A stretch of DNA of 40,590 nucleotides from positions 1-40,590 of IMG/VR virus record IMGVR_UViG_3300030090_001727. The stretch is one strand, 5' to 3'. The position numbers and the translations under genes were made by a program. Each line of letters starts with the position of its first letter. Positions within the stretch are counted from its first letter, which is position 1. Below, piece after piece: positions 1 through 40,590 of the stretch. The notes beneath the pieces are model-generated. The model was not told where the DNA came from and searched no databases. It saw only the letters and a program-made list of their open reading frames with translations. Source of the stretch: a virus.

Positions 1-101
1 ATACATTGTCTGACATTTCTGAATTAGTAAAAACTAAAAGATTATCAGACACACAATTAAATATTTTAAGAGGTCAATTTGGTACTGATGCAGTAAATTA
101 T
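1..101. repeat. Terminal direct repeat of the contig, left copy
   Basis: Bases 1-101 match 40490-40590 except at 99 (T) versus 40588 (A), two bases from the contig end. Both copies lie in the same gene and frame. This is what assembly of a circular or circularly permuted genome produces, giving a unique length of 40,489 bp. A true 101-bp packaging repeat inside a coding gene would be unusual. Confidence 0.95.
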
Positions 102-1958
102 GCTATTTCTGGTGCTGTATTTTTTCCTGGAACAGGGGTATCGACTGGTGGTACAATAAACGTTTTTGATACTTCAGGTATAGATCCTGGGCTATTACAA
201 GCTATTAATAATATAAATGAAGGACAAGCTGCTGCAAAAGATTTATCAAATGCAGAAATAACAAGGCTATTAAACGAACCTTTTTTACAAAATGCTAAAA
301 CAAAAGCAGGAAGAGTTAAGTCTATTGCTGATGAAGTAATGGAAGAAATAAATCAAGAATTGGAAGAGGCAGGTGGTATGACTCCTGCCATAATCAATAA
401 ACTTAAAAATAGAGATCAAGAAATAAATACTAGAGCTACAGAAATAATTGTAGATTTAGGAATTAATCCAAATGGTCTCGAAGGCAAAGCATTTGCAGAA
501 GGTCTTAAAGTAGGTGGAGCACAAGCAGTAGAAAACTTATTTGGTAAAGATAGACAACCAGGTGAACCAATGTCCTTGCCTGTTGTAGATAAAGATCCTT
601 TACCTTTTGGTTGGAATGAAGCTAAAGCATTTGGTGTAGAGTACGTTGTAGATACAACTGTACAACCACCATCTGGTGGAGGTCCTGGTGGAGGTCCTGG
701 TGGAGATGGCGATCCACCTCCTGGCGATCCACCTCCTGGCGATCCACCTCCTGGAAGTCCTCCTCCTGGTGGAGCACAACAAACAAACACAGATACATAC
801 GATTTTTTAAATATTCCTGACGATGCTTTACTTTGGAATGTTGATGGCAATTTATTTATTGTTTATCAAGTCCCTGGAGACAATGGAGAACTGTATGAAG
901 GTAATCCTATATTTTTAGCTTATGATGTACAAGATAATGATTTAGTTGAAGCAGGTGTATTATCTCCAGAAGCACCAGATGCTGTTGCTAACTTTACATT
1001 AACTCAAGAACTATTTGATTCAATAGCTGTAGTAACTGGTAACACAGATCAACTTACAAATTTAGTTGAAAATCCTTTTGCTGACTTTGTTGAAACTGTT
1101 GGAGAACAAGCACAGATAGCACCATGGATTACTGATAATGAAATGGTAGAGCTTATTGCAGAAGCAGCAATTGAAAATAGAGAAGTTACTGATGCAGAAT
1201 GGCAAGGAACAAATTGGTGGCAAACACATAGTGAAACAGAAAGAGATTGGTTAATTTTATTTTATGGTGATCCATCAACTGCAGCTCAAACAAAAACTGA
1301 TGCAGAGATAAGACTTGGAAATGCTTTACAAGCATCAGGTGTATCAAATGCTCCAGAGTCTTTAATAAACTGGATGGCTAGTAAATACGTTACAGGGTCA
1401 TGGACAGAAAATTATACAAATGAACAGATAACTTTATTTGCTGACCCATACGCACAAGGCAAAAGAGATAAAGATTTTGAAAATTATTTATCTAGCACAG
1501 CTCTTACAGGAGTAGATAGAACAACAGAAAAAGAAAGAGAAGTAGAAGAATTATTTAGAACATGGTTAGGACCTACTCTTGGAACAGTTACAGACACAGA
1601 GAAAGCAGAGATAGCAGGTAAATTAAGAGATGATCCTGAATATAAAGATACATTAATTAGCTCTTTGAAACAATCAAGACTTGCTGCCTTTAGTGCATAT
1701 ACAAATCCTGAGCTAACGTATGATGACATAGCAAGACCTTGGAGAAACTTAACAACATCTGTGTGGGGACAAACAGCAGACGAAACTCAAGGTTGGTGGC
1801 AAGATATGGTTAAATCAAATGATTTCACAACTGCACAAACTACACTAAGAGAAAAAGGTTTAGAAACAAATGTTGCACAAGTTACTAATGATGCAAGTAA
1901 AGCACTTACTCAAGCATTGGGTCAAGGCATGATTTCAAATACAGGAGTAAATACATAA
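1..1958 (+). CDS. Virion protein, 3' part of a gene that spans the circular junction
   Basis: This is the downstream part of a gene starting at 40186. Position 1 equals position 40490 and the frame is continuous, so the full protein is 753 aa. I do not recognise a family. Visible features, counting from the in-frame TTG at position 6: a Gly/Pro-rich linker at about residues 222-257 made of GGGPGGGPGG and four PPPG repeats, separating an N-terminal domain rich in alpha-helix from a C-terminal domain with many Trp and acidic residues. It lies between a lytic transglycosylase gene and another virion-like protein, upstream of scaffold and capsid, so an internal (ejected) or tail-associated virion protein is the likeliest role. 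The TTG at position 6 is not the real start because the reading frame continues upstream through the junction. The stop overlaps the next start (TAATG). Confidence 0.75.
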   Translation, partial: TLSDISELVKTKRLSDTQLNILRGQFGTDAVNYAISGAVFFPGTGVSTGGTINVFDTSGIDPGLLQAINNINEGQAAAKDLSNAEITRLLNEPFLQNAKTKAGRVKSIADEVMEEINQELEEAGGMTPAIINKLKNRDQEINTRATEIIVDLGINPNGLEGKAFAEGLKVGGAQAVENLFGKDRQPGEPMSLPVVDKDPLPFGWNEAKAFGVEYVVDTTVQPPSGGGPGGGPGGDGDPPPGDPPPGDPPPGSPPPGGAQQTNTDTYDFLNIPDDALLWNVDGNLFIVYQVPGDNGELYEGNPIFLAYDVQDNDLVEAGVLSPEAPDAVANFTLTQELFDSIAVVTGNTDQLTNLVENPFADFVETVGEQAQIAPWITDNEMVELIAEAAIENREVTDAEWQGTNWWQTHSETERDWLILFYGDPSTAAQTKTDAEIRLGNALQASGVSNAPESLINWMASKYVTGSWTENYTNEQITLFADPYAQGKRDKDFENYLSSTALTGVDRTTEKEREVEELFRTWLGPTLGTVTDTEKAEIAGKLRDDPEYKDTLISSLKQSRLAAFSAYTNPELTYDDIARPWRNLTTSVWGQTADETQGWWQDMVKSNDFTTAQTTLREKGLETNVAQVTNDASKALTQALGQGMISNTGVNT

Positions 1959-2761
1959 TGGCAACTTATGCAGAACTTGCAAGAAGTTTATATCCTAACT
2001 TTCCATTAGATATATTAAATTTATTTGCTGAAGAATGGGCAAAGTCTGGAGACGCTAATGTTGCTATAGCTAATGTAAGACAAACAAATGCTTATGATGT
2101 TGCATTCCCTGGTAATAAGAGACCTGATGGAACTATAAAGTTTGATGAGGTAACTTATTCAGGATTAAAAGAATCTTACATTGGAACACTTGCAGAGTTT
2201 GGTATAGCAAGAACGACATCAGAATCTTTATTGACAGATAGACTAACAGGTTTGATAGAAGGTGAAGTATCAGCTAGAGAGTTTGCACAAAGAGTAGGTG
2301 CATTTTATGAGGGCATATCTGATAACATACCTGCTGTTCAACAATACTATCAAGATAACTTTGCACTTAATTTATCAACAGAAGCAATATTCTTAGGTGC
2401 TTTAGATCCTTCAGTAGGAGAAGATATAATACAAGGAAGAATTACATCTGCACAGATAGGTGGCGTTGCTGCACAAGAAGGATTTAACATATCAGCTACT
2501 CAGGCTGACTTACTTAGAAGACAAGGACTTACACAAAGGACAGCAACAGATGCTTTTAGACAAGCAGGTCAAATCCAAGAGTTAGCAGAACAACAAGGAA
2601 GAACTGCAGATGTTGTAGAAATAGTTGGAGGTCTTACTGGAGAAGTAGATGAACAACAAAACATTCAAAGAATACTTGGACAACAAGAATCACAATCATC
2701 AGTACAAACAGGTGCTGTCAGAAGTAGATCTGGACAATATACAGGATTAGAAGAAATATAA
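1958..2761 (+). CDS. Putative virion protein, 267 aa
   Basis: No family recognised. The protein is mostly predicted helix with a Gln-rich C-terminal third (QEQ, EQQ, GQQ runs) and no signal peptide or membrane segment. It follows the junction-spanning virion gene with a 1-nt stop/start overlap, and the next gene is the scaffold, after a 200-bp leader. It ends the internal-protein group that begins at the 1699-aa gene, so a minor virion or ejection protein is inferred. Codon use matches the neighbouring late genes. Confidence 0.6.
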   Translation: MATYAELARSLYPNFPLDILNLFAEEWAKSGDANVAIANVRQTNAYDVAFPGNKRPDGTIKFDEVTYSGLKESYIGTLAEFGIARTTSESLLTDRLTGLIEGEVSAREFAQRVGAFYEGISDNIPAVQQYYQDNFALNLSTEAIFLGALDPSVGEDIIQGRITSAQIGGVAAQEGFNISATQADLLRRQGLTQRTATDAFRQAGQIQELAEQQGRTADVVEIVGGLTGEVDEQQNIQRILGQQESQSSVQTGAVRSRSGQYTGLEEI

Positions 2762-2787
2762 ATCTAAACTATACATCTAGATAAATA

Positions 2788-2796
2788 TGTTATAAT
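2788..2796 (+). promoter_or_regulatory. Extended -10 promoter upstream of scaffold/capsid
   Basis: TGTTATAAT is a perfect extended -10 element (TGN plus TATAAT) in the gap between the 267-aa gene and the scaffold. No convincing -35 is visible at 17 bp. The predicted start site is near 2803. Similar TGNTATANT elements lie at 27583 and 27796, always on the plus strand, which supports a shared phage promoter type. Confidence 0.5.
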
Positions 2797-2802
2797 TACC
2801 TT

Positions 2803-2955
2803 GACCCTGTACTTAGGTCTGGGGGTAAAACTTGACCTAGAACGAATACGGTCTTGATGCCTACTAACAAGACCTGCCAAATAAAAATAGTAGTGTAAAT
2901 ATAGGCAGAGGATACCTGATGACCTCTTGTAAAAAAACATTAGAGAAATGGACAA
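2803..2955 (+). promoter_or_regulatory. Structured 5' leader of the scaffold/capsid transcript
   Basis: This 150-nt non-coding stretch has arms that can pair in alternative ways. TAGGTC (2814-2819) pairs with GACCTA (2834-2839). GGTCTTG (2850-2856) pairs with CAAGACC (2868-2874). The first arm can instead pair as AGGTCT (2815-2820) with AGACCT (2870-2875), which breaks both other stems. A further small stem GAGG/CCTC lies just before the start. A translational or processing control of the capsid genes is possible, and no known riboswitch class was recognised. Confidence 0.4.
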
Positions 2956-2961
2956 GTGAAT

Positions 2962-3429
2962 ATGACAGAAGAACAAGAGTTAAACTCTGAAGCTGAAGTA
3001 AGCGAAGATAAAAACTGGAAAGCTATGAGAGAGGAAAATAAAGCTCTCAAAGAAAAGCTAGAAGTTTTTGAAGCACAAGCCAAAGTTTCTGTATTTAAAG
3101 ATGCAGGATTAGATACTACACAAGGTATCGGTAAGGCTATAAGCCAAGTGTATACTGGAGACTTAAACGTTGAAGCAATACAAACTTTCGCAGCAGAAGA
3201 ATACGGAGTAACTGCAGAGGCTGATGTTGGGCAACAAGACGGTATTCGTGAGGAGATTCAAGATAGCCAAACAAGGTTAGCTAACATAAATAAGAACTCA
3301 GTAGTTGACAGCTTTAACACTGATGATTTGTTCGAAGCGATCAAAAAATCAGAACAAGAAGGTGATGTTAAAAACTCTATGCGTCTAAAACTTGCAGCAA
3401 TAGAAGAAGCAAAAAAGAACAGCAAGTAG
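2962..3429 (+). CDS. Capsid scaffolding protein
   Basis: About 155 aa, very acidic and Glu/Lys-rich. A heptad-like coiled-coil segment lies near residues 15-45 (NWKAMREENKALKEKLEVFE). The helical C-terminus ends in basic residues (EEAKKNSK), as scaffolds commonly do for capsid binding. It lies directly upstream of the major capsid protein, the normal scaffold position. The start could be GTG at 2956 or ATG at 2962. I chose ATG, although neither has a strong ribosome binding site. The assignment rests on composition and position rather than on a recognised domain. Confidence 0.75.
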   Translation: MTEEQELNSEAEVSEDKNWKAMREENKALKEKLEVFEAQAKVSVFKDAGLDTTQGIGKAISQVYTGDLNVEAIQTFAAEEYGVTAEADVGQQDGIREEIQDSQTRLANINKNSVVDSFNTDDLFEAIKKSEQEGDVKNSMRLKLAAIEEAKKNSK

Positions 3430-3490
3430 TAGCTTTTACTTCTTCTAAAAAAAAATAAACAATTTAGACAATTTATAGGAGAAGATTAAA

Positions 3491-4609
3491 ATGGCAGAAA
3501 TATCGTTAACTAACAGTACGATTTATGCACAAAACATTAATAACTTTGCTGGCGAGTTGTTTAAAGTTGGTGGTCAAAGAACACCTTTACTTTCAGCAGT
3601 TGGTGGTTTAAATGGTGGTAAAACATTAAACTCTACATTTTGGCAAGTCCAAGTAGAAGATAATGCAACCATTTCTACAGAACCAACTAAAGGACAAGAA
3701 GGTGCGTCACCTACAGAATATCTTGGAAGAGACAGATCTGCATATACTTATGTAACTCAAATTTTCCATAAAGGTGTACAAATGACCTACACAGCTTTAG
3801 CATCTACAGGCAATCAAAATCCTTTTGATTTGTCAGCTAATATTGCTAACGCCTCCGATGGAGACGGAACAGTAACAGCAGGCGACAAATTAGGATTATT
3901 TGGTGGTAGCCCAGTAAATGATGAATTTGCATTACAGCTAGAAAAAGCTATGGAAAAAGTAGCTAGAGAAGTAGAGTGGTTTGCATTCAACGGTTCTTTC
4001 TCAGATGGTGCTAATACCACACCTGGGTCAGGAACTAGAGAAATGTACGGTCTTGACGTATGGATTACCATAGGTAAGAACGCAAGCAACACAGCAGCAG
4101 TTAACCCATTAGGTGGTAACTGTTTCTACAATGACACAGCAGGTGATGGTAGTGGTTCAACACAAGTTCTATCTTTCGCAACTATTTCAGGTGCGTTAAA
4201 GAGAATGTATGATAACCATGCACCAATGAATCAACCTGTGCTAGCTGTTAGTCCAAAACAATTACTAGACCTTAACAACGAACTTGTTAAAGGTACAGTT
4301 GACATAGCAGGAGCAATTATTCCTAGAGATAGGAATGTTGCAGGTATAGATATTGATACAATCGTAACCCCATTCGGTTCAATCGGAATGATGGTTGTTG
4401 ATCCAGATATCCTACCTGACAATACTGCTTTTATCTTAGACTTAGCTTACATTCAACCAGTGTTCACAAATATCCCTGGATATGGAACAGTGTTTGTTCG
4501 TGACATAGATCAAGATGCCAACGCTAGAATTGGAAAAGCAATTTATATGGAGATGGGATTCGAGTTCGGACCTCCTTCATATCACTGCAAAATTCAAGCA
4601 GTATCGTAA
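3491..4609 (+). CDS. Major capsid protein (HK97 fold, SU10/DUF5309-like)
   Basis: 372 aa. The N-terminus begins with a long arm (NSTIYAQNINNFAGELF) followed by PLLSAVGG. The middle has STFWQVQVEDNATISTEPTKG and RSAYTYVTQIFHKGVQMTYT, and later comes a helix with EKVAREVEWFAFNG. This order matches SU10-like/DUF5309 capsid proteins of HK97 fold as I remember them. The length is typical. It follows the scaffold by 60 bp with a strong ribosome binding site (TAGGAG) before ATG. No maturation protease gene was recognised nearby. Highest-copy virion protein expected. Confidence 0.85.
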   Translation: MAEISLTNSTIYAQNINNFAGELFKVGGQRTPLLSAVGGLNGGKTLNSTFWQVQVEDNATISTEPTKGQEGASPTEYLGRDRSAYTYVTQIFHKGVQMTYTALASTGNQNPFDLSANIANASDGDGTVTAGDKLGLFGGSPVNDEFALQLEKAMEKVAREVEWFAFNGSFSDGANTTPGSGTREMYGLDVWITIGKNASNTAAVNPLGGNCFYNDTAGDGSGSTQVLSFATISGALKRMYDNHAPMNQPVLAVSPKQLLDLNNELVKGTVDIAGAIIPRDRNVAGIDIDTIVTPFGSIGMMVVDPDILPDNTAFILDLAYIQPVFTNIPGYGTVFVRDIDQDANARIGKAIYMEMGFEFGPPSYHCKIQAVS

Positions 4610-4626
4610 TTTAAGATAAAGAACTT

Positions 4627-4650
4627 TGGGAGTAGCTCCACCTGCTCCCA
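4627..4650 (+). terminator. Hairpin after the capsid gene, possible attenuator
   Basis: A 9-bp stem (TGGGAGTAG with CTGCTCCCA, one G-U pair) encloses the 6-nt loop CTCCAC, 18 bp after the capsid stop and 25 bp before the next start. It is followed by ATTGTTCTG rather than a run of T. It is therefore better read as a partial terminator or 3'-end stabiliser that lowers expression of downstream genes relative to capsid. Confidence 0.5.
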
Positions 4651-4674
4651 TTGTTCTGCTATAGTAAGGAAAGT

Positions 4675-5007
4675 ATGATTAAATCAAAACAGGCTTTAAT
4701 AGACATTTCTGCAGATAACAATAACTCATTAGGAGTTGCTACAGAAGGTATGTTGCTTTGTGGTGTTCAATTCCCTGCAGCCATGACAGGCACAAGTGTA
4801 ACTTTCGATTTTTCAATGGACAACAGTACTTTTGTTGATGTCAAAGAAACAGATGGAACAGATGTTACTTATACTGTTTCTGCAGGAGATATGGTAAGAG
4901 TTGACCCTTCAGGTTGGGCTTTTGCTAGCAATGGATTTATTAGAGTTACATCTAATGGTTCAGAAGCAGCAGACAGAGCAATAATATTACACTTTAGACA
5001 CAGTTAG
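4675..5007 (+). CDS. Putative capsid-associated or head decoration protein, 110 aa
   Basis: Start taken at ATG 4675, which has AAGGAAAG upstream. An in-frame start at 4651 lacks one and would overlap the capsid hairpin. The protein is predicted beta-rich (TSVTFDFSMDNSTFVDVKE, ILHFRHS at the end) with repeated short strands, suggesting a beta-sandwich. It sits immediately after the major capsid gene, where cement or decoration proteins are often found. No family recognised, so the role is inferred from position and fold impression only. Confidence 0.55.
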   Translation: MIKSKQALIDISADNNNSLGVATEGMLLCGVQFPAAMTGTSVTFDFSMDNSTFVDVKETDGTDVTYTVSAGDMVRVDPSGWAFASNGFIRVTSNGSEAADRAIILHFRHS

Positions 5008-5015
5008 GAGCAAAC

Positions 5016-5201
5016 ATGGGTATGCTCTTAATGCTCAAAGAAGGTAAAAACGAATTTCGAATAGACATCGATTCTAAGGGAACTGATGAAATAGAATCAT
5101 CTGTATCTTTGTTTGAAGATGAAGCAGAAAAAAGTGGTGAGTTTACAATGGCTACTTTTGGTATATCTGCATACGCAAAAGAAATAGAGAGGACTGCTTA
5201 A
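5016..5201 (+). CDS. Small acidic virion-region protein, 61 aa
   Basis: Preceded by a clear AGGAG and overlapping the next gene by 1 nt (TAATG). No recognised domain. Acidic middle (DEIESSVSLFEDEAEKSGE). Located between the putative decoration protein and the adaptor-like protein. It could be a small head-completion protein or an assembly factor. Confidence 0.55.
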   Translation: MGMLLMLKEGKNEFRIDIDSKGTDEIESSVSLFEDEAEKSGEFTMATFGISAYAKEIERTA

Positions 5202-6211
5202 TGAGTACAACAATTAGAGATTTAGTAGACAGAACTTTTAGAGAATATTTAGAACCTTCTGACGAACTTAATTCATATACAGCAGTAGCCTCAGCTATGA
5301 CTTCAAGTGCAACAACTTTATCGTTTGATGCTGACCTTCTTACACAAGAAGAAGAAGATGTTATGGATGCAGGAACAATCCTTGAAATAGATCAAGAGTT
5401 AATGTATTGCACAGGACTAGATACTGTAAATAACTTTGTTACAGTAGTAAGAGGAGTAAGAGGAACAACTGCAGACTCACATGATATAGGTGCTATTGTA
5501 AAGATTGCTCCTTCTTTTACAAGATTAGCTGTATTTAATGCAATAAAAGATCAAATTAATAATTTATTTCCAACGTTGTTTGCAGTAGAAACAAAAGAAC
5601 TATCAGCTTCTACAGGTTATACATTAATTGGAACACATGATGCTCCAGGAGATTCTAATTATTTAGTATCAATACTAAGTGCTATATCACAATATACAGA
5701 TTTTGCTTCAGGAAGTGATAGCACAGGAGTTAGTTTTTTACCTGTTACTTGTTCTTTAGTAGAACTGCCTAACCCCTTTACATTTACAGATGCTGATGGA
5801 GTATCAAGAACTATCACTTATTCTACAGGACCTAATGTTGTGCATGCTGTACAATTTTCAGGAATAGCACAAGGTCAAACAGCTTTTGTAACATTTAAGA
5901 AAAAATTTATAGAACCAACTGCAGAATCTAATTCATTATCTTCAATAGGTTTAGAGCAAGAATACGAACCAATAATTATGGCAGGAGTTGCAGCCCAGAT
6001 GATGTCAGGAAGAGATATACCTTCTGCAACAACACAATATATTACGGAGCAAATGGCTATATCTGGTTATCCTGTTGGATCAAGTAATAGTATTAGAAAC
6101 TCTTTGTTACAATATCAACAATTACTTATCAATCAAGCAAGAAAATATCTCAGAGCTAAATATCCTGAATCAGTATCTGTAGATGGTCTGGTTTATGGAA
6201 TACAGGCATAA
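5201..6211 (+). CDS. Putative head-to-tail adaptor protein, 336 aa
   Basis: The N-terminal helix (TTIRDLVDRTFREYLEPS) is followed by a beta-rich segment containing MYCTGLDTVNNFVTVVRG and VRGTTADSHD, the last a short motif I associate with beta-stranded phage structural proteins. The C-terminal third is helical (EQEYEPIIMAGVAAQMMSG, then QYQQLLINQARKYLRAKYP). It lies between capsid genes and the beta-propeller-like tail protein with 1-nt overlaps on both sides, matching the usual position of the adaptor or connector in short-tailed phages. No specific family recognised. Confidence 0.55.
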   Translation: MSTTIRDLVDRTFREYLEPSDELNSYTAVASAMTSSATTLSFDADLLTQEEEDVMDAGTILEIDQELMYCTGLDTVNNFVTVVRGVRGTTADSHDIGAIVKIAPSFTRLAVFNAIKDQINNLFPTLFAVETKELSASTGYTLIGTHDAPGDSNYLVSILSAISQYTDFASGSDSTGVSFLPVTCSLVELPNPFTFTDADGVSRTITYSTGPNVVHAVQFSGIAQGQTAFVTFKKKFIEPTAESNSLSSIGLEQEYEPIIMAGVAAQMMSGRDIPSATTQYITEQMAISGYPVGSSNSIRNSLLQYQQLLINQARKYLRAKYPESVSVDGLVYGIQA

Positions 6212-8154
6212 TGCCAAGAATAGCAACACGAGGAGACGTCTCTAATCCAAAAAGAAAAGGATACGATTTTCGTATTGATGACTTTTTATTTAGAGCTGCT
6301 ATAGGTCCTAACAGACAGATGAGCATAGAATCATCTGATGTTAGAGGACAAGAAATAGATGTTAGACAAAACGCAGAGGATTTTACAAGAAACTTAGGAC
6401 GTATTTATTCTCGCAATGATTTTTCTGGTGGTAGTAATTTAGACATAGCACATAGAAGAAATGGTGGAGCAAATGATATAACAAGATTTTGGGATAGTAA
6501 AGGTATAGAAGTATTTGGAAAAGATAAAGGGACATCTTATGATTTGCAATTACTTCATACAACACAAATAACATCAGGAACTTCATTTTCTTCTACAGAT
6601 AATGATAATGCTTTGGTTATTGTTGGAACAGATATTTATATATCTGATGACAATGTGCTGAAAAAATCTACAGATGGAGGAGATACATTTTCTACCGTAA
6701 CAACAGGTTTAACTTCTGGTTATCATATAAAAGGTTTAGCTGCACATGGAGATTTATTATACATAACTGCAAACAATGGGTCTGCAGGAGAAATAGAGTC
6801 CCTTACAAGTGGTGGTACTTCAACACAAAAAATGTCTGCAGCAATATACGATAAAATATTTTCTGTAAAAGGTAAGTTCTTAGTAACAATAGGTAATGCA
6901 ATACATCAATATGATGGTGATACAACTGTTGGATCAGCAATAGTTACTTTACCTTCAGGTCAAACATTTACTGATGTTGCTGATGTTGGTGCTGTAATAT
7001 TAGCAACTGCTACTGATGGAAGAATCTATGCAATCAAAGATGTCACAGGAACATTTACTGTTAATGGTCAAACGGAATTATCTTCTAATGAAATACCAAC
7101 ATGTGTTGCTGAAGTTCAAGGAGAAATATTTTATGGAACAAAAGAAGTACAAACTTCTGCATCTAAAGTAATAGGAAGATTATATAGAGCATCTATAACC
7201 GTTGCTAATGATTTATATGTATTAGCTAATCAACAACTAATTAAAGAATGGAATATAGATTCTGTAACAGCACAACCTATGTTTCTTTTTACAACCAGGG
7301 ATTCTGTCTATACAGGTATAAAAGAATCATCTTCTGATTCTTACTTATGGAGATATTATTTACCAAGTGCAGGTATAGCTAGAGATCTTGAGTTTGAAGC
7401 AGGAGGATTAATAAAAGGTATAAATAAAATAAATGAAAAGTTAATAGCAATAGTTAGTGAAAGTGGTTTTTATAAAGAAACAGACAATTTTAAAACTGAA
7501 GGATATCTAATTTCTGCAGCAGCAGATTTCTTTACAGCAGAAAAAAAACAATTTGTAGAAGCACAAATAGAAACAAGTAACATGGTTTCTGGTACTTCTG
7601 CAGAATTACATATATCAGATAATTTAGAAAGTATAAATGACAAAGATGATTCGAATTGGGATTTAGCTTTAAATATTATTTCAGGAGAAGGAACAGTAAC
7701 AGCACAAACAAACAAAGTATCAAGATATATTGCTATGAAACTTGTTATTAAGTCTGCAGATGCTTCTCAAACACCAAAAGTACAAGCTATTCAAACTCGT
7801 GCATTAGCTAGACCAGAACTTGTAGTTGTACAGATACCTGTAAATTTAAGTGACAGAGTAGAAAGACCTTTTAGAAAACCTATTACTGTTAAAAATTTAG
7901 GAGAAACTATTTATCAATCTCTTAAAGATAAAGAAGGAAGTTCTGTAACTTTAGAATTGTTTGATCCTGCAGAAGTAATTAGAGGAGTTGTTGAGTCTAT
8001 ACAATATCCTATAACAGGACAGTTAGCAGAAATAGGAAGCGTAACTCAGTATGCTATTATTACAGTAAGAGGGACAAGACAAGAAGTTTATGGTAGTGTT
8101 ACATCAGGTAATATTTACGCAGTAAATAGTTTTGGAAAAGTAAGATTTGCATAA
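6211..8154 (+). CDS. Putative tail nozzle/hub protein with beta-propeller character, 647 aa
   Basis: The central part (about residues 100-430) consists of repeated strands with blade-like phrases: NALVIVGTDIYISDDNVLKK, STDGGDTFSTV, HGDLLYITANNG, VLANQQLIKEWN. The STDGGDTF phrase resembles Asp-box/BNR or WD40-type blades. The C-terminal 150 residues are beta-rich with SVTLELFDPAEVIRGVVES. This resembles the tail tube or nozzle proteins of T7-like phages in general layout, though I cannot assign it by motif. Neighbours (adaptor upstream, fibre downstream) fit a distal tail protein. Normal length for that class. Confidence 0.55.
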   Translation: MPRIATRGDVSNPKRKGYDFRIDDFLFRAAIGPNRQMSIESSDVRGQEIDVRQNAEDFTRNLGRIYSRNDFSGGSNLDIAHRRNGGANDITRFWDSKGIEVFGKDKGTSYDLQLLHTTQITSGTSFSSTDNDNALVIVGTDIYISDDNVLKKSTDGGDTFSTVTTGLTSGYHIKGLAAHGDLLYITANNGSAGEIESLTSGGTSTQKMSAAIYDKIFSVKGKFLVTIGNAIHQYDGDTTVGSAIVTLPSGQTFTDVADVGAVILATATDGRIYAIKDVTGTFTVNGQTELSSNEIPTCVAEVQGEIFYGTKEVQTSASKVIGRLYRASITVANDLYVLANQQLIKEWNIDSVTAQPMFLFTTRDSVYTGIKESSSDSYLWRYYLPSAGIARDLEFEAGGLIKGINKINEKLIAIVSESGFYKETDNFKTEGYLISAAADFFTAEKKQFVEAQIETSNMVSGTSAELHISDNLESINDKDDSNWDLALNIISGEGTVTAQTNKVSRYIAMKLVIKSADASQTPKVQAIQTRALARPELVVVQIPVNLSDRVERPFRKPITVKNLGETIYQSLKDKEGSSVTLELFDPAEVIRGVVESIQYPITGQLAEIGSVTQYAIITVRGTRQEVYGSVTSGNIYAVNSFGKVRFA

Positions 8155-8199
8155 TAAAATAAACAATATGTTTAGATTAAATGTGTATAATGGAGAAGA

Positions 8200-10413
8200 A
8201 TGACAGCAAGAGAAACTAATTTAGTAAACGCCTTTGAGACAACATTAGCTGCTCAATTAGCTAGTGGTGGCACAACAATAAATTTAACAGATGACCCTGG
8301 TGTTGATGCACCTGTTTATTTAGTAATAGACCCAGATAACGATAGCAACCGAGAAGTTATTTTATGGTCATCAGGAACTAACCATGCAGCAGCAACTGTA
8401 ACAAGAGACATAGATTCAAAGCATGGCACAGATCCAACACATGCAGCAGGAACACAAGTTAGATTAGCTGTAGTAAAACAACATATTGAAGAAGCACATG
8501 ATGCTATTCAACAAGGTTTTGTATTAGAAGATGGAGATGGCACAGAAGTTACAATAGCTCCTGCAGTAGCTTCAGGTGTCTATACACAAAGAGAAGTAAA
8601 ATTTATTGATACTGGTGGTCTTGATATTAATTGGACTGATACAGATGCAGGTACAGATGGAGACCCTTACGATTTAACATTTACATTAGATTTAAACGGA
8701 TTGACTGCAGCAACAGTTAACATAGCAAATGACAGCATAGCAATTATTGATGCAGACGATTCAAACTTAACTAAGAAAGAATCATTAGCTGATGTTATAG
8801 CAGCAATAGATGGAACAGGATTAACAGCAAGTTCAGGTGTATTGTCTGTAGATGCGTCACAAGCTATAACTGCTTTGACAGGTGGGGATCTTACAATATT
8901 TGATGACACAAACAATGCAGACGTTTCTCTTAAGTTAGGTACTTCAGCAACAGAAGCATTATCTATAGAAGTATTAAACGGTTCAAGTAATAAAACAGCA
9001 GAAGAAATAAAAATATCTACTTCTACTGCTTCAAGTACTGCAAACCACGGTAAGATTTCTATTTATATCGATGACACAGAAATACTAGACATTGATGACG
9101 GTGGTATAGATTTAGCCTCAGGTAAGACTGTAGCTATAGACGGAACAGATTTAACAAACCTCACAGCAGGTAACTTAATAGACTTTGATGGTACAGATAT
9201 TGACGTAGATTTATCTGAAGCGTCAGAAGCTGCACTTGCTAATGGCGATTACATACTTTTTTTAGATGGTGGTGCTACAGGTACTGCTGCTAAAGAAGCT
9301 ATCGCAGATGTTGCAACATTGTTTGCAGGAACAGGACTTACAGCTACTAACTCAGTTATAGCAGTAGATGCTTCTCAAGCAATTACAGCATTAACTGGTG
9401 GCGATTTAACAATATTTGACGATACTAATAACGCTGATGTTTCTCTTAAACTAGGAACATCTGCTACTGAAGCATTATCAATAGAAGTATTAAATGGTAG
9501 CTCTAACAAGACTGCTGAAGAAATTAAAATTGCAACATCAACTGCGTCAGGCACAGCTAATCATGGAAAAATTTCTGTATATATTGACGATACCGAAATA
9601 TTAGATATTGACGATGGAGGAATCGATCTAGCATCAGGTAAAACATTTGCTGTTGATGGCACAGATTTAGTTGCTCATACAGCAGGTGCATTAATAGATT
9701 TTGACGGAACTGATATAGATGTTGATCTAACAGAAGCTGCTGAGGCAGCTATAGCTGACGGAGACTATATACTTTTCTTAGACGGTGGTGCAACAGGTAC
9801 TCAATCAAAAGAAGCCATTGCTGATGTAGCTACACTTTTTGCAGGTGGAGGATTAACAGCAGCTAGTTCAGTTATATCAAACGATGTAATTGGTAAACAA
9901 TCAATGTGGATTCCTGCAGCAGCTATGTATCCAACACAAACAAACGGTGCAGCAGCAATAACAGGTGCAGATTCAGGTGGAAGTACAGGACCTGATTTAT
10001 ACACATTAGACTTTGACGCATCAACAGAAGAGCATGCACAGTTTTCAGTAGCTATGCCTTCATATTGGAATGAAGGAACAGTCACATATAAAGCCTACTG
10101 GACATCAGAAACAACAGACACAGATGGTGTTTCATGGGGATTATCAGGAGTTGCTTTAGCAGATGATGATAGTTTAAATACAGCATTTGGAACTGAAGTA
10201 GTTGTAGATGATGCAAATATAGGCACAGCAAAAGAATTACACATAACAGCAGAAAGTGGAGCAGTAACAATAGCAGGATCGCCTGCAGCAGGAGAGTTGT
10301 GTTACTTTAATGTAGCTAGAGTTGTTGGAGATTCCAATGACACTGCTGCTGAAGATGCAAAACTTATAGGAATAAAGGTATTCTATACCATAGATGACGT
10401 CCACGAGGCATAG
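8200..10413 (+). CDS. Tail fibre protein with a 172-aa tandem repeat, 737 aa
   Basis: N-terminal attachment region (TARETNLVNAFETTLAAQL), then at residues 217-560 two consecutive copies of a 172-residue unit beginning VDASQAITALTGGDLTIFDD. A degenerate third copy of the unit's end (ADVIAAIDGTGLTASSGVL) precedes them. Asp-, Thr- and Ala-rich beta-repeats of this kind form trimeric fibre shafts. The C-terminal 170 residues, after NDVIGKQSMWIPAAAMYPT, form a distinct domain that probably caps the shaft or contacts a partner. Start ATG with GGAGAAG upstream. It is followed by an adhesin-like gene. The role is receptor recognition at the tail. Confidence 0.8.
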   Translation: MTARETNLVNAFETTLAAQLASGGTTINLTDDPGVDAPVYLVIDPDNDSNREVILWSSGTNHAAATVTRDIDSKHGTDPTHAAGTQVRLAVVKQHIEEAHDAIQQGFVLEDGDGTEVTIAPAVASGVYTQREVKFIDTGGLDINWTDTDAGTDGDPYDLTFTLDLNGLTAATVNIANDSIAIIDADDSNLTKKESLADVIAAIDGTGLTASSGVLSVDASQAITALTGGDLTIFDDTNNADVSLKLGTSATEALSIEVLNGSSNKTAEEIKISTSTASSTANHGKISIYIDDTEILDIDDGGIDLASGKTVAIDGTDLTNLTAGNLIDFDGTDIDVDLSEASEAALANGDYILFLDGGATGTAAKEAIADVATLFAGTGLTATNSVIAVDASQAITALTGGDLTIFDDTNNADVSLKLGTSATEALSIEVLNGSSNKTAEEIKIATSTASGTANHGKISVYIDDTEILDIDDGGIDLASGKTFAVDGTDLVAHTAGALIDFDGTDIDVDLTEAAEAAIADGDYILFLDGGATGTQSKEAIADVATLFAGGGLTAASSVISNDVIGKQSMWIPAAAMYPTQTNGAAAITGADSGGSTGPDLYTLDFDASTEEHAQFSVAMPSYWNEGTVTYKAYWTSETTDTDGVSWGLSGVALADDDSLNTAFGTEVVVDDANIGTAKELHITAESGAVTIAGSPAAGELCYFNVARVVGDSNDTAAEDAKLIGIKVFYTIDDVHEA
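8848..9363 (+). repeat. Fibre repeat unit, copy 1 (172 codons)
   Basis: Begins at the Val codon of VDASQAIT and ends before the second VDASQAIT. The protein is about 89% identical to copy 2, with the first 56 residues identical, but over those 56 codons 34 use a different synonymous codon. Confidence 0.9.
9364..9879 (+). repeat. Fibre repeat unit, copy 2 (172 codons)
   Basis: Directly adjacent to copy 1 with an exact 516-bp period. The 19 amino-acid differences by my count fall after residue 56 of the unit, clustered at about residues 95-130 and at the end. Confidence 0.9.
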
Positions 10414-10416
10414 ACC

Positions 10417-11238
10417 ATGGCAGGACCAACATCATTTGGCTATCAAAATTTAGGATTTGGAGGAGGAACAGCTCCTGCATCTAATTTTGATGTACAATAT
10501 GTAGTTATTTCAGGTGGTGGTGGTGCTGAAATTGGTGGTGGTGGAGCAGGAGGTGCAGTAGATAATATATCAAGCACAGCTAGTATTCCTGCAGGAGAAA
10601 CTATTACTGTAACTGTTGGTGGTGCAGGATCAAGACAAAACCCAGGAGGAACATCTTCCGTAGTAAGCACAACATTAGGAACTGTAAGTGTTGTCGGTGG
10701 TGGTGGAGGTTCAGGCTCTAACGATAATGCTGACTCAGGTGCGTGTGGTGGTGCAGGTGCAAGAAATAACAACGGTAAATCTGGAAACATCGGTGGTAAC
10801 GGTGGTAACGGAGGAGGCGTTAATGGTGGTGGAGGTGGTGGAGGCATGACTGCTAATGGTGGAAACGCTGTTGGTGGTGGTGGTGCAGGAACTGCTAACG
10901 CAACTTATGGAACATGGGCTACAGATACATCTTCAGGCTCTGGTGGCAGATATGCTGGTGGAGGTGGAGGTGGAGGTCAAAATGGTGGTGCAGGTGGTGG
11001 TGCAGGAGGTGGAGGCTCAGGCTCTCAAAATAGTGGAAACGCAGGAACTGCCAACACAGGTGGTGGTGGTGGTGGAGGATGGAACTCCTCAGGAGGTGTT
11101 GGAGGTTCAGGCATAGTTCTAATTAGATACACCGAAGGTTTAGGAGAAGCTGCAAGTTCAAATGGTTCTCCTGCTACAAGTACAGGTAATGGTTACAGAT
11201 ACTATAAATTTACTGGTTCTGGAGAGCTTACATTATAA
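10417..11238 (+). CDS. Glycine-rich tail adhesin, 273 aa
   Basis: Starts with a short beta region (FDVQYVVISGGGGAEIGGGG), then about 180 residues dominated by Gly runs separated by short Asn/Ser/Thr/Ala loops, and ends with a conserved-looking beta cap (GGSGIVLIRYTEG, YRYYKFTGSGELTL). This layout is that of glycine-rich phage tail-tip adhesins, in which Gly runs form packed polyglycine-II helices and the loops between them contact the receptor (known for T-even gp38-type adhesins). It follows the fibre gene directly, so it probably tips the fibre. The sequence GGTGGTGGT is repetitive and prone to replication slippage, a ready source of host-range variation. Confidence 0.75.
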   Translation: MAGPTSFGYQNLGFGGGTAPASNFDVQYVVISGGGGAEIGGGGAGGAVDNISSTASIPAGETITVTVGGAGSRQNPGGTSSVVSTTLGTVSVVGGGGGSGSNDNADSGACGGAGARNNNGKSGNIGGNGGNGGGVNGGGGGGGMTANGGNAVGGGGAGTANATYGTWATDTSSGSGGRYAGGGGGGGQNGGAGGGAGGGGSGSQNSGNAGTANTGGGGGGGWNSSGGVGGSGIVLIRYTEGLGEAASSNGSPATSTGNGYRYYKFTGSGELTL

Positions 11239-11615
11239 TGGCACATTTTGCACAACTTGATGGAGATAACAAAGTAATTAATGTTATTGTCGTAGCTGAT
11301 GAAGTTATAACAAATTCAGAAGATGAACAAGTAGAACAACTTGGAATAGATTTTTGTAAATCTACGTATGGAAATGATACTAATTGGAAACAAACATCTA
11401 TTACAGATAGTATGAGAAAAGAGTATGCAGGTATTGGTGGTGTTTATAATGCAACTAAAGATATATTTATTGCACCTCAACCTTATGAAAGTTGGTCATT
11501 AGATTCTAACGATGATTGGGTTGCACCTATTACAAAACCTGACGATGGTAATGTATACATGTGGGATGAAGATGCTTATCAAGCAGATAATTCTCAAGGT
11601 TGGGTACAATTATAA
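11238..11615 (+). CDS. Fibre-associated conserved phage protein, 125 aa
   Basis: The MAHFAQLDGDNKVINVIVV start, the GIDFCKSTYG motif, SMRKEYAGIGGVYNATKDIF and the end WSLDSNDDWVAPITKPDDG form a pattern I remember as common in marine cyanophages and related phages near tail fibre genes. The function is not known to me. A 1-nt overlap with the adhesin stop indicates co-translation. It may assist fibre assembly or be a small tail protein. Confidence 0.65.
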   Translation: MAHFAQLDGDNKVINVIVVADEVITNSEDEQVEQLGIDFCKSTYGNDTNWKQTSITDSMRKEYAGIGGVYNATKDIFIAPQPYESWSLDSNDDWVAPITKPDDGNVYMWDEDAYQADNSQGWVQL

Positions 11616-11635
11616 TATAAAAGAAAGGTGGAGAA

Positions 11636-12205
11636 ATGCTTACAGAAGTTAAAATAATAAAAAACTTTTTAAGTCCTACATATCATAAAGAGTTATTAAA
11701 CAGTTTAGATAGTTTTAATATGCCATGGTTTTTGCAAAAAAACATTTCATTAGAAGAGGATGATAATACATCACATAAAAATTTTGGTTTTAATAGAACA
11801 TATTACGATGATAATGGATGGCGTGGAGATTACACAGTAGAAATTATGAAACCTGCAGTATATCAAATTATGGATACAGTTGGTGGCGTACAACCATTAA
11901 GAGTTAGGGCAGATATGACTATGCAAAGTGATAAAGAACACAAACATGGGATACATATTGATTATCCTACTCCTAATATAACAACAATTTTATACATAAA
12001 TGATAGTGATGGAGATACGATATTTTATGAAGAAAGAACTTCTGATACAGAAAAAAGATATAAGCCTTCTGATCTAAATGAAATGAAAAGAGTAACACCT
12101 GTAGCAAATTCACTTGTAATTTTTGATGGATTTCAATTACACACAGGGTGTTCGCCTATGAAAAATAGTAATAGAATACTTATAAACTCTAACTATTTAG
12201 TATGA
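11636..12205 (+). CDS. 2-oxoglutarate/Fe(II)-dependent oxygenase, prolyl-4-hydroxylase type
   Basis: 189 aa in one double-stranded beta-helix domain. The iron ligands are visible as H107-x-D109 (HGIHIDYP) and distal H169 (FQLHTG), with R180 (NSNRILIN) positioned to bind 2-oxoglutarate. VIFDGFQLHTGCSP is typical of prolyl 4-hydroxylase-like enzymes. The expected reaction is hydroxylation of a protein or small molecule using O2 and 2-oxoglutarate. Strong ribosome binding site (AGGTGGAG) before ATG. It overlaps the next gene by 4 nt and belongs to a three-gene cassette placed right after the tail tip genes, so virion or host-surface modification is possible. The substrate cannot be told from sequence. 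Confidence 0.85.
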   Translation: MLTEVKIIKNFLSPTYHKELLNSLDSFNMPWFLQKNISLEEDDNTSHKNFGFNRTYYDDNGWRGDYTVEIMKPAVYQIMDTVGGVQPLRVRADMTMQSDKEHKHGIHIDYPTPNITTILYINDSDGDTIFYEERTSDTEKRYKPSDLNEMKRVTPVANSLVIFDGFQLHTGCSPMKNSNRILINSNYLV

Positions 12206-12942
12206 ACATAGAAATTATTCCAAGTCGTGAGGATTACGAACAATTTTTAGAAATGTATCCTCCACAATTAAGTAACAAATTTTTACCTAAATGGTATAAA
12301 AATAGTGGTAATAAAAAAGCTAGTCAACATGCACATTTTTTGCATGAGGTAGATTTAACACAACCACCAATAACAATAAAAAGTTGTCCTGCTGTTGTAG
12401 ATGCTGTAACAGAAGGGATTATTTTACCTTTATGGGGTAACTTAGATTTTACTACTTTAAAAAATGATAAAGGAGAAATAACAGCACAACATTGGGATTT
12501 TACAGGCAGACATATTAACGCAGGTGACATATCACAATTTATACAGTTTCATACAAAAAATCAGTTAGAAGGTATGCCTGTACAAGTTTTGTCTAATGAC
12601 AGTATTTTAAAAATAAATATGCCTTATAAAATAATTGTTCCTGAGGGTTACAATATTTACTACACAGATCCTTTTTATCATTTTAGAAAATGTTTAAGAC
12701 TATTAAGTGGTGTTGTTGAAGCAGACAAGTGGGGTTATGTTACATTTGTATTTGAAATTTTAGAAGAAGATTTTAGATTAGAAGCAGGAGAACCTTTTGT
12801 TCAATGTTTTATATATAAAAGAGATGAAGAAAAATTAAATCTAACTTGTCGTAATGGAACACAAGAAGAATATGAACAAAGCAGAAAAGAACATAGAGAA
12901 TTATTTATTACCCAAAAAAATTATAAAACAAAAAACAAATGA
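12202..12942 (+). CDS. Unknown protein of the oxygenase/halogenase cassette, 246 aa
   Basis: No enzymatic motif that I can prove. Features: LSNKFLPKWYKNSG near the N-terminus, ITIKSCPAVVDAVTEGIILPLWGN, and YKIIVPEGYNIYYTDPFYHF in the middle, with many conserved-looking Trp, Pro and aromatic residues. From memory this resembles the phage/bacterial family DUF6065, whose function is unknown; I could not verify this. It overlaps the oxygenase by 4 nt and the halogenase-like gene by 4 nt, so the three products are probably made together and act on the same target. No signal peptide or membrane segment. Confidence 0.65.
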   Translation: MNIEIIPSREDYEQFLEMYPPQLSNKFLPKWYKNSGNKKASQHAHFLHEVDLTQPPITIKSCPAVVDAVTEGIILPLWGNLDFTTLKNDKGEITAQHWDFTGRHINAGDISQFIQFHTKNQLEGMPVQVLSNDSILKINMPYKIIVPEGYNIYYTDPFYHFRKCLRLLSGVVEADKWGYVTFVFEILEEDFRLEAGEPFVQCFIYKRDEEKLNLTCRNGTQEEYEQSRKEHRELFITQKNYKTKNK

Positions 12943-14021
12943 AACTTGCTATATTAGGTAAAGGTACTGCAGGTGCGTTAGCTTTAAATCACTTTAATTC
13001 TTACACTGATTACGAAATAGATCTTTATTACGACAGTAGCATTAAAGAACAAACTGTTGGAGAAGGCACTACATTACACATACCTACTAGATTAAATTAC
13101 ACACTAGGAGTTACCTGGGAAGAAATTAGAAAATTAAATGGTACTGTAAAGACAGGTATTTATTATGATGGTTGGTCCGAAACTAATTATTTCCACAGTT
13201 TTTATTTACCTGCAGCGTCTATACACATTGATGCTATAAAATTACAAGAATACTTGCTTGCTAAAAACAAGTGCAATTTAATAAATAAAAATGTAAATAT
13301 AAATGACGTTGATGCTGATTATGTTATAGATTGTTCAGGCAGACCAACAGATTATTCTGACTATACATTGACTGAAAATATAAATGTTAATGCAGTATGT
13401 GTTTTGCACTACAAACCTATTACATATTTTGATTATACATTATGCAAAGCTATGGAACGTGGTTGGATGTTTGGTATACCTTTACAGGACAGAGTATCTT
13501 TTGGTTATTTGTACAATACAAATATTTCAAATAAAGATGAAGTGTACAAAGAAATGTTTAAGTATTTAAAAAAAGAAGGTTACAATAATCCAACAAAGAA
13601 AAATTTTTTTGAATTTAAAAATTATTACAGAAAAGAAAACTTTGTAGAGGATATTGCTTGTAATGGTAACTCATCTTTTTTTCTTGAACCTTTAGAAGCA
13701 ACAAGTTTAGCTTTAGTAGATAGAATTAATAGATGGACATGGGATTTATTAAACAATAATATTACACAGCAAGAAGCAAATATGTACTACAAAAATTATA
13801 TAAAAGAAATAGAAATGATTATTAATTTACATTATTTAAATCCTAAACAAAAAACAAAATTTTGGAATTATGCAAAACAAAATAGTAGTTATATTTTAAA
13901 TGATCAAATTTACAAAAAAATTGTAGACAATTTAGAAAATGATGAATATTTTTTTGATGACTTTGGTACTTGGAACAAAGATAGTTTTAAGCAAAATTTA
14001 AAAGGTTTGAATTTAATATGA
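12939..14021 (+). CDS. Flavin-dependent halogenase-like protein (tryptophan halogenase family)
   Basis: 360 aa. The FAD-binding motif GKGTAG lies at residues 7-12. VGEGTTLHIP (40-49) matches the VGEAT region. K71 in TVKTGIYYDGW aligns by context with the catalytic Lys of PrnA. RGWMFGIPLQDR (174-185) matches the WxWxIP motif with Phe in place of the second Trp. FFLEPLEATSLAL (247-259) matches the EPLEST chloride/substrate motif with S to A. It is much shorter than PrnA/RebH (over 500 aa), so the C-terminal substrate-binding region is reduced. Either a compact halogenase or a related flavin monooxygenase is possible. The gene is the last of the cassette and is not obviously decayed. Confidence 0.75.
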   Translation: MKLAILGKGTAGALALNHFNSYTDYEIDLYYDSSIKEQTVGEGTTLHIPTRLNYTLGVTWEEIRKLNGTVKTGIYYDGWSETNYFHSFYLPAASIHIDAIKLQEYLLAKNKCNLINKNVNINDVDADYVIDCSGRPTDYSDYTLTENINVNAVCVLHYKPITYFDYTLCKAMERGWMFGIPLQDRVSFGYLYNTNISNKDEVYKEMFKYLKKEGYNNPTKKNFFEFKNYYRKENFVEDIACNGNSSFFLEPLEATSLALVDRINRWTWDLLNNNITQQEANMYYKNYIKEIEMIINLHYLNPKQKTKFWNYAKQNSSYILNDQIYKKIVDNLENDEYFFDDFGTWNKDSFKQNLKGLNLI

Positions 14022-14036
14022 TATAATTTCTAAATC

Positions 14037-14186
14037 ATGGATTATATTATAGGTTTTATTGTAGGTTATATATGCAAAGAAGTATATACATTACTTAAAT
14101 ATTTAAGTCATTCTGAAACAACTGTAATTGAGCATGATTGGGATGAAGAATGGGATTGGATTTCAAGACCAGAGGATCTGCCATAA
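14037..14186 (+). CDS. Small membrane protein, 49 aa
   Basis: An N-terminal membrane helix (YIIGFIVGYICKEVYTLLKY) is followed by an acidic, Trp-rich tail (EHDWDEEWDWISRPEDLP). The stop overlaps the next start (TAATG). No family recognised. It starts a run of small membrane or secreted proteins leading to the lysis genes, so a part in lysis or membrane modification is possible. No clear ribosome binding site is visible before ATG. Confidence 0.55.
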   Translation: MDYIIGFIVGYICKEVYTLLKYLSHSETTVIEHDWDEEWDWISRPEDLP

Positions 14187-14371
14187 TGACTATGCCAAAC
14201 GGATTTACACAGAAAGAAATGCTAGTGATGATATTGGAAGGTCAAAAAGAAATTAATAAACAAATAGATGAATTACATGAAAAGGTTAATACTAAAATTG
14301 GAAGGCAAGAGTTGTTTGGGTGGATTGTTGCTGTTGGTGCATTGTCTGCACTTGTCGGCAACCTGATGTGA
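14186..14371 (+). CDS. Small membrane protein with C-terminal helix, 61 aa
   Basis: Start taken at ATG 14186 (MTMPNGFTQKEM). An earlier in-frame start would run through the preceding gene. A charged helical segment (EGQKEINKQIDELHEKVN) is followed by a C-terminal membrane segment (LFGWIVAVGALSALVGNLM). This is the layout of small tail-anchored phage proteins such as spanin-like or holin-antagonist proteins, but no family is recognised. Confidence 0.6.
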   Translation: MTMPNGFTQKEMLVMILEGQKEINKQIDELHEKVNTKIGRQELFGWIVAVGALSALVGNLM

Positions 14372-14380
14372 GGAGCTAAA

Positions 14381-14419
14381 ATGGATTGTTGTGGCAGTTG
14401 CAATTGCGAAGGTAAATAA
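14381..14419 (+). CDS. Cys-rich 12-residue peptide
   Basis: MDCCGSCNCEGK has four Cys in 12 residues and a strong, well-spaced AGGAG seven bases before ATG. The stop overlaps a following ATG (TAATG) that opens another 12-codon frame. If translated it could bind a metal or couple translation into the following gene. Its brevity makes chance hard to exclude. Confidence 0.35.
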   Translation: MDCCGSCNCEGK

Positions 14420-14446
14420 TGAGGTGGAGGAAATCTGTAGTTAATA

Positions 14447-16588
14447 GTGCTACTTAGATTATTACTTGTTTTATTTCTTGTTGTACCAGTTCCAGTATTA
14501 GCAGAAGAAGTAGTAGAAACAGAAACATTTGATGGTGGTGATAATGGTGGAGAACAAACTACTGATATTGTAGTACCACCTACAGACAATTCTTTAGTAA
14601 AAATAGATAACACTTGGGATTACTACGGTGGTATGGATAATTACCACATGGAATTAGAGTATCAAAAACATGGTGGTACAGCGAATGATTATGAGTTTAC
14701 ATTACCTGTTGATCATGACGTATATGAAGTAGGTTTCACTATAGGTGCTATGAATAATGAAGGAGAAGTTACCTATACACATAATGATGAAACAACACAA
14801 ACAAATACAATAGATGCACAACAAGGCATGAATATAGCAACTATGTTCGAAGATGTTGTTTATTCTGTACAAGATACAGCTAATAAATTTATAGATAGTT
14901 TTGTTATTACTATTAATGACTGGTCTTTACTAGATAATGTAGAAATAAAATATGAAGATACTACTACAACTACAACTTTAAATCCGTTAGATATACAACG
15001 CCAGGCAAACTTTGCTTCATACGGTATATCAGAAACAGATGATGAACGTGGTGTAAGAGAAGAACAAGAGGAAGAACAAAAACAAATTGAAATAGCTATT
15101 GTTCAAGAAGCTAAAGAAATGTCAGACAACATGGCAGAAACTGGTTACAACGAAACCGACCAGGAGCGAGAAGAAAGAGAAGCATTAACTAATGTTGTTA
15201 TTGTTGTTGGAGATGAGGAAGTTACCTATACTGAAAAAGAACAAAATGATGGAACTATTGAAAGAGATCAGGAGCGTGCAGCTAACGAAGAGCTATACGG
15301 GGTTGCACTTACAAACGAACAAATTGAAAGAGGAGATTTAGAACTATATGATATTGAAGAAGAAATTGGAGAAGAGTTTTTTGATGATGATATTGTACTT
15401 ATTGAGTTGGAAGATGAATATTATGATGAAGAATATGTTGAGCTTACTGAAGAAGAAGTTGAAGAACTTGAACGAGAGATGGAAAGAGATGTTAAAAAAC
15501 TTGAGTATGAAGAAGATATTGAGTTCTTGCAGTTTGAATCTGAAGAAGAAATGGATGAATACATAGACACAATAATCGAAGTAGAAGAATATTTAGAGGA
15601 GTTAGAAGAATTTGAGTTTGTAATTATAGAAGATATAGAAGAGATAGAAATAGATATGATAGACTTTTATATAGAAACAGAGTTGTTTCCTCCTACTGAA
15701 GAAGAAATCCAAGCAGATTTAGAGGAAGTACAGGATCAGATAAGAGAAGAAAAAGAAGATGAGTTGGACGAAGAGATACTTAGAGATGACACAAAGAGAG
15801 AAGATGAACTTCAAGATGAAGACATTTTTGTTGAGTCAATACAAGAAGATGTCGAAGAAGAAGTAGAAATCTTTGAGTTTTTTAAGGACGAAGAAGTTAT
15901 AGAGCTTACTGAAGAAGAACTAGAAGAAGAAGTTGCAGAGATAGAAGAAGTTATAGAAGATATTATTGTAATAGATATACCTGAAGTAACAGAAGAAGAG
16001 TTAGAAGAATACACAGAAGAGGAGATAATTGAGTATGAAGAAGCTAAAGAAGAAGCAATACAAGAGTATGTACAAGAACTTGAAACCGAAGAAGTAATAG
16101 AGGTTATAGAAGAAGTTAATGACATAGGTGTACAGAACCTAGAGCAAGTATCAGAGGAAGTACAAGAAATAGTACAGGCTGTAGTAGAGGAGGCTATAGA
16201 TGATATCGAAATACTTACTGAAGAGCAAGTTGAAGTTGTCGCTGAAGTATTACAAGTACAAGCTGATGACGTTGAGATTATTGCTGAAGCAGTACAAGAA
16301 GACGAAGTAGTAGCAGAAGCTGTAGAAGAATACGTTGAGAGAGCTGTAGAGAATGCTGATGTAGAAAACTATACACTTGCTGACGTTGTTACAGAAGTGC
16401 AGTATGAGAACTTCTTAGAAAATCCTATAGAGACTTTTGTTGATTTAGATTTTGAAGATATCACAATAGGCAGCATTGGAGATGACATGACACAAGATCA
16501 AAAAGAAAAAGCACAAGAGGTGGTAGTGCCAGTTATTTTGACTAGAATAGCTAGTATGGCTGCGTTTGTATTTAGGAAACAAATATGA
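14447..16588 (+). CDS. Secreted, hyperacidic Glu-rich protein, 713 aa
   Basis: A clear signal peptide (LLRLLLVLFLVVPVPVLA, cleavage before E20). Residues 20-160 form a conventional beta-rich domain with NTWDYYGGMDNYHMELEYQ. The rest, to about residue 660, is overwhelmingly Glu/Asp with Ile/Val/Tyr spacing, including a loose repeat: ISETDDERGVREE, YNETDQEREEREA, IERDQERAANEEL. The C-terminus has a hydrophobic helix ending in basic residues (VVVPVILTRIASMAAFVFRK). It would thus be exported, with a giant anionic domain, and perhaps anchored. The start is GTG at 14447 because a TAG lies 9 bp upstream in frame; GGAGG is 16 bp away, which is long. It lies directly before the lysis genes with a 4-nt overlap. 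No family recognised. Confidence 0.7.
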   Translation: MLLRLLLVLFLVVPVPVLAEEVVETETFDGGDNGGEQTTDIVVPPTDNSLVKIDNTWDYYGGMDNYHMELEYQKHGGTANDYEFTLPVDHDVYEVGFTIGAMNNEGEVTYTHNDETTQTNTIDAQQGMNIATMFEDVVYSVQDTANKFIDSFVITINDWSLLDNVEIKYEDTTTTTTLNPLDIQRQANFASYGISETDDERGVREEQEEEQKQIEIAIVQEAKEMSDNMAETGYNETDQEREEREALTNVVIVVGDEEVTYTEKEQNDGTIERDQERAANEELYGVALTNEQIERGDLELYDIEEEIGEEFFDDDIVLIELEDEYYDEEYVELTEEEVEELEREMERDVKKLEYEEDIEFLQFESEEEMDEYIDTIIEVEEYLEELEEFEFVIIEDIEEIEIDMIDFYIETELFPPTEEEIQADLEEVQDQIREEKEDELDEEILRDDTKREDELQDEDIFVESIQEDVEEEVEIFEFFKDEEVIELTEEELEEEVAEIEEVIEDIIVIDIPEVTEEELEEYTEEEIIEYEEAKEEAIQEYVQELETEEVIEVIEEVNDIGVQNLEQVSEEVQEIVQAVVEEAIDDIEILTEEQVEVVAEVLQVQADDVEIIAEAVQEDEVVAEAVEEYVERAVENADVENYTLADVVTEVQYENFLENPIETFVDLDFEDITIGSIGDDMTQDQKEKAQEVVVPVILTRIASMAAFVFRKQI

Positions 16589-16770
16589 TAAATAAATTAT
16601 GGAACTGGTTTGTCCAGGCAATAAAAGAAACTTTAAACCTTAGTTGGACTTTAGTAGGTTTAATTATAGCCACCCTGACACTTACAGGATCTGCACAGCA
16701 GGTCACTGGCTTAGCCACTGTAATTACACTAGGTGTTTGGTTACTGACCATAGGTTTTAGAAAGGAATAA
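16585..16770 (+). CDS. Holin-like two-helix membrane protein, 61 aa
   Basis: Two membrane segments (WTLVGLIIATLTLTGSA and TGLATVITLGVWLLTIGF) with a short turn, charged ends and a C-terminal RKE. This is a class II holin layout. It overlaps the hyperacidic gene by 4 nt and lies 2 bp before the DUF5675-type gene. A second holin-like gene follows at 17407, so one could be a holin and the other an antiholin or pinholin. Confidence 0.6.
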   Translation: MINKLWNWFVQAIKETLNLSWTLVGLIIATLTLTGSAQQVTGLATVITLGVWLLTIGFRKE

Positions 16771-16772
16771 CA

Positions 16773-17396
16773 ATGAAGTTAGATGTAGTGAGAACTCAGT
16801 TCGGTGCTGATGCGACAAATAGTTTGCTATTTATAGATGGGGAATTTGAATGCTATGGACTCGAAGATGAAATTAGAGATGTTAAGGTGTACGCAGAAAG
16901 TGCTATACCTTTAGGGGAATACGAAATAAAATTTAGAACTGTTGGAGGATTCCATACACGCACTAAGGCAAGGTATGATTCTAAGTATGGAGAAGGTTGG
17001 CATCTCGGTATGTTAGAACTACAAGATGTACCTAACTTTGAATTTATTTTGGTGCATAGTGGGAATACAGATGAGAGTACGGCAGGTTGTTATTTGGTTG
17101 GAAACACACAACAAGACTTAGATGTAAGTAAAGACGGTTTTATCGGATCAAGTAGAGTAGCTTATGAAAAAATGTATCCTAAAGTTAGAGATGCTTTAGT
17201 TGCAGGAGAGAAAGTAACTATAAAATATTCTAATATAAACCTTAATGAAATCATAGAAGAAGTAGTTTCTGAAGGAATAGACAATAAATCAGGTCCTACA
17301 TACATGAATCCTGCTGATGTACAAGAAAAATTACAAGAGATAAGTGGAGAGATTCAAGTTTTGACTGCTATGCTTAAGGGTAGATTAATAAACTAG
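16773..17396 (+). CDS. DUF5675-family protein, candidate cell-wall enzyme (endolysin)
   Basis: 207 aa. The N-terminal 125 residues match DUF5675 as I remember it: LFIDGEFECYGLEDEIRDVK, AIPLGEYEIKFR, then VHSGNTDESTAGCYLVGN. The H-x-GNT...T-x-GC pattern resembles the His/Cys arrangement of L,D-transpeptidase-like (YkuD) folds, so a peptidoglycan-acting role is plausible but unproven. The C-terminal 60 residues are helical and charged (VQEKLQEISGEIQVLTAMLKG). It lies between two holin-like genes, the usual place for an endolysin, and no other soluble lysis enzyme is found apart from the virion transglycosylase. Confidence 0.65.
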   Translation: MKLDVVRTQFGADATNSLLFIDGEFECYGLEDEIRDVKVYAESAIPLGEYEIKFRTVGGFHTRTKARYDSKYGEGWHLGMLELQDVPNFEFILVHSGNTDESTAGCYLVGNTQQDLDVSKDGFIGSSRVAYEKMYPKVRDALVAGEKVTIKYSNINLNEIIEEVVSEGIDNKSGPTYMNPADVQEKLQEISGEIQVLTAMLKGRLIN

Positions 17397-17406
17397 GAGA
17401 TTATAA

Positions 17407-17616
17407 ATGAGTGCAGACCTTAAAGACATGCTAGAACGTACAGGATGGACATTTATCGAAGCCTTCATTGGAGCATTAACAGTAGCTCCCTTGGTTGGTG
17501 TTGACGCAGAAGTGATCCAACTTGCTGCTCTTGCAGGTGGTGGTGCAGCTTTAGCAGTAGTTAAGACCTATGCTAAAAAACAAATCGGTGGAAACTCAGC
17601 ATCAGTTAGCAAATAA
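17407..17616 (+). CDS. Holin, r1t-like, 69 aa
   Basis: The N-terminal amphipathic start (ADLKDMLERTGWTFIEAF) leads into a membrane segment (IGALTVAPLVGV). The second half (IQLAALAGGGAALAVVKTYAKKQ) matches the Gly/Ala-rich helix of r1t-type holins, common in actinobacteriophages. Ribosome binding site AGGAG at 10-bp spacing. Located 10 bp after the putative endolysin. Role: timed permeabilisation of the inner membrane. Confidence 0.65.
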   Translation: MSADLKDMLERTGWTFIEAFIGALTVAPLVGVDAEVIQLAALAGGGAALAVVKTYAKKQIGGNSASVSK

Positions 17617-17684
17617 TTTAATTAAATACACAATTTCTTCGTAAACCCCTATAGACTGTGGTTAACAGGGCTAAAGGAGGTTTT

Positions 17685-18863
17685 ATGCCTAAGAAAAAAA
17701 AACTATCCTCAGAAGAGTTAGGTAATAACTTTTACAAATCAGGATGGCAACCAGGTTATGAAATAGATAATGTAACTGGTTTAGGAGAAATCACACATGT
17801 TGGAAACGACCCCAACTATCAATCAAAGTATGATGAGATACTAAAAGAATGGGGTTTTGATCCCAATCTTTATGAAATAGACGGTCAAGTTCGTGCATCT
17901 AGTTGGCAGACCCAACTGAAAGGGGGACAAGTAGAGACTTTCTATGCGTTTAAAGGACTTGTTCGTAAGAAAAAACCAGGACATGACAAGTATTTCAAAC
18001 AATTACTCAGTAAAGCTAGTAAGAAAGTACCAGTAAAGAAGTATGACAAAGGTGGAGACACAGCTTTTATGTTCTTTTGTAGTGATTGGCAACTTGGAAA
18101 GAAAGATTATGGTGTTGAAAACACTATAAAGAGATACGATATAGCTTTACAAGATGCAGTACAAAGAATAAAAGAGTTACGCAAAACTAATGTAGAGATA
18201 GATGAAATCTATATAGTTGGCATGGGTGATCTTACAGAAAATTGTTATGGGTTCTACGATTCACAACCCTTCAATATTGAGCTCACACTTGTAGAACAGT
18301 ATGCTCTAGCAAGAAGTATGCTTATGAAAACAATAGATACATTCTTACCGTTAGTAAAACGTATTGTTCTTTGTGGAGTGCCAGGAAATCATGGCGAAAC
18401 TTCTCGTTCAGGCAAAGGTCAAGTAACAACTACACGTTTAGACAACTCAGATACTATGCACATGGAAATATGTAGAGAGATTATGTCTGCTAATCCTGAA
18501 AGGTATGGGCATGTAGAAGTAAATATACCTGATGGTTTTCATCAAAACATAACCGTCAAAGGAAAGACCGTAGCCATGAGCCATGGACACATGAGCTCTG
18601 GCTCTGGCAACGCAGAAGCTAAGATAGAAAATTGGTGGAAGGGTCAGATGTATGGCTTCTTACCACCAGGAGACGCTGAGATTCTTGTGACTGCACACTA
18701 TCATCACTTTCGTAGTAAGCAACAAGGAGATAGGACTTGGTTTCAATGTCCTTCATTAGATAAGAGCATAGACTTTACTGCTAGGACAGGTATGTGGTCT
18801 CACCCTGGAGTACTTACCTTTACAATTAGTAACAAAGGTTGGGATAACTTAAAAATATTGTAG
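17685..18863 (+). CDS. Calcineurin-like metallophosphoesterase, 392 aa
   Basis: Start at ATG 17685, seven bases after AAAGGAGG; an earlier in-frame start at 17658 lies upstream of this site. Metal-binding motifs appear in family order: SDWQLGKKDYG (about residue 135), GMGDLTEN (180), GVPGNHGE (230), MSHGHMSS (300), VTAHYHHF (335). The N-terminal 120 residues carry a small basic domain (WGFDPNLYEIDG). Such proteins occur in many phages; some are nucleases of the Mre11/SbcD type, others phosphodiesterases. It closes the late plus-strand block and faces the recombination genes on the other strand. The substrate is unknown. Confidence 0.8.
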   Translation: MPKKKKLSSEELGNNFYKSGWQPGYEIDNVTGLGEITHVGNDPNYQSKYDEILKEWGFDPNLYEIDGQVRASSWQTQLKGGQVETFYAFKGLVRKKKPGHDKYFKQLLSKASKKVPVKKYDKGGDTAFMFFCSDWQLGKKDYGVENTIKRYDIALQDAVQRIKELRKTNVEIDEIYIVGMGDLTENCYGFYDSQPFNIELTLVEQYALARSMLMKTIDTFLPLVKRIVLCGVPGNHGETSRSGKGQVTTTRLDNSDTMHMEICREIMSANPERYGHVEVNIPDGFHQNITVKGKTVAMSHGHMSSGSGNAEAKIENWWKGQMYGFLPPGDAEILVTAHYHHFRSKQQGDRTWFQCPSLDKSIDFTARTGMWSHPGVLTFTISNKGWDNLKIL

Positions 18864-18899
18864 TTTGTATGGTACATTGTGCCACTCTGCCTACACATG

Positions 18900-18923
18900 C
18901 CTGTCTGAGGGCAACCTCGCAGG
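18900..18923. terminator. Hairpin in the convergent gap, probable bidirectional terminator
   Basis: CCTG and CAGG enclose an inner GAGG-GCAA-CCTC stem with a GCAA (GNRA-type) loop, between the stops of two converging genes. A second small inverted repeat, CTATAA/TTATAG, follows at about 18925-18945. T-runs are weak. Confidence 0.5.
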
Positions 18924-18939
18924 TCTATAAGGTCAATGT

Positions 18940-19470
18940 TTATAGGGTTTCTAAAGAACCGAAGCCAAAGAAAGCAGATTTAGTTTGCTTCTTTAATATG
19001 TTTTTATCTAGTACAAATAGATCAGATTGATACCTGTCTAGTACTTTAGGTTTACCTACACCTGCAATTTTATATTTATGATTAGGTAGTTTAACTACCA
19101 TAGCTTGTGGGTAATAGTTTTTTCTATACACTATTGGGAACTTACCCTGCTCAGTTGACTTAACTCCACCTCTGATACCTGCTTTTTCCATGTCAGGTAC
19201 GTTGTAGTTTCTTGATCCACCTATTGTGTAATCTACAAATTGTATTCCTAAATACTTTTCAATGGCTACTTCCGAACATATACCACCAAAAAATCTTTTC
19301 TGTATAGATAATCCATCTATTTCGTATTGAGCTTCCTGTTGTTTTGCTTTTACTATTATCTCTGAGAACTCTCTTACTCTTTTAATATCTATGTCATCTA
19401 ACTTAACAATAGGCTTGTATTTTAAATGTGGTTCTATAAGATACTTGTAACCTTTATTAATTAATAACAT
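18940..19470 (-). CDS. Unknown protein, possible PD-(D/E)XK-type nuclease, 176 aa
   Basis: No certain family. The central region reads GGICSEVAIEKYLGIQFVD, then NVPDMEKAGIRGGVKSTEQG, then YYPQAMVVKLPNHKYKIAG. An acidic residue in a helix (E), a PD pair and a G-V-K-S strand in this order recall PD-(D/E)XK endonucleases and recombinase-associated nucleases, though the canonical ExK is replaced by GVKS. It overlaps the SET-domain gene by 14 nt and is the last gene of the block that contains the Rad52-like annealing protein, which supports a nucleic-acid role. The start ATG lies inside the upstream gene. Confidence 0.5.
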   Translation of the reverse strand: MLLINKGYKYLIEPHLKYKPIVKLDDIDIKRVREFSEIIVKAKQQEAQYEIDGLSIQKRFFGGICSEVAIEKYLGIQFVDYTIGGSRNYNVPDMEKAGIRGGVKSTEQGKFPIVYRKNYYPQAMVVKLPNHKYKIAGVGKPKVLDRYQSDLFVLDKNILKKQTKSAFFGFGSLETL

Positions 19471-19762
19471 CTAAATTGTACATTGTATATTTAAGTGTGA
19501 GTTCTTCGCCTGGATCAATATCTTTTACAGTAGTCAAATACTTGTATCCGTTTATCTTGACAGTCTTACAGTTAGGTTTCTTGTTGTGATTAACAAAACC
19601 ACCAAGAGGAGTTCTAATATATCTGTTGGGAAATCTACTATCTTCTACGTGAGATATACCTAGACTATGTCCTTTGCTTATCTTTGTAACACAAAATAAA
19701 CCTAGCCCTTCTATATCCGATACTCTAATTGTTACGCAATCAGGTAAAGGTTTATAGTGCAT
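19457..19762 (-). CDS. SET-domain protein, putative lysine methyltransferase, 101 aa
   Basis: A minimal SET domain with the family signatures in order: EGLGLFCVTKISKG (18-31), GGFVNHNKKPNC (54-65, the NHxxxPNC signature) and DIDPGEELTLKYTMY (81-95, GEELxxxY). These bind S-adenosylmethionine and position the target lysine. At 101 aa it is a compact, stand-alone SET protein, as found in some phages and bacteria. It overlaps the Rad52-like gene by 11 nt upstream and the next gene by 14 nt. The target could be a phage or host DNA-binding protein. Catalysis is inferred, and the substrate is not known. Confidence 0.8.
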   Translation of the reverse strand: MHYKPLPDCVTIRVSDIEGLGLFCVTKISKGHSLGISHVEDSRFPNRYIRTPLGGFVNHNKKPNCKTVKINGYKYLTTVKDIDPGEELTLKYTMYNLDVIN

Positions 19763-20720
19763 TCTTTAGTTTATTTATCCAATCGCTACAAGTTACTTTA
19801 CTTGTGTTGTCTGAGTTAAGGTATTGTTTTGCCTCTGACGCAAGGCTATCAAGTCCTTTATCAATTGCTTGTGTTATTAGCTTTTCTAAAAAACCTCTTT
19901 GAGGTTCTGTCATTGGTTCTTCTTCTCTTCCTTTTTTCCAGTCATCGTTTGTAAAGTCCACGTCTTTCTCCTTTTCTGTTATGTCTTTTACTTCACTTAA
20001 GTTTTCTATAATCCTGTTTACTACTGGTTCATTGCCTCTTCTTTCTTCAAAAGTGTCGGCATGTTTTGTAATATATTCATCAACTAGATCTAAGAATATT
20101 ACTATGTCATTATCGTCCCATTGTTCAAGAGATTGTTTGTTTATTTTAATTACTGTCCTATTAAAACAATCGTTGTAACATTTTTTAGCAAAATCCTTAT
20201 CTTCTTTGCAACTTACAAATACCATATCTTTCAATGAGTTCTCAGTAATTCTTGGTTTAGAAGGGGATGTCCCAGTCTCTTGTGTTACTTTGTTTTTTTT
20301 TACAGGTGGAGTGACCGTTGTAGTTTTATTAGCGTAGTGTTCTTCTTCAGTTACTTCGCCTGTCCACAAGTGTAACCCAATACCATGACGCATTGCACCA
20401 CGTTTAAGTGCGTCTGACATACATAGCTTTAATAGTTCTCCCTCTGTATTGTTGTTGGCTACGTCTATATTATCAACGTCTCCTACCTCGTCATGTGATA
20501 CACCAAACAATGTAAAAGTAGTTACTGCTCCTCGTACTCTGCCTTCACTGTCCCTAACAACCTCTTTTAATGTGTGAGACCACTCTCCATAAGCTTGATC
20601 ATTTAGTCTTTTAGTAACTAAATGGTGTGGTACATAATTACCAAATTTACCTTTTGGTGGTGGCTTTACTTCGTCTTTACCGAATGGTTTAGTTAGTTTC
20701 TTTTGTGTTTCTTTATCCAT
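19752..20720 (-). CDS. Rad52/22-type single-strand DNA annealing protein, 322 aa
   Basis: The N-terminal 125 residues show the Rad52 pattern: HHLVTKRLNDQAYGEWSHTL, a beta segment with GAVTTFTLFGVSHDEVGD, and the signature LLKLCMSDALKRGAMRHGIG followed by LHLW. The rest is charged linker plus a helical C-terminus (MTEPQRGFLEKLITQAIDKG) that resembles a small protein-interaction domain. Function: annealing of complementary single strands during phage recombination and replication, usually with a nuclease partner; the possible nuclease two genes downstream would fit. It overlaps its neighbours on both sides. Confidence 0.85.
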   Translation of the reverse strand: MDKETQKKLTKPFGKDEVKPPPKGKFGNYVPHHLVTKRLNDQAYGEWSHTLKEVVRDSEGRVRGAVTTFTLFGVSHDEVGDVDNIDVANNNTEGELLKLCMSDALKRGAMRHGIGLHLWTGEVTEEEHYANKTTTVTPPVKKNKVTQETGTSPSKPRITENSLKDMVFVSCKEDKDFAKKCYNDCFNRTVIKINKQSLEQWDDNDIVIFLDLVDEYITKHADTFEERRGNEPVVNRIIENLSEVKDITEKEKDVDFTNDDWKKGREEEPMTEPQRGFLEKLITQAIDKGLDSLASEAKQYLNSDNTSKVTCSDWINKLKNAL

Positions 20721-20919
20721 TTTCTTTATCCTCGTTTATTAATTTGTAGACACGTTGCCTACTAAGATTAGTAATTTTACTAACCTGTATTACTGAAAGA
20801 CCTTCTTCCAGTAATCTTTTTATTAGTCTAGTCCTGTCGTCTGACAGTTTTTGTAGCTCACTTCTTTTAGTTTCAATTAATAAATTGTTAAAGTTTAATT
20901 CGTCTATCAACTTATTCAT
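20713..20919 (-). CDS. Small helix-turn-helix protein, 68 aa
   Basis: The C-terminal half (SVIQVSKITNLSRQRVYKLI) is a recognisable helix-turn-helix of resolvase/sigma-like type; the N-terminal half is a charged helix (NNLLIETKRSELQKLSDD). Probably a small DNA-binding protein that regulates or assists the annealing protein. It overlaps the annealing gene by 8 nt (ATGGATAA) and the upstream gene by 8 nt. Confidence 0.6.
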   Translation of the reverse strand: MNKLIDELNFNNLLIETKRSELQKLSDDRTRLIKRLLEEGLSVIQVSKITNLSRQRVYKLINEDKENG

Positions 20920-21112
20920 TTACAAAACCATTGAAGTTATCGTCACTATCCCACATATCAGAAGGTTCATTTAGTTTTATAAATTCAAACTTCATTGTTT
21001 CTACAAGTTTAGTAAGTCTTAATATATCGTCTAACATTGCTAATGTAGTAAACAACGTTGCTACTACTAGCAATGATAAGACTGAACCACCGACAATAAT
21101 TGCTAAATCCAT
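20912..21112 (-). CDS. Small single-pass membrane protein, 66 aa
   Basis: An N-terminal membrane helix (LAIIVGGSVLSLLVVATLFTT, residues 3-23) is followed by an acidic cytosolic-type tail (DMWDSDDNFNGFVNE). No family recognised. It starts at an ATG that overlaps the previous stop (TAATG), behind an SD sequence that also encodes the EEE tail of the upstream gene. Confidence 0.5.
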   Translation of the reverse strand: MDLAIIVGGSVLSLLVVATLFTTLAMLDDILRLTKLVETMKFEFIKLNEPSDMWDSDDNFNGFVNE

Positions 21113-21372
21113 TATTCCTCTTCTTTAAAAGCTTCGTTTAGTATTGTGTCAGGGTTGTCTGCAACGTATTGACCCTTCTCGTTTCTTGCTCTTACAAGAT
21201 CACCATCTTCGTCTTCTTCTATTGTTTGTATTACAACAGGTATGTTTGCAGTTAAAGTTGTAAGTATTATTTGATTACCTACTCTTATTGCTGAAGCTTT
21301 GAATACTTGACTATCGTCTATCTTTAGTTGTAATAATTCTTCAACTAAGCTTTCTACTGTTTTTTCTTCCAT
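21112..21372 (-). CDS. Unknown small acidic protein, 86 aa
   Basis: The helical N-terminus (EEKTVESLVEELLQLKIDD) leads into a beta segment (RVGNQIILTTLTANIPVVIQ), then NEKGQYVADNP. No family recognised. It ends in EEE-stop, where the Glu codons also serve as the ribosome binding site of the next gene. The start overlaps the upstream 27-aa gene by 1 nt. Confidence 0.5.
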   Translation of the reverse strand: MEEKTVESLVEELLQLKIDDSQVFKASAIRVGNQIILTTLTANIPVVIQTIEEDEDGDLVRARNEKGQYVADNPDTILNEAFKEEE

Positions 21373-21455
21373 TATATTTTATCCTTTTCTATAAGCCACC
21401 AAGCAAAATAATTTACACCAATAACAATTCCAATTATTAAAATGGTATCGATCAT
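21372..21455 (-). CDS. 27-aa membrane peptide
   Basis: One hydrophobic segment (TILIIGIVIGVNYFAWWLI) with a basic end (EKDKI). The start overlaps the stop of the previous gene (ATGA) and its own stop overlaps the next start (TAATG). This precise chaining supports translation despite the length. Confidence 0.5.
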   Translation of the reverse strand: MIDTILIIGIVIGVNYFAWWLIEKDKI

Positions 21456-21664
21456 TCTTCTTCTAGGCTTTCTCTTACTTCATTCATAGTTTGCATGTTA
21501 AAATTAAAATCAACTACAAACTGTTCAATTAATTTATCAATCGTATGAACATCATATTTATTTAATTTGATACTTGTTTGTTGAACCTCTTGTCCACCAC
21601 AAGCGTTAGCTAAATTGATAGCCCATTTTTTTAGTGCCTTAGGCTCACTAAATAAATTAGCCAT
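21452..21664 (-). CDS. Unknown protein, 70 aa
   Basis: Begins MANLFSEPKALKKWAINLAN and contains QQTSIKLNKYDVHTIDKLIE; mostly helical, ends LEEE-stop. Strong GGAG before ATG. No family recognised; part of the coupled chain of small genes downstream of the MT-A70 methyltransferase. Confidence 0.5.
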   Translation of the reverse strand: MANLFSEPKALKKWAINLANACGGQEVQQTSIKLNKYDVHTIDKLIEQFVVDFNFNMQTMNEVRESLEEE

Positions 21665-21694
21665 AACGTTCTCCTTTTCTGTATTGTTTCCTAC

Positions 21695-21859
21695 CTATAC
21701 AACAACAGTAGAAGATTGAGTGAACTTAACAACATATCGTCCTGCAACGTCCTTAAGTTGTCTGATCCTCTTGTTTGCTTCAACAAGACTGTCAAACTCC
21801 CACATCATTTCTTCATTGCTGTATATATCAATAGCTGTAACTATATACATCATATTCAT
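21695..21859 (-). CDS. Unknown small protein, 54 aa
   Basis: MNMMYIVTAIDIYSNEEMMW, then FDSLVEANKRIRQLKDVAG and a beta end (RYVVKFTQSSTVVV). The short alpha/beta pattern resembles the small proteins that phages encode in large numbers. No strong ribosome binding site before ATG. Coding is supported by an uninterrupted frame with phage-like codons. Confidence 0.45.
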   Translation of the reverse strand: MNMMYIVTAIDIYSNEEMMWEFDSLVEANKRIRQLKDVAGRYVVKFTQSSTVVV

Positions 21860-21893
21860 AATGTTATCACACATTTACAATTAATGACAACAA

Positions 21894-22013
21894 TCATTGT
21901 ATTTCCTTTTCTTCCCTGTCTGCTAGGTATTCGTCTGTAAGCATGTCCATTACTAAGTTAGGATCAGCTTTATAATCTTTGTTATTAAACACAATCCAAT
22001 ACTCTCTTTTCAT
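21894..22013 (-). CDS. Unknown small protein, 39 aa
   Basis: MKREYWIVFNNKDYKADPNL and an acidic/basic C-terminus (YLADREEKEIQ). The start overlaps the stop of the upstream gene by 4 nt (ATGA), typical of real coupled genes here. No family recognised. Confidence 0.5.
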   Translation of the reverse strand: MKREYWIVFNNKDYKADPNLVMDMLTDEYLADREEKEIQ

Positions 22014-22216
22014 ATTGTTCTTATGCCGTTCCTAATATTTTTAAGAAGTTGTGTAGCCTGTACTAGCTTTTTGTAGTCCTCACTATCCTCACTCTTGTTC
22101 TCAAGTGTCCAACTTACTATGTCTTTATACTCTTTATCCGTTATGAATTTCATTGTGTTCCTTTCTATATCTAATTCTTCGTCTAAATCGTCTAATATAA
22201 CTTCGTCAAATATCAT
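22010..22216 (-). CDS. Unknown acidic protein, 68 aa
   Basis: Acidic N-terminus (FDEVILDDLDEELDIE) and helical remainder (EYKDIVSWTLENKSEDS, QATQLLKNIRNGIRTI). It overlaps the methyltransferase gene by 4 nt (ATGA), so it is translated with it. No family recognised; a partner of the methyltransferase is possible but unsupported. Confidence 0.5.
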   Translation of the reverse strand: MIFDEVILDDLDEELDIERNTMKFITDKEYKDIVSWTLENKSEDSEDYKKLVQATQLLKNIRNGIRTI

Positions 22217-22746
22217 AGTTCATTACCCCAACTGTCCCACCCTTCAACAGATTGCCTAGCAAATAGTTCTATGCGTGGTAAATCACCTGCTAATTCAATA
22301 ATTTTGTTTCTTACTATCTCAGGTTTCTTTGAATGTTCCTGCACTGGTTCTTCAATAATGCTATGAACACTAGCACTAACTCTCTTTGGTTTACCTTTGA
22401 CTGCAAGTAAACAAACCTCTGCATTTGATCTAGTCCACCTTCCCATACCCCAAAAATTTGTATCAGTAGATACTTTGTTTTTCTTTACCCAAGTAAAAGC
22501 ATTTGTTTTATATGTAAATCCCCATGCCTTTATTACTTCTTCTGTCTCAAATATTTTTGGGAAAGTAGTCCACATAAATAGTATTGCATTTTCTTCTGTA
22601 ATATCTTTAATAGGTAGTCTTGCAATATCTTCTATTGACATTGTCTCGTAGTATCTTAATGCTCCTCCTCTATGTTTAGAGGGATCATCATAACTCCAAG
22701 GTGGATCAGCATATATAATGTTGTATTTTTTATTAGGTAGTTTCAT
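22213..22746 (-). CDS. MT-A70 family DNA N6-adenine methyltransferase, 177 aa
   Basis: Contains the catalytic DPPW motif (YNIIYADPPWSYDD, residues 8-21), then FMWTTFPKIFETEEVIKAWG, WVKKNKV, FWGMGRWTRSNAEVCLLAVK, the region HSKKPEIVRNKIIE, and the C-terminal RIELFARQSVEGWDSWGNE. The order and spacing match phage MT-A70 enzymes, which methylate adenine in DNA using S-adenosylmethionine. Normal length. Good SD (AAAGGAAC) before ATG. First gene of the 22746-18940 block. Likely protects phage DNA from restriction; the recognition sequence is unknown. Confidence 0.9.
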   Translation of the reverse strand: MKLPNKKYNIIYADPPWSYDDPSKHRGGALRYYETMSIEDIARLPIKDITEENAILFMWTTFPKIFETEEVIKAWGFTYKTNAFTWVKKNKVSTDTNFWGMGRWTRSNAEVCLLAVKGKPKRVSASVHSIIEEPVQEHSKKPEIVRNKIIELAGDLPRIELFARQSVEGWDSWGNEL

Positions 22747-22763
22747 TTGTTCCTTTCTTAATT

Positions 22764-22782
22764 TTTCTACACCTGCCTACAC
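22764..22782 (-). promoter_or_regulatory. GTGTAG direct-repeat element upstream of the methyltransferase
   Basis: On the minus strand GTGTAGGCAGGTGTAGAAA carries two GTGTAG copies one helical turn (10 bp) apart, 18 bp before the gene. 17 of 19 bases match the element at 25346-25364, upstream of the next minus-strand block. Confidence 0.4.
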
Positions 22783-22875
22783 AATCCTAATATAATTCCT
22801 ATTACTTAAATTAGTTATGTACTATACTTAGATTAAGATCATCTTTATTCATATAAAAATGACCTTTCTTTATTC

Positions 22876-22907
22876 AATAATAACCACTAGCAATAGTGGT
22901 TATTATT
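22876..22907 (-). terminator. 14-bp perfect hairpin at the end of the 25275-22907 block
   Basis: A perfect 14-bp stem (ATAACCACTA arm and its complement) with loop GCAA on the plus strand begins at the last base of the stop codon at 22907. No T-run follows on the minus strand, so it may act as a 3'-end stabiliser or a weak terminator. It separates this block from the methyltransferase block. Confidence 0.6.
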
Positions 22908-23194
22908 TAGAATGGTTTATCTTCTCTAGGAATGTCCATACTTCCTTCATAAGCCATGTCATATAGTATCTCTGCATTCCTTAGCTCTTTGTATAAAGAG
23001 TTTAAGTATGCTCTTTGTTGCCGTAATAAGAACCTCTGCTCATTGTGTCTAGCATATCTTATATCACTCCAACTAGATTTTTTCTGTTGTGATATTCTTT
23101 CTAGTTCTTTATCTATTTCTTTTATCAAATGATCTAACATTTCGTCTGCCGTAACTTCGCCCATGCCGAATACATTTTTTTTATTTGGTGTCAT
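22907..23194 (-). CDS. Unknown protein, 95 aa
   Basis: Two long charged helices (EMLDHLIKEIDKELERISQQ and RHNEQRFLLRQQRAYLNSLY) suggest a coiled-coil hairpin. It overlaps the upstream gene by 4 nt. Last gene of its block and followed at once by a strong hairpin. No family recognised. Confidence 0.5.
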   Translation of the reverse strand: MTPNKKNVFGMGEVTADEMLDHLIKEIDKELERISQQKKSSWSDIRYARHNEQRFLLRQQRAYLNSLYKELRNAEILYDMAYEGSMDIPREDKPF

Positions 23195-23388
23195 TCTTCC
23201 TCCTCTACATAAATATCTAAACTTTCCCCAGTTACTTCGCCTAAACCTATGGCGTGTATCTGCAATCTTTGATATTCTTTTTCGTGGTCTTTAGGCATTA
23301 AGTAAATGTTTACATTCTTATTACCACTTACATACTGGATAGCGTCAATCAGTTCTTCTACCTTCCATTGTTCTGTACTTTGTATCAT
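23191..23388 (-). CDS. Unknown small protein, 65 aa
   Basis: Start placed at ATG 23388, which has GAGGAGGAG immediately upstream; an in-frame start at 23415 lies inside the previous gene without an SD. Contains VEELIDAIQYVSGNKNVNIY and ends VEEEE-stop, with the Glu codons forming the SD of the next gene. No family recognised. Confidence 0.5.
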   Translation of the reverse strand: MIQSTEQWKVEELIDAIQYVSGNKNVNIYLMPKDHEKEYQRLQIHAIGLGEVTGESLDIYVEEEE

Positions 23389-23561
23389 TCCTCCTCCTCG
23401 TGATCGTCTTTCCATATAACTACTAGACCTCCTAATTCATATTCAGCTATATCATTATCATTTAGTTCCTCTTTGGAATATGTGCTTGTATAACCCCAAT
23501 TAGTATGTCCGTAATTATCTCTACAATATTCGTCTAAATATTCTGTTGCGTCTCTACCCAT
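23385..23561 (-). CDS. Unknown acidic protein, 58 aa
   Basis: Start at ATG 23561 with GGAGGAATA upstream, preferred over ATG 23582. MGRDATEYLDEYCRDNYGHT, then NDIAEYELGGLVVIWKDD and EEEE-stop. Tyr- and Asp-rich. Its stop overlaps the next start (ATGA). No family recognised. Confidence 0.5.
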   Translation of the reverse strand: MGRDATEYLDEYCRDNYGHTNWGYTSTYSKEELNDNDIAEYELGGLVVIWKDDHEEEE

Positions 23562-23569
23562 TATTCCTC

Positions 23570-23767
23570 CTATTCTTTCCAATTATATTTTTTAGCTAAT
23601 TCAAATAAGCTAACAAATATATGGTGTTTATCTTCTTGTTCTATGTGTAGTTCCAAATCACTATCTATAAATAAATAGTTATTACTTTCTTCCCCAAACA
23701 TAGACATATAGTCCTCTTTGTATGCGTCATAATATTTATTTAACATATCTAATATATCTTGTTTCAT
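23570..23767 (-). CDS. Unknown protein, 65 aa
   Basis: MKQDILDMLNKYYDAYKEDY and FIDSDLELHIEQEDKHHIFV; alpha followed by beta. The TAATG overlap with the upstream stop and the GGAGGAGGAATA SD support the start. No family recognised. Confidence 0.5.
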   Translation of the reverse strand: MKQDILDMLNKYYDAYKEDYMSMFGEESNNYLFIDSDLELHIEQEDKHHIFVSLFELAKKYNWKE

Positions 23768-23976
23768 TATTCCTCCTCCTTAAGATCGCCTGTCATTTCA
23801 TACCAAACTCCACCGTCTTCTACTTCGTCCTCATACCATTTTCCATATTGGAATTTATCTTCTTCACCATTAGACCAACTCTCATGTGCCTCCTCAAAAG
23901 TCTTAGCACCTTTGATACCTAGCCTATATGTTTCAGTTACAACTAATGTATAACCTACTTCTTTTTGTTTATTCAT
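23767..23976 (-). CDS. Unknown small protein, 69 aa
   Basis: Start chosen at ATG 23976 (MNKQKEVGYTLVVTETYRLG), which has GAAGGAAAG upstream and an 8-nt overlap with the previous stop; a longer frame from 24021 would run 53 nt into that gene. Ends LKEEE-stop with the built-in SD. Contains many Glu, Tyr and Trp (HESWSNGEEDKFQYGKWYED). No family recognised. Confidence 0.5.
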   Translation of the reverse strand: MNKQKEVGYTLVVTETYRLGIKGAKTFEEAHESWSNGEEDKFQYGKWYEDEVEDGGVWYEMTGDLKEEE

Positions 23977-24226
23977 ACTTTCCTTCGTCTTCCCCAAACA
24001 TATCTTCCCAACATTTACCATGTGTTCCTGATATTAATTGTTCTTTTTCTTCTACCTGTAAAGATTTAACTGCGTCTTGAATAAATGCACCCTGTCTTAA
24101 TTCAAATAATTCTCTAGGGAGAATTTCAACTGTTCCACCTCGTCCACAATGGAAACACAAACCTGTGTCCATTAAATAGGTAAATTCACGAGTTGCCTCG
24201 TTATATATTTTTTCAATTACTTTCAT
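23969..24226 (-). CDS. Putative zinc-binding protein, 85 aa
   Basis: A zinc-ribbon-like CFHCGRGG (C24, C27) is paired with a distal HGKCWEDMFG motif (H69, C72), a candidate Cys3His site. The segment QLISGTHGKCWEDMF recalls small proteins common in actinobacteriophages, from memory and unverified. SD AAAGGAAAG before ATG. The function is unknown. Confidence 0.55.
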   Translation of the reverse strand: MKVIEKIYNEATREFTYLMDTGLCFHCGRGGTVEILPRELFELRQGAFIQDAVKSLQVEEKEQLISGTHGKCWEDMFGEDEGKYE

Positions 24227-24236
24227 ACTTTCCTTT

Positions 24237-24404
24237 CTAATCTATGTTTATTGGGTAATGACAATGCGAACAAAAATATACTTCTTCTAATACATTCTCA
24301 GTACCAACAAACTTGATCTGATCTCCACAACATAGGCAATTAATACTTAAACCTTCTAGCCTATTTGTTTTAACAACATGTTCAAAGAATAATATATTAC
24401 TCAT
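24237..24404 (-). CDS. Small zinc-ribbon protein, 55 aa
   Basis: INCLCCGDQIKFVG followed by VYFCSHCHYPINID gives a C-x-x-C...C-x-x-C zinc ribbon (C23/C25/C26 and C45/C48). The start overlaps the upstream stop by 1 nt (TAATG). Possible role as a small nucleic-acid or protein adaptor. Confidence 0.6.
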   Translation of the reverse strand: MSNILFFEHVVKTNRLEGLSINCLCCGDQIKFVGTENVLEEVYFCSHCHYPINID

Positions 24405-24589
24405 TACCACCCCTCTAATGTGTCAATATCTTCTAACTTTATCTTGTAATTATTAGCAACTTTCTTTAATAATATTTTTGTATAGTATCGCTGATCGCTG
24501 TTCATATCATTCACAAACGCTTGACAAAATAAATATTCTATTGCCTCTAAACAATCGTCTTTACTAACTTCGTTTATTTGTTTACTCAT
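24404..24589 (-). CDS. Unknown protein, 61 aa
   Basis: MSKQINEVSKDDCLEAIEYL, then YYTKILLKKVANNYKIKLED; all-helical impression. Start overlaps the upstream stop by 8 nt (ATGAGTAA). No family recognised. Confidence 0.5.
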   Translation of the reverse strand: MSKQINEVSKDDCLEAIEYLFCQAFVNDMNSDQRYYTKILLKKVANNYKIKLEDIDTLEGW

Positions 24590-24854
24590 TGTCTAACTCT
24601 CTTGTGATAATGTCAAAGACCTGTTCTCTTACAAAGCTATCAATATTGTAAAAGCTGTAATAGTATTTCTTGTTATCAATACCTCTTAACCTTTCAATAT
24701 CTAATACTTTTATAATTGTTTCTAGTATCTTGTCTTGTGTGAAACCTTCATACTCTTTATAAAACTCTTGTATGTAAGCAACACCTTCAATCAATGAAAG
24801 CAGATCGCCTTCTACTTTGAAATCGTAACTCGATTTTATTTCAATCTTACCCAT
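24582..24854 (-). CDS. Unknown protein, 90 aa
   Basis: MGKIEIKSSYDFKVEGDLLS, then AYIQEFYKEYEGFTQDKILE; alpha/beta. Overlaps the upstream gene by 8 nt (ATGGGTAA). No family recognised. Confidence 0.5.
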   Translation of the reverse strand: MGKIEIKSSYDFKVEGDLLSLIEGVAYIQEFYKEYEGFTQDKILETIIKVLDIERLRGIDNKKYYYSFYNIDSFVREQVFDIITRELDNE

Positions 24855-25275
24855 TTGTAATAAGACTTTCTTTTTCTAAAGCAGATATTAAATCTTCTTT
24901 ATCATATTCATAACTATCTACAAAGACTTTTGGTAAGCCTGACTTATCTAATTCACTAACAATATGATAAGTATATTCTTCCCAATGGTCTGTATCACTT
25001 GCAACAATACCAACACTCAAAAAGTCAAGTGGGTTGTCCTTCCAATCACTTGCAAATTTCATAGCTAAATCAACTACAAATTTACTAGCTAGGTATGGAC
25101 TATCTTCAAAGCGATTATCCATTTCAGTATCTCTTAAGGTTTGTAGAAACTCAAGCAAGTCAAGTCCTCCACCTTCTAAATAGTTATCCCAATGTCTGTA
25201 AATTACAGCATTAGGTTTTTCTTTTTCCAACATTTCTACACTATCGTAGAATTTATATAGCCCTCTTGTAGCCAT
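24847..25275 (-). CDS. Conserved phage protein, 142 aa, first gene of its block
   Basis: Begins MATRGLYKFYDSVEMLEKEK and continues AVIYRHWDNYLEGGGLDLLE, a start I remember from a widespread phage and plasmid family (MATR...Y.HWD.Y..G) of unknown role. A helical domain follows (LASKFVVDLAMKFASDWKDN), then GIVASDTDHWEEYTYHI. It is first after a candidate promoter and palindromic operator, and the rest of the block is coupled to it by overlaps. Confidence 0.6.
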   Translation of the reverse strand: MATRGLYKFYDSVEMLEKEKPNAVIYRHWDNYLEGGGLDLLEFLQTLRDTEMDNRFEDSPYLASKFVVDLAMKFASDWKDNPLDFLSVGIVASDTDHWEEYTYHIVSELDKSGLPKVFVDSYEYDKEDLISALEKESLITNG

Positions 25276-25303
25276 AATAACCTTCTTTCTTTATCTTGAT
25301 TAC

Positions 25304-25332
25304 ATGGTAACAGAAGTTTACATATATGTAAA
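25304..25332 (-). promoter_or_regulatory. Candidate promoter of the 25275-22907 block
   Basis: On the minus strand a TTTACA -35 (25332-25327), 17-bp spacer, and TACCAT -10 (25309-25304) preceded by TGT (extended -10). The -35 lies in a perfect palindrome, so a repressor could block it. Confidence 0.45.
25317..25332. promoter_or_regulatory. 16-bp perfect palindrome, candidate operator
   Basis: TTTACATATATGTAAA is a perfect inverted repeat overlapping the putative -35 of the minus-strand promoter. It is a natural site for a dimeric regulator. Confidence 0.45.
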
Positions 25333-25345
25333 GTATTGTTGTTTC

Positions 25346-25364
25346 TTTCTACACTAGCCTACAC
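25346..25364 (-). promoter_or_regulatory. GTGTAG direct-repeat element, second copy
   Basis: On the minus strand GTGTAGGCTAGTGTAGAAA, with GTGTAG twice at 10-bp spacing. Matches 22764-22782 at 17 of 19 bases, and lies upstream of the promoter candidate. Confidence 0.4.
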
Positions 25365-25377
25365 CGTAGTTTCGTGT

Positions 25378-25406
25378 GATCGATCATAAAGCAGATCGAT
25401 CATAAA
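25378..25406. repeat. 13-bp direct repeats with palindromic cores
   Basis: GATCGATCATAAA occurs at 25378-25390 and 25394-25406, 16 bp apart. GATCGATC is itself a palindrome and carries two GATC sites per copy. Followed by an AT-rich stretch. An operator or iteron-like origin is possible. Confidence 0.5.
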
Positions 25407-25412
25407 ATTGTA

Positions 25413-25450
25413 TAAAAAAAACCCTCAACTCTAAGGGTAAAGTCGAGGGC
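25413..25450 (-). terminator. Rho-independent terminator of the 26895-25471 block
   Basis: Read on the minus strand, GCCCTCGACT pairs with AGTTGAGGGT (two G-U pairs) around a 10-nt loop, followed by a run of seven T. On the plus strand the stem has a mismatch but also ends in TTTTTT, so it may work in both directions. Confidence 0.75.
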
Positions 25451-25470
25451 TTTTTTCGGTTAGTTGGTGT

Positions 25471-25587
25471 TTAAGTATCTAAACCGATTGATTTTCTAAA
25501 GTTTTTAAACACATGATTAAAGGGTGATTCTTTACCTAAAAAAAAGTAAACAACCAACCAACAACACAAAGCTAGTTTAAATAACAT
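25471..25587 (-). CDS. Small membrane protein, 38 aa
   Basis: MLFKLALCCWLVVYFFLG is a membrane segment, followed by a basic tail (FNHVFKNFRKSIG). Its start overlaps the upstream stop (TAATG) behind an SD that encodes the previous protein's KEVS end. Last gene before the terminator. Confidence 0.5.
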   Translation of the reverse strand: MLFKLALCCWLVVYFFLGKESPFNHVFKNFRKSIGLDT

Positions 25588-25718
25588 TAGCTAACCTCTT
25601 TTTGTTTTTTATTATATTCTTCTAATTGTTGAGCTAGTTTTTTATATCTTTCCTCCGTAGTTCCAACAGGGTTTCCGAATATATCCTCCCACTCAACCTT
25701 ATTTATATCTATATTCAT
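25587..25718 (-). CDS. Unknown small protein, 43 aa
   Basis: MNIDINKVEWEDIFGNPVG then a helical charged region (RYKKLAQQLEEYNKKQKEVS). SD AGAGGTTAGAGA before ATG. The C-terminal EVS-stop is the coupling signal for the next gene. Confidence 0.5.
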   Translation of the reverse strand: MNIDINKVEWEDIFGNPVGTTEERYKKLAQQLEEYNKKQKEVS

Positions 25719-25755
25719 TCTCTAACCTCTTTCTTTAATGGTGACTAAGCACCTC

Positions 25756-25779
25756 ACAAGCACCGTTTAAAGTGCTTGT
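25756..25779 (-). terminator. 8-bp hairpin after the 145-aa gene
   Basis: ACAAGCAC and GTGCTTGT form a perfect stem with an 8-nt loop, 7 bp beyond the stop at 25787 on the minus strand. No T-run, so a weak attenuator or processing site rather than a full terminator. Confidence 0.45.
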
Positions 25780-25786
25780 AAGCTGT

Positions 25787-26224
25787 TTATTCTTCTTCAG
25801 GTTCTTGACCTTCGAGAATTTCTTCCATTGCTTGACCTACTAATCTATGATATAAATCATATAAATTGCCCTGTAATATATCGAAGGGTGAAGGGTTTTC
25901 TAAACCGTAACTAAAATCAGAAACATTTAACCATACTTCAGACCATTCCTCACCAACTAAAGCAAAGCATTTTTCGATTAACTGATAATAATAAACTGGA
26001 ATAAAACTATCAACAATTTCATTAAAATCAGAATCTTCAAAACTTGCCCTCAGTTCTTCGATTGTATAACTAGCGATCAGATCGCTCTTTATATCTTCGA
26101 TTAAATCGTAACTAGATAACTCTTTAATTTCTTTCATTAATTCACCTCCCTTAGTTTTCTTTGGAGTTGGTACTCCATTTAGATTCCTTAACTGTTCTTC
26201 TTCAGTTATATTTAATCTTGGCAC
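25787..26224 (-). CDS. Unknown acidic protein, 145 aa, with two possible starts
   Basis: Start taken at GTG 26224, which follows AAAGGGAGG at good spacing. A second in-frame ATG at 26137 has its own strong AAGGGAGG, and a 116-aa product is equally plausible; both may be made. Helical, acidic: KELSSYDLIEDIKSDLIASY, LRASFEDSDFNEIVDSFIPV, and the end QAMEEILEGQEPEEE. No family recognised. Confidence 0.5.
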   Translation of the reverse strand: MPRLNITEEEQLRNLNGVPTPKKTKGGELMKEIKELSSYDLIEDIKSDLIASYTIEELRASFEDSDFNEIVDSFIPVYYYQLIEKCFALVGEEWSEVWLNVSDFSYGLENPSPFDILQGNLYDLYHRLVGQAMEEILEGQEPEEE

Positions 26225-26234
26225 TTTGCCTCCC

Positions 26235-26501
26235 TTAGTCCCAAAATAATTTGCCGTCTTGTACAAAGTGAGAACCGTCCTCGGTCTTGTGTGTGTAGTG
26301 TTCCTCGTCTATCTCGGAAAGTTCTTCTGCTTTTCCGTGGTCTTCCGTCACACTCCAACCACATTCATTAAGTCTTACCGTGTGCATATTCTCACCACCA
26401 TTTGAGGTGTATTCTGTAATATATTCTTCAGCCTCGCTCTCACTATCAGCGAGAACATAAGCCTCGCTCTCTTGTGTATAAGTTAATTTATATATATTCA
26501 T
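26235..26501 (-). CDS. Unknown acidic protein, 88 aa
   Basis: MNIYKLTYTQESEAYVLADS and ESEAEEYITEYTSNGG suggest a small ferredoxin-like alpha/beta fold of the DpnD/PcfM type (from memory, unverified), then a second acidic half (TEDHGKAEELSEIDEEHYTH). Coupled to the upstream gene by TAATG and a GGGAGGTGAG SD. Confidence 0.5.
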   Translation of the reverse strand: MNIYKLTYTQESEAYVLADSESEAEEYITEYTSNGGENMHTVRLNECGWSVTEDHGKAEELSEIDEEHYTHKTEDGSHFVQDGKLFWD

Positions 26502-26671
26502 TAACTCACCTCCCTTTTTAGGTTTTTAACATTTCCTAGTATTTCTTCTAAGTCCATAATTTGAATATTTTGACTTGCCTCAAATTGTCTTAATCTTCTT
26601 TTATGGTCTCTCTTTGTACTTTCGATTTTAAATTCAATAAGTTTAATTATTGTATCTAAGTAATTATCCAT
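26501..26671 (-). CDS. Basic helical protein, 56 aa
   Basis: MDNYLDTIIKLIEFKIESTK, then RDHKRRLRQFEASQNIQIMD and LKREVS-stop. Basic central helix, possible nucleic-acid or protein binding. Coupled on both sides by REVS-stop/TAATG modules. Confidence 0.55.
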   Translation of the reverse strand: MDNYLDTIIKLIEFKIESTKRDHKRRLRQFEASQNIQIMDLEEILGNVKNLKREVS

Positions 26672-26895
26672 TAACTAACCTCCCTTTGTATGTTTTTATA
26701 TTGTGCTTGTACTTCTTCCGAAAGTTTATAGACTCCCTTAGAGACTCTAACCATTCTTCCTTTGAGTGTGCTTTGCCCTGTAATTCTTCTTACATTATGA
26801 GTAATAATATTCAACTCACTTGCAATAGTTTTATTATCGGCAACGCCAACTTTATTCAAGTAGTTTTCTACTTGTTGTGTTTGTGTCAATTTCAT
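26671..26895 (-). CDS. Winged-helix DNA-binding protein, 74 aa
   Basis: Helix-turn-helix with wing: TQQVENYLNKVGVADNKTIA, SELNIITHNVRRITGQSTLKG, then RMVRVSKGVYKLS. Start at ATG 26895 (weak AGTAGG upstream); a longer frame starts at 26922 without an SD. First gene of the 26895-25471 block and near the only long regulatory gap, so a phage transcription regulator is likely. Confidence 0.65.
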   Translation of the reverse strand: MKLTQTQQVENYLNKVGVADNKTIASELNIITHNVRRITGQSTLKGRMVRVSKGVYKLSEEVQAQYKNIQREVS

Positions 26896-26961
26896 ATTAA
26901 CTAACCTACTTTCTTTATTCATAATTTAACAATAGCAGTTTACAAATCTTATGCACTAGAT

Positions 26962-26989
26962 TTTATAAATAATTATCTAGCAACGTTAA
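26962..26989 (-). promoter_or_regulatory. Candidate promoter of the winged-helix block
   Basis: On the minus strand TTAACG (-35) and TATAAA (-10) are 16 bp apart, about 70 bp upstream of the first gene. Confidence 0.4.
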
Positions 26990-27494
26990 CCCTCCCAGTA
27001 GTGTTTCAAAAAAGGTACAGGGTGTTTTATTTAGGTATCATAACGGCACAAATGCACAAGATTATTTATATATTTTGTATGCAAATAAATCTATATGTAA
27101 AGTATAGATATAGATTATATGCAGGTAAACAGGCAGGGTTTAACCTGATCCCCACCATATTTTTATATGAGACCTTTAAAAAATAACTGTTAATTTTGTA
27201 CTAAATATACACAATATGTAGTAGGTACAAATACAGTAAGTACAATGTATTGTGTAGTACCGATTCACTGGCTGTTGAAGCGTAGCGAGCCTATATGCTG
27301 TAAAAGCTATTTTTGTTTAATTTTTATTGTTCCAAGATCCTTGAGTATTAGGTTTGTGTTTCTGCTTTATACTTTTGTAAGTATTCCTAACTTTCTGCCC
27401 CTCGATGGCAACTTTACTTGTAACAATGTACTTAATAAAAATATTTGTTAGGACATACTATAGCAGGTCGTTAATGAATGTGTAGTATTAATAT

Positions 27495-27555
27495 TGAGGG
27501 TTGCGTATGGCTAGGAGTTTCCTCCTTTCGCCTAGTTACCTCTACGTAGCCCTCA
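27495..27555 (+). ncRNA. Structured RNA element with anti-Shine-Dalgarno loop
   Basis: The outer stem of 13 bp joins TGAGGGTTGCGTA (27495-27507) with TACGTAGCCCTCA (27543-27555), two G-U pairs. An inner 8-bp stem joins TGGCTAGG (27508-27515) with CCTAGTTA (27531-27538), with a 4-nt bulge. The 15-nt loop contains CCTCCTTTC (27521-27529), the same as the 3' end of 16S rRNA. A competing hairpin AGGAG-TTTC-CTCCT (27513-27526) would hide it. No strong promoter found upstream; transcription is inferred from the structure. Confidence 0.5.
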
Positions 27556-27564
27556 GGTTTCTAC

Positions 27565-27591
27565 TTGATTGTTTGTAAACTATGGTATACT
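27565..27591 (+). promoter_or_regulatory. Promoter of the putative small RNA
   Basis: TTGATT (27565-27570) and an extended -10 TGGTATACT (27583-27591). The 15-bp spacing is short, but the TGN extension compensates. Predicted start near 27598. Confidence 0.5.
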
Positions 27592-27597
27592 TATGAC

Positions 27598-27708
27598 TCA
27601 ATACAATCCCTTGTATTAGTACTTAATAATGGTAGGGCGTCTTAGACCAAGGATGTTGGAACTAGCAATAGCAACAACATCCTCCTACCTAATAAAAAAA
27701 TTTTTTTT
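27598..27708 (+). ncRNA. Putative small RNA with intrinsic terminator
   Basis: About 110 nt. Hairpin 1: AATACAA-TCCC-TTGTATT (27600-27617). Hairpin 2: outer stem GGTAGG (27631-27636) with CCTACC (27684-27689), enclosing GTC/GAC (27639-27647) and GGATGTTG (27651-27658) with CAACATCC (27675-27682), topped by CTA-GCAA-TAG. It ends in A7 followed by T8 (27701-27708). A 29-codon frame (ATG at 27629) runs through it without an SD, so a tiny protein is the alternative reading. Confidence 0.5.
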
Positions 27709-27766
27709 ACACACTTAATTTACGGATCTATATATATTGTAAGTACACAACAATTAACAAGCATAG

Positions 27767-27792
27767 AACCCTGTCGCTGCCCTGCCAGGGTT
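27767..27792 (+). terminator. Hairpin just before the late promoter
   Basis: AACCCTG (27767-27773) pairs with CAGGGTT (27786-27792), 7 bp, followed by TT and G. It would insulate the late promoter at 27796 from upstream transcription. Confidence 0.5.
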
Positions 27793-27795
27793 TTG

Positions 27796-27804
27796 TGTTA
27801 TACT
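27796..27804 (+). promoter_or_regulatory. Promoter of the late packaging/virion block
   Basis: Extended -10 TGTTATACT about 25 bp before the first gene at 27830, with no clear -35. Same motif type as at 2788 and 27583. Confidence 0.55.
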
Positions 27805-27829
27805 GAGAAAAAATAATATAGGAGTTTTT

Positions 27830-27892
27830 ATGTACGGAAAAATGTATAGTAAGCCAAAGAAAAAAGGCAAAAAAAGAAAAAAGAGAATGTAA
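27830..27892 (+). CDS. 20-aa highly basic peptide
   Basis: MYGKMYSKPKKKGKKRKKRM has 11 Lys/Arg in 20 residues. Ribosome binding site TAGGAG before ATG; stop overlaps the next start (TAATG). First product of the late block. Confidence 0.5.
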   Translation: MYGKMYSKPKKKGKKRKKRM

Positions 27893-28188
27893 TGCCACAC
27901 GGTGGACCAACTCCAGATAGAGTAAAATCAACTATGAAACGCCTGGGTCTTGAAGGTGTAAACAAACCTAAGAGACAAAAGTCAGGTGGTAAATCGCATG
28001 TTGTTATGGCTCACTATGGCACAGAATATAAATTAATAAGATTTGGACAAGCAGGTGTGACTACTGCAGGAAAGAAACAAGATGCTAGATCAAAAGCTAG
28101 AAGAAAATCTTTTAAGGCTAGGCATGCAAAAAATATTGCAAAAGGTCCTAGTTCTGCAGCATACTGGGCAAATAAGGTAAAGTGGTAA
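27892..28188 (+). CDS. Basic conserved marine-phage protein, 98 aa
   Basis: The core is HVVMAHYGTEYKLIRFGQAG followed by a very basic stretch (RSKARRKSFKARHAKNIAKG) and the end SSAAYWANKVKW. The RFGQ.G, KAR.KSFKARH and AYWANKVKW pieces are ones I remember as shared by T7-like cyanophages and other marine phages; no function is assigned. The basic composition suggests nucleic-acid contact. Part of a chain of eight tiny genes ending at the terminase, so it may act in packaging or inside the head. Confidence 0.65.
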   Translation: MPHGGPTPDRVKSTMKRLGLEGVNKPKRQKSGGKSHVVMAHYGTEYKLIRFGQAGVTTAGKKQDARSKARRKSFKARHAKNIAKGPSSAAYWANKVKW

Positions 28189-28189
28189 T

Positions 28190-28309
28190 ATGCCAAAAGG
28201 TAAAAAAGGTTATTCAGCCAAACAAAAAAAGATAGCTAGATTAGCTCCACCATTTGATAAGTTGACTGGTGCAGATTTTAAAAAGCTACGTAAAAGCAAA
28301 AAGTTATGA
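28190..28309 (+). CDS. Basic mini-protein, 39 aa
   Basis: MPKGKKGYSAKQKKIARLAP then FDKLTGADFKKLRKSKKL. The sequence is like small proteins near cyanophage structural genes (from memory). Starts 2 bp after the upstream stop and overlaps the next gene by 4 nt. Confidence 0.6.
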   Translation: MPKGKKGYSAKQKKIARLAPPFDKLTGADFKKLRKSKKL

Positions 28310-28479
28310 AAGTTAAAGGTGTAGATGTTTCTAAGTTGACCAAGAGTCAACAGAATGCTATGAAAAAACATTCTAAGCATCATACAAAAAAACACATGCA
28401 ATACATGTATAACTCTATGAGAAGAGGTAGCTCTTTTAATAAAGCACATGTCAATGCACAAAAGAAAGTAGGAAAGTAA
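28306..28479 (+). CDS. Basic His-rich mini-protein, 57 aa
   Basis: KLTKSQQNAMKKHSKHHTKK, then HMQYMYNSMRRGSSFNKAH and KKVGK. The helical KKHSKHHTKKHM core is very basic. It resembles a marine-phage family I remember but cannot name. ATGA overlap upstream, TAATG downstream. Confidence 0.6.
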   Translation: MKVKGVDVSKLTKSQQNAMKKHSKHHTKKHMQYMYNSMRRGSSFNKAHVNAQKKVGK

Positions 28480-28718
28480 TGGCAAAGAAACCTAAAAGAA
28501 AACCAATTAATGCACAGACAAAAAAAACATTACAAGCTAAAGCTGCAAAATCTAAATACACTTATGGTCAATTAGCACAAGTGTACAGAAGAGGTCAAGG
28601 TGCATATTTGTCGTCAGGATCTAAATCAGCTTCTATGGCTGCTTGGGCTATGGGAAGAGTAAATAGTTTTATTCGTGGTGGACACTCTCAAGACAATGAT
28701 ATTAAAAAGAAAAAATGA
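28479..28718 (+). CDS. Basic protein with YGQLAQVYRRGQGAY motif, 79 aa
   Basis: Contains YTYGQLAQVYRRGQGAYLSS and AAWAMGRVNSFIRGGHSQDN. The VYRRGQGAY..SG and W..GRVNSF pieces are those I associate with DUF5824-type phage proteins (unverified). Highly basic ends (KKPKRKP, IKKKK). Translationally coupled on both sides. Confidence 0.6.
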   Translation: MAKKPKRKPINAQTKKTLQAKAAKSKYTYGQLAQVYRRGQGAYLSSGSKSASMAAWAMGRVNSFIRGGHSQDNDIKKKK

Positions 28719-28894
28719 GAAAAGTTCCATACGAAAAAGGTGTTCCTAAAAAATATTTAGAAAACAAAAAAAATTCAAGATCATCTGTTGCTCGTGAAAT
28801 AAAACGAACTTCTAAAGCATATAAAGAAGGTAGATATATAGATTTAAAAGCAGTACAGAAATCAAGAGCAGTAAAAAGAAAGAAGAAAAAGTAA
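28715..28894 (+). CDS. Basic mini-protein, 59 aa
   Basis: MRKVPYEKGVPKKYLENKKN, then SVAREIKRTSKAYKEGRYID and the end VKRKKKK. The ATGA and TAATG overlaps indicate coupled translation. Unknown family. Confidence 0.6.
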   Translation: MRKVPYEKGVPKKYLENKKNSRSSVAREIKRTSKAYKEGRYIDLKAVQKSRAVKRKKKK

Positions 28895-29013
28895 TGGCAC
28901 AAGTAAGTTGGATGTGGGGTGGCAAAAGATACTACGGTACTTTAATACGTGAAACCAAGACTCACAAGTTTGCTAGAACTAAAAATGGTAAAATAAAAAA
29001 AATTAAAAAATAG
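28894..29013 (+). CDS. Small beta-type basic protein, 39 aa
   Basis: MAQVSWMWGGKRYYGTLIRE, then TKTHKFARTKNGKIKKIKK. Aromatic-rich, basic. 1-nt overlap with the upstream stop. Unknown family. Confidence 0.55.
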   Translation: MAQVSWMWGGKRYYGTLIRETKTHKFARTKNGKIKKIKK

Positions 29014-29015
29014 TT

Positions 29016-29111
29016 TTGATTATACAATGTCCTCGCTGTGGTGGAGATTTACTACCAAGTGATGATATGAAATGTACAAACAAAGATTGCAAGAATTATG
29101 GAAAAAAATAA
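29016..29111 (+). CDS. 31-aa zinc-ribbon protein
   Basis: With TTG start: IIQCPRCGGDLLPSDDMKC then TNKDCKNYGKK, giving CPRC...C-x4-C. Two bp after the upstream stop; overlaps the terminase start by 14 nt. No SD, so the start is uncertain, but the zinc-ribbon is clear. Confidence 0.5.
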   Translation: MIIQCPRCGGDLLPSDDMKCTNKDCKNYGKK

Positions 29112-31032
29112 ACTGTGTTACGCAGCAGGATGTCACAGACCTTTACCAAAAGGTCGCTCTAAGTTTTGCAGTGATCGTTGTTCTAATCGTATAAATCAAC
29201 AAAAGAAAAGGGCAAGACGTCAAAATAAAGAGTGGTCACAAGAAGATGACATTTTAAATATTCCTAGTCAAAAAAAGAATGTATCGTCTAGACGTGGACA
29301 AGTTTATGATGACATTAAAGAATCTGGACTTGCACTTGAGATTTATGAAAAAACAAACACTATTGCAGGTGTAGCAAAAATATTAGGAACTACAGATGCT
29401 GCAGTATCTATGGCATACCAGGCATATTTAGAAGATGTAAGTATAGCTAATGAACAAAAAAATTGGTCAGTACCTCAAGTTGCTGAAAAAACATTAGAGG
29501 ACTTTGATAAATTTAGAGCAAGATATTTTAGAACAGAACAAGGCATACCGTATGAAACACCAGAGTTTCATGTCAAGTGGATAGAACAGATTATGAATAC
29601 CATAGAAAATGGTGGTCAAAGAATGATATTATCACCACCTCGTCATGGTAAAACAGATTTGCTTATACATTTTGTTATTTGGTTGATATGCAAAAATCCT
29701 AACATAAGAATTTTATGGGTAGGTGGTAACGAAGATATATCTAAAAATGCTATGGGTTCTGTATTAGATCAATTAGAGTTTAACGAATTACTTATAGAAG
29801 AAATATGTGGACCTGGAATAAAATTTAAACCTAAAACAAAATCAGCTAAGTCTTGGTCACAAAGTGGTTTTACTGTTGGTACGAGAACGGTTACTGGTAT
29901 CAAGAGTCCGACCATGGTAGGTATAGGTCGTGGTGGTAAGATTCTATCAAGAGACTGTGACATAATTATTGCAGATGACATTGAGGATCATAGTTCTACT
30001 ATGCAACCTGCATCAAGAGAAAACACAAGAAACTGGTGGACTACAACATTATCAAGTCGTAAAGAGGAACATACTGCAATGATTGTTATAGGTTCAAGAC
30101 AACACTATGACGATTTATATTCTCATTTACTAGACAATGAATCTTGGGAAACAACTGTAGAAGAAGCTCACGATACTGCATGTACTAAAACTGATTGGAA
30201 TGAAGAAGATCATAAAGATTGTATGTTATGGAGTAGTAAGAGATCTTACAAATGGTTAATGGATAGAAAACGTGCAGCAGAGACAACAGGTGGTAGAGCT
30301 ATATACGAAATGGTCTATCTTAATGTTGCAATGCCAGAAGGCTTAAGTTTATTTAGTAGAGAAGAAATTGAAGCATGTCGAGACCAGAAGAGGGACATAG
30401 GGCAGATACCTAGAGGCACACGCCTTATTGCAGGACTTGACCCTGCCTCTACTGGTTATCAAGCTGCTTTTCTTTGGGCTTATGGTCCTGCAGACGGAAT
30501 TATGTACATGGTAGATATGCACAATAATTTAGGTGGTGGTATTCCAGAAGCTCTTAGTGTGATAAAAGATTGGTGGCAAAAATATAATTGTTCACACTGG
30601 GTTATAGAAGAAAACGGATTTCAAAAAGCTATACGACAAGATAAATCTATACGTGATTTTGCCTCACAACATGGTATATTTTTAGAAGGACATGAAACGT
30701 ATTCTAATAAGTATGACCCTATTTTTGGTGTAACAGCTATGCGACCTGCGTTTCAAGAAGGTATAATTAATTTACCTTATATGGGTTTTGAAGCTCAAGA
30801 AAAGGTAAACTTATATACAAGTCAGTTAGTGTATTTTAGTTCTGCTAAAAACAAAAGCAAGACAGTAGGTACAAAGACTGACATTGTTATGGCTAGTTGG
30901 TTTCCAATGAGAGCAATTAGACGTATGCAAAAAGAACGATTAGCTGAACTAGACACAGACTATGTGCCTAGCTTTGCTGATTATGAAACAAGTAGTTTTG
31001 ACGAAGGAATATGGGATACTAACCGATGGTAA
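29098..31032 (+). CDS. terL: Terminase large subunit with N-terminal zinc finger and helix-turn-helix, 644 aa
   Basis: The ATPase motor and nuclease that package DNA. Walker A SPPRHGKTDLL (about residue 180) and Walker B DIIIADDIEDHSS (about 290) are clear, as is the nuclease start IAGLDPASTGYQAAF (about 448). Residues 1-30 add a Cys4 finger (C7, C12, C24, C28) and about 85-112 a helix-turn-helix (TIAGVAKILGTTDAAVSMAY). This extension is unusual for large subunits and resembles the DNA-binding part of small subunits, and no separate small-subunit gene is evident. The portal gene follows with a 7-nt overlap. Confidence 0.9.
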   Translation: MEKNKLCYAAGCHRPLPKGRSKFCSDRCSNRINQQKKRARRQNKEWSQEDDILNIPSQKKNVSSRRGQVYDDIKESGLALEIYEKTNTIAGVAKILGTTDAAVSMAYQAYLEDVSIANEQKNWSVPQVAEKTLEDFDKFRARYFRTEQGIPYETPEFHVKWIEQIMNTIENGGQRMILSPPRHGKTDLLIHFVIWLICKNPNIRILWVGGNEDISKNAMGSVLDQLEFNELLIEEICGPGIKFKPKTKSAKSWSQSGFTVGTRTVTGIKSPTMVGIGRGGKILSRDCDIIIADDIEDHSSTMQPASRENTRNWWTTTLSSRKEEHTAMIVIGSRQHYDDLYSHLLDNESWETTVEEAHDTACTKTDWNEEDHKDCMLWSSKRSYKWLMDRKRAAETTGGRAIYEMVYLNVAMPEGLSLFSREEIEACRDQKRDIGQIPRGTRLIAGLDPASTGYQAAFLWAYGPADGIMYMVDMHNNLGGGIPEALSVIKDWWQKYNCSHWVIEENGFQKAIRQDKSIRDFASQHGIFLEGHETYSNKYDPIFGVTAMRPAFQEGIINLPYMGFEAQEKVNLYTSQLVYFSSAKNKSKTVGTKTDIVMASWFPMRAIRRMQKERLAELDTDYVPSFADYETSSFDEGIWDTNRW

Positions 31033-32768
31033 AGTCTAAAGACGAACTCTATGACAGAGTAGATTATTTAAGAAAAATAAACCAACAAGGCATGGTGGAT
31101 AGATCAAGAATACGTGACATTCTTAATGGTGGCGAAGAAGCTGTACGTGCTTTACTTGGAGAACGCTCAAGCATGGACTTTCACGAATTACCTGCACCAA
31201 ACCTATTCTTATCAGCATTAGAAAGATTTGCACAAAAACTAGGAAGAAGTCCTGATTTAAAAGTAGATGTTATAAATGCTAAAGATTCTGAAAGAGCTAA
31301 AAAGAAATCAGAAAAACTAGAACGTATTGTTGGTGCATACGATGACTTACAAAAATTACATTTACAATTACCACAGGTAGGTAGATGGTTGCCAGGTTAC
31401 GGTTTTGTTGCTTGGACAATAACTACAAAGTTTGATAAAGACAATAATCCATATCCTTGTGCAATGATAAGAGATCCATTCACATGTTATCCTGGTCCGT
31501 TTGGTAACGACCAACAACCAAAAGATATGGCAATAATTAGCAGAGTTCCTATATCTACATTGCTAGAACAATATCCTAATCAAAAGGCAGCAATTATAGG
31601 CGAACAAGCAGAATCACAAAACGATTTTACTATGTTGTATTACAATGATGGTTCAGCATCTTGGTCTAATCAAAATGGAGATGGCAAGGTAGTTGTAGAA
31701 TATATAGACGTAGAAGGTACGTATATATTTTTACCTGAAAACAGAAAGATTATAGACTTTATTCCTAATCCATTATCTAGTGGACCAATGTTTGTTATAG
31801 CTAAAAGATTTGCTTTTGATCAAATGCAAAGTCAGTTTCAACACGTTATTGGTCTAATGGCTAACATGGCAAAAATAAATATTCTTGGAACTATTGCTAT
31901 GGAAGATGCAGTGTTTACAGAAACAAATATAGTTGGCGAAATAGAATCAGGAAAATATCGTAAAGGTAGATTTGCTGTAAACTATTTAGCTCCAGGTTCT
32001 TCTGTTTCTAAACCAGTAAACAATCTCCCATATCAATTATTTCAACAAGTCGATAGATTAGAAAGACACTTACGTCTTGGATCAGCATATCCTGTTTCTG
32101 ATGATGGACAATCACCTAACAGTTTTGTCACTGGTAGAGGATTAGAAGAACTAGGACAATCAGCTTCTATGCACGTTAGAGAGTATCAAGTAATACTTAG
32201 AGACGCTTTGCAAGAAATAGATGCTAAAAGATTAGAGTTTGATGAAACAATGTATCCTAACAAAAGAAAACCTATTGCAGGAATGCACAAAGGTACTGCA
32301 TATAAAGAAACCTATACTCCAAGTACAGATATTTCAGAAATGTATAAGACACGAAGAGTTTATGGTGTAATGGCAGGATTTGATGAACCACAAAAAGTTA
32401 TTACAGGGTTGCAGTTAAAACAACAAGGTATTATAGATACTCAAACATTGCAAGAGAATTTAGATGGTTTAGATAATATTACAAACATACAAAACAGAAT
32501 AAACTCTGAGAAAGCAGAAACTGTATTGTTTGAATCTTTAATGGCTCAAGCAGCTCAAGGTAATCCAAAAGCTACTATGGCAGCAGCAGAGATAAGAAAA
32601 AATCCTGCTCAAATGACAAAGATACTAGATAAATTTTATACAGCAGAAGAAGAAACAAGTCCTGAAGAGGAAGCAGTTATTGCAGGACAAAATCAATTAC
32701 CTCCTCAAGGACCACAAGATATAGCTTCTGTTTTGGCAGGATTAGCAGGAGGACCACCAGGTGGATAA
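31026..32768 (+). CDS. Portal protein, 580 aa
   Basis: The twelve-fold ring through which DNA enters the head. It follows the terminase directly. Visible: helix-rich N-terminus (RALLGERSSMDFHELPAPNL), RWLPGYGFVAWTITTKFDKD and DPFTCYPGPFGND in the wing/stem region, and a long C-terminal helix with GRGLEELGQSASMHVREYQV. The order terminase-portal, normal length and a Gln-rich C-terminal tail fit portal proteins of podovirus-type phages. Confidence 0.85.
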   Translation: MVKSKDELYDRVDYLRKINQQGMVDRSRIRDILNGGEEAVRALLGERSSMDFHELPAPNLFLSALERFAQKLGRSPDLKVDVINAKDSERAKKKSEKLERIVGAYDDLQKLHLQLPQVGRWLPGYGFVAWTITTKFDKDNNPYPCAMIRDPFTCYPGPFGNDQQPKDMAIISRVPISTLLEQYPNQKAAIIGEQAESQNDFTMLYYNDGSASWSNQNGDGKVVVEYIDVEGTYIFLPENRKIIDFIPNPLSSGPMFVIAKRFAFDQMQSQFQHVIGLMANMAKINILGTIAMEDAVFTETNIVGEIESGKYRKGRFAVNYLAPGSSVSKPVNNLPYQLFQQVDRLERHLRLGSAYPVSDDGQSPNSFVTGRGLEELGQSASMHVREYQVILRDALQEIDAKRLEFDETMYPNKRKPIAGMHKGTAYKETYTPSTDISEMYKTRRVYGVMAGFDEPQKVITGLQLKQQGIIDTQTLQENLDGLDNITNIQNRINSEKAETVLFESLMAQAAQGNPKATMAAAEIRKNPAQMTKILDKFYTAEEETSPEEEAVIAGQNQLPPQGPQDIASVLAGLAGGPPGG

Positions 32769-32958
32769 CAAACAAGAACTTAAGAAAAAATTTTACGATA
32801 TTATAAATGCAGAAGATTGGAATGATACAGGTTTTCCAGAACGTCCACAAAGAGAAGAGGGAGACGTGCCTTTAGGCAATATATTAATACCAACTCCTAT
32901 TCCTGGCGTTTGGCTTAATGTTAATTTAGGTTTTGAGATAGAGGACGATACATGGTAA
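32761..32958 (+). CDS. Small acidic protein, 65 aa
   Basis: GTG start, 8 bp after AGGAGG located within the portal gene. Reads KKFYDIINAEDWNDTGFPE, later ILIPTPIPGVWLNVNLGFEI. No family recognised. Overlaps both neighbours by a few bases. Possibly a minor head protein. Confidence 0.5.
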   Translation: MDNKQELKKKFYDIINAEDWNDTGFPERPQREEGDVPLGNILIPTPIPGVWLNVNLGFEIEDDTW

Positions 32959-33284
32959 GACAAAAAAAAATAAAAGTTCCAACAAGAGCAGAAGGTGACT
33001 CAACAGGACAAACTCAGATGTTACAAGAACAAATTGATGCAGTCCAAACACCACAAGCTCCTGGAGTACAGATTGCACCTAGAGCACAAAGACCAGTTCC
33101 AGATGTGAATGTATTTGGACAAACACAAAATCCTAATGAACCAGTAACTTCTGGTTTACCTTTTGGAGCAGGTCCATCTCCAACAGCACCTATTGCAGAT
33201 GATCCAGACATGTTGTTAAGAGCAATTTATAATGTTTATCCAGACCCATCACTTCTTAGATTTTTAAGAGGTCAGGGTGCATGA
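32952..33284 (+). CDS. Pro/Gln-rich disordered protein, 110 aa
   Basis: Basic start (VRQKKIKVPTRAEGDSTGQT), then a low-complexity Pro/Gln region (QTPQAPGVQIAPRAQRPVPD) and a helical end (DDPDMLLRAIYNVYPDPSLL). Likely unstructured except for the C-terminal helix. It lies between portal and the giant internal protein, so it may link virion components. Four-nt overlap downstream. Confidence 0.5.
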   Translation: MVRQKKIKVPTRAEGDSTGQTQMLQEQIDAVQTPQAPGVQIAPRAQRPVPDVNVFGQTQNPNEPVTSGLPFGAGPSPTAPIADDPDMLLRAIYNVYPDPSLLRFLRGQGA

Positions 33285-36200
33285 TTTATCCAGAAAATCC
33301 AAATTTTGAAGATGAATACGATGCCGAGATTAAAACAAAAGAACAAAGGTTTTCAGAACTAAATAAACTTTTATCACAAAACAGTGCATTAAGTGCAAGA
33401 CTTGCAGTAAATAATATTAACTCAGCTCCTTACTTGCCAACAGAAATAACTGCAGGTGCTGCTTTAGTAGGGCAAAATATATCAGAACTTAGTCCTGAAA
33501 CTATACAAGCAATTACAGATCAAATACAACGTGATGATAAAACAACTTGGGATGGTATAGTTGACAAATTAAAAGGTGGTGTCAGAGGAACATTTGCTGC
33601 TTTTGATGCAGGTTTAGATTTTGTTAAAGGTCAGTTGCTTGGAAGATTTCCTGTCGAAATAGGACAAAGATATGCAGATAAAATTGCAGAAGGACTATCT
33701 GCACCTCAAGCTATTAATGAAGTGTTTGATGAGTTTGATGAAATAAGACAAAAGGTTGGAGATACGGCTTTTACTTTAGCTATAAGAGAAGGACTTAGTG
33801 GTAGAGAAGTAAACTTAGGTGAAGGTCTTTTACCAAACTCTACACCAATAGTTGATACAGATGAATATAAAGAACTAATAGCAAGAAACATAGCACCAGA
33901 TTTAGCTTTACAAATAGCAGAAGATATTGTTGGTAAACCTCTTACACAAATTGCAAGACAACAAGCAGTAGAAGGAGTTCAGTTTAGAGGAGAAACTGCT
34001 GCAGGTTTAGAAGCAAGAGGAGAAGAAAAGTTTGTTACGTTAGGACGAATAATTGCAGAACCATTTGTAGCAATGGATGTAATAGAACCTGGATCAAGAG
34101 CATATAGAAACTTATCAGGTTCTGTTGACCTTGTTGGTGCTGTTGTTGCAGACCCTGCTAACTGGTTATTGGCAGGAGCAGGTGTACTTAATAAAACTGC
34201 AAAATCTATTAAGTATGTAGATGAAGCACAAAAAGCAAAACAAATAGCAGAACTTGGTGGTATTACAGGTGGTATAAGAAAGTCAGTAATAAAACGTATG
34301 CCTAAGTTAGGAGGATATTCTGTAGAAGGATTTATGGATTCTCAAAAAGGACAAAGTCTTGTTAAGTTTTTAAGTAGAAAAGTAGATGATGCAGGAGAGG
34401 CTTTGCCTGGTTCTAATGTAGATTATTTAGCAACTCTTATGGGTGGCAAAAAACCAGACTATAGAGCACTAGATGAAATAGCAAAAATTTCAGATGAAGG
34501 AGAAATGTATACTGCATTGACAGATTATTTTACAGGAAACCTTATAAACCAAAAACTTCCTTTTTCTACAAAAATGTTTAATAGTTACACTAAGAACGCT
34601 GCAACTGCAAGAAGAAAAAATGTATTTTCTAAATTAACAGGTTTAGGTCCAGAAGCACAGTTTGGTATTGGTCCTGCTATAAAATATAACGGTAAATGGA
34701 GTGCAGTAACAAGATTAATGGGCAAACTATATGAACCTGGTCTAGATCCAACTGATGTAGATGGTTCATTACTTACAATACAAAAACAAATGGCACAAAT
34801 GGATTTGCCAACAGAAGTACGTGGAAAAATATTATCTGAAACAATAGAAGAATTAAAAGATATAGATGTAGAAGATGCTGAAATATTAAAACAAATAACA
34901 TTAGGTTCAGAAGGAACTGCTTTTGAAGCATTAGTAGATCCTTTAACAGCATTACCTGTACAACAAGCAGCTAATACATTTAAACCTGCAGATGTTTTAT
35001 TTAACGCATCTGTAAAAACTGCTAAAGCATTTAAAGATACTTTGCAAAAACAAGTTGATGATGACTTGCTTTCAGAAACTATAGTAAATCAAATAGTAAG
35101 CATTTATGACAAACCTTTAAGAGAAGCAGGATTAAATTTTGTAGATGAAGCAGGAGAAGCATTTAACTTTGGTTCTCAATTAAAAGCATATTTAAATGGA
35201 AGTCCTATAGACATTCCAACATTTAGATTAAGCACAGAGTTAGCACAAAATTACATACCAATATTACCTGCTAGTAAAGTTGTAAAAGCTACAAATATTT
35301 TAAAAAAAGAGATTTTAGCTAATACACCACTAAAAAGATTTGCTAAGACAACAAAACTAGATGATGGTGCAGTTACTTTATTAGCAGATAAATATATATC
35401 ACAAGCATGGAAACCTGCTGTATTACTTCGTGGTGCATGGACAACAAGAGTTATAGCAGAAGAACAAATAAGAATGTGGGCTAGAGGATATACACCAGGT
35501 CTTAGTCCAAGAAGATTAATTGCTTTAGTTACAGGTAGAGAGTTTGACCCAACAGGCACATTAGGGATAGTTAAAAAAATAGAAAAAGGAATGCCAGATA
35601 ATGAATTAGATAGTTTTATATTTCAAGAGTTTCCTGATTTACCAAAACGTTTTAAATATAAAGGTGAAGAAATAGGAATGGCACAAGCTATTAGAAGATA
35701 TGTAAATGGAGAAAAAGACTTAGTAGATATTGTTGAGTTAACATCTAAAGAAACAGAAGTTATGGCAGAGTTTTTTGATGCTATATCTGGTACACATAAA
35801 GGTTATCAAGGATTAAGAACAACTAATCCAAACATTGGTAGAAAATCTTTTGGAAATGCAGATAAAAATGAAAACCCTGTTAAATATGTAGATCACATGA
35901 TGACAGAATTTGCACAACTTGTTGGTGATAAAACAGCTAAAAAAATATTAGAGGTTGGACCAAGAGAAGCAAAAGAATTTATTTGGAATACAAGATATGA
36001 TGCAGATTCTATAGCAGCTAGTATTGCAAGACAAAATCCATATTTTCAAAGTATTACGACAAATAAAAAATTAGTAGAAGATGTTGTTGATTATATAAAT
36101 GCAAGAATACATTTAAAAACAGGTGGCATGTTTGATAAAGAAACATTACAAATTACAAGACAAGGTAATGCTGAATTGTTGGAAGTTTTAAGAACTGGTG

Positions 36201-38380
36201 TTTATAAAGATAAAGATTTAACCAAAATAGGCAGTGTTAAAGCTCTTAGAAAAGAATACAAAAAAATGTTTGATGATAATTTTGATAATTTACCTGCAAT
36301 AATGAAAGGTCGAGGAAGCGAATCAGCTTATGGTGCTAGATCAGAAATAGGGAAATCTTATGACCAGTTAGTAGAAAATATGTTTTACGCTTTTATGACT
36401 ATGCCGACAAACAAGTTATCAAGAGCACCTGTATTTAAACAAGCATATTGGAATAAAGTTACTGACCTTATAACTGTAAGTTCCAATGAAATGAAAAAAT
36501 TAGTTATAGAGCAAGCAAGAAAATCAAACGTTTCTGAAAGTGTAATTAAAAAAATGCAAAAGACAGTTGCTGCATCTGATGATAAAGCAATATTTAAAAT
36601 TGACGTAAACTTTAAAGATTTAACTCCTAAACAAATGGCACTTAGAGCAAAAGGTGAATTACCAACAGATCCTTATAAATCTTTTGAACAAGCTTTTAAT
36701 GCAATGGATGATGTTTCAAAAGCTCACGCTTTAAATGAAACAAAAGCATTGCTATATGATTTAAGTGAAAGAACAAGGTTTTGGGAAGCATCAAGATTAA
36801 TATTCCCATTTGGCGAGGCTTATCAAGAAATTATTACAACATGGGCAAAAATATTACAAGATAATCCTGCTCCACTAAGAAGATTTCAATTAACTGTAGA
36901 AAAAGGAAGAGAAACAAATCCATTTGATCAAGAAGATACTGATAGAGGTTTTTTCTATACAGACCCAGTTACACAAGAAGAAATGTTTGCTTTTCCTGGT
37001 TGGGGTGGACTTGCAAGTAGATGGATGAAAATACAAGAAGATGACCCAGTACAATTAGAAGCATCAGGTTTTGCACAAAGTGTTAACTTGATTGGTCAAT
37101 CTTTTCTTCCTGGTTTTGGACCTTTAGTGCAAGTACCTGCTTCATACTTAACAAAAAGTCTTGATCCTGAATCAGATATAGTCAAATTTATATTTGGTGA
37201 TTTTCCTCCACAACCTACAGAAAGTCCTTTAGGATATTTTAAAACTTTAGTTCCTGTTCCCTCTTGGTTAAAAAAGTTTATACAAGCTTATGAACTAGAT
37301 CCAGAAGGTTATGAAAGACTGCAGACAAATACAACTATTGATGTGTATAACGCTTTATATTATGCAGGTAGGGTATCAGATGAAAACTATGCTGAATGGA
37401 AAGAAGGCATGGACCTTGCTAAAGACTACGCAAAAGTATTAACACAAATTAGAGGAATAGCACAATTTTTAGGACCTACAGGATTTACTCCTAGATGGCA
37501 AGTGTTATCAGAAACACCAGAAGGCAGACAGTTTATTTTTGTAGCAGCGTTAGCACAAGACTATAGAGAAAAACTAGAAGAACTTAATGGTGATCAATTT
37601 GCAACAGTACAATATTTTCAAGAAACGTATGGTATTGACCCAACTGCATTACTAACTGGTAAAAGCAGTCAGGTATTCAAAAGACCTGTAACAGTAGAAG
37701 GTTCTAAATTTTATCAAGACAATATAGAAGTATTCGAAGAGTACACAAGTACAGCATATTTTGCTAAACCAGATGATCCAAACGGTGAATTTAGTTATGA
37801 CGCATATCTATTATCCTTACAAGATAAAAGCAGAGTGCCTTTGAATGAAGATCAATGGAGATTAGTTAGAAACAATATCTTAGGTTCTTTAGCATGGGAA
37901 CAATTTATGTTGTCAATAGAACCAGGTTATTCAAAGCCATTCTTTTTAAGAAGTGACGAAGCTGCAAAGCAAACAAAGACACTTAAGAAAATGACTCTTA
38001 AACAACAATATTTTGGTTGGGGTGACAGTAGTGTTCCTGGTCTAGCAAGAGGAGCTGATTTAGATAGAATCATAGACGAGTTTTACAGATGGGAAAATAA
38101 TCAAGTATTGAGTAATTCTGAAGCAGGACAAGGACTAGCTTTATACTTGAATGCAAGAGAGAATGCTAAAGCAGAATCAGTTAGATTAGGGTATAGTGAG
38201 AATGGGTTTAAAAATGCTAGAGCATTGACAAATGTCAGAGAGTATTTAACAGATTATGCAGATTATGTCATAAGACAATATCCAGACTTTCAATATATTT
38301 GGAACTCATATTTTAAAAGAGAATTGTTAGAAGCACAAAAGGATGAGATGATTGAGGCTACAATAAAGAGGAATTACTAA
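33281..38380 (+). CDS. Giant internal virion (ejection) protein, 1699 aa
   Basis: The largest gene, about an eighth of the genome. No transglycosylase or protease motif found; mostly helical with recurring segments such as GGVRGTFAAFDAGLDF, LVGAVVADPANWLLAGAGVL, FWEASRLIFPFGEAYQEIIT and LGPTGFTPRWQVL. Size, position after portal and composition match the large internal proteins that podoviruses eject with their DNA to form a conduit. Start ATG, 4-nt overlap with the upstream gene, 1-nt with the next. Role inferred; no family name can be given. Confidence 0.65.
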   Translation: MIYPENPNFEDEYDAEIKTKEQRFSELNKLLSQNSALSARLAVNNINSAPYLPTEITAGAALVGQNISELSPETIQAITDQIQRDDKTTWDGIVDKLKGGVRGTFAAFDAGLDFVKGQLLGRFPVEIGQRYADKIAEGLSAPQAINEVFDEFDEIRQKVGDTAFTLAIREGLSGREVNLGEGLLPNSTPIVDTDEYKELIARNIAPDLALQIAEDIVGKPLTQIARQQAVEGVQFRGETAAGLEARGEEKFVTLGRIIAEPFVAMDVIEPGSRAYRNLSGSVDLVGAVVADPANWLLAGAGVLNKTAKSIKYVDEAQKAKQIAELGGITGGIRKSVIKRMPKLGGYSVEGFMDSQKGQSLVKFLSRKVDDAGEALPGSNVDYLATLMGGKKPDYRALDEIAKISDEGEMYTALTDYFTGNLINQKLPFSTKMFNSYTKNAATARRKNVFSKLTGLGPEAQFGIGPAIKYNGKWSAVTRLMGKLYEPGLDPTDVDGSLLTIQKQMAQMDLPTEVRGKILSETIEELKDIDVEDAEILKQITLGSEGTAFEALVDPLTALPVQQAANTFKPADVLFNASVKTAKAFKDTLQKQVDDDLLSETIVNQIVSIYDKPLREAGLNFVDEAGEAFNFGSQLKAYLNGSPIDIPTFRLSTELAQNYIPILPASKVVKATNILKKEILANTPLKRFAKTTKLDDGAVTLLADKYISQAWKPAVLLRGAWTTRVIAEEQIRMWARGYTPGLSPRRLIALVTGREFDPTGTLGIVKKIEKGMPDNELDSFIFQEFPDLPKRFKYKGEEIGMAQAIRRYVNGEKDLVDIVELTSKETEVMAEFFDAISGTHKGYQGLRTTNPNIGRKSFGNADKNENPVKYVDHMMTEFAQLVGDKTAKKILEVGPREAKEFIWNTRYDADSIAASIARQNPYFQSITTNKKLVEDVVDYINARIHLKTGGMFDKETLQITRQGNAELLEVLRTGVYKDKDLTKIGSVKALRKEYKKMFDDNFDNLPAIMKGRGSESAYGARSEIGKSYDQLVENMFYAFMTMPTNKLSRAPVFKQAYWNKVTDLITVSSNEMKKLVIEQARKSNVSESVIKKMQKTVAASDDKAIFKIDVNFKDLTPKQMALRAKGELPTDPYKSFEQAFNAMDDVSKAHALNETKALLYDLSERTRFWEASRLIFPFGEAYQEIITTWAKILQDNPAPLRRFQLTVEKGRETNPFDQEDTDRGFFYTDPVTQEEMFAFPGWGGLASRWMKIQEDDPVQLEASGFAQSVNLIGQSFLPGFGPLVQVPASYLTKSLDPESDIVKFIFGDFPPQPTESPLGYFKTLVPVPSWLKKFIQAYELDPEGYERLQTNTTIDVYNALYYAGRVSDENYAEWKEGMDLAKDYAKVLTQIRGIAQFLGPTGFTPRWQVLSETPEGRQFIFVAALAQDYREKLEELNGDQFATVQYFQETYGIDPTALLTGKSSQVFKRPVTVEGSKFYQDNIEVFEEYTSTAYFAKPDDPNGEFSYDAYLLSLQDKSRVPLNEDQWRLVRNNILGSLAWEQFMLSIEPGYSKPFFLRSDEAAKQTKTLKKMTLKQQYFGWGDSSVPGLARGADLDRIIDEFYRWENNQVLSNSEAGQGLALYLNARENAKAESVRLGYSENGFKNARALTNVREYLTDYADYVIRQYPDFQYIWNSYFKRELLEAQKDEMIEATIKRNY

Positions 38381-39408
38381 TGACAGTAGAAGAATTTGTA
38401 AAATTGCTTGAACAACTGGTTGGTTCAAAAGAACCTGAACCAGGACAATCTGCATTGTTTATTCCTAATGAAGTAAAAGAAAATTTATTATCACAACCAA
38501 CAGTGGAAGCTGCTGTAAACCAAGCAATACCTTTGTTAACAGGAGCTAATAGTTCTATTACTGCAGGAGATATTACATCTCTTGCACAAATGGGATTAGA
38601 GCCACAACTATCTAGTGAAAGATATGCAGCACCTCAAGACGTTTCTACCCCATCTTTTATAGGTGTATCAAGAAATTACAGTGTTGATACAGGAGAAGGA
38701 CGAGTAAGTATTACAGAAACTGATCCTAATGGAGACTATTTATTTTATACACTTGGTTCAGAAATAAGTTTGTTAATAAATCAACCACCAGAAGTTATAG
38801 CTGCAGTACAAGCAGAACTTGTTAATGCAGGAATGCTAAAACTTGGTGAGTTTCTTCCTGGTAAATGGGGTGGCTTTTTAGTTGGTGGAGAATATAAAGA
38901 TCAAGAAGCATTTAAAAATGTTTTAGCTAGAGCTAATACAACAGGTAATCCTGATTTTACAGTTGCACTTAGATACTTTGTTGATAATCAAGAAGCAATA
39001 GAAGATGTTGGCATATTACCACCTTATCTACCACCTGATTATGCAAGTGTTTCAGCAGAAGTTACAAATTTATTTGAACGAAAACTTGGTAGAAAACCTA
39101 AGTCTTATGAGTTAGATTTATTAGCTAATCAATTTATGTCTGATAGTAAAACTATTTCAATGGCTAATCAACCAACTACTATTGATACAGGAGATATAAC
39201 AGGAGAAGAACTTATGACAGGAGATTTAGGTAACCATATAGTTGAACCACCTGTACAATTAGAATCACAAATAGATCCTTCAGCAAGATTATTTAATAAA
39301 TTTCAAGAGATAACAGCTAAAGAAAAAGAAAGGTTGCAAGCAAATCGTGATATTCAAACAAATAATCGTAACATTATTAATAGCATCACAGGTTTACTCA
39401 GGAAATAA
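38380..39408 (+). CDS. Virion protein, 342 aa
   Basis: Contains INQPPEVIAAVQAELVNAGM and LARANTTGNPDFTVALRYFV, a pattern of a small helical domain seen in phage proteins that bind peptidoglycan or form internal complexes (unverified), then TNLFERKLGRKPKSYELDLL and a helical C-terminus. It is between the giant internal protein and the transglycosylase, so probably part of the same ejected set. TAATG overlap upstream. Confidence 0.55.
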   Translation: MTVEEFVKLLEQLVGSKEPEPGQSALFIPNEVKENLLSQPTVEAAVNQAIPLLTGANSSITAGDITSLAQMGLEPQLSSERYAAPQDVSTPSFIGVSRNYSVDTGEGRVSITETDPNGDYLFYTLGSEISLLINQPPEVIAAVQAELVNAGMLKLGEFLPGKWGGFLVGGEYKDQEAFKNVLARANTTGNPDFTVALRYFVDNQEAIEDVGILPPYLPPDYASVSAEVTNLFERKLGRKPKSYELDLLANQFMSDSKTISMANQPTTIDTGDITGEELMTGDLGNHIVEPPVQLESQIDPSARLFNKFQEITAKEKERLQANRDIQTNNRNIINSITGLLRK

Positions 39409-39409
39409 T

Positions 39410-40186
39410 ATGGTAGAACAATACGATGCAAATACAAATCCAAACTTAATAGATGTATATTTAAAGGCTTTACTCCAAAGAGAAAGCACAGGTAATTATC
39501 AAGCTAAACATGCTTCATCTATCATTACAGATTTTGCAACTAAGAAACCTATAAAGGTTCAAGCATTAGGTGGTTATGGTATTTTAGATGTTAACTTTCC
39601 TGTATGGGCTAAACAAGCAGGACTACAAGATTTTAGTATGAGTGATGGAGATTGGAAAGATCCTAAAGTACAAGATGCTATAGCTAAATATAAAGTACAA
39701 GAATACTTCAACAGGTTTCAATCATGGGATTCAGTATCAATAGCATGGTTTGCAGGAGATAGCAAAGCACAGGAATTTATTGACAACGGTGTTATTGATT
39801 TTGAAAAAGAAGATGTTAATGGTGTATCTATTAAAGCCTATGTAGATAGCATGAATAAATTAATTACTGAAGAAATGATGAACATAGAGATAGAGCCTGA
39901 AGTTTTTGATACAGCTTATAGAGGAGAACCAACAGGACCTATGCAAAGATTGCCTCAAATAGGTGAATCTCAAAACACATTTTTTCCTATGAATCCAATG
40001 CAAGATAGCAACAGTAAATTAGCTGCACAAATACTTGATGCCTTAACAAAAGCAAACTCAGGTGGTGTAAGACCTAATTTATTTTCAGGAGATTTTTCTT
40101 CACAAGTACCTCCTACTGCTCAAGGATTTGAAGAAGCAAGATATAATACAAGAATCAGTAGATTAAGAAACAACATAGGTAAGTAA
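39410..40186 (+). CDS. Virion-associated lytic transglycosylase, 258 aa
   Basis: The N-terminal domain has a transglycosylase-like lysozyme fold: LLQRESTGNYQAKHASS with the candidate catalytic Glu in RESTGNY, GGYGILDVNFPVWAKQAG, and SWDSVSIAWFAGDSKAQEF near 110-130. The C-terminal half is Pro/Met/Gln-rich (FFPMNPMQDSN). Expected to cut peptidoglycan at the injection site. Start chosen at ATG 39410 with AGGAAAT upstream. An upstream GTG at 39347 would add a signal-like IIVTLLIASQVYSG, but without an SD and inside the previous gene. Confidence 0.75.
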   Translation: MVEQYDANTNPNLIDVYLKALLQRESTGNYQAKHASSIITDFATKKPIKVQALGGYGILDVNFPVWAKQAGLQDFSMSDGDWKDPKVQDAIAKYKVQEYFNRFQSWDSVSIAWFAGDSKAQEFIDNGVIDFEKEDVNGVSIKAYVDSMNKLITEEMMNIEIEPEVFDTAYRGEPTGPMQRLPQIGESQNTFFPMNPMQDSNSKLAAQILDALTKANSGGVRPNLFSGDFSSQVPPTAQGFEEARYNTRISRLRNNIGK

Positions 40187-40590
40187 TGGCATTTTATAAC
40201 TTATTAGGACAACCTGGAAACAAAGGAGAAATAAATCCAGACGCACCAGAAGCAGGTCCATTTATATACGAATTTCCACCAGGTCGTGGAGATAACAAAG
40301 GTTTACAAACTACAAGTTTTGGTACATTAGGAGCTGCAGATAAAAAAGGTCACGAGAAAAAATTAAAAGAAGAAGGTATAGAACCAGAAACAGATCAAGC
40401 ACTAGCTAATTTATCTTTTGCTGAAAGAGAACAACCTGATACTTCTAAGGCAATCCCTAATGCAACTAATGCAGAATTTAGAAATATAAATACATTGTCT
40501 GACATTTCTGAATTAGTAAAAACTAAAAGATTATCAGACACACAATTAAATATTTTAAGAGGTCAATTTGGTACTGATGCAGTAAATAAT
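40186..40590 (+). CDS. Virion protein, 5' part of the junction-spanning gene
   Basis: ATG at 40186 overlaps the previous stop (TAATG). The first 101 codons lie before the repeat; the frame then continues unbroken into positions 3-1958 of the window. N-terminus: MAFYNLLGQPGNKGEINPDA, then FIYEFPPGRGDNKGLQTTSF and a charged region. See the entry at 1-1958 for the rest. The last few codons differ from the left copy because of the mismatch at 40588. Confidence 0.75.
   Translation, partial: MAFYNLLGQPGNKGEINPDAPEAGPFIYEFPPGRGDNKGLQTTSFGTLGAADKKGHEKKLKEEGIEPETDQALANLSFAEREQPDTSKAIPNATNAEFRNINTLSDISELVKTKRLSDTQLNILRGQFGTDAVNN
40490..40590. repeat. Terminal direct repeat of the contig, right copy
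   Basis: Same 101 bases as positions 1-101 with one mismatch at 40588, close to the read end. Confidence 0.95.

Follow-up and report, generated by a model that had tools for sequence, protein, structure and literature searches.

The window analysed here, a 40,590-base IMG/VR virus record taken at its whole length, carries a hairpin within a 0.9-kb intergenic stretch that separates a minus-strand gene block of early type from plus-strand genes leading to the terminase gene (29098-31032). The loop of this hairpin, AGTTTCCTCCTTTCG, contains CCTCCTTTC, and a previous reading, made from the sequence alone (hereafter the sequence-only reading), had described it as a copy of the anti-Shine-Dalgarno tail of 16S rRNA. 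This raises the question as to whether the hairpin is a functional RNA and, if so, upon which messages it might act. The terms early and late are used here on the basis of gene content and layout; the early block includes an Erf-like annealing protein and an MT-A70 methyltransferase.

Direct reading of the sequence bears out the proposed hairpin at 27495-27555, with its 13-bp outer stem (including two G-U pairs), 8-bp inner stem and 15-nt loop (Table 1). As a plus-strand RNA, the element folds with an energy of -29.9 kcal/mol (z -4.8), and in the comparison with shuffled sequence that the sequence-only reading had suggested, none of 200 shuffles was as stable. The minus-strand fold is weaker (-22.9 kcal/mol, z -3.1), and the minus-strand reading, a GGAG-GAAA-CTCC hairpin, was rejected because it folds less well and is contradicted by the G-U pairs of the stem, which fit only the plus strand; the orientation supposed earlier is thereby upheld. 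A competing AGGAG-TTTC-CTCCT hairpin, from which a switch had been proposed, does exist and is nearly isoenergetic in the window (-29.3 versus -29.9 kcal/mol, with an ensemble probability of approximately 0.34 for the window sequence), but it is not kept in variants: inner stems of the TAAG/CTTA, GTGAG/CTCAC or CGAG/CTCG type cannot form its five pairs. Switching between the two folds is therefore not supported.

Table 1. Features of the hairpin locus and of its candidate targets, in coordinates of the window.
Feature	Position	Strand	Sequence	Basis or remark
Early gene block	18940..26922	-		Loop pairing to its ribosome-binding sites exceeds that of shuffled loops
Candidate target ribosome-binding site of early gene 22907-23194 (95 aa)	23195..23224	-	GTAGAGGAGGAAGAATG	Best loop duplex in the window, -15.3 kcal/mol
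PL, extended -10 promoter-like site	27457..27465	-	TGCTATAGT (on the minus strand)	Faces the early block; putative promoter
P1, -10 region	27479..27488	+	TGTGTAGTAT	Ends 6 nt before the outer stem; putative function
Predicted small RNA, approximately 72 nt (hairpin and U-rich tail)	27495..27566	+		Fold, z-score, covariation, promoter/tail arrangement; putative transcript
Outer stem, 5' arm	27495..27507	+	TGAGGGTTGCGTA	Sequence, fold, covariation
Inner stem, 5' arm	27508..27515	+	TGGCTAGG	Sequence, fold, covariation
Conserved loop, 15 nt	27516..27530	+	AGTTTCCTCCTTTCG	Constant while both stems vary; co-changes with targets in one lineage
Inner stem, 3' arm	27531..27538	+	CCTAGTTA	Sequence, fold, covariation
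Outer stem, 3' arm	27543..27555	+	TACGTAGCCCTCA	Sequence, fold, covariation
T-rich stretch, weak intrinsic-terminator tail	27556..27566	+	GGTTTCTACTT	Sequence
P2, second promoter-like site toward late genes	27565..27591	+	TTGATT ... TGGTATACT	Sequence; putative function

The element or a close variant lies upstream of the terminase gene in approximately 35 of the 80 relatives fetched with the terminase, with an almost invariant core, TAGGAGTTTCCTCCTTTCGCCTA; the exact 23-nt core is present in 98 IMG/VR stretches, and the element is far beyond chance. Its distribution is patchy, with only two of 72 relatives that have one related terminase carrying it. Among relatives, the outer stem is wholly different in sequence yet complementary (GAGGGTTGCG/CGTAGCCCTC, GCAGGGTTTTTGT/ACAGAAACCCTGC and TAGGGTGAATTACT/AGTAGTTCACCCTA), and the inner stem also varies (TAGG/CCTA, CAGG/CCTG, TAAG/CTTA) around the unchanged 15-nt loop, which as RNA reads AGUUUCCUCCUUUCG. 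A single loop change is seen in L074. Further loop variants were sought in 72 related loci, where only unclear cases (L304 and L264) were found; at the element's place in L264 (7750-7850), the opposite strand has a hairpin with the core TTTCCTCCTTT (plus-strand reading, AAAGGAGGAAATC), which may be an inverted copy.

Covariation in both stems around a constant loop, the test put forward in the sequence-only reading, was found by two measures. When the arms of 30 distinct members were swapped, a test not fitted to the model, pairing weakened from -21.4 kcal/mol for a member's own arms to -13.4 ± 0.7 kcal/mol for permuted ones. In a 66-member alignment that was fitted to the model, 92.7% of cells are paired and 15 of 16 pairs show double changes, with a covariation score of 0.491 compared to 0.186 for shuffled alignments (0 of 500) and at most 0.12 when slid. 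A covariance model matches the predicted small RNA in the window with 71.4 bits. G-U pairs in the stems of relatives identify the plus strand as the RNA strand. The hairpin is thus real, plus-stranded and strongly selected.

The loop also extends beyond the window's marine family. Pattern scans in which the stem was not fixed and the exact loop was required, and which show recurrence of the loop on stems rather than the extent of loop variation, recovered the same loop on long, unrelated stems in phages of 46-70% GC: ACCAAAGGAG/CTCCTTTGGT in L206-L210, GCCCCCGTCGAG/CTCGGCGGGGGC in L211 and L212, GACGGG/CCCGTC in L213, TCGTGTTCGG/CCGGATACGA followed by a terminator in L239, and GTCCGGTCAG/CTGATCGGGC in L225. 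Few loop matches lacked stems, and the carriers overall span 33-70% GC. With blastn, region or short element queries against cultured phages and plasmids gave no clear homologue besides an unannotated human-gut phage fragment (L261, MT837417.1 2802-3622), in which BLAST revealed the same kind of hairpin: its loop is AGUUUGCUCCUUUCG (AGTTTGCTCCTTTCG), its stem is long and GC-rich, and a run of six T follows. Mycobacteriophage blastn matches were rejected as an ordinary terminator. A stem-restricted pattern matched once in the GTDB species set, in a phage-like contig of a MAG (L170), and in no other of 395 genomes of its phylum, so this is not a common bacterial RNA. Nearly all phage relatives of the capsid and exonuclease are actinophages, and WhiB is encoded by two distant carriers; Actinobacteria are therefore the probable host clade. 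Terminase matches are mixed, and the family of the window itself yielded no WhiB. Two different phages (L137, which is G001, and L211, L212) have a gene encoding a von Willebrand-type protein close to the small RNA. In L211, the gene before the small RNA has a ribosome-binding site, AAAGGAAGGAAACT, whose complementarity covers almost the entire loop, with a single base bulged out.

The surroundings of the hairpin resemble those of a gene. Of 31 distinct relatives, 26 show an extended -10 site, TGNTANNAT, at -28 to -35 relative to the core, where shuffled sequence gives a mean of 1.3. P1, in the subgroup of the window, is a variant of this site, TGTGTAGTAT, and was not listed by a general promoter scan of the window. 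With approximately 6-8 nt between the end of the -10 element and the stem foot, the hairpin would form the start of the RNA, and transcription from P1 would begin at approximately 27494-27496. In most relatives, a divergent TGNTATAGT-type site is found some 20-30 nt before P1, such that the two putative promoters overlap. Toward the late genes, TTGCAT or TTGACT with TGNTATAAT is kept at the P2 position in relatives. The T-rich tail of the window is weak and was not called by a simple terminator scan; it is stronger in some relatives (CTTTTTTT in L090), and seven or more T directly follow the stem in some.

The most informative relative in this respect is G001, whose capsid and terminase are 87% and 54% identical to those of the window and in which the late genes, with the element as reference, are on the opposite strand. 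Here the same loop is located elsewhere and flanked by other genes; TGATATAAT immediately precedes the hairpin, and a separate and perfect terminator, with eight T, follows it. Hairpin and terminator are likewise combined in L228, L243, L246 and the GC-rich L239, and terminators are clear in all five of these and in L090. The design in G001, L228, L243 and L246, with its own promoter-like site, a terminator and another location, points to a separate small RNA gene rather than a leader, and the element is best read as a small RNA gene of approximately 70 nt.

The position between divergent gene blocks near the terminase gene, and the seven or more T after the stem in some relatives, would also fit an element that is only a transcription terminator, or a DNA hairpin marking an origin, packaging or recombination site, with its loop conserved by descent. 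We consider this highly improbable, however, since a terminator needs no constant loop and G001 has a separate one; moreover, the stems diverge completely while the loop is constant, the loop recurs with unrelated stems in unrelated phages, and the G-U pairs indicate RNA.

Other features share this region. Downstream of P2, at 27631-27689 of the window, there is a second structured RNA-like element composed of GGTAGGGCGTCTTAGACC, a hairpin and then TCCTACC; in L005, L008, L013 and L017, GTAGGRYGTCTTAGACC is kept and the inner stem varies (GGATGTTG/CAACATCC, GGGTACTT/AAGTACCTT). Nearly all relatives also share, within this intergenic stretch, the A-tract/T-tract found at 27694-27711 of the window (AAAAAAATTTTTTTT, then ACAC). 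Downstream of the element in L033, L080 and L150 lies another CCTCCTTTC stretch (e.g. GACCCTCCTTTCTTTGTTTG), followed by a GC-rich hairpin, and the same combination precedes the terminase gene in L042-L054; it is seen also in relatives that have no element.

The loop AGTTTCCTCCTTTCG is predicted to pair with ribosome-binding sites of the AAAGGAGGAAA type. With genes called as simple ATG-based open reading frames (ATG or GTG for GC-rich records), GGAGG is present in 27% of minus-strand ribosome-binding sites versus 7% of those on the plus strand. In nine full-length genomes of the marine family (the window, G001-G007 and G009), the top five duplexes between loop and ribosome-binding sites were compared with those of composition-matched shuffled loops. 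Early-strand duplexes beat the shuffled loops in all nine genomes (0 to 13 of 300 shuffles as good), whereas late-strand duplexes did so in none (32 to 188 of 300). The pairing potential to strong ribosome-binding sites that the sequence-only reading had ascribed to the loop is therefore present, and is concentrated in the minus-strand early genes. Such shuffle tests, however, also reward general Shine-Dalgarno strength. On the early sites of standard-loop phages, similar scores are reached by the 16S tail and even by the loop in reverse, so the enrichment alone could reflect strong Shine-Dalgarno sequences.

The description of the loop as a copy of the 16S tail holds for CCUCCUUUC, which is shared, but not for the remainder, which differs from rRNA: where the loop has AGUUU, 16S rRNA has AUCA. 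This conserved 5' part of the loop matches the phage's own early ribosome-binding sites, as does the altered loop of one lineage. Elsewhere in the window there is no exact complement of the loop, and a site with three mismatches at the ribosome-binding site of 28479-28718 is not beyond chance. In L263, G004 and G007, several early ribosome-binding sites share a palindrome-like sequence, TTGTTTAAACAATG, that spans the start codon and might be an operator or RNA hairpin for another regulator.

The altered loop, UUGUUCUCCCUUUCA, occurs on a retained hairpin in L024, L025 and further contigs, six in all, which have the same loop and count as one evolutionary event; two of them (G009 and G010) include early genes. 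There, two early ribosome-binding sites are AAAGGGAGAACAAAUG, a 13-nt perfect complement of UUGUUCUCCCUUUCA (-19.9 kcal/mol), and four more early genes have AAAGGG sites (one GAAAGGGAGUAAUG and three GAAAGGGUAAA). On the early sites of these phages, their own loop beats the standard one (mean -10.7 versus -9.0). In phages with the standard loop, the sites of related genes are of the GGAG type, as illustrated by AAAGGAGGAAGUAUG in G003 versus GAAAGGGAGUAAUG in G009. Complementarity to the targets has thus been kept by compensatory change in one lineage, as seen in the two contigs that include early genes. This one co-change supports the view that the RNA represses early mRNAs of the phage itself, and is stronger evidence for the targets than the enrichment among early sites. 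Because the changed loop matches the phage's own early ribosome-binding sites, the RNA probably switches early genes off via base pairing. Our preferred reading, to which we assign a probability of about 0.57, is that the element encodes a phage regulatory RNA of approximately 70 nt that would pair with the ribosome-binding sites of early mRNAs and block their translation.

The co-change also bears on the possibility that the loop is recognised by an RNA-binding protein of the phage or host (S1-like or polymerase-bound), in which case the RNA would be a decoy or would signal processive antitermination. A loop that had only to complement a Shine-Dalgarno sequence could be shorter and less strictly conserved; this one also has a fixed A-G mismatch and a closing G-C pair, and in the window terminator-like hairpins lie between the element and the late genes, as for put-type antiterminators. 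Yet in one lineage the whole loop was replaced with the hairpin kept, and the targets changed too. Furthermore, P2 follows the element in the window, the G001-type and L239 copies end at a strong terminator immediately after the hairpin, and the element is not fixed in its position with respect to the late genes. A protein site consequently appears improbable.

A small RNA directed mainly at the host would pair with the Shine-Dalgarno sequences of host mRNAs, or compete with the 16S tail, and so lower host translation, the matches to phage early genes being a by-product of strong Shine-Dalgarno sequences. The same loop recurs across phages with GC contents of 33-70%, a complement of the Shine-Dalgarno sequence is almost universal, and among GC-rich carriers the phage's own ribosome-binding sites are not enriched for loop pairing in G408 and G409 and only weakly so in G012 and G410. 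Had the RNA been directed at the host in general, however, the fit of the altered loop in G009 and G010 to their own AAAGGG-type early sites would not be expected, and we regard this explanation as rather unlikely.

For the preferred reading, that of a small RNA acting on phage early mRNAs, we infer transcription, timing and repression as follows. P1, back to back and overlapping with the early-gene promoter, would start transcription at the hairpin foot, and transcription would end at the hairpin foot and U-rich stretch, or at a separate terminator in relatives. The resulting RNA of approximately 70 nt would display AGUUUCCUCCUUUCG in its loop, which would pair with the A-rich Shine-Dalgarno regions (AAAGGAGGAAA) of early mRNAs and block ribosome binding, such that early protein synthesis would stop when the late side of the genome becomes active. 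Messages of the host may be targeted as well. A phage family in which one private loop fits many early ribosome-binding sites of the phage itself would thus constitute a simple translational early-to-late switch, and the natural co-change of loop and targets is ready for testing. A wider proposal, which we advance tentatively, is that of an RNA family across phages of 33-70% GC, at least several of them actinophages, in which the hairpin might combine a terminator with the display of a nearly universal anti-Shine-Dalgarno loop and broadly restrain the translation of early phage, and perhaps host, mRNAs; loop and ribosome-binding sites might co-evolve, giving each lineage a private early-to-late switch.

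No Rfam family matches the window at gathering score or positions 27430-27620 at E up to 10, and no relevant RNA emerged when the literature was searched for the loop sequence. This would be an Rfam-absent RNA family in widespread marine phages, with no cultured member in the collection searched. Several phage RNAs are comparable in part. In phages P1 and P7, c4 RNA uses loop complementarity to prevent translation from a phage ribosome-binding site (PMC12197685), but it has a single target (ant) and an immunity function, whereas here a separate small gene would have many early targets. Mycobacteriophages L5 and D29 produce abundant non-coding RNAs from the early lytic promoter that are toxic to the host (PMC5712189); compared by description, these are likewise actinophage non-coding RNAs, but arise from a region of approximately 500 nt with no evident terminator. 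The skipping-rope RNA (RF02924), an sRNA-classed family reported in phage sequences, has a multi-hairpin, pseudoknotted architecture and another sequence, and was rejected, with no covariance-model match at E up to 10 in the window record.

Small RNAs with anti-Shine-Dalgarno loops are already known from bacterial chromosomes, where they act on bacterial mRNAs. The 6C/B11 RNA of mycobacteria and other actinobacteria has C-rich hairpin loops that pair with ribosome-binding sites and block translation, as proven by compensatory mutations in loop and UTR (PMC10470900, citing Mai et al. 2019). The likeness lies in pairing of a hairpin loop to the ribosome-binding site and in hosts that here, too, seem to be actinobacteria; 6C/B11, however, is chromosomal, with two C-run loops against G tracts and host targets, compared to one AGUUUCCUCCUUUCG loop, a phage gene and phage early targets here. 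The 6C covariance model gave no cmscan match in the window at gathering score or in 27430-27620 at E up to 10. Cuckoo RNA, or alpha-r14, such as NfeR1 of Sinorhizobium, has a constant CCUCCUCCC loop on highly variable stems and silences mRNAs at the translation start (PMC10746234, PMC3927594). A constant anti-Shine-Dalgarno loop on variable stems is a shared property rather than a sign of membership: cuckoo RNAs have three or four CCUCCUCCC hairpins each and reside in Rhizobiales chromosomes, whereas the present element has one hairpin with a different loop and resides in phages. The element is thus not a member of either family and is without their defining features, but in its proposed action it works like the 6C/B11 and cuckoo RNAs.
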